From positions 1 through 40,804 of the forward strand of contig BAYV01000016.1 in assembly GCA_000710935.1 (NCBI GenBank): a DNA stretch of 40,804 nt, read 5' to 3'. The notes beneath the pieces were generated by a model. The model made no database searches. It was not told the origin of the DNA and saw only the letters and a list, made by a program, of their open reading frames with translations. Position 1 is the first letter of the stretch; every line of letters starts with the position of its first letter. The translations under genes were made by a program, and so were the position numbers. Shown here piece after piece: positions 1 to 40,804 of this stretch. The stretch is from Iodidimonas nitroreducens (lineage in GTDB: Bacteria; Pseudomonadota; Alphaproteobacteria; Sphingomonadales; Rhodothalassiaceae).

Positions 1-1
1 A

Positions 2-898
2 AAGAACCCGCCGGCGGTTCTGGTCATCGATTCCATCCAGACCGTGTTTTCCGATCAGCTCGATTCCGCGCCGGGAACCGTGGCTCAGGTGCGCGCCTCG
101 GCCGCGGAATTGATCGCCTATGCCAAAAGCCGTGGAACCATCATGCTGATCGTGGGCCATGTCACCAAGGATGGGCAGATCGCCGGCCCCCGGGTTTTGG
201 AGCATATGGTTGATACCGTGCTTTATTTCGAAGGCGAACGCGGCCATCAATATCGCATTTTGCGCAGTGTCAAAAACCGTTTTGGCGGCACGGACGAGAT
301 CGGCGTTTTTGAAATGACCGGCATCGGGCTATCGGAAGTTTCCAATCCTTCGCAGCTTTTTTTGTCGGATCGCGCGTCCGCCGTGGCGGGGTCGGCGGTT
401 TTTGCCGGCATTGAAGGATCGCGCCCTTTGCTGGTGGAAATTCAGGCGCTGGTGGCGTCCAATTCTGCGGCCAACCCAAGGCGCGCGGTGGTGGGCTGGG
501 ATTCCGGGCGTTTGGCGATGATCCTGGCTGTTCTCGATGCCCGCTGCGGGCTGGGCTTATCGGGATCGGATATTTATCTCAATGTGGCGGGCGGACTGAA
601 GGTGGGCGAACCCGCGGCGGATATGGCGGTGGCAGCAGCCCTGATTTCATCCATGTCGGGGGTGCCTGTGCCGCAGGAAACGGTCATTTTCGGTGAAATC
701 AGCCTGTCGGGGGATGTGCGCCCGGTAACCCAGGCCGAAGCCCGCCTTAAAGAAGCCGAAAAGCTGGGCTTTACCAAAGCCCTGATCCCCAACGGCACCA
801 AGGCGGGGGCAACGGGCCTTTGCATCGAGAATTTCGGGCGTTTGCATGAACTGGTCGATCTGTTTGCCCCCGATGAACGGGCTTTGCATCTTGCTTAA
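2..898 (+). CDS. radA: DNA repair protein RadA, C-terminal part (5' end outside window)
   Basis: RadA is a RecA-like ATPase that drives branch migration during recombinational repair. The reading frame is open from base 2, so the gene starts upstream; the zinc finger and Walker A motif are not in the window. Visible are the Walker B strand (VLVIDSIQTV, just before base 50), the RadA signature KNRFG (about base 270) and the C-terminal Lon-protease-like domain with NVAGGLKVGEPAADMAVA. That domain is structural in RadA. The stop is at 896-898. The next gene is cvpA, 98 bases away on the same strand, an order common in alphaproteobacteria. Identification is firm; only the start is missing. Confidence 0.96.
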   Translation, partial: KNPPAVLVIDSIQTVFSDQLDSAPGTVAQVRASAAELIAYAKSRGTIMLIVGHVTKDGQIAGPRVLEHMVDTVLYFEGERGHQYRILRSVKNRFGGTDEIGVFEMTGIGLSEVSNPSQLFLSDRASAVAGSAVFAGIEGSRPLLVEIQALVASNSAANPRRAVVGWDSGRLAMILAVLDARCGLGLSGSDIYLNVAGGLKVGEPAADMAVAAALISSMSGVPVPQETVIFGEISLSGDVRPVTQAEARLKEAEKLGFTKALIPNGTKAGATGLCIENFGRLHELVDLFAPDERALHLA

Positions 899-996
899 TC
901 GAGCACTGGACAAGGGCGGTTTTTTCAGGCCACAAAGGCGGAAGGAAACAGAGATGAGGCCTGCAAAAATCCTTGGTGCATTGAAATGAGGACGCC

Positions 997-1686
997 ATGT
1001 CGGAATCGATGACGGCATTCGATATATTGGTTCTGATTGTGATGGCGGGCTTTTTCCTTTATGCCATCTTTCGCGGTTTCACCACGATGCTGCTCTCTGT
1101 TCTGGCCTGGATCGGGGCCATATTGATCACCCTTTATGCCATGCCCATGGTATCGCGCTTTGCCCGCGACCTGATCGAGCCACCCACCCTGGCCGATTTC
1201 ATCGCCCTGCCCGTTTTGTTCATCGCAAGCCTTGTCATCCTCAAGATCGTGGCCAATTTCATTGGCGGGCGGGTGCGCTCGGGCCCTGTGGGGTTTCTTG
1301 ATCGTTCCCTTGGTGCGGCTTTGGGCCTGATTTTGGGGGCGATCCTGATTTCTTCCACCTATCTGTTTTTTTCCGCCACCCTTGGGGAAAAGCGCTATCC
1401 CGATTGGGTGCAACAGGCGCGCTTCAAGCCCATCGTTGCCTATGGAGCCACCATGGTGGCAAAAACCGGGCCGGAAATTTTTCGCACAGTGGAACAAGAT
1501 CGAACCGGCGAGGCGCTGTTGCAGCAGATGCGCAAAAGCTATGATAGCGGAAGCCAGCGCCTGCGCGATGTGGTTGAACCGGCTTATGAAGATGCCCAAA
1601 GACAGATGATGAACCAAAAGCTCGAAGAATTGCTGAAATCACAAGACGATACGCCAAATTCAAAGCCGGAACCCAAAAAGCCATAG
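997..1686 (+). CDS. cvpA: CvpA family inner-membrane protein
   Basis: CvpA-family proteins are small polytopic inner-membrane proteins, first linked to colicin V production and later to envelope stress and bile tolerance; the biochemical role is not settled. The 229-residue product has about four hydrophobic helices in its first 135 residues, including an early FDILVLIVMAGFFLYAIFRG segment with the family's helix-G-x-x-RG pattern. A charged cytoplasmic tail rich in Lys, Glu and Gln follows. A Shine-Dalgarno sequence (GAGG) sits five bases before the ATG. It lies between radA and purF; a cvpA-purF pairing is also known in E. coli. Confidence 0.9.
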   Translation: MSESMTAFDILVLIVMAGFFLYAIFRGFTTMLLSVLAWIGAILITLYAMPMVSRFARDLIEPPTLADFIALPVLFIASLVILKIVANFIGGRVRSGPVGFLDRSLGAALGLILGAILISSTYLFFSATLGEKRYPDWVQQARFKPIVAYGATMVAKTGPEIFRTVEQDRTGEALLQQMRKSYDSGSQRLRDVVEPAYEDAQRQMMNQKLEELLKSQDDTPNSKPEPKKP

Positions 1687-1845
1687 CCCGATTTGATGTA
1701 ATTTTTGCAGGGAAACGGCTTTTCACCGGCAGGCTCTGGGCGTATAGGAAGGCACAGAATGGATCTTGAAGCCAAACGGGATCGGCTTAGGTCTGGAACA
1801 GTCAAGCCTGCTTTAAGGGCAGCTCATTCGGGATCAGATCAAGAC

Positions 1846-3333
1846 ATGAGCCAATCGCCGCATAAAGCTCCCCTCATCACCTCGCCTTTTGATGATGATA
1901 AGCTGCATGAAGAATGCGGCGTCTTTGGGATCATCGGCACCGAAGATGCCGCCGCCCATACGGCATTGGGCCTTCATGCCCTGCAGCATCGCGGGCAGGA
2001 AGCGGCGGGGATCACCGCTTTTGATGGCACGCATTTCGTTTCCCAACGTCAATTGGGCCATGTTGCCGATAATTTTACCAGCCAAAAGCTGATCGATACC
2101 TTGAAAGGCCACAGCGCCATCGGGCATGTGCGCTATTCCACGGCGGGCGGCAGTTCCATGCGCAATGTGCAGCCGCTTTTTGCCGATCTGGCCACCGGTG
2201 GTTTTGCGGTTTCGCATAATGGCAATCTTACCAATGCCTGGCATCTGCGTCGGCAACTCGTGCGTCATGGCTCGATCTTTCAATCTACCTCCGATAGCGA
2301 AGTGATCATTCATCTGGTTGCCACATCCACTTATCGCTCCCTTTATGACAAGCTGATCGATGCCTTGCGCAAGATCGAAGGGGCCTATTCCCTTGTCATC
2401 CTCACCCGCGATGGGCTGTTTGGGATGCGCGATCCTTTGGGGGTGCGCCCGCTGGTGATGGGCAAGCTGGGGGATTCCCATATTCTGTGCTCGGAAACCT
2501 GCGCCCTCGATATTTTAGGGGCGCATTATGTGCGCGAAATCGAACCGGGGGAAATCGTCATCATCAGTGGTGAGGGAAGCGGCCAAACCGTTAAATCCAT
2601 CAAGCCTTTCGCTCCGCAAAATCCCCGCCCCTGTATTTTCGAGCATGTTTATTTCTCGCGGCCCGATAGCCTTGTGGATGGCCTTTCGGTTTATGATGTG
2701 CGCAAACGCATCGGGGCCGAATTGGCACGCGAAGCCCCCGTGGATGCCGATGTGGTGATCCCGGTTCCCGATTCCGGGGTGCCGGCGGCCATTGGCTATG
2801 CAGCGCAATCTGGCATTCCCTTTGAACTGGGGATCATTCGCAATCATTATGTGGGCCGCACCTTTATCGAGCCATCGGATCATATCCGCCATTTGGGGGT
2901 TCGGTTAAAGCACAATGCCAATCGCTGGCAAATCGAAGGCAAGCGCGTCATTCTGGTTGATGATTCCATCGTTCGCGGCACTACATCGCTCAAAATCGTT
3001 GATATGGTGCGGCAAGCGGGCGCGCGTGAGGTGCATATGCGGATCGCCAGCCCACCCACACGCCATAGCTGCTTTTATGGGGTCGATACCCCCGAACGTT
3101 CAAAGCTTTTGGCCGCCCGCATGGATATCGATGCCATGCGCGATTATATCCATGCCGATTCTCTGGCTTTCGTTTCCATCGATGGCCTTTATCATGCCTG
3201 TCTTCTTCCCGAAGGCCGTAATAACCAACAGCCACAATATTGCGATGCCTGCTTTAGCGGGGATTATCCAACGCATCTGACCGATCAGGAAAATGATCGC
3301 GATCAGGAACTTGCGTTATTTGTGGCCCCCTGA
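1846..3333 (+). CDS. purF: amidophosphoribosyltransferase (PurF)
   Basis: PurF catalyses the first committed step of purine synthesis, PRPP + glutamine to phosphoribosylamine. The N-terminal Ntn-hydrolase domain begins at the catalytic Cys24 (EECGVFGI); a short propeptide is expected to be removed to expose it. The PRPP-binding loop VILVDDSIVRGTT is in the C-terminal half. Cysteines at PRPCIF, RHSCFYG and YCDAC match the Bacillus-type enzyme that carries a structural [4Fe-4S] cluster. From the chosen ATG the protein is 495 residues. An in-frame ATG at 1759 has a better ribosome site (AGGAAGG at 1746-1752) and would add 29 residues; 1846 was preferred because it gives the usual short propeptide. 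Confidence 0.96.
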   Translation: MSQSPHKAPLITSPFDDDKLHEECGVFGIIGTEDAAAHTALGLHALQHRGQEAAGITAFDGTHFVSQRQLGHVADNFTSQKLIDTLKGHSAIGHVRYSTAGGSSMRNVQPLFADLATGGFAVSHNGNLTNAWHLRRQLVRHGSIFQSTSDSEVIIHLVATSTYRSLYDKLIDALRKIEGAYSLVILTRDGLFGMRDPLGVRPLVMGKLGDSHILCSETCALDILGAHYVREIEPGEIVIISGEGSGQTVKSIKPFAPQNPRPCIFEHVYFSRPDSLVDGLSVYDVRKRIGAELAREAPVDADVVIPVPDSGVPAAIGYAAQSGIPFELGIIRNHYVGRTFIEPSDHIRHLGVRLKHNANRWQIEGKRVILVDDSIVRGTTSLKIVDMVRQAGAREVHMRIASPPTRHSCFYGVDTPERSKLLAARMDIDAMRDYIHADSLAFVSIDGLYHACLLPEGRNNQQPQYCDACFSGDYPTHLTDQENDRDQELALFVAP

Positions 3334-3351
3334 AACCAGCGGATAGCAAAA

Positions 3352-4092
3352 ATGGCTTTATTAAAAGATCGGATTGCCGTCGTTACCGGCGCTTCACGGG
3401 GGATCGGCTATGCCGTTGCCAAAGCTTTGGCCGCCCAAGGGGCGCATATCGTTGCTTTGGCGCGGCCCCGCAGCGTGGGCGCTTTGGAAGAACTGGATGA
3501 TGACATCCGCGCGATGGGCGGCTCGGTAACGCTCACGCCTCTTGATCTCACAGATTATGAGGGGATCGATCGTTTGGGGGCTGCCCTTTATGAACGCTGG
3601 GGAAAGCTGGATATTCTGGTGGGCAATGCCGGGCTTTTGGGGTCGCTTTCACCCCTTGGTCATCTCGCTCCCAAGGAATGGGATGAGGTGATGGCCGTGA
3701 ATGTGACCGCCAATTGGCGCCTGATCCGCAGCCTTGATCCGCTTTTGCGGCAATCGGATGCCGGGCGCGCCCTGTTTGTCACATCAGGGGCCGCGCACAA
3801 GGCTGTGCCTTATTGGGGGCTTTATGCCACAACCAAGGCCGCCTTGGAAAAAATGGTTGAAATCTATGCCGCAGAATGTGCCAAAACGGCGGTCAGGGTC
3901 AATCTGATCGATCCCGGCCCGATCCGCACCGGTATGCGGGCGAAAGCCTTTCCCGGTGAAGATCCTGAAACCCTGGCAAAACCGGCTGATATCGCGCCGC
4001 TTTTTCTGGAAATGCTCCGCCCTGATTATCAGGAAAACGGGGACATGGTCCATTTCAAGGAATGGAAAACACGCCCCCGCCAAAAGGCTTAA
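3352..4092 (+). CDS. short-chain dehydrogenase/reductase (SDR), downstream of purF
   Basis: A classical NAD(P)-dependent SDR of 246 residues. It shows the Rossmann glycine motif TGASRGIG near residue 13, the structural NAG motif (LVGNAGLLG), a catalytic Ser in FVTSGAAH and the YATTK catalytic Tyr/Lys pair. The substrate cannot be told from sequence; it resembles the YciK-like oxidoreductases commonly found behind purF in alphaproteobacteria. It starts 18 bases after the purF stop and is probably co-transcribed with it. Its 3' end overlaps the convergent glutathione transferase gene by four bases. Confidence 0.88.
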   Translation: MALLKDRIAVVTGASRGIGYAVAKALAAQGAHIVALARPRSVGALEELDDDIRAMGGSVTLTPLDLTDYEGIDRLGAALYERWGKLDILVGNAGLLGSLSPLGHLAPKEWDEVMAVNVTANWRLIRSLDPLLRQSDAGRALFVTSGAAHKAVPYWGLYATTKAALEKMVEIYAAECAKTAVRVNLIDPGPIRTGMRAKAFPGEDPETLAKPADIAPLFLEMLRPDYQENGDMVHFKEWKTRPRQKA

Positions 4093-4727
4093 TTGGATGG
4101 GGTGGCCGCAAAGCTATAGGGGCCACCGGCTTTCAGAGCGCGGATATAAGCCGGGCGCTTTTGGATGCGGGCGACATAGCCGCTCAGATTCGGGCGTTCT
4201 TTCAGCCGTCCACTGCTTTGGGCGATTTCGGCAATGAAAATCAGCATGAAATCAGCCGCGCTCAGATCATCGCCCATGATAAAATCGCGGCCTTCCAGTG
4301 CTGCCTCAAGATAATCAAGCACATTATTGATTTCGCTGTTTATTCTTGGCCCCAAAGGCGCACCTGCTTCGCCCAATTTTCCCACATATAACCCCAAAAG
4401 GAACGGCAGGATGGCCGATCCTTCAGCAAAATGCAGCCATTGCTGATGCGCCCAATGATCAGGATGATCGGTTTTAGGGATCAGCGCGCCCTGGCCATAA
4501 AGCTGGGCCAGATAGTCAACGATGGCCGCCGATTCAGCGATAACCAGATCGCCATCTTCGATCACCGGGGATTTTCCCAAAGGATGGATGGCTTTTAATC
4601 CTGCGGGGGCAAAGCGAGTTTCCGCATCCCGGGTCCAATGCTGGATTTCATATTCAGCCCCCAATTCTTCAAGCAGCCATAAAATCCGCTGCGAGCGGGA
4701 TTCATTGAGATGATGGACCTTAATCAT
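4089..4727 (-). CDS. glutathione S-transferase family protein
   Basis: A 212-residue cytosolic GST. The N-terminal thioredoxin-like domain contains SRSQRILWLLEELG (helix 1), HPLGKSPVIEDGD with the cis-proline, and ESAAIVDYL for glutathione gamma-glutamyl binding. The C-terminal half is the all-helical domain, with LSAADFMLIFIAE matching its conserved Asp-containing N-capping motif. A Shine-Dalgarno sequence (AAAGG) lies six bases before the ATG. The electrophile or reductive substrate is unknown; it may equally be a disulfide reductase of the YfcG/YghU type. It is convergent with the upstream SDR gene and separated from the ferredoxin gene by 86 bases with no recognisable feature. Confidence 0.9.
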   Translation of the reverse strand: MIKVHHLNESRSQRILWLLEELGAEYEIQHWTRDAETRFAPAGLKAIHPLGKSPVIEDGDLVIAESAAIVDYLAQLYGQGALIPKTDHPDHWAHQQWLHFAEGSAILPFLLGLYVGKLGEAGAPLGPRINSEINNVLDYLEAALEGRDFIMGDDLSAADFMLIFIAEIAQSSGRLKERPNLSGYVARIQKRPAYIRALKAGGPYSFAATPSN

Positions 4728-4813
4728 ATTAAACCTTTCAAAGTGTTTGTTGATTTTGAAAAAACATCAGATAAACCAAACGGCCAGACACAACATCCCA
4801 GCCCACTGTTAGT

Positions 4814-5164
4814 TCAGCCCCAATCCTCATCATGATCGGGGGGCAGTTTGATCACCAGCCCATCATAATCCGGCCCGGTGATGATCTGGCAGCCCAGTCT
4901 TGATGTTGGGGTGACACCCGGCGTCAGATCAAGCAGATCTTCTTCATCCTCACTCATGGGCGGTAATCTGGAAAAATCCTGTGGAGAAAAGATCATATGG
5001 CATGTGGAGCAGGCAAGATTGCCGCCACAGGCCCCCTCTACATCCACGCCAAATAGATGCGCCAGCTTCATCAATGAGATCCCGATGGGCGCATCCACCT
5101 TTCTGTGGGATTGACCATCCCTGCCCATAAAGATGATCTCGATATGATCCGGCTTCATGGTCAT
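4814..5164 (-). CDS. fdx: adrenodoxin-type [2Fe-2S] ferredoxin
   Basis: A 116-residue ferredoxin of the ISC/adrenodoxin type, which supplies electrons to Fe-S cluster assembly or to oxygenases. The cluster ligands are visible as C-x5-C-x2-C in GACGGNLACSTCH, with the fourth Cys in RLGCQI. The acidic stretch MSEDEEDLLD is typical of the partner-binding face. The ATG overlaps the stop of the upstream cysteine desulfurase in an ATGA arrangement, with a GGGGAT ribosome site, so translation is probably coupled. That pairing argues for a role in Fe-S biogenesis. The C-terminal tail is acidic and ends in DEDWG. Confidence 0.93.
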   Translation of the reverse strand: MTMKPDHIEIIFMGRDGQSHRKVDAPIGISLMKLAHLFGVDVEGACGGNLACSTCHMIFSPQDFSRLPPMSEDEEDLLDLTPGVTPTSRLGCQIITGPDYDGLVIKLPPDHDEDWG

Positions 5165-6378
5165 TGATTGCGATCCCCGCTTTTGAGACCCCCCAATTCA
5201 TCAATCACGTGATTGATCGTTTCGCATGCGAAATCAACCTCATCGATGCTTGTGGTCCGGCCAAAGCCAAAGCGGATCGAGGATAAACTCTCGGCACGCG
5301 AACGCCCGATGGCGCGGAGCACATAGGATGGCCCCGATGTGGCCGAGGCACAGGCCGCCCCCGATGACACCGCCAGATCGCGCAGGCCAGACAATAACCG
5401 ATCCCCATCAATCCCGGGAAAGGAAAGATTGAGATTGCCCTCATAGCGCTTTTCCAGATCGCCATTGATCAAAATGCCCGGATGCGCCTGCCGCAATCCT
5501 TCAAAAAATCGTTGCGAAAGCCTGCGCACATGGCGGCGATCTTCGTCCATTTGTTGGGCTGCCACGCGGCTTGCCTCGCCCAATCCCACGCATAAAGCCG
5601 GGGATAAAGTGCCCGAGCGCACCCCTTCTTCCTGCCCACCCCCCGACATTTGCGGCACGAACCGCACCCGGGGCCGGGATCGCCGCATGAAAATCGCCCC
5701 CACCCCTTTGGGGCCATAGATCTTGTGGCCTGAAATGCTCAAAAGATCGATGTTCATCGCTTTGATATCAAGAGGGATTTTTCCAAACGCCTGGGCCGCA
5801 TCACAATGGAAATAAACGCCTTTCCGATGGCACAGGGCCCCAATTTCGGCCAAAGGCTGGATCACCCCGATTTCATTATTCACTGCCATCACCGAAACAA
5901 GGGCGGTGCGATCCGTGATCAGGTCGGCCAGTTGATCCAGATCGATCAGGCCATCGCGCCCCACCGGCAACCATTTGACATGTGCGCCCCGGCGCTCCAT
6001 CGCCAAAGCCGATTCCAGCACGCATTTATGTTCGGTCACCGGCACGATCAGTTCGGGCTTTACCGAAAGCATGGCCTCCATCACGCCTTTGATGGCCAGA
6101 TTATTGGATTCCGTTGCCCCGGACGTGAAAAAAACCGCCCGGGGATCGGCCGCAATCACCTGCGCCACCGCCTTGCGGGCTTCATCGATGGCCGCAGCGG
6201 CTTCCCAGCCAAAACGATGGGTGGTGGAATGGGGATTGCCAAAACCTGCCTCAAACCCAGCCCCAAACCATGGCGTCATGGCCGCATACACCCGTTCATC
6301 AAGGGGTGTTGTGGCTTGAAAATCCAGATAGATCGGACGCTTCACAGGCATTTTACGGGTCCTGGCTTCATCAAACAT
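5161..6378 (-). CDS. iscS: cysteine desulfurase, IscS-like
   Basis: A PLP-dependent class V aminotransferase-fold enzyme that takes sulfur from L-cysteine for Fe-S clusters and thiolated tRNA. Seen are YLDFQATTPLD at the N-terminus, TSGATESNNLAIKG, the substrate-binding TEHKCVLES, the PLP-binding lysine in SISGHKIYGPKGVG and the active-site loop Cys in SSGAACASATSGPSYVLR. The last resembles the long IscS loop. The start at 6378 has a GA-rich ribosome site; an in-frame ATG at 6351 (MPVKRPIYLD) would match typical family N-termini. It is coupled to the ferredoxin downstream and sits 31 bases after a second desulfurase-type reading frame. No iscU follows. Confidence 0.93.
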   Translation of the reverse strand: MFDEARTRKMPVKRPIYLDFQATTPLDERVYAAMTPWFGAGFEAGFGNPHSTTHRFGWEAAAAIDEARKAVAQVIAADPRAVFFTSGATESNNLAIKGVMEAMLSVKPELIVPVTEHKCVLESALAMERRGAHVKWLPVGRDGLIDLDQLADLITDRTALVSVMAVNNEIGVIQPLAEIGALCHRKGVYFHCDAAQAFGKIPLDIKAMNIDLLSISGHKIYGPKGVGAIFMRRSRPRVRFVPQMSGGGQEEGVRSGTLSPALCVGLGEASRVAAQQMDEDRRHVRRLSQRFFEGLRQAHPGILINGDLEKRYEGNLNLSFPGIDGDRLLSGLRDLAVSSGAACASATSGPSYVLRAIGRSRAESLSSIRFGFGRTTSIDEVDFACETINHVIDELGGLKSGDRNQ

Positions 6379-6409
6379 GGCTCGCCCCCCTCATCTTACG
6401 CTTACAAGA

Positions 6410-7621
6410 TCAGGTCATCGACATTGGGCGACGGGATCGGGCGCGATCATAAATCTTTTTCCACACAACCAAAAACCGTTCGATATCCTCCATCGTGTTT
6501 TGCACACCCATGCTGAGCCGGATCACCTCGCCACACGCCTGTGATGTGGCCCCCATGGCTTTCAACACATGGCTGGTCCGCACTTTTCCCGATGAGCAGG
6601 CCGCACCGGAACTGACCGCAATGCCCTCAAGATCAAAGCTCATCACCTGGGTTTCCGCAGATAAGCCGGGCATCCGAATGGCGCTGGTATTGGCAATCCT
6701 TTCCACCGCCCGGCCATAAATTTCAGCCTCTGGCGCGATTTCGGCCAGCCTTTGTTCCAGATAACTGCGCAGGGCGGCAATTCCCTTCATCGCACCCAAT
6801 TGCTGGCGAGCGTGAAGGGCGGCGGCGCCAAAACTTGCGATAGCAGGAAAATTTTCCGTGCCCGATCGCCGCCCCTGTTCCTGCCCGCCCCCGGTGATGA
6901 GCGGCATCAGCCCCAAAGCGGGCCGCAGCCACAGGCAGCCCACACCTTTCAAGGCACCGATTTTATGGCCCGAAAAGCTGATGCAATCAGGGCCATCCGC
7001 CGCCCCCACATCAATGGGCAGGCGGCCCAGCCCCTGCACCGCATCGCAATGCAAAAGCCCGCCTGCCTCATGCACGATACGGGCGATGGCGGCGATGGGC
7101 TGGATCACGCCGGTTTCATTATTGGCCAGCATGATCGAGACGAGCGCAGGGCGGGATACTTCGGCCAAACATTGGCGCAAGGCCGCAAAATCGATCAAAC
7201 CATCCTGATCCACCGGGCAAAGGGCCATCTGATTGCGTGTGACCCCATCAGCATCCAGCCGCCCATCCAGCGCTGAGGCTGCCGCCAGAACGCTTTCATG
7301 CTCGGTGGCATTGATGATCAGGGGGCGGAAGGCAGCCGCGTCCTTTGCCCCATCCGCATTTTTGGGCAAGCGCAGGCCGCGCAGGGCCAGATGATTGGCT
7401 TCGGTGCCGCCGGATGTGAAAATGACATCCTGTGGCCGCGCCGAAATGAGGGTTGCCACCTCGGCCCGTGCCTTTTCCAGCAGGCGCTTGGCTGCCCGCC
7501 CTTCATGATGCACAGAAGATGGATTGCCAACCAAAAGCATGGCACGCAGGGCCGCTTCACGGGCTTCAGGCAAAACCGGAGCCGTGGCATTATGATCAAG
7601 ATAATGGCGTGTTGTTTTCAT
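6410..7621 (-). CDS. second cysteine desulfurase (NifS/IscS family)
   Basis: A 403-residue paralogue of its downstream neighbour. It starts HYLDHNATAPV and contains TSGGTEANHLALRG, ATEHESVLAAA, the PLP lysine in SFSGHKIGALKGVG and an active-site Cys in SSGAACSSGKVRTSHVLKAMG. The loop has the SSGxACSSG form of the NifS/IscS side rather than the short SufS type. The ATG at 7621 was chosen over one at 7648 because it has an AGGG ribosome site and gives the family's usual N-terminus. Pairs of adjacent nifS/iscS-like genes are known in Rickettsiales. Which of the two serves general Fe-S assembly cannot be told from sequence. Confidence 0.92.
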   Translation of the reverse strand: MKTTRHYLDHNATAPVLPEAREAALRAMLLVGNPSSVHHEGRAAKRLLEKARAEVATLISARPQDVIFTSGGTEANHLALRGLRLPKNADGAKDAAAFRPLIINATEHESVLAAASALDGRLDADGVTRNQMALCPVDQDGLIDFAALRQCLAEVSRPALVSIMLANNETGVIQPIAAIARIVHEAGGLLHCDAVQGLGRLPIDVGAADGPDCISFSGHKIGALKGVGCLWLRPALGLMPLITGGGQEQGRRSGTENFPAIASFGAAALHARQQLGAMKGIAALRSYLEQRLAEIAPEAEIYGRAVERIANTSAIRMPGLSAETQVMSFDLEGIAVSSGAACSSGKVRTSHVLKAMGATSQACGEVIRLSMGVQNTMEDIERFLVVWKKIYDRARSRRPMSMT

Positions 7622-7711
7622 CCCTGTGAAATGGCATGTCATAAGCACGGTTTCAAAGCTAAAAAAACGATCCTGCCAATTCCAATGGTTGGCCTGCTGC
7701 TGCGCGATGGC

Positions 7712-7739
7712 TTGCGCCGGGGCACCACAGGGTTATATA
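7712..7739 (+). promoter_or_regulatory. predicted sigma70-type promoter for the alpha/beta hydrolase gene
   Basis: TTGCGC at 7712-7717 and TATATA at 7734-7739, separated by 16 bases, lie in the 191-base gap between the divergent desulfurase and hydrolase genes, about 75 bases before the hydrolase ATG. The same TTGCGC box is used in the predicted rpsF promoter. Confidence 0.45.
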
Positions 7740-7812
7740 AAGCGAGTTCGTTCCAGAGTCTGCGTGCTGGCACCCTGGTGATCATTGCCCGATCGGAGAG
7801 TACCCCAAACCT

Positions 7813-8451
7813 ATGCCCGATGTTATTTTCAACGGTCCGGAGGGTCGGCTTGAAGGCCGTTACCAACCCGGAAAATCAGCCAATGCGCCTGTTGCGCTGA
7901 TCCTGCACCCGCATCCGCAATTTGGCGGCACCATGAATAACAAGGTGGTGTATCATCTGTTTCATGCCTTTGCGCAGCGCGGATTTGCCACTTTGCGCTT
8001 TAATTTTCGCGGTGTTGGCCGCTCGCAGGGCGAATTTGATCAAGGCATTGGCGAGCTATCGGATGCCGCATCGGCACTGGATTGGCTGCAAACCTTTAAT
8101 AGCGAAGCGCCCGCCACATGGGTTGCGGGCTTTTCTTTTGGTGCCTGGATTTCCATGCAGCTTTTGATGCGCCGCCCGGAAATTCAGGGCTTTATTTCTG
8201 TTGCGCCGCCCGCCGATAAATATGATTTCAGCTTTCTGGCACCCTGCCCTTCATCGGGGATCGTGGTGCAGGGCACGGCTGATGATATTGTCGCCCCCGC
8301 TGCCGTTCAAAAGCTGATCGAAAAGCTTAAGCAGCAAAAGGCCATTACCATCGATCAAGCCATCATCGAAGGCGGCGATCATTTTTTTGAAGGTAAGCTT
8401 GATCAGATGATCGGTGAAGTGAATCGCTATCTGGATAAGCGCCTGAGTTGA
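7813..8451 (+). CDS. alpha/beta hydrolase (COG2945-like)
   Basis: A 212-residue alpha/beta-hydrolase-fold protein. The oxyanion region is LILHPHPQFGGTMNN, a hallmark of the COG2945 group. The nucleophile elbow is G-F-S-F-G (WVAGFSFGAW), the acid is probably the Asp in GTADDIVAP, and the catalytic His is in EGGDHFFEG. No signal peptide is present, so it is cytoplasmic. The family acts on small acyl or ester substrates that are mostly unknown. In alphaproteobacteria this gene often sits beside a cysteine desulfurase, as here in divergent orientation. The start is the only ATG that retains the family N-terminus VIFNGPEGRLEGRY. Confidence 0.9.
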   Translation: MPDVIFNGPEGRLEGRYQPGKSANAPVALILHPHPQFGGTMNNKVVYHLFHAFAQRGFATLRFNFRGVGRSQGEFDQGIGELSDAASALDWLQTFNSEAPATWVAGFSFGAWISMQLLMRRPEIQGFISVAPPADKYDFSFLAPCPSSGIVVQGTADDIVAPAAVQKLIEKLKQQKAITIDQAIIEGGDHFFEGKLDQMIGEVNRYLDKRLS

Positions 8452-8478
8452 ACCCGTGTGGCAGGATTGGCCATAAGA

Positions 8479-9630
8479 TCATGAATGGGGGAACAGGCGC
8501 CCCCCGCTCATGGCTTTTGGCACGCCCGTGGTTTGGGGCCAGCTGATCGCCAAGCCCAGTTTGGATCGCACTGCCAGATAGGCAAAGGCTTCGGCTTCCA
8601 AAACATCGCCATTCCACCCAATCTGCTCCACGGGTTTTACCGGCACGGCCAGATGATCAGCAAGCTGGCGCATTAAGGTGCCATTATGCCGCCCACCCCC
8701 GGTGACATACCAGCCATCAACCGGATGGGGGAAATGCGCCCGCGCCTTGCCAATGGCGCGCACCGTAAAATCCGTGAGTGTGGCCGCACCATCCTCAGCC
8801 GATAGCCCCTTCAAAGATTGCAGGGAAAAGGCATCGCGATCCAAAGATTTGGGCGCAGGCCGCGCGAAAAACGGGTGGGCCATCAGGTCCTTGATGATCC
8901 CTTCATCCGAACGACCCTTAGCGGCCAGCCGCCCCCCTTTATCATAAGACACGCCCAAAGATTGCAACACCCAATCATCGATCAAAGCATTGCCGGGGCC
9001 GCAATCAAAGGCCATGATCCGCGCTTCATCCGCGCTATCGGGGTGATCCGGGCGCAAATCGAGCCAGGTTATATTTGCAACCCCGCCGATATTAAGGATC
9101 GCGACAAGCTGATCCTTGATCCGATCATCGGCACAGGCCCGAAATAGCGCCCGATGATAGGCCGGGACCAGCGGCGCGCCCTCGCCCCCGGCAACCACAT
9201 CCCTGCTGCGGAAATCGGCCACCACATCGATCTGAGAAGCCCGCGCCAAAGCCCCGGCATCGCCGATCTGCCATGTCAGCCCGTTTTTGGGATCATGAAA
9301 AAGGGTGTGACCATGAAAGCCGATCAGATCGATTTCATCAGGTGCCAAGCATGACTTTTGCAAAAGCTTATCCACGGCATCTTGATGCGCCATGGTGATC
9401 CGGGCCTCGATGCTTGCCATTTCGGTTTTCACCTCAAATCCGCCTTGGCGGGCGCGCGCCACAGCTTGCGCCAGATCATGGCGCATTTCGGGTTCATAGG
9501 GCAAAAAACAGGAGGGACCGGTCCGCACCCAATCCTGACCATCGGTTTCGATGATCGCCGCATCGATGCCATCGCGGGATGTTCCGCTCATCAATCCAAG
9601 GGCGCGATAGGCTGCTGCGAGCTTTGTCAT
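8479..9630 (-). CDS. anmK: anhydro-N-acetylmuramic acid kinase (AnmK)
   Basis: AnmK hydrolyses and phosphorylates 1,6-anhydro-MurNAc to MurNAc-6-phosphate during peptidoglycan recycling. Characteristic motifs are GLMSGTSRDGIDAA at the N-terminus, GFHGHTLFHDP, NIGGVANITWL, the catalytic Asp region FDCGPGNALIDDW and YVTGGGRHNGTL. The start at 9630 was chosen because AGGG lies seven bases before it; an ATG at 9636 would place that site too close. The length, 383 residues, is normal. The gene is divergent from tyrS, an arrangement common in alphaproteobacteria. It probably works with the dipeptide epimerase at 24587 in wall recycling. Confidence 0.95.
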   Translation of the reverse strand: MTKLAAAYRALGLMSGTSRDGIDAAIIETDGQDWVRTGPSCFLPYEPEMRHDLAQAVARARQGGFEVKTEMASIEARITMAHQDAVDKLLQKSCLAPDEIDLIGFHGHTLFHDPKNGLTWQIGDAGALARASQIDVVADFRSRDVVAGGEGAPLVPAYHRALFRACADDRIKDQLVAILNIGGVANITWLDLRPDHPDSADEARIMAFDCGPGNALIDDWVLQSLGVSYDKGGRLAAKGRSDEGIIKDLMAHPFFARPAPKSLDRDAFSLQSLKGLSAEDGAATLTDFTVRAIGKARAHFPHPVDGWYVTGGGRHNGTLMRQLADHLAVPVKPVEQIGWNGDVLEAEAFAYLAVRSKLGLAISWPQTTGVPKAMSGGRLFPHS

Positions 9631-9657
9631 GTCCATTCCCTGCTGTGCATCGGCCAA

Positions 9658-9687
9658 TTGCAACCGGCGCACAGGCCGTGCTAGATA
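9658..9687 (+). promoter_or_regulatory. predicted sigma70-type promoter for tyrS
   Basis: TTGCAA at 9658-9663 and TAGATA at 9682-9687, with an 18-base spacer, lie in the short divergent gap between anmK and tyrS, about 60 bases before the tyrS ATG. This rests on consensus resemblance only. Confidence 0.35.
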
Positions 9688-9747
9688 ACCGGGCTTTTTC
9701 GTTTACCCACCATCTTTGGCCCCAATGTCTGACAAGAATCAATCCTT

Positions 9748-11031
9748 ATGACGAGCTATCAATCCGATCTCATGCGTGTTCTTGATGAACGCGGCTTTTT
9801 GTTTCAAAGCACCAATGATGTGGCCTTTGATGCTTTGGCCGCCCGCCAAAGCCTGCCTGCTTATATCGGCTTTGATTGCACCGCCCCGTCCTTGCATGTC
9901 GGCTCATTGGTGCAGATCATGATGCTGCGCTGGATTCAGAAAACGGGCCATAAGCCGATTGTTCTGATGGGGAGCGGCACCACCCGCATCGGCGATCCCA
10001 CAGGCCGGGATGAAGCCCGTAAATTTCTGAGCCTTGAGGATATCAATAGCAATATGGCGGGGATCAAGCGGGTTTTTTCCCGCTTCATCGATTTTGATGA
10101 CAGCCCCACCGGCGGGCTGATGGTTGATAATGCCGAATGGCTGGATGGTTTGGGTTATCTCAGCTTTTTGCGCGATGTGGGCCGCCATTTCACGATCAAC
10201 AGAATGCTGAGTTTTGACTCGGTGAAGCTGCGGCTGGAACGCGAACAGCCCATGACCTTCCTCGAATTCAATTATATGATCCTACAGGCCTATGATTTTG
10301 CCGAACTCGCCAAGCGGCATGGCTGCCGCCTGCAATTGGGTGGCTCCGATCAATGGGGCAATATCATCAATGGCATTGAATTGAGCCGGCGCATGGATGG
10401 GCTTGAGCTTTATGGCATCACCAGCCCCCTGATCACCAAATCCGATGGCAGCAAAATGGGCAAAACCGCACAAGGGGCGGTGTGGCTTAATGAAGAGGCC
10501 CTTTCTGCCTATGATTATTATCAATTCTGGCGGAATGTTCCTGATGCCGATGTTGGCCGCTTCCTCCGCCTGTTTACCGAGCTTGATCTGGCCGAGATTG
10601 CAAAGCTTGAAGCCTTGGGCGGGGCGGAGATCAATGAAGCCAAGAAAATTCTGGCCTTTGAAGCCACGAGGCTGGCGCGCGGGGACGATGCCGCTGTGAT
10701 GGCGCAAAATACTGCCACCCAAACTTTTGAGCAGGGCACATTGGCGGAGGGCCTGCCCCAAATCGTCATCGAGCCGGGGCGCCTCACCTCATCTGATGAT
10801 CCTGCATCAACGGATGAGGGATTAAGCATCCTCGATCTTTATATCGAAGCCGGGCTAGCCCAATCGCGCAAGGAAGTGCGCCGCCTGATCAGCCAGGGCG
10901 GGGCGCGGCTCAATGATCAGCCCGTAGAGGACGAAAATTATCGGATTTCTGCCGATGATTTCGAGGATCATCAGCTTAAATTATCGGCGGGCAAAAAGCG
11001 CCATGCCCTCGTCATCCTGAAATCCTCCTGA
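9748..11031 (+). CDS. tyrS: tyrosyl-tRNA synthetase (TyrRS)
   Basis: A class I aminoacyl-tRNA synthetase charging tRNA-Tyr. The HIGH-like motif is in [12 protein letters not shown], the tyrosine-binding region contains [10 protein letters not shown], and the KMSKS-like loop is [10 protein letters not shown]. The C-terminal S4 RNA-binding domain (about residues 360-427) has the typical [17 protein letters not shown] pattern, here [10 protein letters not shown]. The length of 427 residues is normal for the bacterial TyrRS class. The start is the first ATG after the divergent promoter region. It is convergent with the AsmA-like gene, 28 bases away. Confidence 0.97.
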
Positions 11032-11059
11032 AATTCTCTTCAGCCGGTCAGATGCAGCT

Positions 11060-11299
11060 TTATTGGGGCGGTTCGGCGCTTTCAAGGGCCGGATCAGCTT
11101 CCTCCCCATTTTTTGGCGGATTATTCAAAGGATCCAGGGGATCAAGCTCATCAAGCTCATCAAGGTCATCAGGCTCGATCCTGCCCTTGCTGCCCTCGAA
11201 GGGTTTGCGCAAAATCCCCGGCATGATCGCCGTCAACGCATTGACCGAAATATCGAGATCGGATGTGCGGCCCTTCACCCGATAAGACAAGGCAAACAA
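11060..11299 (-). CDS. C-terminal segment of the AsmA-like protein, displaced by a frameshift
   Basis: This 79-codon frame encodes LFALSYRVKGRTSDLDISVNAL and what follows. That is the expected C-terminal beta-strand end of AsmA/YhdP-like proteins, where the sequence after GxGG-LFA-Y-V-G ends in a segment like VNPLSALAPGFLR; here the latter reads VNALTAIMPGILRKPF. It has no ATG of its own. Its first codon directly follows the nine-G run, so it joins the upstream gene exactly if one G is added. The last ~30 residues are an acidic repeat (DELDELDPLDPL). I read it as part of the gene at 11275-14385 rather than a separate gene. Confidence 0.75.
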   Translation of the reverse strand: MFALSYRVKGRTSDLDISVNALTAIMPGILRKPFEGSKGRIEPDDLDELDELDPLDPLNNPPKNGEEADPALESAEPPQ

Positions 11300-14200
11300 C
11301 CCCCCCCCTGCCCGCCGGTGAACAATCCGCCAATCAGGGGAATATTGCCCAGAAAGGAATTGAACCGATAGGCAGGAACGATCACCCCATTGATATTGAT
11401 GCGATCAAATTGTTCATCGATCTGCCCTTCCATGGTTAATCCAATACGCGGACCATTGGCAGAGGCCCCATCAATATCCACAATCCCGTTTTGCAGGCTG
11501 AAGGGCACCCGCATGTCATCAAAAACCAGCCCTCCCGGGCCGATATAGTCCTCCAGCCCGCTGCCCGCATCGCCCGAAAGAGTTTCATTCTGTGATTGAT
11601 GAAGGGTTACATCGCTCAATCTGGCCTCGCCACTGGCTGCCAGATTCCCTTCAACAAGGGAAAGATCGGCGCGCATATCCAAAGCGCCCCCCTCGGCATT
11701 GGGAAAAATGCCCAGCCCCTTCAGTGTTTGTCCTGCATTGCCAGACGACAAAACAAGGCTTCGACCATCCTTATTGTCCGCTTTCCCATTATCCGCTGGC
11801 ATCAGGCGCAGATATAAAGCCTCGTCATTCTGGGCTTCATCCTCCCCTGTTTTGGCCGATAGGTTCAAAGCCCGCACAATCTGCCCATCATGGCGGCCGG
11901 AAATAGCCAGATCATAAAAACTGATACCATCCAGCGCCACAAGCCTTTCCAGATCAAAGGCAAAGGATATGGCCTCTATCGGCTGCTCATCGGCTGTTTG
12001 TGCTGATGATTGGTCAGGCGAGCCTAAGCGCGCGCCCAAGGATTTCAAAAGCCCCCTTAAATCCAGGCTTTTCCCATCCACATCAAGGATATAGGCCTGA
12101 TCCTTCATAGATAATCTGGCGCTGATATCGGTTTTACCCATGCGCCAAAGGGGAAAATCGGCGGATAGAAAACGACCATCTCCGGCCAGATCAATCGAAC
12201 CGGAAAGCGCGCCATCCGGCGATTGCATCCTGATCTGTTCAAAATGGATTTGATCCTCATCACTGAAATCGATGGAAAAGCTTGATGTTGCGGCCATCTC
12301 GGCGGGCTTATGCCAGCCCAAAGGCTCCACCGCCAAAATCGCATCATCCAAATTCAGGGCCACCTGCCCCTTTTCGATTTCAGGGCCACGGCCTTGCAGG
12401 GTGATCTCGGCTTTACCCGTGCCGGAAAAATAGGGCGCAGGATCAAAAAACAGATTGGCCAAAATCGCGCGATCAAAAGATGATGTGATGGTAAAATCCG
12501 AAGACAAGGCCCCATCTTCGGCGCTAAAATTTTCCTTCCAGATGATATCAAGATCGGCCGCGCCCAGCCGAGCGGTGCCCGCAGCCTTCAGGCCATAGCG
12601 ATCAATATGCAGATCAAGATTGCCGTCTTCTAAAGGTTTTTGGGCAAAAAGATCGGGGATCGCAAGCTTTTGCACAGTCGCCTGCACATCGATCCCCACA
12701 TCATCCAAAGACAATTCTTTCACCAGCGGAAAATCAAGCTGCGCCACAAGCTGGCCATCACCTATCAGGCGATCCGCCTCTAAACCAAAAGACGTGGTAT
12801 AGCCCAAGGGTTCATAATCGATCAGCCGCAGAATATCGGGAAGCGGGGCCTCAACTTTCAAAGCAATGCTGGCCATTTGTGGGCCGGGCTGATCAAAATC
12901 ATAAAGATGCACCTGTGATCCAGCCACCGGCAAGCCATCAGCCGCGCCACCCTTGATCTGCAGCATCAGATCGCGCGCCGATAATGTGCCCTCGCCCGAA
13001 GCATCGAGGATGGGCGGCATCGGCCTTAAAACATGGGCCTCAAGTTTTTCAAATTTAAAATTGAGGCTGAATTGTTCATTGCTCAGGCTTTCGGCCTGCC
13101 AATCTGCGGCCTTGAGGTTCAAGATAAGATTGCCATCATGAAGGCGGCCTTTGGGCATATTCTCAGCGATCCAGCGCCGTGCTCCCGAGGACAGATCATT
13201 GGGCCAGTATTCGGCCAGATCCTGCACCCGCAATTGCGAAAATCCGCCTTTTAAATTGATTGCGGGCGGCCCTTTGCGGCCGGGCATAACCTGACCGGAT
13301 AAAAATAATTCTGTTTGGGCAAAACGTGCCGAAAGGCCGGTCACCTCCAGCAATCGGCTTTTGCTGTCATATAAAAGCGATGCCGCCAATTCGTCAAAAG
13401 CCCGGGGCGCATCATACCATGGGCTGATCGCCAAAGCCCCACTACCCGCCCGCAGATCAAGCATGATCGCCAATGTTCGCTCGGGCTTTGCAGACAGATC
13501 AAGATGCAAATCCGTGCTCAGGGGCATCTCAAGACCAAGAAAAAACGCGAGTTTATCAATACCGCGCGCCAGAGCAGGCAAGCGCAGATCGGTCAAGCGG
13601 GCATCAAATTGGCGCCGGCCGTCCTTCCCGAAAACGCGACCTTCAAAGCTGATGGCACCGGCTGGACCCTTGTTATTCGCAATGATCTGGCCCTGCCCAT
13701 TTACATTTAACTGAGCTTCTCCGGCCCGGCGAAATTGCAAGGCGGCATCGGGTATGGTCCAGATCACCCCGGATGGGCGTTCTTGCAATTCTATGTGCGC
13801 GCTTTTGATTTCCAATTGAACAAGGGAGGAAAAAGGGGCATCGGGGCTCACTTCATCCGTCAACTGATCAATCACCGTTTTCAAAAGCGCCGGCATTTCA
13901 AGATCGAGAGCACCATCATCAGCGTTTTTATCAGCGCTTTCAGCAACATCAGTCGCCCGGCTTTCGCCGCGCAAAAGGGCATCCAGCCTTTGCGCCGACC
14001 AGCCAATGCGCACATCGGCCTCTTCGATGATGATATTCAGCGGGCGAAATTGTCCCTGCAAAAGGGCGCTTGCCTCGCAATAAATGATCAACGATGGCAG
14101 CTTCGCATCATTTTCATCACCGGATTCGTCAACCAGGGACAGGGCTACATCCGATAAGGTAATTTCAAGGCGGTTTTCATCCCGGTTCCAAAAAAGCGCA

Positions 14201-14385
14201 GCCCGGGAAAAATCTACGGCAAAATCGGGATAGAGATCATTAATAAAAATCGCTGCTTGATCAGAAAAAGGTCCGAGCGAGAGAGGCTTCAAGCTCAATC
14301 TGATCATTAAGGCCGCAGCCCCCAGCGCAATCACCACAATCACAGCGATGATAAAAAAGGCGGTTGATTTCAGCCATCGGCGCAC
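11275..14385 (-). CDS. AsmA/YhdP-like envelope protein (DUF3971/AsmA-like C-terminal), frameshifted near its end
   Basis: A ~1,036-residue protein with one N-terminal membrane anchor (residues ~9-30, FFIIAVIVVIALGAAALMI) followed by a long periplasmic region rich in beta-strand repeats. Its build matches AsmA-like/YhdP proteins, which form bridge-like structures moving phospholipid to the outer membrane. The GTG at 14385 was chosen because GGAGAG lies six bases upstream; ATGs at 14427 and 14544 have weaker sites, and the last overlaps glnE. Near the 3' end the frame runs into GGQGGG then CLPCLIG and a stop. The conserved ending lies in another frame, reached by adding one G to the nine-G tract at 11300-11308. 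The joined protein would be about 1,108 residues. Confidence 0.85.
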   Translation of the reverse strand: MRRWLKSTAFFIIAVIVVIALGAAALMIRLSLKPLSLGPFSDQAAIFINDLYPDFAVDFSRAALFWNRDENRLEITLSDVALSLVDESGDENDAKLPSLIIYCEASALLQGQFRPLNIIIEEADVRIGWSAQRLDALLRGESRATDVAESADKNADDGALDLEMPALLKTVIDQLTDEVSPDAPFSSLVQLEIKSAHIELQERPSGVIWTIPDAALQFRRAGEAQLNVNGQGQIIANNKGPAGAISFEGRVFGKDGRRQFDARLTDLRLPALARGIDKLAFFLGLEMPLSTDLHLDLSAKPERTLAIMLDLRAGSGALAISPWYDAPRAFDELAASLLYDSKSRLLEVTGLSARFAQTELFLSGQVMPGRKGPPAINLKGGFSQLRVQDLAEYWPNDLSSGARRWIAENMPKGRLHDGNLILNLKAADWQAESLSNEQFSLNFKFEKLEAHVLRPMPPILDASGEGTLSARDLMLQIKGGAADGLPVAGSQVHLYDFDQPGPQMASIALKVEAPLPDILRLIDYEPLGYTTSFGLEADRLIGDGQLVAQLDFPLVKELSLDDVGIDVQATVQKLAIPDLFAQKPLEDGNLDLHIDRYGLKAAGTARLGAADLDIIWKENFSAEDGALSSDFTITSSFDRAILANLFFDPAPYFSGTGKAEITLQGRGPEIEKGQVALNLDDAILAVEPLGWHKPAEMAATSSFSIDFSDEDQIHFEQIRMQSPDGALSGSIDLAGDGRFLSADFPLWRMGKTDISARLSMKDQAYILDVDGKSLDLRGLLKSLGARLGSPDQSSAQTADEQPIEAISFAFDLERLVALDGISFYDLAISGRHDGQIVRALNLSAKTGEDEAQNDEALYLRLMPADNGKADNKDGRSLVLSSGNAGQTLKGLGIFPNAEGGALDMRADLSLVEGNLAASGEARLSDVTLHQSQNETLSGDAGSGLEDYIGPGGLVFDDMRVPFSLQNGIVDIDGASANGPRIGLTMEGQIDEQFDRININGVIVPAYRFNSFLGNIPLIGGLFTGGQGGGCLPCLIG
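11300..11308 (-). repeat. homopolymer tract of nine G (C on the plus strand) in the AsmA-like gene
   Basis: Nine consecutive C on the plus strand, read as G9 in the gene. With nine G the frame ends eight codons later; with ten G it continues into the conserved C-terminus at 11060-11299. Confidence 0.95.
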
Positions 14386-14528
14386 GCGGGTCTCTCCAGA
14401 ACAGAACTTTCTATCAACTAAAATCATGGCCCTGATATGACCGGACTCCGAACGGGACTTGACCCGATCATGCCGATTTCCGCATTGTCTGATCCATGAT
14501 TTTGCGATCAGATCAGGAAAAGAGCCAG

Positions 14529-17444
14529 ATGCCTGCCATAGCACCCCCCTATGATCAGATCAAAGCGGCAGATGCATATGACGCGCTTTTGAAGACAAGC
14601 GATGATCCCAAAGATCTGGCCCTTTTGAAACAAGCCGAAACCAAAGCGCTGGTTCACGCCATGGCGGGCAACAGCCCCTTTCTGGCACGGCTCTTACAAA
14701 TGTGCCCGGATGCTTTGCTAGCAATGCTATCCCTTGGCCCGGATGCGGCATGGACGGCACAGTATGAAGACGTGCGGCAACAGACATATTCGGCTGCAAA
14801 TCTCGATCAACTGATGCAGTGCCTGCGGATCGCCAAAATGCGGATGGCCCTTTTGGTGGCGGCAGCCGATCTTTCGGGTCAGTGGGATTTAGGCAAAATC
14901 ACCCGCGCCTTATCAGATTATGCTGATCTCTCCATCGAATCGGCGGTGCAGTTTCTTTTGCTCGATCGCATCCAGAAAGGTGAATTGAAAGCTGGGAACG
15001 ATGGCGACAAACCCGAAAATTGCGGATATTTCGTGCTGGCCATGGGCAAGCTGGGAGCGCATGAACTTAATTATTCCAGCGATATCGATCTGATCGTTTT
15101 ATATGACGAGGAAATCGCGCAAGCCACGGGCCCGCGTTCCCTATCTGATTGCATGATCAGGATCACCCAGGATCTGGTGCGGATTCTTGATGCCCGCACG
15201 GCTTATGGTTATGTGTTTCGCACCGATCTTCGGTTGCGGCCCGACCCCGGGGCCACATCCATTGCTTTATCGGTGGGGGCGGCGGAATCCTATTATCAAA
15301 GCCTTGCCCAGCCATGGGAGCGGGCCGCCATGATCAAGGCCCGGGTCTGTGCCGGTGATCGCAAGGCAGGCGCCGCCTATCTGCAAAGATTATCGCCGTT
15401 CATCTGGCGGCGTTCGATGGATTTTGCGGCCATTGAGGATATTCACCGCATCAAAAACCAGATCCATCGTCATCATCATCATGAAAAGGGCGCTTTCAGC
15501 CTCCCGGGATTTGATGTGAAGCTGGGTCGGGGCGGCATTCGTGAGATTGAATTTTTCACCCAGATCAATCAACTCATAGCCGGGGGCAGAAACCCTGCCT
15601 TACGCAGCAAAGCAACTCTGGAAACACTTGATCATCTGGTGCAGCACAACCGGATCAAGGCTATCGAGCGGGATGAACTGGCCCAGGCCTATCAATTTTT
15701 GCGGATGATCGAACATCGCCTGCAAATGATCCATGATGCGCAAACCCATAAAATTCCCGAGCAACCCGATGATCTGGCGCGAATCGCCTGTTTTTGTGGG
15801 TTCACATCCCCCGATGCTTTGCACAGCGCACTCAAAAATCATCTGGACCCTGTCAGCCGGCATTATGAAGCCCTATTGCCCGCCGGTGATGAAACGGAAG
15901 ACAGTGGATATCCAAATGAGGCGGCGCTGCTATCCTTGCTCGAAGAGCTGGGCTTTGCCAATCCATCCGATATGGTGCAGGTGATCGACCGCTGGCAAAG
16001 GGGCCGCTATCGGGCCTTGAAAACGGCCCGGGCGCGCAAGCTTTTATCGCATTGCCTAAAGCCGCTTTTGGAAGCCTTTTCCGGCACCCAGCAGCCGGAT
16101 CGCGCCCTCAGTCGATTTGATAGCTTCATCGCCCAACTGCCTGCGGGTGTTCAGATTTTCTCGCTCTTTCAATCGAATCCTTCGCTCTTTCGGCTGGTGG
16201 CGCGGATCATGGGAATCGCCCCCGCTTTAGCCGAAAACATGGCCCGCCATCCGCATCTGGTGGATGCGATCCTTGATCCCGATTTTTTTGCGCCCCTGCC
16301 CGATCAACAGGCCTTGCGCGCGGATCTGGAAACCGCCCTCAAAAGGGCGCGGGATTATCAGGATATTCTCGATATCGTGCGGCGCTGGACTGATGAGCGC
16401 AAATTTCAGCTTGGGGTGCAGGCGCTTGAAGCCATTTGCAATGTGCGTGAAACCAGCCTGTCGATGACCAATCTGGCCGATGCCGTGATGGAAACGCTGC
16501 TGCCCCGGGTTGTGGATCAGTATGCCGAGCGTTTCGGGCGTTTTCCCGGCGGGGCTTTAGGCATCGTGGCGATGGGAAAATATGGCGGCCGGGAATTGTC
16601 TTTCGGCTCTGATCTTGATCTGGTGTTTCTTTATGATGTGGCGGGCGATGCCCAACAATCCGACGGCCCGAGACAAGTGGGGCCCTCGCGCTATTTCAGC
16701 GGCCTGGGGCAAGCACTTTTAACCGCCTTCACGGCGCTAACATCCGAAGGGCGGCTATGGGAGGTGGATACCCGGCTGCGGCCATCGGGCAATGCGGGGC
16801 CACTGGTTGTCACCTTGAAAACCTTTGCCGATTATTATCGCGATGCCGCCTGGACATGGGAGCATATGGCCCTGACCCGGGCCCGGCTGGTGGCCACGCC
16901 CGATAGCATGGCCGATAATATCAGGCGCAACATTCACAGCACCCTCACCGCCGGCCATGATCCGAAGGCCCTGATGCCTGCGGTTTTTTCCATGCGGGAA
17001 AGGCTTGCCGCGCAATTTTCAACGGAAAATCCCTGGAGCCTGAAACATGTGCGGGGCGGGCTGATCGATATGGAGTTCATCATCCAATATCTGTTATTGC
17101 GCCATGGCCAAAAGCAGCAAACAATCTTCACCCCAAGGCTTGATGATTGCATCGATCATCTGATCGCCATCAAGGCGCTGACATCAGATGCTGGGGATAA
17201 GCTGAAAACGGCCCATGCCCATTTCCATGCCATCCAAAGCATCTTGCGATTGACCTTGACCGGCGAGCCTGATGAGCGCAGCTTTCCGCCCGAATTGCGC
17301 GCCGTGCTTGCCCGGGCAACCCAAGCCACGGATTTCGCACACACCCAAGAGCAATTAATGACCGGGCTTGCCGATGTGAAGCAAATTTATCATCATTATC
17401 TGGGTCAACACCGCCAAGCACAGGAAAGCGAGACAGTTTCATGA
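14529..17444 (+). CDS. glnE: bifunctional glutamine synthetase adenylyltransferase/adenylyl-removing enzyme
   Basis: GlnE adds AMP to glutamine synthetase or removes it in response to nitrogen status signalled through PII. The 971-residue product has both nucleotidyltransferase domains: the N-terminal deadenylylase with SSDIDLIVLYDEE and the C-terminal adenylylase with GSDLDLVFLYD. Both keep the paired Asp residues that bind metal. GlnD-PII regulatory helices lie between. An ATG at 14496 is possible, but 14529 has AGGA and AAGAG just upstream. It is divergent from the AsmA-like gene and overlaps bcp downstream by four bases (ATGA), so the two are probably translated in a coupled way. Confidence 0.96.
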   Translation: MPAIAPPYDQIKAADAYDALLKTSDDPKDLALLKQAETKALVHAMAGNSPFLARLLQMCPDALLAMLSLGPDAAWTAQYEDVRQQTYSAANLDQLMQCLRIAKMRMALLVAAADLSGQWDLGKITRALSDYADLSIESAVQFLLLDRIQKGELKAGNDGDKPENCGYFVLAMGKLGAHELNYSSDIDLIVLYDEEIAQATGPRSLSDCMIRITQDLVRILDARTAYGYVFRTDLRLRPDPGATSIALSVGAAESYYQSLAQPWERAAMIKARVCAGDRKAGAAYLQRLSPFIWRRSMDFAAIEDIHRIKNQIHRHHHHEKGAFSLPGFDVKLGRGGIREIEFFTQINQLIAGGRNPALRSKATLETLDHLVQHNRIKAIERDELAQAYQFLRMIEHRLQMIHDAQTHKIPEQPDDLARIACFCGFTSPDALHSALKNHLDPVSRHYEALLPAGDETEDSGYPNEAALLSLLEELGFANPSDMVQVIDRWQRGRYRALKTARARKLLSHCLKPLLEAFSGTQQPDRALSRFDSFIAQLPAGVQIFSLFQSNPSLFRLVARIMGIAPALAENMARHPHLVDAILDPDFFAPLPDQQALRADLETALKRARDYQDILDIVRRWTDERKFQLGVQALEAICNVRETSLSMTNLADAVMETLLPRVVDQYAERFGRFPGGALGIVAMGKYGGRELSFGSDLDLVFLYDVAGDAQQSDGPRQVGPSRYFSGLGQALLTAFTALTSEGRLWEVDTRLRPSGNAGPLVVTLKTFADYYRDAAWTWEHMALTRARLVATPDSMADNIRRNIHSTLTAGHDPKALMPAVFSMRERLAAQFSTENPWSLKHVRGGLIDMEFIIQYLLLRHGQKQQTIFTPRLDDCIDHLIAIKALTSDAGDKLKTAHAHFHAIQSILRLTLTGEPDERSFPPELRAVLARATQATDFAHTQEQLMTGLADVKQIYHHYLGQHRQAQESETVS

Positions 17445-17929
17445 CCGACAATCCATCCGCAACGGGCCCCGCAATCGGCGACAACGCCCCCGATTTTTCC
17501 CTGCCCGCAGATGGTGGAGACACTTTGCGCCTTGCCGATTTCAAGGGCCGGAAGCTGGTATTGTATTTCTACCCAAAGGACAACACCCCCGGCTGCACCA
17601 CCGAAGCCAAGGATTTCAGCCGCCTCAAAGCGGAATTCGATGCCGCCGATACAGTGGTTCTTGGCGTTTCAAAAGATTCCGTCAAAAAGCATGACAATTT
17701 CATTGCCAAGCAGGATCTTAAAATCCGGCTCTTATCAGATGAAAAGGGCGATCTGTGCGAACGCTATGGCGTATGGCAGGAAAAACAGATGTACGGCCGC
17801 AGCTATATGGGCATCAACAGATCGAGCTTTCTGATCGACCGGGAGGGCAAAATTGCCCATCTCTGGCCCAAGGTGAAGGTAAAGGGCCATGCCGATGAGG
17901 TTCTGGCCGCCTGCCAATCCTTAGCTTGA
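17441..17929 (+). CDS. bcp: thioredoxin-dependent peroxiredoxin, Bcp/PrxQ type
   Basis: A 162-residue cytoplasmic peroxiredoxin reducing hydrogen and alkyl peroxides. The peroxidatic Cys is in TPGCTTEAKDF, within YFYPKDNTPGCTTE, the standard Bcp signature. The resolving Cys five residues later, present in E. coli Bcp, is absent here (Lys/Asp in that region). The enzyme may therefore work as a one-Cys type or use Cys in DLCERYG. The start codon overlaps the glnE stop. Its own stop codon lies inside the first unit of a 17-bp tandem repeat array. Confidence 0.95.
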   Translation: MTDNPSATGPAIGDNAPDFSLPADGGDTLRLADFKGRKLVLYFYPKDNTPGCTTEAKDFSRLKAEFDAADTVVLGVSKDSVKKHDNFIAKQDLKIRLLSDEKGDLCERYGVWQEKQMYGRSYMGINRSSFLIDREGKIAHLWPKVKVKGHADEVLAACQSLA

Positions 17930-17995
17930 TTATGGCCTTGGCGTGATGATGGCCTTAGCGTGATGATGGCCTTAGCGTGATGATGGCTTTGGTGT
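17928..17995 (+). repeat. four tandem copies of a 17-bp repeat
   Basis: Units at 17928-17944, 17945-17961, 17962-17978 and 17979-17995. The two central units are identical (GATGATGGCCTTAGCGT); the first differs at two positions and the last at three. Each unit holds a start and, with the next base pair, a stop, giving mini-frames MALA, MMALA, MMALA and MMALV that abut one another at TGATG junctions between bcp and the DUF455 gene. Confidence 0.95.
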
Positions 17996-18001
17996 GATCG
18001 C

Positions 18002-18841
18002 ATGTTTAATTCCGCAATGACGAATGCGCCGACCCAAACTCTGGGGGCCATGGCGGCTCAGGTGCTGGGCTGTGATGATGCCATCCTGAAAGCCCGCAAA
18101 AGCCGGGAAGCCGCCAGCCTGTGGCAAGCCGGTGCGCTGGTGGCATCCTTTCCCAAAGCCCTGCCCGCCCGCCCCGGTCGACCGCAAAAACCGCAGCTTT
18201 TGCCACCCGGTGAAATGCCCCGCAGGCGCAAAGCCGGAAGCCTTGCCACCCGCATCGCCCTGCTTCATGCCGTGGCCCATATCGAATTGAATGCCATCGA
18301 TCTCGCCTGGGATCTGATTGCCCGTTTTGGCGCGGATATGCCCCGTGATTTTCTGGATGATTGGGTGGGGGTTGCCGATGATGAAGCCCGCCATTTCATG
18401 CTGATATCAGATCGTTTGATCGCTTATGGCTCGGCTTATGGCGAGCTGCCCGCCCATGATGGGCTGTGGGAGGCGGCCATCAACACTGCGGATTGTTTTG
18501 AAGCCCGCCTTGCGGTGGTGCCTTTGGTTTTGGAGGCACGGGGCCTTGATGTCACCCCATCCATGATTGCGCGGTTCCAATCCATGGGTGATTCGGAAAG
18601 CGTAGAAGCGCTTTCGACCATTTATCATGATGAAATCGGCCATGTGGCTGCAGGGGCGCGCTGGTTTCACTGGCACTGTGAAAGGCTTGGCCTTGATCCC
18701 GAAAAAAGCTTTCAATCCCTTGTCACCCGCTATTTTCGCGGTGCTTTAAAGCCGCCCTTTAATGTGGAAGCCCGCAGCAAAGCCGGGCTGGCAGAAAGCT
18801 TTTACCAGCCGCTGGCACCTCAAACCGCTGAAAAGCCTTGA
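18002..18841 (+). CDS. DUF455 family ferritin-like protein
   Basis: A 279-residue all-helical protein of the DUF455 family, related to ferritin-like di-iron proteins such as MiaE. Candidate iron ligands are visible: HAVAHIELNAIDLAWDL (Glu plus His), DDEARHFMLI (ExxH type), and HDEIGHVAAGARWF (ExxH). No experimentally agreed function is known to me; a tRNA-hydroxylase-like or other di-iron oxidation role is an inference from the fold. The first ATG follows the last mini-frame of the tandem repeat by four bases. A second ATG at 18017 is possible. A 165-base gap with no clear feature separates it from the next gene. Confidence 0.88.
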   Translation: MFNSAMTNAPTQTLGAMAAQVLGCDDAILKARKSREAASLWQAGALVASFPKALPARPGRPQKPQLLPPGEMPRRRKAGSLATRIALLHAVAHIELNAIDLAWDLIARFGADMPRDFLDDWVGVADDEARHFMLISDRLIAYGSAYGELPAHDGLWEAAINTADCFEARLAVVPLVLEARGLDVTPSMIARFQSMGDSESVEALSTIYHDEIGHVAAGARWFHWHCERLGLDPEKSFQSLVTRYFRGALKPPFNVEARSKAGLAESFYQPLAPQTAEKP

Positions 18842-19006
18842 TCTTTGGGTATTTTGACGGTCATTTATATCAGGAACATGAATGAATTGAGAACAATTGC
18901 TTATCTTGTTAAGGCATTTGCAAATCATCTGCCCATAACATAAGGCTCTTGTGGCTTTCAGTTTCAGGCAAAGCAGAAATACAGTTCATAGGGATAGATC
19001 AGTCTT

Positions 19007-20440
19007 TTGCGTATCCACAAAGAGCATATCCTGCGTCAGGCAACGCAGCTTTTTGAGCGGGCATTTCCCGAACGCCAGATTTTTTTCCGTACCCGCGGCG
19101 AAGTGCGATTTGCGCGCCTGTCACCTTTGTTTCAGGCATCGGTTTCAGTGATCGCCCTTGGGCTCGTGGGCTGGACCTTGACCGCATCCATTTCCTATCT
19201 CACCGATGATAATCGGGTAGCCACCAAGCAACAGGAATTGAAATATGTCTCTCACGAGTTGAATTCCCTGCTGGTTGAATTGGAACGCCTGAAAAGCAGC
19301 GCCCTTGATCGGGCCGAGCGCCTGGAAGCCCGACAAAAATTTCTTGAAAAACTGGCCCCCTCAGCCACCCTGAAGGCGGCTGTTTCACAGCAATCTAATC
19401 AGGATGCAGCGGGCTATCCATTGCTCGATGGGCCGCTTGTGATGCGTCCTCCCCTTAATCTTCAAAACACGTCCGATGCCGCAGATGTGGGTATGGATAA
19501 AGCCCATGAAACCGACAAGGAACCGGCAGAGGACGACCTTTCATCGACCCAAGGTGATCGCCTGAATGAAAGCGCCCGTCTGAGACCTTCCGGCGCGCAG
19601 TGGAAAGCCGCTAATTTTGCAAATGCGGCGATGGGCGGATTGGTGATTTCCGACGCACAGGCCGCCCCAACGCTTGATCTCAGATCACGTCCTTCCTCGT
19701 CAGAGGCAGTCACATCTATTTCTGAAAGCTTTGATCTCATTATCGAAAAACTTGATCGGGTTGAGCGCAATCAGAATCGAAAGGCCCAAGCGCTGATCCT
19801 TGCCGAACAAGAAAATATCGAGCGCAGACATGAGGTGATCGCCAGTCTGGGTATTCCCTATGATGCTTTGCTCAAGAAAATGGAACCGCAAACCGGCACT
19901 GGCGGACCTTTTACGAGCGCCGACCCATCTATTTTTTCAAAAGTCTTTCAAAAACTTGGGGAATTGGTATTTCAACGCAGCCTGATCGATCAGGCAATCG
20001 CGAATATCCCATCCCATATCCCTGCGGCAAAATATTATATCAGCAGCCATTTCGGCGCCCGGATCGATCCTTTTCGTAAAAGCTGGGCGGATCATTCCGG
20101 CCTTGATATGGCGGGCTGGCGGGGCGAGCCGATCATGGCCGCCGCCGCCGGAACCGTGGTCACTTCTAGGCGCAAGCCGGCTTATGGGCTGATGGTGGAA
20201 ATTGATCATGGCAATGGTTTTCGGACACGTTATGGCCATATGCGCAGTTTAAGCGTAAATTCCGGGGAAATCGTCAAACCCGGTCAGAAGATTGGTGAAA
20301 TGGGATCAACAGGTCGATCAACAAGTACGCATCTGCATTGGGAAGTCTGGTTCAATGGTGCTCTTGTCGATCCCTTGCCCTTTATTGAGGCCGCTCTCGA
20401 TGTTCAAGCGCTCCAGCAAGGCAGATATGAAGAAAATTGA
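19007..20440 (+). CDS. M23 family metallopeptidase, membrane-anchored, with coiled coil
   Basis: A 477-residue inner-membrane peptidoglycan endopeptidase of the LytM class. It has a short cytoplasmic N-terminus (FPERQIFFRTRGEVRF), one membrane helix at residues ~43-62, a coiled-coil region at ~75-115 and a low-complexity linker. A second coiled coil lies at ~235-270. The LytM domain sits at ~345-455, with zinc ligands in HSGLDMAG (HxxxD) and HLHWEVW (HxH), plus YGHM. The frame opens with TTG at 19007; no better ATG precedes the membrane helix. It overlaps the bactofilin gene by 41 bases, matching the known M23-bactofilin pairs that shape the cell wall. Here the zinc ligands are intact, so it is likely active. 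Confidence 0.9.
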   Translation: MRIHKEHILRQATQLFERAFPERQIFFRTRGEVRFARLSPLFQASVSVIALGLVGWTLTASISYLTDDNRVATKQQELKYVSHELNSLLVELERLKSSALDRAERLEARQKFLEKLAPSATLKAAVSQQSNQDAAGYPLLDGPLVMRPPLNLQNTSDAADVGMDKAHETDKEPAEDDLSSTQGDRLNESARLRPSGAQWKAANFANAAMGGLVISDAQAAPTLDLRSRPSSSEAVTSISESFDLIIEKLDRVERNQNRKAQALILAEQENIERRHEVIASLGIPYDALLKKMEPQTGTGGPFTSADPSIFSKVFQKLGELVFQRSLIDQAIANIPSHIPAAKYYISSHFGARIDPFRKSWADHSGLDMAGWRGEPIMAAAAGTVVTSRRKPAYGLMVEIDHGNGFRTRYGHMRSLSVNSGEIVKPGQKIGEMGSTGRSTSTHLHWEVWFNGALVDPLPFIEAALDVQALQQGRYEEN

Positions 20441-21062
20441 TCCAGTACCCAATGGAAAACGGGACAGCAGCCTATCGGGGGCCCCCTCGATTATCAGCAA
20501 GGCTGTTGAGATTCTGGGCAATATCGATAGCCCGGGTGAAATTCAGCTCGATGGCAATATCAAGGGTGATGTGACCTGCGATTCTTTGACCGTGGGGGAT
20601 TGCGGCAGTATTTTGGGCACCATCCGGGCTTCGACTGTGACCATCAGGGGCACTGTGGATGGTGAAATTCGCGGCCATGCCGTGCGGCTTGAAAAAACGG
20701 CCCATGTTACGGGCGATATTTTGCATCAATCTTTATCTGTTGAGGCCGGTGCGAAATTATCCGGCAAGATCGTGCATGTGGATAATCCGCTGAAAGAAGA
20801 AACCGCAAGCAAGGCCGATCCCGTTGAACAGCCTGAGCCTCAATCAGCCAGCAATGAAGGGGACTTACGCCCTGCGGATCGCCAGACAGATCGCCAGTCA
20901 GATCGTCAGACAGATCGTTCTGGCCGGCAAAAAGATCCGGTCTACCCCGATGGTCGCCCTTTAGGTGCGGGCCTTTATGGCCGCTCAGCAGGCTCTGGAC
21001 CAGCAGGCTCTGCTCCCTCTGGGGCCGATGGCCCATCACGGGAAAAACAAAGAACTTCCTGA
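20400..21062 (+). CDS. bactofilin (polymer-forming cytoskeletal protein)
   Basis: Bactofilins form nucleotide-free filaments on the inner membrane and recruit wall enzymes. The 220-residue product starts MFKRSSKAD, then has the beta-helical core (~residues 30-130) with the repeating pattern seen in LGNIDSPGEIQLDGNIKGDV and DGEIRGHAVRLEKTAHVTGD. The C-terminal ~75 residues are disordered: a DRQ(T/S) repeat followed by a Gly/Ser/Pro-rich tail. The ATG at 20400 was chosen over the longer frame from 20292 because it gives the family's MF(S/K)K start. The overlap with the M23 gene suggests the two proteins act together. Confidence 0.92.
   Translation: MFKRSSKADMKKIDPVPNGKRDSSLSGAPSIISKAVEILGNIDSPGEIQLDGNIKGDVTCDSLTVGDCGSILGTIRASTVTIRGTVDGEIRGHAVRLEKTAHVTGDILHQSLSVEAGAKLSGKIVHVDNPLKEETASKADPVEQPEPQSASNEGDLRPADRQTDRQSDRQTDRSGRQKDPVYPDGRPLGAGLYGRSAGSGPAGSAPSGADGPSREKQRTS
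20877..20917 (+). repeat. 12-bp tandem repeat inside the bactofilin gene
   Basis: Three units (20877-20888, 20889-20900, 20901-20912) of GATCGCCAGACA with one or two changes, followed by the first five bases of a fourth. They encode DRQT/DRQS repeats in the disordered tail and place a GATC every 12 bases. Confidence 0.9.
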
Positions 21063-21304
21063 TCCCGCCTTCACCTTTATGGCCTCAGTCCGACAAAATA
21101 ATGACGGTTTTGTTGTGCTTCGGATGCCAAGCGGCTAGCATCTCCGCCAATGCCCATTCGGTGGGCCAAAAACCAGACGATAAGGCGGGGCATTCTGTTC
21201 GTCCCTCGTCTGTCAGATGGTATGATAGAGTGGCGGTTGCGTTACCAAATGCACCATAAAATGCATACAAAGCCGTTTGGGGCAAAAATAATTGTGAGGC
21301 GTTC

Positions 21305-23227
21305 ATGAAGATTGCGACCATAGCCGTTACATCGGCTCTTCTTTTCTGGTTTTCCGGCTCAAATCCGGTATCTGCCGCCCCGCCGGATCAATGCACCCCC
21401 CCTGAATTGAGTGTCGATGAAAAGATCAATGCGCTGGTCAGCCCGATCACAGATGCTGTTTCAAATTTCATCTTTTACCCGATCCCCATCAAAGGCGGAC
21501 AAGATCAATCCACAGGGGCCATAAGGGTCAGTGAAACCCGGCTTTTGGAAAGCGACCGTTTGAGTATTTCGATTGCGGGCCAAAGCCGGATTTATGAAAT
21601 TGATAGCGATGGATTGGTCTGCCCCGGCCATAATGCTGTGCAAAGGGCCGCCACCGGCAGCGAAACAGCCGCCAATCTGGAAACTGCTATTTTAAATGAT
21701 TTCGCAGATAGTGGCATCAGCCTCGAACGCGAACGCAATGTTATCAATCTTTTGGTTTCCAGCGATCAGAACGCGTCCTTTACCCCGCTGGCATCGGGAT
21801 TATTTGTCAAGGCGCTGGATAATGGGGCCATCGGCATTCCCTTCATCGTTTTGTGGCTTTTGATTGGTGCCATTTTCTTCACCTTTAAAATGCGCTTCAT
21901 CAATCTGCGTGGTTTTGTGCAATCTTTCCGCATTGTCAGCGGTAAATATGACAATCCCAAAGACCCCGGCGAGGTGACCCATTTCCAGGCACTGACGGCG
22001 GCCCTTTCTGGTACCGTGGGGCTGGGAAATATCGCGGGGGTTGCCATTGCCATTTCCATTGGCGGACCGGGAGCTACATTCTGGATGATATTGGCCGGGC
22101 TGTTTGGCATGACATCCAAATTCGTTGAATGCACCCTGGGTGTTAAATATCGCAAGATCGATGAAAATGGCGTCGTTTCCGGCGGCCCGATGTATTATCT
22201 CTCGCGGGGGCTGGAAAAGCGCGGCATGGGCGGATTGGGCCGGGTTCTGGCCGTTATGTTTGCCATACTGTGCATTGGCGGGGCTTTTGGCGCGGGCAAT
22301 ATGTTCCAGGTCAATCAATCGTCCCAGCAATTCATGGATGTGATGGTGCCGGCGCTCTTTGGTCCCGACAGTTTCATGAGCGGGAAAACCTGGATCATCG
22401 GCTTGATCTATGCCGGGGCCGTGGGGCTGGTGATCATAGGTGGTATTCGCTCTATCACCCGGGTGACTGAACGCCTTGTTCCGATGATGGGCATTTTATA
22501 TGTCACATCCGCGCTCATCATTTTAGCGATGAATATCGGCCATATTCCGTCCGCCTTCGGGGCGATCATCGCCGGGGCCTTTGCCCCCATCGGGATTGCG
22601 GGCGGTTTTGTTGGTGTGCTGGTGCAGGGCCTGCGCCGCGCCAGCTTTTCCAATGAAGCCGGGGTTGGATCGGCGGCGATTGCCCATTCTGCGGCCAAAA
22701 CCAAGGAACCGGTTGCCGAAGGACTGGTCGCTTTGCTGGAGCCCTTCATCGATACCGTTGTCATCTGCACCATGACGGCTTTGGTGATCATCATCACCGA
22801 TATGCATCTGGAAGCAGAAATCTCGGATGGCATCGCCCTCACATCAGCGGCCTTTGCCTCGGTTTTTGACTGGTTTCCCTATGTGCTGTCGATTGCGGTT
22901 CTGCTCTTTGCTTTTTCCACATCGATCACCTGGTATTACTATGGCGAGCGGTCCTTCGTCTATCTGCTGGGCGGCAATAAAAAACTGCCGATCACGATCT
23001 TCAAGCTCGTATTTCTCTCGGTTCTGGTGATTGGTTCATCCATGCAATTGACCAGCGTGATGGATTTTGCCGATGCCATGATTTTGGGCATGGCCCTGCC
23101 CAATATCATCGGGCTTTATATCCTGTCGTCTGAAGTCAAGCGGATGCTCGAGGATTATCTGGCCCGTGTGCGTTCCGGTGATTTGCCTACCAATGCCGAG
23201 CGGGCAGCACAGCAACCAGCGGAATAG
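21305..23227 (+). CDS. AGCS family alanine/glycine:cation symporter
   Basis: A 640-residue sodium- or proton-coupled amino acid carrier of the APC superfamily. Family motifs are clear: DPGEVTHFQALTAALSGTVG, GLGNIAGVAIAI, GGPGATFWMI, SKFVECTLGVKYR and FSNEAGVGSAAIAHSAAKT. An N-terminal signal peptide (to about residue 25, VSAAPP) is followed by a first hydrophobic segment at residues ~45-62. Then come about 115 polar residues before the transmembrane core begins at ~180. A GAGG ribosome site lies five bases before the ATG. The 242-base gap upstream holds no clear promoter. Alanine or glycine is the likely substrate, but specificity is not readable. Confidence 0.94.
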   Translation: MKIATIAVTSALLFWFSGSNPVSAAPPDQCTPPELSVDEKINALVSPITDAVSNFIFYPIPIKGGQDQSTGAIRVSETRLLESDRLSISIAGQSRIYEIDSDGLVCPGHNAVQRAATGSETAANLETAILNDFADSGISLERERNVINLLVSSDQNASFTPLASGLFVKALDNGAIGIPFIVLWLLIGAIFFTFKMRFINLRGFVQSFRIVSGKYDNPKDPGEVTHFQALTAALSGTVGLGNIAGVAIAISIGGPGATFWMILAGLFGMTSKFVECTLGVKYRKIDENGVVSGGPMYYLSRGLEKRGMGGLGRVLAVMFAILCIGGAFGAGNMFQVNQSSQQFMDVMVPALFGPDSFMSGKTWIIGLIYAGAVGLVIIGGIRSITRVTERLVPMMGILYVTSALIILAMNIGHIPSAFGAIIAGAFAPIGIAGGFVGVLVQGLRRASFSNEAGVGSAAIAHSAAKTKEPVAEGLVALLEPFIDTVVICTMTALVIIITDMHLEAEISDGIALTSAAFASVFDWFPYVLSIAVLLFAFSTSITWYYYGERSFVYLLGGNKKLPITIFKLVFLSVLVIGSSMQLTSVMDFADAMILGMALPNIIGLYILSSEVKRMLEDYLARVRSGDLPTNAERAAQQPAE

Positions 23228-23243
23228 CGGGCTTTTCAAATTC

Positions 23244-23295
23244 GTGGGGAAACCCCACCGACCAAACGGGCTGCCGATCAAACGGTGGCCCGTTT
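23244..23295 (+). terminator. two consecutive hairpins between the AGCS and cytochrome c genes
   Basis: First hairpin: GTGGGG (23244-23249), loop AAA, CCCCAC (23253-23258). Second: AAACGGGC (23264-23271) pairs with GCCCGTTT (23288-23295) across a 16-base loop. The T-run after the second is weak, so this may be a terminator or an RNA-stability or attenuation element rather than a strong terminator. Confidence 0.45.
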
Positions 23296-23329
23296 CGTTC
23301 ATTTCAGATGGTTTTCATCACGAGGCGAT

Positions 23330-23818
23330 ATGCGATCCGATCTCCCCTTCCCATCATCAAGATGCGCTCAGCGATCCAAGCGCCGCATGCTTTATGTTTT
23401 GCTGTTGTTCGCGATGGCTTTCGGCGTCTCAGCCGCAGCAGATGAGAGCATATCCATACCCGGCGGTGATGCGGAACGCGGCCGCACTCTTTTTTTCAGC
23501 TGCAAAGCCTGCCATGAACTGGCCCCGGCCGATATCCGCACGACCGACGACTCAAAGCTCAATCTGTTTGGTCTTTTTGGCCGAAGAGTCGGGTTTGATC
23601 CAAACTATAATCACTATTCCGCAGCCCTTAAGGACGCGGATTTTATCTGGACTGAAGATCGTCTTGATCAATGGCTTAAAAGCCCCAATTCTTTATTGCC
23701 GGGCAATAAAATGCCATTTTCAGGGATTATGAAGGCTCAGGATCGATTGGATCTGATCGCTTATCTGCGGCAATTCAAGGCTGATCCGCCGCCCGATGCC
23801 TTGATGACGATCAAGTGA
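23330..23818 (+). CDS. class I c-type cytochrome
   Basis: A ~162-residue secreted monohaem cytochrome. A basic n-region and hydrophobic segment (MLYVLLLFAMAFGVSAAA) form the signal peptide. The haem site is CKACH, and the distal Met ligand is in PGNKMPFSG. LFGLFGRRVGFDPNYNHYS is the usual signature of mitochondrial-type/c2-like cytochromes. It most likely shuttles electrons between the bc1 complex and a terminal oxidase in the periplasm. The ATG at 23330 is preceded by GAGG; an upstream ATG-like frame from 23285 would give an odd long leader. The next frame can open at GTG 23815, overlapping this stop. Confidence 0.92.
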   Translation: MRSDLPFPSSRCAQRSKRRMLYVLLLFAMAFGVSAAADESISIPGGDAERGRTLFFSCKACHELAPADIRTTDDSKLNLFGLFGRRVGFDPNYNHYSAALKDADFIWTEDRLDQWLKSPNSLLPGNKMPFSGIMKAQDRLDLIAYLRQFKADPPPDALMTIK

Positions 23819-23898
23819 ACAGGCTTGCCATCGACATGGACGCCTCTAAATACCATAAAATGCTGCAGCATAGATCAAGAGAAGGATACCGCCCCAGA

Positions 23899-24555
23899 AT
23901 GAAACAGAACCATTCAAGCTCATTAATCCATTGGCAGGTCCTTGTCGCAAGCCTTGTCCTCATCATCGGGCTTTTCTCATTGCAGGCAAGCGCACAGGAA
24001 ACGGCTGCCGCCGACCCCGAAGGCGCCAAGGATTTCATCGCCCAGCTTTCAGATGATGCTGTCAAGGTTTGGGCAGACCCCACGAAAACCGAGGCCGAGC
24101 GGCAGGCCGCCTTCCGCCAGCTTCTGCATGAAGGGTTCGATGTGGATTTCATCTCGAAACTGGTTTTGGGGCGCTATATGCGCACGGCATCCGATGCGCA
24201 ATTACAGGAATATCAAAAACTGTTTCCTGATTTCATCGTCAACAGCTTTGCGGGCCGCATCGGCGATTATGGCAATGAAAAGCTGGTTGTGGATGGCACC
24301 ACGGAAGCCGGGCCCCGGGATATTTTTGTCAGAAGCAAGATCGTTCGTCCGGGCGGCGAGCCATTATCGGCGGATTGGCGGCTGCGGAAAAAAGATGACA
24401 AATTCCAGATCGTTGATATCAAGGTTGAAGGCATTTCCATGGCCATCACCCAGCGGGATGAATTTTCATCCCTTATCCAGCGCGAGGGATTTGATCGCCT
24501 TTTGGAAACCTTGAGAAAAGGGGCCAATGCGGCATCCGCCAGTGAAGCGGGATAA
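23899..24555 (+). CDS. MlaC/Ttg2D-like phospholipid-binding periplasmic protein
   Basis: A 218-residue secreted protein of the MlaC/Ttg2D/HpnM family, which carries phospholipids or hopanoids across the periplasm. The signal peptide is hydrophobic (VLVASLVLIIGLFSLQASA) with cleavage near AQE. Family features are FRQLLHEGFDVDFISKLVLGRYMR, the FPDFIVNSFAGRI segment and DWRLRKKDDKFQIVDIKVEG. The ATG at 23899 was chosen because it places the signal peptide at the N-terminus. The frame itself opens at GTG 23815 overlapping the cytochrome stop. No mlaFEDB genes are adjacent, so its transport partners must be elsewhere. Confidence 0.88.
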   Translation: MKQNHSSSLIHWQVLVASLVLIIGLFSLQASAQETAAADPEGAKDFIAQLSDDAVKVWADPTKTEAERQAAFRQLLHEGFDVDFISKLVLGRYMRTASDAQLQEYQKLFPDFIVNSFAGRIGDYGNEKLVVDGTTEAGPRDIFVRSKIVRPGGEPLSADWRLRKKDDKFQIVDIKVEGISMAITQRDEFSSLIQREGFDRLLETLRKGANAASASEAG

Positions 24556-24586
24556 GCAGTGATCAGGGCTCTCCTTGTGGCTTGCC

Positions 24587-25630
24587 ATGAAACTTGATCG
24601 ATCCGGCTATCCCGAAATCACCCTGCCGCCTTTAAAATTGCGGATCGGGACAGAGAGCTTCGCCCTTGCCCGCCCCTTTCGGATTGCCCGGGGCAGCAAA
24701 ATGAGCGCCGATGTACTGACCGTTATGATTGATGATGGGCAGCATCAGGCTATGGGCGAGGCCGTTCCTTATGCCCGCTATGATGAAAGCCTCAGCAAGG
24801 CCCTTGCCCAATTGCGCCCCCTGATCGAGCCCTTGGCCGAAGGTCGCCTGCGCTGGCCCGATTTGGGGATGAGACTGCCCCCGGGGGCGGCGCGCAATGC
24901 CCTTGATTGCGCCTTATGGGATTATTGGGCAAAATATAGCGGCCAATCGGTGGCTGATCTCCTCGGCCTACCGACCTTATGTGATCAGATCACAGCTTTT
25001 ACCATCAGCCTTGATCATCCCGATATCATGGCGCAGCAAGCCGCACAGGCTGCACAAACCCTGCCACTTTTAAAGCTGAAACTGGGCGATCCCCCCCTTG
25101 ATGCGGAACGCATCACCCGGTGCCGGGCGGCGGCACCCAAGGCGCGCCTGATCATCGATGCCAATGAAGGCTGGGGCTTTGATGATCTTGTGCCCATGGC
25201 GGTTGTGGCCCAAAATTGCGGTATAGAATTGATCGAGCAACCCCTGCCCGCCCATCTTGATGTCGCTTTGGGCGATTATGATGGCCCGGTTCCCCTTTGT
25301 GCCGATGAAAGCTGCCATGGTGATGATCCGGCACAAATGCGCCTTCTTTCCCGCTTTTTTCAGGCGGTTAATCTCAAGCTTGATAAATTGGGCGGGTTGA
25401 GCCCTGCCTTGCCCATGATCGATGCCGCCCGCGATGCCGGGCTTGATCTGTTTATCGGCTCGATGGTCGCCAGTTCCCTGGCTTTATGCCCGGCTTTGTT
25501 ATTGGCGTCCCACGCCCGCTGGGTGGATCTGGATGGGCCGCTTTTATTGGCCCAGGATAGATCAGGCGGCCTGATCATCGAGAATGGGGTGATCAAAGGC
25601 GCGTTATGTCGGCTATGGGGTCACGCATAA
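24587..25630 (+). CDS. enolase-superfamily dipeptide epimerase (L-Ala-D/L-Glu epimerase type)
   Basis: A ~347-residue member of the muconate-lactonizing/dipeptide epimerase group. Seen are the KxK catalytic pair in LLKLKLGD, the metal ligands Asp (LIIDANEGWG), Glu (ELIEQPLP) and Asp (PLCADESC), and the second lysine in NLKLDKLGG. L-Ala-D/L-Glu epimerases convert the murein dipeptide for reuse, in keeping with anmK in this window; specificity for Ala-Glu is an inference. A TTG at 24575 has AGGG six bases upstream and may be the true start, adding four residues. It follows the MlaC-like gene by about 30 bases. Confidence 0.9.
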   Translation: MKLDRSGYPEITLPPLKLRIGTESFALARPFRIARGSKMSADVLTVMIDDGQHQAMGEAVPYARYDESLSKALAQLRPLIEPLAEGRLRWPDLGMRLPPGAARNALDCALWDYWAKYSGQSVADLLGLPTLCDQITAFTISLDHPDIMAQQAAQAAQTLPLLKLKLGDPPLDAERITRCRAAAPKARLIIDANEGWGFDDLVPMAVVAQNCGIELIEQPLPAHLDVALGDYDGPVPLCADESCHGDDPAQMRLLSRFFQAVNLKLDKLGGLSPALPMIDAARDAGLDLFIGSMVASSLALCPALLLASHARWVDLDGPLLLAQDRSGGLIIENGVIKGALCRLWGHA

Positions 25631-25706
25631 ATCTTCAAATGGCAGGTTTTGCGTGCTATCTCACAGGCGATTTCCATAAAGCCACGCTTTGATGACAGGA
25701 TAAACC

Positions 25707-25949
25707 ATGACCAAAGAAACGACCGGCCCCGCCCAAAAGCCGCTTTTACATCTGGTTTTCGGCGGCCGGGTGAATGATCCCCAAGGTCTCGATTTTGAAA
25801 ATCTCGATGAGATCGAAATGATTGGCATTTTCCCCAGCTACAAGGAGGCGGAAAAAGCCTGGCGCGGGGTGAGCCAGGCCAATGTGGATGATGCCATGAA
25901 AAAATATGTGATCGTGCATCTGCATCGTCTGCTTGAGCCCGATGCCTGA
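25707..25949 (+). CDS. DUF4170 family small protein
   Basis: An 80-residue soluble protein matching the alphaproteobacterial DUF4170 family: HLVFGGRVNDPQ, IEMIGIFPSYKEAEKAWR and a final MKKYVIVHLHRLLEP. The repeated beta-alpha pattern suggests a small ferredoxin-like fold. No function is known to me. AGGA lies seven bases before the ATG. The gene is followed 33 bases later by a strong terminator, so it is the last gene of this unit or a single-gene unit. Confidence 0.85.
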   Translation: MTKETTGPAQKPLLHLVFGGRVNDPQGLDFENLDEIEMIGIFPSYKEAEKAWRGVSQANVDDAMKKYVIVHLHRLLEPDA

Positions 25950-25982
25950 AATCTGCGGCTAAATCTGATCCAAAAGGGCCAG

Positions 25983-26013
25983 CGACGCCCCCGCACAGGG
26001 GCGTCGTTTTTTT
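25983..26013 (+). terminator. intrinsic terminator after the DUF4170 gene
   Basis: A perfect nine-base-pair stem (CGACGCCCC, loop CGCACA, GGGGCGTCG) followed at once by seven T (26007-26013). It is strong on the plus strand. The other strand lacks a T-run of similar quality, so it probably does not serve pepA well. Confidence 0.93.
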
Positions 26014-26016
26014 GAA

Positions 26017-26040
26017 ACCGATCAACCGATCAACCGATCA
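26017..26040. repeat. three perfect tandem copies of an 8-bp sequence
   Basis: ACCGATCA repeated exactly three times between the terminator and the end of pepA; the last three bases are the pepA stop codon read on the minus strand. Each copy contains GATC. Confidence 0.95.
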
Positions 26041-27522
26041 GCCTTTATGATCGCGCACATAGCGATCCAGCAAGCGCACACCAAAGCCCGTGGCCCCCTT
26101 TTCATAAAGATCATGCTCTTTATCCGACCAGACCATACCCGCAACATCGATATGCACCCATGGCACATCATTGCTGAAGCGCTTGAGAAACTGCGCGGCG
26201 GTAATCGATCCTGCCGCCCGGCCGCCAACATTTTTCATATCGGCGATATCGCAATTGATCAGCTTGTCATATTCATCGGCCAAAGGCATCCGCCAAACCT
26301 TGTCCCCTGATTGATCGCCCGCCTTATAAAGAGCAGCGGAGAGACCCTCATCAGCGGTGAAATAGCCGGCATATTCATGCCCCAGTGAAATGATAATGGC
26401 CCCGGTCAGGGTTGCCAGATCGATCATGGAAGTGGGTTTGAAGCGATCCTGAGTGTACCAAAGGGCATCAGCCAGAACCAGCCGCCCTTCGGCATCGGTA
26501 TTGATCACCTCGATGGTTTGACCCGACATCGAGGTAACCACATCACCCGGGCGCTGGGCTGATCCCGATGGCATATTTTCCACCAGACCAATCACCCCCA
26601 CCACATTGGCTTTGGCTTTTCTGCGGGCAAGGGCGCGCATCAGGCCGGTTACGATCCCGGCACCGCCCATATCCCATTTCATCTGCTCCATGCCTTCGGC
26701 TGGCTTGATGGAAATGCCGCCGGTATCAAAGGTCACCCCTTTGCCAACAAAAGCGATGGGCTGATCCGCCGGATCGCCGCCATTCCAGCGCATCACCACA
26801 AGGCGGGATTCGCGATCGCTCCCTTGGCCCACCCCCAAAAGCGCATTCATCCCCAGCTTGCGCATCTCTTTCTCATTGAGCACCTCTACCTCGATCCCAT
26901 CATCACCAAGGCTTTGAGCAATTTTGGCAAAGCTTTCGGGATAAAGGATATTGGCCGGTTCAGAGACCAGATCACGGGTCAGGAAAACGCCGGATAGAAC
27001 CGCATTTTCCACGCTAAACAGGGATTGCGCCTTTTTATGTTCAGCGCTGGCAATCACCAGTTCCTTCAAGGTCGGTTTTTTCGATTTCGGTTCTTTGGTG
27101 CGATATTTATCAAAGCGATAGGATCGCAGCATGGCCCCTGTGGCCAAAGCGCAAGCCTGCTCCGCCAAGGGCAGATCGGCCCCTGTGTTATCAAGAAGGA
27201 TGGTGGCCAGAGGATCGCCCGCAGATTGCAGATATTTCGCCAGCCGCCCCCCCAGCCGTTCAAAATCAGTGACCTTCAGGGTTTTCACATCGCCCAGGCC
27301 CGCAAGAATGATCCGGCTGGCATCAATCCCGCTGGGCGCCAAAAGATCCAGAATATCGGTTGCTTGCCCGCCCCAGCGGCTTGATTTGATGGCCTTTGAA
27401 ATGGCCCCGCCCGTGGCGTCATCCAATCGCCTGACATGGGGATTTTGGATGGCATCCTTATCAGCCAAAAGCACCAGCACGCCCGATTTTGGATCTTTTG
27501 CTTCAGAAAACGATAGTTTCAT
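26038..27522 (-). CDS. pepA: leucyl aminopeptidase (M17 family)
   Basis: A ~494-residue cytosolic dinuclear-metal aminopeptidase that removes N-terminal residues from peptides. The C-terminal catalytic domain shows VGKGVTFDTGGISIKP, the metal-binding MKWDMGGAG and the family signature NTDAEGRLVLADAL. The start at 27522 (MKLSFSEAK) has AGGGA eight bases upstream; the longer frame from 27549 lacks a better site. It is divergent from lptD. In other bacteria PepA also binds DNA as a recombination accessory factor; nothing in the sequence tests that here. Confidence 0.96.
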   Translation of the reverse strand: MKLSFSEAKDPKSGVLVLLADKDAIQNPHVRRLDDATGGAISKAIKSSRWGGQATDILDLLAPSGIDASRIILAGLGDVKTLKVTDFERLGGRLAKYLQSAGDPLATILLDNTGADLPLAEQACALATGAMLRSYRFDKYRTKEPKSKKPTLKELVIASAEHKKAQSLFSVENAVLSGVFLTRDLVSEPANILYPESFAKIAQSLGDDGIEVEVLNEKEMRKLGMNALLGVGQGSDRESRLVVMRWNGGDPADQPIAFVGKGVTFDTGGISIKPAEGMEQMKWDMGGAGIVTGLMRALARRKAKANVVGVIGLVENMPSGSAQRPGDVVTSMSGQTIEVINTDAEGRLVLADALWYTQDRFKPTSMIDLATLTGAIIISLGHEYAGYFTADEGLSAALYKAGDQSGDKVWRMPLADEYDKLINCDIADMKNVGGRAAGSITAAQFLKRFSNDVPWVHIDVAGMVWSDKEHDLYEKGATGFGVRLLDRYVRDHKG

Positions 27523-27601
27523 TATGAATTCCCTACTCATCACAGACAACGCCCCGCCCTATGGGCCGGGACATATTGATCACGCGCCACCATAATGTGG
27601 G

Positions 27602-27624
27602 CTATGGCTGCTGAAAAGCCATAG
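27602..27624 (+). promoter_or_regulatory. perfect inverted repeat in the pepA-lptD divergent gap
   Basis: CTATGGCT (27602-27609) and AGCCATAG (27617-27624) form an eight-base-pair perfect stem around a seven-base loop. No T-run follows, so an operator or a leader hairpin is more likely than a terminator. Function is unknown. Confidence 0.5.
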
Positions 27625-27713
27625 TCATCGCCACCTCGTTGATTGCGACAAATGAAAACTGCCTGTATCAAGAGAGCCATGAACCCATAGCTGACCGAAA
27701 GTTCCCCACTATC

Positions 27714-29942
27714 GTGACCCGTGGAAAACCTTTTTTGACCGCCGCACTGCTTTGTGCCGCCTCGTCGCAGGCGATGGCCCAAAATCTTGAACAAAGCCGT
27801 GAAGGCAACAGGCTCGAGGCGGTTCCCCTCTCAGAAGAGCCGCGCCGCAGTCTTTTCAAAATGCCGGAATTGCCCGATGATCGGTTTGTCGTTTTTTCCG
27901 CCGATCAAAGCTCCATCGATCCTTCTAATGGCGAGATCATTGCCCGGGGTAATGTGATTTTAGAGCATGGCGGCTATCGTCTTGAAGCGGGGCAATTGCG
28001 CTATAATGATGAATCCGGTGTCGCCCAGGCCGAAGGCGGCGTAAAAATCACAACCCCCGAAGGGATGATCCTGAAGGCCAGCTCGGTCAATCTGAGTGGT
28101 GAATTGCGGGCCGGTGTGATCATCAATGCCCGCTTGATTCTTGCCGATGGGGCGCGGGTTGCCGCCAATCGTGGGGAACGCTTTGAAAATGGCAATAGCG
28201 AATTGCGCGATGCCGTCTATTCCCCTTGCCCGGTGTGCGATGATCGTCCGCAAAAGCCCCCTTTATGGCAGATCAAAGCGCTTAAAGTGGTTCATGACAA
28301 GGATGAGCAGCGCCTTTATTACGAAAGTGCGCGCTTTGAATTTCTTGGCATTCCGCTTTTCTGGACCCCCTATCTTTCGCATCCCGATCCCACGGTGGAG
28401 CGCGATAGCGGCCTTCTGGTTCCCCAGATTCGCAGTCGTCAGGAATTGGGCTTCGTTGCTGAATTACCCTATCATATCGTCCTCAGTGAAAGCCGCGATC
28501 TGACCATCACCCCGATCATTGCCACCGAAGAACCCCCGGTGCTTGCCTTGGGTTATCGCCAGCATCTGGGCAAAGGCTATTTTCAGTTCGATGGATCGGT
28601 CAGCCACGGGGATCAGCCTTCGGAAGCCTTGACCGGTATTCCCGATAATGGCTTTCGGGGTCATATTTTTTCTGAAGGCCGTTTTGTTCATGGGAAGAAT
28701 TGGCAATCCACCTATCACGCCCAGATCGCCAGTGATGATACCTTTCTAAGGCTTTATGATTTTTCCGATGTGGATACCTTGCAAAGCGATTACAGGATCG
28801 AAGGCTTTTTCAATCGCACCTATATTTCGGGCGAACTCGTGGGCTTCAATGGCCTGCGTTTAGAGGATGACAATGGGCTGACGGCCCAGGCCCTGCCCTG
28901 GATCGATGTAAATTATGTTTCAAAACCCGGTGTTTTGGGCGGCACTGTGGAAGCGCGGTTCAATTCCATTCAGCTTGTAAGATTTGATGGCGCCGATACC
29001 GCAAGGGCGACAACCTCTGTGCAATGGCAGGCTCCAGTCATCACCCCCATGGGCCAAAAGATCGTTTTCGATGTTTTTGCACGCACCGATCTTTATGATG
29101 TGCGGGAAGCGCAAACGATCGATGATCCGTTTTTTGCTGGCGAAAATGGTAGCGAAGTGCGGAGCGTGGCGCGCGCCTCGGCCACCATTTCATGGCCCTT
29201 TTCCAGCCATTTGGGCGGCGTTTCCCAAAGGATTGAACCCATCATTCAATTGGTGGCAATCCCGGAAAGCGGGCTTTCCACGGCCATTCCCAATGAAGAT
29301 AGCCGCACCATTGAATTAAATTCCAAAACGCTGTTCGCGCTCAATCGCGCACCCGGCTTCGATATATGGGAAGGCGGCAGCCGCGCCACTTATGGCCTTA
29401 AATATGGGCTGGATATGCACGATATCGGCCTTGATGCGGTGATTGGCCAATCTTATCGGGTGAATGATCTCACGGAATTTTTACCCCAGGGCACGGGGCT
29501 GGGATCCAAACGATCCGATGTGGTGGGCGCCCTCGATATCCGGGTGCAAAACTGGATCGATATCAGCTATCAATTCCAATTGGATCGGAAAACGCTTGAT
29601 CCCCAAAGACAGGAAGTGATCTCGTCCTTGGGCAATGATGTTTTTTATGTCAATTTGAGCTATCTTCGAATCGACCGGGATCTGGAAATTGCCGAGCGCA
29701 CAAATCGTGAAGAAATCCGCTTTGATGCAACCCTACAAGCAACAAAAAGCTGGCAGATCTTTGGTGGATTGATCCATGGCCTTGGCCGGGATGCAGAACC
29801 CATTGAGTATGAAACCGGAGTGCTATACGAGAATGAATGCATGGAGTTGGGCATTCAATTGCGCAAGCGTTTCACCGAAGATCGTGATATCGAACGCGGC
29901 ACATCCATTGGCTTTCGGATCAGGCTGCGCAGTTTGGGCTAG
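27714..29942 (+). CDS. lptD: LPS-assembly outer-membrane protein LptD
   Basis: LptD with LptE inserts lipopolysaccharide into the outer leaflet. A signal peptide (FLTAALLCAASSQAMA, cut before QNLE) is followed by the OstA/jellyroll domain (~residues 55-170, e.g. GEIIARGNVILEHGGYRLEAG). The C-terminal barrel then runs to the end. The CPVC pair after the jellyroll and the lone Cys in NECMELG fit the disulfides that lock this protein. The frame opens at TTG 27639, but GTG 27714 gives a normal signal peptide; neither has a good ribosome site. The total is about 742 residues. lptF and lptG, often directly upstream in this class, are absent. Confidence 0.94.
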   Translation: MTRGKPFLTAALLCAASSQAMAQNLEQSREGNRLEAVPLSEEPRRSLFKMPELPDDRFVVFSADQSSIDPSNGEIIARGNVILEHGGYRLEAGQLRYNDESGVAQAEGGVKITTPEGMILKASSVNLSGELRAGVIINARLILADGARVAANRGERFENGNSELRDAVYSPCPVCDDRPQKPPLWQIKALKVVHDKDEQRLYYESARFEFLGIPLFWTPYLSHPDPTVERDSGLLVPQIRSRQELGFVAELPYHIVLSESRDLTITPIIATEEPPVLALGYRQHLGKGYFQFDGSVSHGDQPSEALTGIPDNGFRGHIFSEGRFVHGKNWQSTYHAQIASDDTFLRLYDFSDVDTLQSDYRIEGFFNRTYISGELVGFNGLRLEDDNGLTAQALPWIDVNYVSKPGVLGGTVEARFNSIQLVRFDGADTARATTSVQWQAPVITPMGQKIVFDVFARTDLYDVREAQTIDDPFFAGENGSEVRSVARASATISWPFSSHLGGVSQRIEPIIQLVAIPESGLSTAIPNEDSRTIELNSKTLFALNRAPGFDIWEGGSRATYGLKYGLDMHDIGLDAVIGQSYRVNDLTEFLPQGTGLGSKRSDVVGALDIRVQNWIDISYQFQLDRKTLDPQRQEVISSLGNDVFYVNLSYLRIDRDLEIAERTNREEIRFDATLQATKSWQIFGGLIHGLGRDAEPIEYETGVLYENECMELGIQLRKRFTEDRDIERGTSIGFRIRLRSLG

Positions 29943-30026
29943 GGAAATGTGGGACGAAACGGGAAAGATCAGCCCTTTGCCTGATTTTGGCCACAATCAT
30001 TGCTCAACGAGCAAGAATTGAGAGAC

Positions 30027-31409
30027 ATGTTCAGTATACAGTGTTTGCGCTTCATGATGAAAACATCCGCTTCAATAAAAGCCCGCCTGCCAAGGCGATC
30101 CATCAGAACGGCTTGGGCGGCTTTTTTGATCATGGGACTATCCTTTGGACAGGTCGATGCTCAGGCCCAGTCGCAAAATCAGCAACAGGGCCAATCCTCG
30201 GCACCGGAATCCAATCTCGTCATCCCCCAGCGTATTGTGGCACTGGTGAATGACGAGCCGATTTCCGCCTATGATGTGGTGCAAAGATTGCGCCTGACCA
30301 TTGCATCCATCGGCGGGATCGAAGATGAAGAACAGCTTGCCCGCCTGCAGGAACAGGTGGTGCGCAATATGGTGGATGATAAGCTGAAGCTGCAGGAAGC
30401 CGCTGAATTCGAGCTTTTCATTACCGATGATGATGCCCAATCGGCCTTTGTGCGCCAAGCCCAGAGCTTCAATCAATCTCCGCAACAATTTGAAGATTAC
30501 CTCACCCGTTTGGGCATCACCAAACAGGCTTATCTCGAACAGATGAAGGCCGAAATCGCCTGGGGTGAACTGGTGAATGGTCGGCTTGGCCGGATGGCCA
30601 ATGTGGCACAGGAAGAAGTTGAGCAGGAAATTGCCCGCATCGAATCTAATGCCGGGCAGCCGCAATATAATGTTTCTGAAATCTATCTGCTGATCGATAA
30701 TCCATCGCGCGAGGATGATGTGCGGCAAACCGCCATGCGGATCAGCGAACAAATTCGCAATGGTGCTAATTTTGCCGGATTTGCTCAGCAATTTTCTCAA
30801 TCCTCAACCGCTGCATCGGGTGGCGATATGGGCTGGGTAACGCCCGATCAATTAAACCCGGCGCTGGCCAATGCCCTGACAAGCATTCCTGTTGGCGATA
30901 TCAGCGAACCGATCCGCCATGCCGGTGGCTATTATATCCTGCAGTTAAAGGATCGCCGCCGGGTGCTGGAAGCCGATCCACTGGATATGCAATTGGATAT
31001 CCGGCAGATTTTTCTGCCCATCACGCCACAAAGCACCGAAGCCGAGCAGATCGCTTTTTTTGATCGTTTCGATGGCATGAAATCCACCATGACATCATGC
31101 GACTCTATCGGGGATTATGCTCAGGAATTAGGGATTGAACCCTCCCCGCCTCTTGGTCGGCTCAGGCTGCGGGATCTGCCCGGCGGCTTGCGCACCGTTC
31201 TTGAAGATCTGGAAATGGGCGTGCCAAGCCAGCCCGTGCGCATGGAAGATGGCTTTCGCATCTTTTTTGTTTGCGATCGCAGCAAGCCAGAGGTGCCACT
31301 CCCGCAATTTGACGAAATCATTGATCAATTGGAACGCCAAAAACTGGCGATCATGGCCCGGCGCTATCTGCGTGATTTAAGGCGCAATGCCATTGTCGAC
31401 TATCGCTAG
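30027..31409 (+). CDS. surA: periplasmic chaperone/peptidyl-prolyl isomerase SurA
   Basis: SurA escorts unfolded outer-membrane proteins, LptD among them, to the BAM complex. The ~460-residue product has a signal peptide (hydrophobic AAFLIMGLSFG, cut near DAQA). The SurA N-terminal chaperone domain starts at IVALVNDEPISAYDV. One clear parvulin domain includes GANFAGFAQQFSQSS, GGDMGWV and GYYILQLKDRR, and a second degenerate region ends in a C-terminal helix. ATG 30027 has GAGAG just upstream and gives a plausible leader; the frame itself opens at TTG 30000. It sits between lptD and pdxA, the standard order. Confidence 0.94.
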   Translation: MFSIQCLRFMMKTSASIKARLPRRSIRTAWAAFLIMGLSFGQVDAQAQSQNQQQGQSSAPESNLVIPQRIVALVNDEPISAYDVVQRLRLTIASIGGIEDEEQLARLQEQVVRNMVDDKLKLQEAAEFELFITDDDAQSAFVRQAQSFNQSPQQFEDYLTRLGITKQAYLEQMKAEIAWGELVNGRLGRMANVAQEEVEQEIARIESNAGQPQYNVSEIYLLIDNPSREDDVRQTAMRISEQIRNGANFAGFAQQFSQSSTAASGGDMGWVTPDQLNPALANALTSIPVGDISEPIRHAGGYYILQLKDRRRVLEADPLDMQLDIRQIFLPITPQSTEAEQIAFFDRFDGMKSTMTSCDSIGDYAQELGIEPSPPLGRLRLRDLPGGLRTVLEDLEMGVPSQPVRMEDGFRIFFVCDRSKPEVPLPQFDEIIDQLERQKLAIMARRYLRDLRRNAIVDYR

Positions 31410-32406
31410 ATCAATGGCGAACGATCCCTTATGCCTGACCATGGGCGATCCCGCAGGCATCGGGCCGGAATTGGCGGCCAAAGCATGGATGATGCGGCAG
31501 ACGCATGCTGTGCCGCCTTTTTTTCTGATCGGTGCCCGAAAAATCTTCAAACCACTGCAAAGCGATTGCCCGCTGATCGCCATTGATGATCCGGCCGAGA
31601 CCTTAGCCATATTTGATCGGGGCCTGCCGATTTTAGAATATGATGGCATGGCCGATTTTCCCGATGGGCTTATCCCCGGTCGCCCGGACAAAGCTTTTGC
31701 CCCTTTTATCATCAAGGCCATCGAACAGGCCGTGGACCTGGTCATGGCCAAAAAGGTGGCGGCCATCATCACCAATCCCATCCACAAACAGGGGCTTTAC
31801 AGCGCGGGTTTCAAAGACCCCGGCCATACCGAATTTCTGGCCCGCCTTGCCGGTTTGCCGCCCGCATCCAGTGTTATGATGCTGGCGGTTCCGGGCCTGC
31901 GGGTGGTGCCGCTCACGATCCATGTTCCCTTGAATGATGTGGCCACCCATATCAGCGCGGATAAAATCATAGCGGTGGCAAAAATCCTTCATCAGGCGCT
32001 GAGCCTGCGATTTGGGATCGAAAAGCCCCGCATTGCCGTTGCCGGTCTCAATCCCCATGCCGGTGAAGGGGGGACCATCGGTGGTGAAGAAGAAAGCATC
32101 ATCCGCCCGGCGATCACAGCCTTGCGCCAGGATGGCCTGTTGATCGAAGGCCCCTTTGCCGCCGATAGCCTTTTTCACATCGATGCCAGAAAAACCTATG
32201 ATGCGGTTTTGTGCATGTATCATGATCAGGCCTTGATCCCCTTGAAAACAATTGATTTTTATGGCGGTGTAAACATCACTTTGGGCCTGCCTTTCCTGCG
32301 CACATCCCCCGATCACGGCACCGCATTCGATCTTGCCGGGCACAATAAAGCCCGCCCCGATAGCCTGATTGCCGCCATCAAAATGGCCGCGAGACTCAAC
32401 GCATGA
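31387..32406 (+). CDS. pdxA: 4-hydroxythreonine-4-phosphate dehydrogenase
   Basis: PdxA oxidises 4-phosphohydroxy-L-threonine in pyridoxal phosphate synthesis, the cofactor of the two cysteine desulfurases in this window. Motifs are LTMGDPAGIGPEL at the N-terminus, TNPIHKQGLYSAGF, metal-binding His residues in DPGHTEFLA and CMYHDQALIPLK, GLNPHAGEGG and RTSPDHGTAFDLAG. The ATG at 31387 has AAGG just upstream and overlaps surA by 23 bases; an ATG at 31414, after the surA stop, is the alternative. The gene overlaps rsmA by four bases. Confidence 0.96.
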   Translation: MPLSTIARSMANDPLCLTMGDPAGIGPELAAKAWMMRQTHAVPPFFLIGARKIFKPLQSDCPLIAIDDPAETLAIFDRGLPILEYDGMADFPDGLIPGRPDKAFAPFIIKAIEQAVDLVMAKKVAAIITNPIHKQGLYSAGFKDPGHTEFLARLAGLPPASSVMMLAVPGLRVVPLTIHVPLNDVATHISADKIIAVAKILHQALSLRFGIEKPRIAVAGLNPHAGEGGTIGGEEESIIRPAITALRQDGLLIEGPFAADSLFHIDARKTYDAVLCMYHDQALIPLKTIDFYGGVNITLGLPFLRTSPDHGTAFDLAGHNKARPDSLIAAIKMAARLNA

Positions 32407-33275
32407 GCCATTCAAAAACGGATCCCCCGATTGATCCCCTGCCCCCCTTGCGCGAGGTTATTGGCCGCCATGGATTGCAGGCATCGCGCTCTTTGGGGCA
32501 GAATTTTATTCTCGATCTCAATCTCACGCGGCGGATCGCCCGGGCCGCGGGGCCGCTGGAGGATTATGAGATTTATGAAGTTGGCCCCGGCCCCGGCGGC
32601 CTGACCCGCGCCCTTTTAATGGAAGGGGCAGCCCATGTCACAGCCGTGGAACGCGATAGCCGCACCCTGCCCGCTTTGGCTGAAATTGCTGCCATATGGC
32701 CTGATAGGCTTTCGGTCCTGGCCGATGATGCCTTGAAGATCGATGAGGAAAAACTCTTTTATAACAAGCCGGTCAAGATCGTTTCTAACCTGCCCTATAA
32801 TATCGGCACCGCGCTTTTCGTGCGCTGGATGACCGGGCCATGGGCGCCCTGGTGGTCGCAGCTTATCTTGATGTTCCAGCGCGAAGTGGCTGAGCGGATC
32901 ATCGCCAAACCCGGCTCGAAAGCTTATGGGCGGCTTTCCATCCTATCCCAATGGCGGGCCAAAGCGCGAATTATATTCCCCGTGCCCGCCCGGGCCTTTA
33001 CCCCGGCACCGAAAGTGGATAGTGCCATTATCGAGATCATCTCCACCCAGCCCCTTGATCCGCTGGTTGAGCAAAAAACTCTGGAAACCATCACCGAACA
33101 CGCCTTTGGCCAAAGGCGTAAAATGTTGCGGGCCAGTCTTCGGCCCCTGACCGCCGATAGCATCAGCCTGCTAAAGGCCGCTGATATCGACCCCACGGCC
33201 CGGGCGGAAGAGATCGACATTGCCGGATTTTGCCGCATCGCCCGGCAATGGCAATTCATGCGTGATGGGGGCTAA
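32403..33275 (+). CDS. rsmA: 16S rRNA (adenine-N6,N6)-dimethyltransferase (RsmA/KsgA)
   Basis: RsmA dimethylates the two adjacent adenines in the 3' hairpin of 16S rRNA, a late 30S assembly checkpoint. The 290-residue protein has LGQNFILDLN, the SAM-binding EVGPGPGGLTRALL, the acidic VERDSR after strand 2 and the catalytic motif NLPYNIG. The C-terminal helical domain contains AFGQRRKMLRASLR. Its ATGA overlap with pdxA implies coupled translation. It ends 13 bases from the convergent gmk gene. Confidence 0.96.
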   Translation: MSHSKTDPPIDPLPPLREVIGRHGLQASRSLGQNFILDLNLTRRIARAAGPLEDYEIYEVGPGPGGLTRALLMEGAAHVTAVERDSRTLPALAEIAAIWPDRLSVLADDALKIDEEKLFYNKPVKIVSNLPYNIGTALFVRWMTGPWAPWWSQLILMFQREVAERIIAKPGSKAYGRLSILSQWRAKARIIFPVPARAFTPAPKVDSAIIEIISTQPLDPLVEQKTLETITEHAFGQRRKMLRASLRPLTADSISLLKAADIDPTARAEEIDIAGFCRIARQWQFMRDGG

Positions 33276-33288
33276 GGGCTAAAGCTGC

Positions 33289-33924
33289 CTATTTTTTGAT
33301 CAAGCTGATGGCCAGATCCTTGATCGCATACTCTTTTTCGGCGCGGACCCGCTCGGCCGTGAGGATGGCATGCAGGCGTTTGAAGCAGGCATCGAGATCA
33401 TCATTCACCAGAACATAATCATAATCTTCCCAATGCGAGATTTCTTCATGGGCGCGGGACATCCGAAATTGCACGGTTTCTTCGCTATCCTGGGCCCGAT
33501 GCCGCAAACGATGCTCCAAAGCCGCCATGCTGGGGGGCAGGATAAAAATTGAGATCACCCGGGCATCTTCTGCATTGCTTCTGATCTGTTGCGCCCCTTG
33601 CCAATCGATATCGAATAAAACATCGATCCCGGCATTCAACCGCTTTTCAACCGGCTCACCGGGCGTGCCATAAAAATTGCCGAATACCTCGGCATGTTCG
33701 AGAAATTCACCGCCTTTTTGCATGCGCTGAAATTTATCATGGCTGACAAAATAATAATCCTGCCCCTCCACCTCGTTCTTGCGTCTTTCGCGCGTAGTGG
33801 CGGAAACCGATGTCCATAAGCGATCCCCTTCTTCGCGCCGCAAATGGCTGCACAGGGTTGATTTCCCGGCCCCCGATGGCGAAGAAATGATCAATAAAAG
33901 CCCCGGTCTGGTTTTAACGGTCAT
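33289..33924 (-). CDS. gmk: guanylate kinase
   Basis: Gmk phosphorylates GMP to GDP. The P-loop is SSPSGAGKST at residues 14-23. The GMP-binding region follows with TSVSATTRERRKNEVEGQDYYFV, then FLEHAEVFGNFYGT and DIDWQGAQQIR. The ATG at 33924 gives a normal 211-residue enzyme and has GGAT seven bases upstream; the longer frame from 34020 adds an unusual basic leader and was rejected. In many alphaproteobacteria a yicC-like gene lies directly upstream; here a divergent SDR gene takes that place. Confidence 0.95.
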   Translation of the reverse strand: MTVKTRPGLLLIISSPSGAGKSTLCSHLRREEGDRLWTSVSATTRERRKNEVEGQDYYFVSHDKFQRMQKGGEFLEHAEVFGNFYGTPGEPVEKRLNAGIDVLFDIDWQGAQQIRSNAEDARVISIFILPPSMAALEHRLRHRAQDSEETVQFRMSRAHEEISHWEDYDYVLVNDDLDACFKRLHAILTAERVRAEKEYAIKDLAISLIKK

Positions 33925-34064
33925 CCGCTTATCCGATTTTGAGAGGTTCGTCTTTGGAACCCTTTTGCGCCCCATGATGAGGTGATACTGATAAAGCCTC
34001 GTGCGCCTGCGATCAATCACTGGCTGGATGAAAACAACCGGGCCAATTCAAAAAAGGGACTGCC

Positions 34065-34826
34065 ATGACGGAACAGAAAGCCGGATCGATTTTGATTACC
34101 GGGGCATCGAGCGGGATTGGCGAGGCTTTGGCGCTTCATTATGCCAAACCCGGTGTGTTTCTGGCTTTATCCGGTCGCGATCAGGAACGCCTTGATGCCA
34201 TTGCCCAAAGCTGCCGTGGGCGCGGTGCGGATGTGGATGCACAGATCATCGATGTGGTGGATGAACAGGCCATGCGCCAATGGATCGAGCAGGTGGATGA
34301 TGCCCATCCCCTTGATCTTTTGATCGCCAATGCCGGGATTGGCCTTGCCACCTCAAAAGATCGCAGCCTTCATGAAACCACGAAGAAAACCTTTGCCATC
34401 AATGTTACGGGGGTTTTCAACAGCATCCATCCGGTGCTCGAACGCATGAAAAAACGCCAAAGCGGCCAGATTGCCATCATGGCATCGGTTGCGGGTTTTC
34501 GTGGGATGCCCGGCGCTGCCTCTTATTCCGCCAGCAAAGTTGCGGTGAAGGCTTATGGCGAAGCCCTGCGCGGGGCCTATTGGGGGCGGGTGAAGGTGAA
34601 TGTGATCTGCCCGGGCTTTGTGGAAAGCCGGATGACCGCGCAAAATCGCTTCCCCATGCCCTTTTTGATGACGGCTGATAAGGCTGCCCGCATCATCGCC
34701 AAGGGATTGCGCAAGAATAAGGGGGTGATCGCCTTCCCTTTCCCAACAGCCTTTGCCATGCGCTTTTTGACCCTGCTGCCCCAGGCTCTTTCCGATGCTA
34801 TTTTACGTCGCTCTCCTCAGAAATAG
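34065..34826 (+). CDS. short-chain dehydrogenase (SDR) with hydrophobic C-terminus
   Basis: A 253-residue classical SDR: glycine motif TGASSGIGEALAL, LIANAGIG, catalytic Ser in IMASVAGF and YSASKVAVKAYGEALR, followed by VICPGFVESRM. The C-terminus (FPTAFAMRFLTLLPQALSD) is hydrophobic, as in SDRs of the COG0300 group that sit on membranes. The substrate is unknown. A Shine-Dalgarno AAGGGA lies about six bases before the ATG. Its last 29 bases overlap the convergent mltG gene, so both reading frames end inside each other. Confidence 0.87.
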   Translation: MTEQKAGSILITGASSGIGEALALHYAKPGVFLALSGRDQERLDAIAQSCRGRGADVDAQIIDVVDEQAMRQWIEQVDDAHPLDLLIANAGIGLATSKDRSLHETTKKTFAINVTGVFNSIHPVLERMKKRQSGQIAIMASVAGFRGMPGAASYSASKVAVKAYGEALRGAYWGRVKVNVICPGFVESRMTAQNRFPMPFLMTADKAARIIAKGLRKNKGVIAFPFPTAFAMRFLTLLPQALSDAILRRSPQK

Positions 34827-35796
34827 CGCTCTCTTTTTGCAAACGCCGCCACCGGGCCACATTATCATTATGCTCACGCAAGCTGCGGGCAAAGGCATGC
34901 CCACCATCTCCAGCGGCCACAAAATAAAGATAATCGCTTGTGGCCGGATTCAGCGCAGCGCGGATCGATAATTCGCCCGGATTGGCAATCGGATGCGGCG
35001 GCAGGCCCCTGATGGCATAGGTATTGAACGGCGTTTCCTGCCGCAATTCGGATCGCAGGATGGGCCGCCCCAAAGGCAATCCTTCGCTTACCCCATAAAT
35101 CACCGTGGGATCGGATTGCAGCCGCATCCCTTTGCGCAGGCGATTGATGAAAACGCTGGCAATCAGCGGCCGCTCGCTGGCGATGGCGGTTTCTTTTTCA
35201 ATGATCGAGGCCAAAGTCACCGCCTCACTCCGGCTATCAAACGGCAGTTCCGCAGCCCGCTCGGGCCAGAGCCTGTCTAAAAGCGCGGTTTGCGCCTCTT
35301 GCATCCTGTGCACCAGATCGGATCGCGCATCGCCGTAGCTGTAATAATAGGTTTCCGGCAAAAGGCTGCCTTCGGATGGTATTTCGACAATTTCGCCTAC
35401 CAGCCCATCTGCGCCTTCTAAAAGCGTGATGATCTGCCGGGACGTCAATCCCTCGGGAAGGGTGAGGCGGCGCAATAAAGGCGCGCCATATTGCAGATTT
35501 TCAAGGATTTGCAATATGCTGGCATGGGCGGCAATCTCATATTCTCCCGCCCGCAAGGCGCGGTCCGCACCGATAATCCGACCTGCCAAACGCAGGGCAA
35601 AGCCATGCCGCACCACCCCTTCAGTTTGAAGCTGATGGGCAATGCGGCCAAGGCCAATGCCCCGCTCGATCAGAATGCGATGATCGCCATCATGAGGCCC
35701 AGGGCGGTTGATTTCATAAGCGAAAAGCCCAAAGGCCGCGAGGAGGAGAAAAAGCGGCGGGAGCACCAGAAACGAAAAAAATCGGGCTCGGCGCAT
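34798..35796 (-). CDS. mltG: endolytic transglycosylase MltG
   Basis: MltG cuts nascent glycan strands in the inner membrane and sets their length. The 332-residue protein has one N-terminal membrane helix (residues ~7-26) and a LysM-like module. The YceG catalytic domain follows, with LPETYYYSYG and the catalytic Glu in ASIIEKET, then RLQSDPTVIYG and NTYAIRGLPPHPIANPG. GAAGG lies eight bases before the ATG. It is the last gene of the fab cluster, 30 bases after fabF, the usual alphaproteobacterial order. Its 3' end overlaps the convergent SDR. Confidence 0.95.
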   Translation of the reverse strand: MRRARFFSFLVLPPLFLLLAAFGLFAYEINRPGPHDGDHRILIERGIGLGRIAHQLQTEGVVRHGFALRLAGRIIGADRALRAGEYEIAAHASILQILENLQYGAPLLRRLTLPEGLTSRQIITLLEGADGLVGEIVEIPSEGSLLPETYYYSYGDARSDLVHRMQEAQTALLDRLWPERAAELPFDSRSEAVTLASIIEKETAIASERPLIASVFINRLRKGMRLQSDPTVIYGVSEGLPLGRPILRSELRQETPFNTYAIRGLPPHPIANPGELSIRAALNPATSDYLYFVAAGDGGHAFARSLREHNDNVARWRRLQKESAISEESDVK

Positions 35797-35826
35797 GGAC
35801 CCGGCCTTCTCTGAACGCGCTGAGGA

Positions 35827-37095
35827 TCAGCCGTTAAACGCTTTGATGATCAAGGATGCATTGGTGCCGCCAAAGCCAAAGCTATTGGACAAAACCGCCT
35901 TGATCGAACGTTCCTTTGGAGCCAGCGGAACCAGATCCATGCCCAAACAGCTTTCGCTGGGGTTTTCCAGATTGAGCGTAGGCGGAGCCACCTGATCATT
36001 AATGGCAAGGATCGAAAAAATAGCCTCGACCGCACCAGCGGCCCCCAAAAGATGACCGATCGATGATTTGGTGGATGACATGGAAAGGGTTTTCACCGCA
36101 TCGCCAAATAAACGCCTGACCGCGCCCAATTCAATCTCATCCCCCAGCGGGGTCGATGTGCCATGGGCATTGATATAATCGATATCGGATGGGGCCATGC
36201 CCGCCCGCTTCAAAGCCGCCCGCATGGCGCGAAAGGCACCATCGCCGCCGGGGGCGGGCGCCGTGACATGATAGGCATCACCCGACATGCCATAACCCAC
36301 GATTTCCGCATAGATTTTGGCACCGCGCTTTTTGGCATGTTCCAGTTCTTCAAGAACCACAATGCCCGCGCCTTCACCCATCACAAAGCCATCGCGGCCT
36401 TCATCCCATGGGCGCGAAGCTTTTTCAGGGCTATCATTATAGCGGGTGGATAAAGCCTTGGCCTGGGCAAAACCCGCAACCCCCACCGGGCAGATCGCGG
36501 CTTCCGCCCCGCCCGCCACCATCACATCGGCATCATCAAGCATGATCATCCGCGCCGCATCGCCAATGGCATGGGCACCGGTGGAACAGGCCGTGACCAC
36601 AGCATGATTGGGGCCCTTCAGGCCATAGCGGATGGAAACCTGGCCCGAAACCAGATTGATCAACCGTCCGGGAATGAAATGCGGCGAAACCCGTCGTGGA
36701 CCGCGTTCATGCATCAAAACCGATGCCTCCTCGATCCCCGGCAAGCCACCGATTCCCGAGCCGATCATCACGCCGCTGCGCTCAGCCTCTTCGCCTTCAG
36801 GCGCGGTCCAACCCGCATCTTCAACGGCCTGTTGGGCAGCGGCAATGCCATAGACGATGAAATCATCAACCCGCCGACGATCTTTCGGCTCGATATAATG
36901 ATCTGCATTAAAGGTGCCATTGCTGCCATCACCCAAAGGCACTTCGCACACCACCTTGGCAACGCTATCGGCAGGATCGAAGCGCGAAATAAGCCCGGCG
37001 CCGGATTTTCCAGCCAGAATATTGGACCAACTGGTTTTGACACCATCGCCCAAAGGCGTGATCATTCCCAGCCCAGTGACAACAACTCGTCTCAT
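35827..37095 (-). CDS. fabF: beta-ketoacyl-ACP synthase II
   Basis: FabF condenses malonyl-ACP with acyl-ACP in fatty-acid elongation. The 422-residue enzyme has the Cys-His-His triad at Cys170 (VTACSTGAHA), His311 (NAHGTSTPLGD) and His348 (SSIGHLLGAAG), with Lys343 before the last. The C-terminal glycine loop is NSFGFGGTNASL. AGGT lies seven bases before the ATG. It follows acpP by 102 bases, as in the common fabD-fabG-acpP-fabF set. Confidence 0.97.
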   Translation of the reverse strand: MRRVVVTGLGMITPLGDGVKTSWSNILAGKSGAGLISRFDPADSVAKVVCEVPLGDGSNGTFNADHYIEPKDRRRVDDFIVYGIAAAQQAVEDAGWTAPEGEEAERSGVMIGSGIGGLPGIEEASVLMHERGPRRVSPHFIPGRLINLVSGQVSIRYGLKGPNHAVVTACSTGAHAIGDAARMIMLDDADVMVAGGAEAAICPVGVAGFAQAKALSTRYNDSPEKASRPWDEGRDGFVMGEGAGIVVLEELEHAKKRGAKIYAEIVGYGMSGDAYHVTAPAPGGDGAFRAMRAALKRAGMAPSDIDYINAHGTSTPLGDEIELGAVRRLFGDAVKTLSMSSTKSSIGHLLGAAGAVEAIFSILAINDQVAPPTLNLENPSESCLGMDLVPLAPKERSIKAVLSNSFGFGGTNASLIIKAFNG

Positions 37096-37197
37096 CGAGG
37101 CACCTGCAACATTCTAGAGATCAGCAAACGGCGACAAAGGCCATAAAAATTAATGACCTTGCCGCCGTATCAGAGTCAATCAAAGACCAAAACAGCC

Positions 37198-37431
37198 TTA
37201 GCTATTGGCATCGATAAAATCGATCGCATCCTTGACGGTCTGGATTTTTTCCGCAGCGTCATCGGGAATTTCAACACCGAATTCTTCTTCAAAGGCCATC
37301 ACAAGTTCGACGGTATCCAAACTATCAGCACCCAGATCATCGATGAAGCTGGCATTTTCCGTCACTTTGGCTTCTTCGACACCCAGATGTTCAACAACGA
37401 TTTTTTTAACGCGCTCGGCCGTATCACTCAT
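37198..37431 (-). CDS. acpP: acyl carrier protein
   Basis: The 77-residue acidic carrier of growing acyl chains. The phosphopantetheine attachment site is Ser37 in [12 protein letters not shown], followed by the recognition helix [15 protein letters not shown]. The ATG at 37431 has AAGGA eight bases upstream; the frame also reads from a TTG at 37437 that is not needed. It is flanked by fabG and fabF. The 206-base gap upstream is long for this cluster and holds a 20-base near-perfect palindrome, so acpP may have its own regulated promoter. Confidence 0.98.
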
Positions 37432-37497
37432 TCCCAAAATCCTTATGCTGTGGGTTCAATCCCATAGGGTCAGGCCCGATACCCGGTTCAGTAGATC

Positions 37498-37517
37498 TTG
37501 TATCCCATGGAATACAA
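37498..37517. promoter_or_regulatory. 20-bp near-perfect palindrome upstream of acpP (candidate operator)
   Basis: TTGTATCCCA followed by TGGAATACAA: nine of ten base pairs match, with one mismatch at pair seven. It lies 66-86 bases before the acpP ATG, in the only long gap of the fab cluster. It does not resemble the FadR, FapR or FabT operators I know. The protein that might bind it is not identified. Confidence 0.5.
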
Positions 37518-37637
37518 TCATTATTTTTTGCCCGACTGATCAAAGCCCGACAAAATCGGCTTGGCTCTATCACAGTTAATCAGCATTTCAAAGCCGCCAT
37601 TTCGCATCCTTGATAGCCCTGATTTATAGCGCTGTCC

Positions 37638-38396
37638 TCATATCATTGCCATCCCCCCATTCACATGCAAGGTCTGACCGGTCACATAAGCCGCATTTTC
37701 ACTGGCCAAATAGACAGCCGCCGCCGCCACATCCGCCCCCTCGCCAAAGCGACCGGCAGGAATCCCCGCCAAAAGGCGCGCGGTCTGGTCTTCATTCAGG
37801 GCCTCGGTCATGGGGCTTTTGATGAAGCCCGGGGCGATACAATTCACCGTGATCCCGCGGGATGCGACCTCTTGGGCCAAAGATTTGGAAAAGCCGATCA
37901 GCCCGGCTTTAGAGGCCGCATAATTTGCCTGCCCGGCATTGCCCATCACCCCGACCACACTGCTGATCGAAATGATTCGACCAAAGCGCGCCTTCATCAT
38001 CGGCCGCAAAACCGCGCGGGACAAGCGAAAGGCCGATTGCAGATTGATCCGCATCACATCATCCCAATCGGCATCTTTCATCCGCATCAAAAGCTGATCA
38101 CGGGTGATCCCGGCATTATTGATCAGAATATCAAGCCCGCCCATCGCCGCCATCGCCGCCGCGGGCAAGGCCTCGACGCTTTCAGAATCGGATAAATCCG
38201 CCACCGCCACATGAACATCAGCACAATCCGGGCCATGGGAACGCTTCAATTCATCGGCAAGCTTTTCCAGCGCCTCACGCCTTGTGCCGGATAATACAAG
38301 GCTCGCCCCCCGGGCATGAAGGGCCTGGGCAATCGCCCCCCCGATGCCGCCAGATGCTCCGGTAATCAGGGCTTTTTTTCCTGCAAGATCAAACAT
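37638..38396 (-). CDS. fabG: 3-oxoacyl-ACP reductase
   Basis: FabG reduces beta-ketoacyl-ACP with NADPH in fatty-acid synthesis. The 252-residue SDR has TGASGGIGGAIA, NNAGITRD, catalytic Ser146, Tyr159 and Lys163 (NYAASKAGLIGFSK) and ends QTLHVNGGMAMI, the typical FabG tail. AAGGA lies six bases before the ATG. The gene sits 30 bases after fabD's stop, and its position between fabD and acpP makes the FabG assignment much firmer than for the other SDRs in this window. Confidence 0.96.
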   Translation of the reverse strand: MFDLAGKKALITGASGGIGGAIAQALHARGASLVLSGTRREALEKLADELKRSHGPDCADVHVAVADLSDSESVEALPAAAMAAMGGLDILINNAGITRDQLLMRMKDADWDDVMRINLQSAFRLSRAVLRPMMKARFGRIISISSVVGVMGNAGQANYAASKAGLIGFSKSLAQEVASRGITVNCIAPGFIKSPMTEALNEDQTARLLAGIPAGRFGEGADVAAAAVYLASENAAYVTGQTLHVNGGMAMI

Positions 38397-38426
38397 TGCA
38401 CATCCTTATGCTTATGAAGGTTCGGC

Positions 38427-39368
38427 TCAAAGCGAGGCCGCAAAATCATCAATATCGGCGGGATCTTGTATATTGACGAGCGCCAAGGTGCGATCAATCC
38501 TTTTCACCAGCCCCGTTAAAACCTTGCCAGCGCCGATTTCGACCACCTGATCGATCCCAAATCCGCTCAATGCCGCCGCCGATTCCCGCCAGCGCACCCG
38601 CCCTGTGACCTGCTCCACCAATAAGCGGCGCAAGATTTCAGGATCGCGTTCAGGGGCTGCGGTGATATTGCAGATCACCGGAACGCACGGGGCTGCCATG
38701 GCCGCTTCGTTCAAGGCCGTGCGCATCTCATCGGCGGCGGGCTGCATCAAAGGGCAATGAAAAGGAGCCGACACCGGCAGGAGCATCGCCCGTTTCGCCC
38801 CTTGCTCTTTCGCCAGATTGATGACCGCATCAACCGCTGCCGCATGGCCCGATATCACCACCTGGCCGGGGGCATTATCATTGGCAATGGCGCAGATCAG
38901 ATCAGCGGTTGCCGCCTTCGTCAGGCACTGTTCCACCTGATCGATTTCAAGGCCCAAAAGCGCGGCCATCGCCCCCTCGCCCACAGGCACGGCCTGTTGC
39001 ATAGCCTGCCCGCGCCGTTTCAAAAGCCGTGCGGTATCAGAAAGTGATAAAGCCCCGGCCGCGCACAGGGCGGTATATTCGCCTAAAGAATGACCCGCCA
39101 CATGGCTGGCCGCAGATCGAACGGAAACACCCCCCGCATCGAGCACATGCAGGATCGCCATCGACATGGCCATCAGGGCGGGCTGGGTGTTTTCGGTAAG
39201 GCGCAAAAGGCTTTCATCACCTTCAAACATGATCTTCGACAGATGCTGTTCCAAAGCATCATCCACTTCCTCAAACACCGCACGCGCCTGCGGATAAGCA
39301 GCGGCCAAAGACGCCCCCATCCCCACAAACTGACTGCCCTGGCCGGGAAAAACAAATGCGCGTGTCAT
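38427..39368 (-). CDS. fabD: malonyl-CoA:ACP transacylase
   Basis: FabD loads malonate onto ACP. The 313-residue enzyme has GQGSQFVGMG at residues 9-18, the nucleophile Ser94 in AGHSLGEYTAL and His204 in SAPFHCPLM. The ATG at 39368 (MTRAFVFPGQG) gives the family N-terminus; upstream ATGs at 39386 and 39440 would add residues not expected for FabD. A possible ribosome site AGGA is rather far upstream of the chosen start. It is the first gene of the cluster and divergent from rpsF. Confidence 0.96.
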   Translation of the reverse strand: MTRAFVFPGQGSQFVGMGASLAAAYPQARAVFEEVDDALEQHLSKIMFEGDESLLRLTENTQPALMAMSMAILHVLDAGGVSVRSAASHVAGHSLGEYTALCAAGALSLSDTARLLKRRGQAMQQAVPVGEGAMAALLGLEIDQVEQCLTKAATADLICAIANDNAPGQVVISGHAAAVDAVINLAKEQGAKRAMLLPVSAPFHCPLMQPAADEMRTALNEAAMAAPCVPVICNITAAPERDPEILRRLLVEQVTGRVRWRESAAALSGFGIDQVVEIGAGKVLTGLVKRIDRTLALVNIQDPADIDDFAASL

Positions 39369-39484
39369 GGTTTGAGATATCCTCATCAAAAAATGGCCCC
39401 AAAAGGGCATTGAGATGCTGTTTATTCGGGGATAACCCACCCTTTGTAATTGTGCAACACAGGGATCATGCTGTTCCTTAAACC

Positions 39485-39513
39485 TTGCGCTGGGGGCGGC
39501 AGTAGGTTATAGC
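39485..39513 (+). promoter_or_regulatory. predicted sigma70-type promoter for rpsF-rpsR-rplI
   Basis: TTGCGC (39485-39490) and TATAGC (39508-39513) with a 17-base spacer lie in the 242-base divergent gap between fabD and rpsF. This leaves a leader of about 90 bases before rpsF, long enough for the S6:S18 autoregulatory structure known in other bacteria, although I could not fold it with confidence. Confidence 0.45.
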
Positions 39514-39610
39514 CGCAGCGCGCTTGGGAATGCATCCCGCGCTTTTATGAAGAAGAAGGCTGGAGGCGTTGTGGCATGGGGCCCGGCGTGCGATCAGCAA
39601 GGAGCATCAG

Positions 39611-40114
39611 ATGCCGAAATACGAGCATATCTTTATTGCTCGGCAAGATGTGAGCACGGCTCAGGTTGAAACCCTGACCGGCGAACTGACCAAAATTGTC
39701 GAGGATCTTGACGGCCGTGTCGTCAAAAATGAATATTGGGGCCTGCGTCCCCTCGCCTATCGGGTGAAAAAGAACCGCAAAGGACATTATGTCCTCCTGA
39801 ATATCGATGCGCCTTATCCGGCTGTGGCCGAAATGGAGCGTCAGGCTGGTATCAATGAAGATATCATCCGTTTCATGACCATTCGTGTGGATGACCTTGA
39901 AGAAGGCCCCTCGATCTTCCTGCGCAGCAAGCCTGAGCGTTCCGACCGCAGAGGGGGCCGTGATGGTGGTGGTCGTGATGGTGGTGGCCGCGAAGGTGGT
40001 CGTGATGGTGCCCGCGATGGCGGTCGTCCCGGTGGTTACCGTGATGGTGGCCGGGATGGCGGTCGCGAAGGTGGCCGGGATGGCCAGCGTGAATATCGTG
40101 AGAGGAGGGACTGA
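39611..40114 (+). CDS. rpsF: 30S ribosomal protein S6 with Gly/Arg/Asp-rich C-terminal tail
   Basis: S6 pairs with S18 on the platform of the 30S subunit. Residues 1-108 are the ordinary S6 fold: [32 protein letters not shown] and the RFMTIRVDD strand. Residues ~109-167 are a low-complexity tail made of RDGG, REGG and RDGGG units, encoded by GGTGGTCGTGATGG-like repeats. Charged tails on S6 are common in alphaproteobacteria, but this one is long and glycine-rich. AAGGAG lies six bases before the ATG, and the longer frame from 39569 was rejected for that reason. Confidence 0.97.
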
Positions 40115-40116
40115 TC

Positions 40117-40362
40117 ATGGCTAGTAAAGCACCCGGCGCGCGTCGCCCGTTCTTTCGCCGCAGAAAGACCTGTCCGTTCTCTGGCGCAGATGCTCCAAAG
40201 ATCGATTATAAAGATACCAAGCTGTTGTCTCGCTATATTTCCGAACGCGGCAAAATCGTGCCCAGCCGGATCACTGCGGTTTCAGCTAAAAAGCAGCGTG
40301 AATTGGCGCGGGCCATCAAACGCGCCCGCAATATCGCCCTGCTGCCATTTGTCGTGAAATAA
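40117..40362 (+). CDS. rpsR: 30S ribosomal protein S18
   Basis: The 81-residue S18 binds S6 and 16S rRNA. It shows [34 protein letters not shown] and the signature [20 protein letters not shown], ending in [11 protein letters not shown]. It begins two bases after the rpsF stop. A single Cys (KTCPFSG) remains, so any zinc site would be incomplete. Confidence 0.98.
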
Positions 40363-40373
40363 GGAGCCGATCG

Positions 40374-40804
40374 ATGAAAATCATTCTTCTCGAACGCGTT
40401 CCGAATCTGGGCAAAATGGGTGATGAAGTCACCGTGAAGCCGGGTTTTGCTCGCAATTTCCTGTTGCCCCGCAATAAGGCCCTGCGCGCAACCATTGCCA
40501 ATCGCAAAGCTTTTGAAGCCCGCCGTCAGGAAATCGAAGCGCATAATATCAAAATGCGCGAAGAAGCCGAAGGCGTGGCCAAAGTGATGGATGGCGCGCG
40601 CTTCGTGCTGGTGCGTCAGGCCGGTGAAGCCGGTCAGCTTTATGGCTCGGTTACGGCCCGCGATATTGCTGATGCTTTGGGCACGCTTGATTACAAGATT
40701 GGCCGTTCGCAAGTGGAATTGCTCAAGCCTATCAAGGAATTGGGCATTCACAAGGTTCTGGTGCGGCTGCATCCTGAAGTGACGGTTTCGGGCCCCGCCC
40801 ATGT
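40374..40804 (+). CDS. rplI: 50S ribosomal protein L9 (3' end outside window)
   Basis: The first ~143 residues of L9, which has two RNA-binding domains joined by a long helix. The N-domain reads MKIILLERVPNLGKMGDEVTV and then PGFARNFLLPRNKA; the connecting helix spans residues ~40-75 and the C-domain starts at GARFVLVRQAGEAGQLYGSV. AAGGAG lies seven bases before the ATG. The frame is open to the last base of the window. Confidence 0.97.
   Translation, partial: MKIILLERVPNLGKMGDEVTVKPGFARNFLLPRNKALRATIANRKAFEARRQEIEAHNIKMREEAEGVAKVMDGARFVLVRQAGEAGQLYGSVTARDIADALGTLDYKIGRSQVELLKPIKELGIHKVLVRLHPEVTVSGPAH

Follow-up and report, generated by a model that had tools for sequence, protein, structure and literature searches.

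The genes for the peroxiredoxin Bcp and for a DUF455 protein of Iodidimonas nitroreducens are separated by a gap of 72 nt that holds four mini-ORFs, and the question raised by this locus is whether the chain hands ribosomes from bcp to the DUF455 gene or is a neutral by-product of tandem duplication, with the DUF455 gene starting on its own and the mini-ORFs left unused. The window (the whole stretch of DNA that was analysed, 40,804 nucleotides) has glnE, bcp, the DUF455 gene, an M23 peptidase, bactofilin and a sodium:alanine symporter as neighbours at this place. The glnE and bcp genes overlap by 4 nt as ATGA (17441–17444). The features of the junction and its surroundings are as follows.

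14496–17444, + strand: glnE (Pfam GlnE, 2.4e-117), stop codon TGA at 17442–17444
17441–17929, + strand: bcp, peroxiredoxin (Pfam AhpC-TSA, 1.3e-40)
17927–17929, + strand: stop codon TGA of bcp
17919–17998, + strand: 17-bp array, 4.7 copies, starting within the 3' end of bcp (TRF score 118; shuffles at most 62)
17919–17935, + strand: unit 0 (CCTTAGCTTGATTATGG), the last 11 nt of bcp including the stop, then TTATGG
17932–17946, + strand: mini-ORF 1, MALA and stop, ATG GCC TTG GCG TGA
17946–17963, + strand: mini-ORF 2, MMALA and stop, ATG ATG GCC TTA GCG TGA, linked by TGATG to the stop of mini-ORF 1
17963–17980, + strand: mini-ORF 3, MMALA and stop, ATG ATG GCC TTA GCG TGA, TGATG link
17980–17997, + strand: mini-ORF 4, MMALV and stop, ATG ATG GCT TTG GTG TGA, TGATG link
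18002–18841, + strand: DUF455 gene, ATG at 18002 (Pfam DUF455, 1.7e-100)

The tandem array and its four peptides were described in the initial annotation and are confirmed by the sequence and by TRF (88% matches). Among 40 dinucleotide-shuffled versions of the window, the best score was 62, versus 118 for the array, by which a chance sequence is ruled out. The units stand head to tail, as in a VNTR. The links also agree with the earlier description: the three internal ones are TGATG with a 1-nt overlap, while neither end link overlaps, bcp being joined to mini-ORF 1 as TGA-TT-ATG (+2 nt) and mini-ORF 4 to the DUF455 gene as TGA-TCGC-ATG (+4 nt). What had been missed is that the array starts within bcp, unit 0 including the C-terminal codons of that gene. 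The mini-ORF codons xCC TTA GCx TGA share the register of the final bcp codons TCC TTA GCT TGA; each mini-ORF amounts to a start codon followed by the bcp tail, as expected of a tandem-copied stop/start junction. With 17900–18020 (121 bases) as a DNA query, a single place was matched in the 3.08-Mb genome, and a dispersed repeat was thus rejected. A variable-gap TGATG pattern gave at least 52 plus at least 52 matches in the same genome, and among the matches listed the array of the window was, by eye, the only one with a period of 17.

It had been pointed out that 17 cannot be divided by three, so that the frame shifts with each unit. This is right, and simulation gave the exact condition: a unit with ATGA or TGATG yields single-unit mini-ORFs only at periods of 2 mod 3, at which the stop of the next copy falls in the reading frame opened by the present copy. 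By the same arithmetic, a period of 0 mod 3 would lengthen the downstream protein without a change of frame, and a period of 1 mod 3 would produce two-unit mini-ORFs. When the window's own 17-mers were made tandem, a strict ATG chain was obtained in 11.9%; for 17-mers containing ATGA or TGATG (n = 4,399) the figure was 92.7%. Simulated stretches with ATGA or TGATG gave a chain in 86–98% at periods of 10–30 that are 2 mod 3, and no one-unit chain was obtained from window stretches at periods of 10–30 that are 0 or 1 mod 3. The chain is far less surprising once an array exists, and no design is required.

The origin of the array was approached through relatives. In I. muriae (G002) and a second congener (G001), the only two congeners shown by the searches and represented by one genome per species, the array is absent and bcp and the DUF455 gene overlap by 4 nt as ATGA. 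Both congeners thus have the −4 or −1 nt overlap of a TeRe pair, whereas the window has a gap of 72 nt. For a wider comparison of the junction, 82 loci were taken, 17 of which had no recognisable bcp; 65 rows were left, 62 of them distinct including the window. An in-frame start at −4 or −1 was present in 24 of the 61 distinct bcp/DUF455 junctions other than that of the window, which came from the order and from outside it (with ATG in 16 of the 24), and none of the 61 had an array comparable to that of the window at a TRF score of at least 40. At that threshold five weak arrays were found (scores 41–46), four of them 74–166 nt downstream of the stop and the fifth (L085) at +15 to +40. A differently lengthened junction was noticed in L006 (G009), where the bcp/DUF455 gap is about 220 nt and has long inverted repeats by eye.

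Because both congeners are without the array and have the 4-nt overlap, the array appears to be a lineage-specific expansion of a stop/start junction. In all likelihood, bcp and the DUF455 gene of the ancestor stood in a 4-nt ATGA overlap, and a short segment spanning the bcp end plus a start codon was then tandemly duplicated and expanded, presumably via replication slippage. Since the unit is 17 nt long (2 mod 3) and carries TGATG, every such copy would automatically become an ATG-to-TGA mini-ORF that repeats the final codons of bcp and whose stop overlaps the start that follows. That the chain arose by chance from a recent tandem duplication had been considered before, and this suggestion is supported by the congeners without the array and by three results described below, namely the missing mod-3 bias, a second array at a stop codon and the frequency of short chains.

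Upstream of the DUF455 start, no core Shine-Dalgarno sequence was seen by eye in the 20 nt before the ATG at 18002 or before an alternative ATG at 18017, and none precedes the DUF455 ATG in either congener. For comparison, a core Shine-Dalgarno sequence was found for 148 of 453 ATG ORFs in a sample of the genome, against a background of 3% (crude longest-ORF gene calls). The lack of this signal at both possible starts counts against a DUF455 gene that starts by itself, as does the overlapping junction at which the gene begins in both congeners. The protein may start at 18017 instead of 18002, and the array could have contributed five residues. The alternative start reads ATGACG, similar to the ATGACC with which the gene begins in I. 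muriae.

In the reading that we develop further, a leaky relay, part of the ribosomes terminating at bcp would restart at each TGATG in turn and so reach the DUF455 gene. We place this just short of an even chance, and consider the duplication origin together with the relay to be as probable as not as the whole explanation. In one study of termination-reinitiation in E. coli, a distance of +14 nt costs 40–80% and +38 nt almost abolishes coupling (PMC10666635); if this result holds here, the gap of 72 nt should uncouple the DUF455 gene unless ribosomes restart en route. According to the same study, the last 15 nt of the upstream gene suffice for coupling, and each unit of the array has about this length plus an overlapping start. 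A leaky link would survive a gap otherwise too long, and the output would fall geometrically with copy number. Given the overlapping ATGA junction without a core Shine-Dalgarno sequence in the congeners, such a relay would preserve an existing coupling.

Several points argue against the relay. The end links at +2 and +4 are no overlaps, and five successive restarts would multiply the losses. Very short ORFs are, moreover, prone to peptidyl-tRNA drop-off. The picture given in a review (PMC12548453) is less uniform, and no relay is needed if ribosomes couple over +50 to +350 nt, as one study cited there observed. The earlier proposal of a ribosome handover from bcp to the next gene is thus upheld in part: the congener overlaps without a Shine-Dalgarno sequence, the distance dependence and three like junctions speak for it, and the lack of a period bias speaks against it. 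We think that a leaky ribosome relay and no role at all are about equally likely; the mini-ORF chain is a neat, testable accident and not a proven control device.

The like junctions were found by pattern searches in genomes of the order. Four TGATG at period 17 matched in 1 of 296 genomes (G098, contig 83); the array of the window has only three TGATG and so escapes this pattern. The match coincides exactly with the junction of a TadG-like/vWA gene and a TadE-like gene. Here the upstream stop overlaps the first start, four MRVAK mini-ORFs are joined by TGATG links, and the last stop and the downstream start form ATGA. This is the cleanest case of the architecture and is better suited than the window for bench work. 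At L152 920–3044 (G098, contig 83) the array is a perfect 17-bp repeat of 4.5 copies, and every unit contains an SD-like GAGGGTGG.

Four ATGA at period 17 matched in 6 of 296 genomes. The 15 match rows fell into 9 loci, of which 3 were linked co-directional junctions: TadG-like/TadE (four mini-ORFs), transporter/ATE (three) and histidine kinase/sigma-54 regulator (two), the gene families at all three being supported by Pfam. Among the remaining loci, L292 is ambiguous, a 640-codon ORF on the other strand covering its array, and L289 and L300 come from the ends of contigs of a single genome. At the citrate-type transporter/ATE junction of G098, a draft assembly with 260 contigs and a completeness of 83%, the mini-ORFs encode MNEPAK, MTDQKK and MTDRRK, and the first start lies 2 nt past the transporter stop. 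At the junction of the histidine kinase and the sigma-54 response regulator in G226 they encode MSPGPV and MSASPL. For the latter gene pair, 41 genomes of the G226 genus were searched and loci were obtained from 30; by reading, 25 of the 29 others have a plain 4-nt overlap, which suggests that the array of G226 likewise replaced a plain overlap. In L290 1500–1570 (G226, contig 1) the 17-bp units are diverged, and the kinase frame runs through two of them before its stop. The same build is present at three further operon junctions of the order, and the mycobacterial interspersed repetitive units (MIRUs) are a published analogue.

Selection for the period was then assessed with controls. At period 16, four ATGA matched in 5 of 296 genomes (6 rows, 5 loci) and gave 1 junction array, between MatE and an unknown gene, in which a two-unit mini-ORF abuts the downstream start and the chain from the upstream stop enters another frame. 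Neither period 19 nor period 20 gave a match for four ATGA in 251 genomes. The reversed-pattern control yielded 0 at period 17 but 3 at period 16. Three of 9 loci at period 17 versus 1 of 5 at period 16 is no evidence of enrichment, and period 20 ought to have matched if a remainder of 2 mod 3 were the only factor. The divergence of units in L290 and L299 was dropped as a sign of selection, since the conservation of ATGA in them is ascertained by the search pattern. A sample of 1.24 Mb (the window, 800 kb of its genome and 400 kb of the two congeners) contained 518 co-directional junctions with 10 exact tandem duplications, the periods of which were 0, 1 and 2 mod 3 in 5, 3 and 2 cases. One of the two at 2 mod 3, at an M17 aminopeptidase gene, is probably no real co-directional pair, because the ORF next after the M17 gene has no Pfam match.

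In viral contigs, where primitive arrays with an identity of at least 0.8 were counted, four TGATG occurred in 41 arrays at 1 mod 3 versus 52 at 2 mod 3 (periods 13, 16 and 19: 22, 15 and 4; periods 14, 17 and 20: 28, 17 and 7). The viral array L155 has period 17 and ORFs of at least 50 codons on both sides, and is doubtful given a 207-codon ORF on the other strand. In the viral contig IMGVR_UViG_3300013104_000038 (L165, L153) a period-17 TGATG array lies in two pieces: in one piece an 86-codon ORF ends in the array, and in the other an 83-codon ORF starts from it. This is possibly another junction array, and ORFs on the other strand cover both pieces. The frequency of linked ATG mini-ORFs by chance was estimated from 1,029 ORFs: one was found in 178 cases, two in 24 and three in 0, by a walker that takes the nearest start and therefore undercounts, scoring the array of the window as one. 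Short chains are ordinary, and long equal-spaced chains look like duplication products. Overall, the selection tests are negative or underpowered, with no period bias in the genome sample or in the viral contigs.

These results bear on the neutral reading, in which a slippage array happened to have a period of 2 mod 3 and the DUF455 gene starts itself at 18002 or 18017. We hold it to be a tentative but serious possibility, somewhat below an even chance. It agrees with the junction duplications without period bias, the short linked chains common by chance and the two congeners without the array, and also with the abundance of tandem arrays in this genome (51 with a TRF score of at least 50 in 441 kb). 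A period-8 array at the stop of the M17 aminopeptidase gene, followed by an ORF without a Pfam match, points in the same direction. The features there are:

26016–26040: 8-bp tandem repeat TGATCGGT, 3.1 copies, from the stop codon of the M17 aminopeptidase gene, units TTG-ATC-GGT-TGA
26038–27549, − strand: M17 aminopeptidase gene (Pfam, 2e-128)

On the − strand the M17 gene is followed by only one ORF of at least 100 aa, for which Pfam gave no match; as coupling would here have no recognisable target gene, the 8-bp array is a likely by-product control. Against the neutral reading, besides the start signals and congener junctions discussed above, start and stop are kept in all units of the window's array despite substitutions, which are few.

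Another reading is an adaptive copy-number tuner, in which the array would vary among strains and the number of restarts would set the level of DUF455 as in a translational VNTR; tuning by copy number was also suggested in the initial annotation. There is no evidence for copy-number tuning at this locus, and we rate it as very improbable. A stepwise fall per unit is predicted by the geometry, and related species of another genus have different numbers of 17-nt ATG mini-ORFs at their ATE junction (three in G098, one in G072 and one in G086). However, one linked mini-ORF can be expected by chance (178 of 1,029), and the other 16 of the 19 genomes of the G098 genus are without a 17-nt ATG unit, 10 of these 16 having different linked short ORFs instead. 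In L340 (G069), MSA, MT, VNSDPL and MVYFNQL, each followed by a stop, bridge the transporter and the ATE start without a tandem repeat.

The nearest published system found is the MIRU. MIRUs are tandem units between co-directional genes, each with a small ORF that overlaps the adjacent ORFs at both ends (PMC4473831). In a review they are interpreted as coupled at −4 nt, so that an insert can leave the expression of the next gene nearly unchanged (PMC12548453). The senX3-regX3 MIRU units are 77 and 53 bp long (PMC2453075); by our arithmetic both are 2 mod 3, as the frame rule requires for the array of the window. MIRUs too occur in a two-component operon, like the array of L290, and have no dyad symmetry; likewise, the RNA fold of 17900–18040 has no excess structure (z 0.29). 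In contrast to MIRUs, which are dispersed and appear mobile, the window's array has units of 17 bp, was found at one genomic place and derives from the sequence of the junction itself. Its end links (+2, +4) do not overlap, and its internal links overlap by 1 nt. Since it is not dispersed, the array is not a MIRU, but by analogy it would work like one.

Termination-reinitiation at ATGA/TGATG pairs is similar in that the congeners have exactly such a pair and the internal links of the array are TGATG, and differs in that bcp and the DUF455 gene lie 72 nt apart with four mini-ORFs in place of one overlap. With short ribosome-delivering upstream ORFs (PMC12548453) the array shares peptides without a function of their own, the translation of which would feed the next start; it is, however, a tandem series between two structural genes and not a single leader ORF. 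A literature search for a junction-derived mini-ORF array gave MIRU literature, the coupling review and unrelated papers, which is not proof of absence.

There is also a more general proposal, which we regard as rather unlikely: a duplication of 3n+2 nt at an overlapping junction would be a self-made lengthening of coupled operon junctions with the coupling kept. Each copy would then be a stepping stone for ribosomes, the output would fall geometrically while the dependence on the upstream gene stays, and MIRUs would be the mobile version. It is still under debate whether ribosomes that terminate restart locally or scan (PMC10666635, PMC12548453), and natural arrays with a repeated stop/start overlap offer a clean test: local restart predicts a geometric fall per unit and a collapse on a 1-nt change of the unit, whereas for scanning the total length only would matter. 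The 2-mod-3 rule likewise provides a simple genome-wide test for selection on coupling.

That the array acts on DUF455 via RNA structure, a promoter or an array of binding sites and not via translation is scarcely credible: the senX3-regX3 intergenic region, which bears MIRUs, is reported to have promoter activity (PMC4213456), but 17900–18040 folds no more strongly than shuffles (z 0.29) and no sigma-70-like site was found in 17300–18300 by a scan that covers this type only, so that structure, promoter and terminator gain no support from the folding and promoter scans.

The genome is rich in short tandem arrays. In L102 16669–16814 (G000, contig 94), a 15-bp repeat of 9.7 copies with 98% matches lies inside a called ORF.
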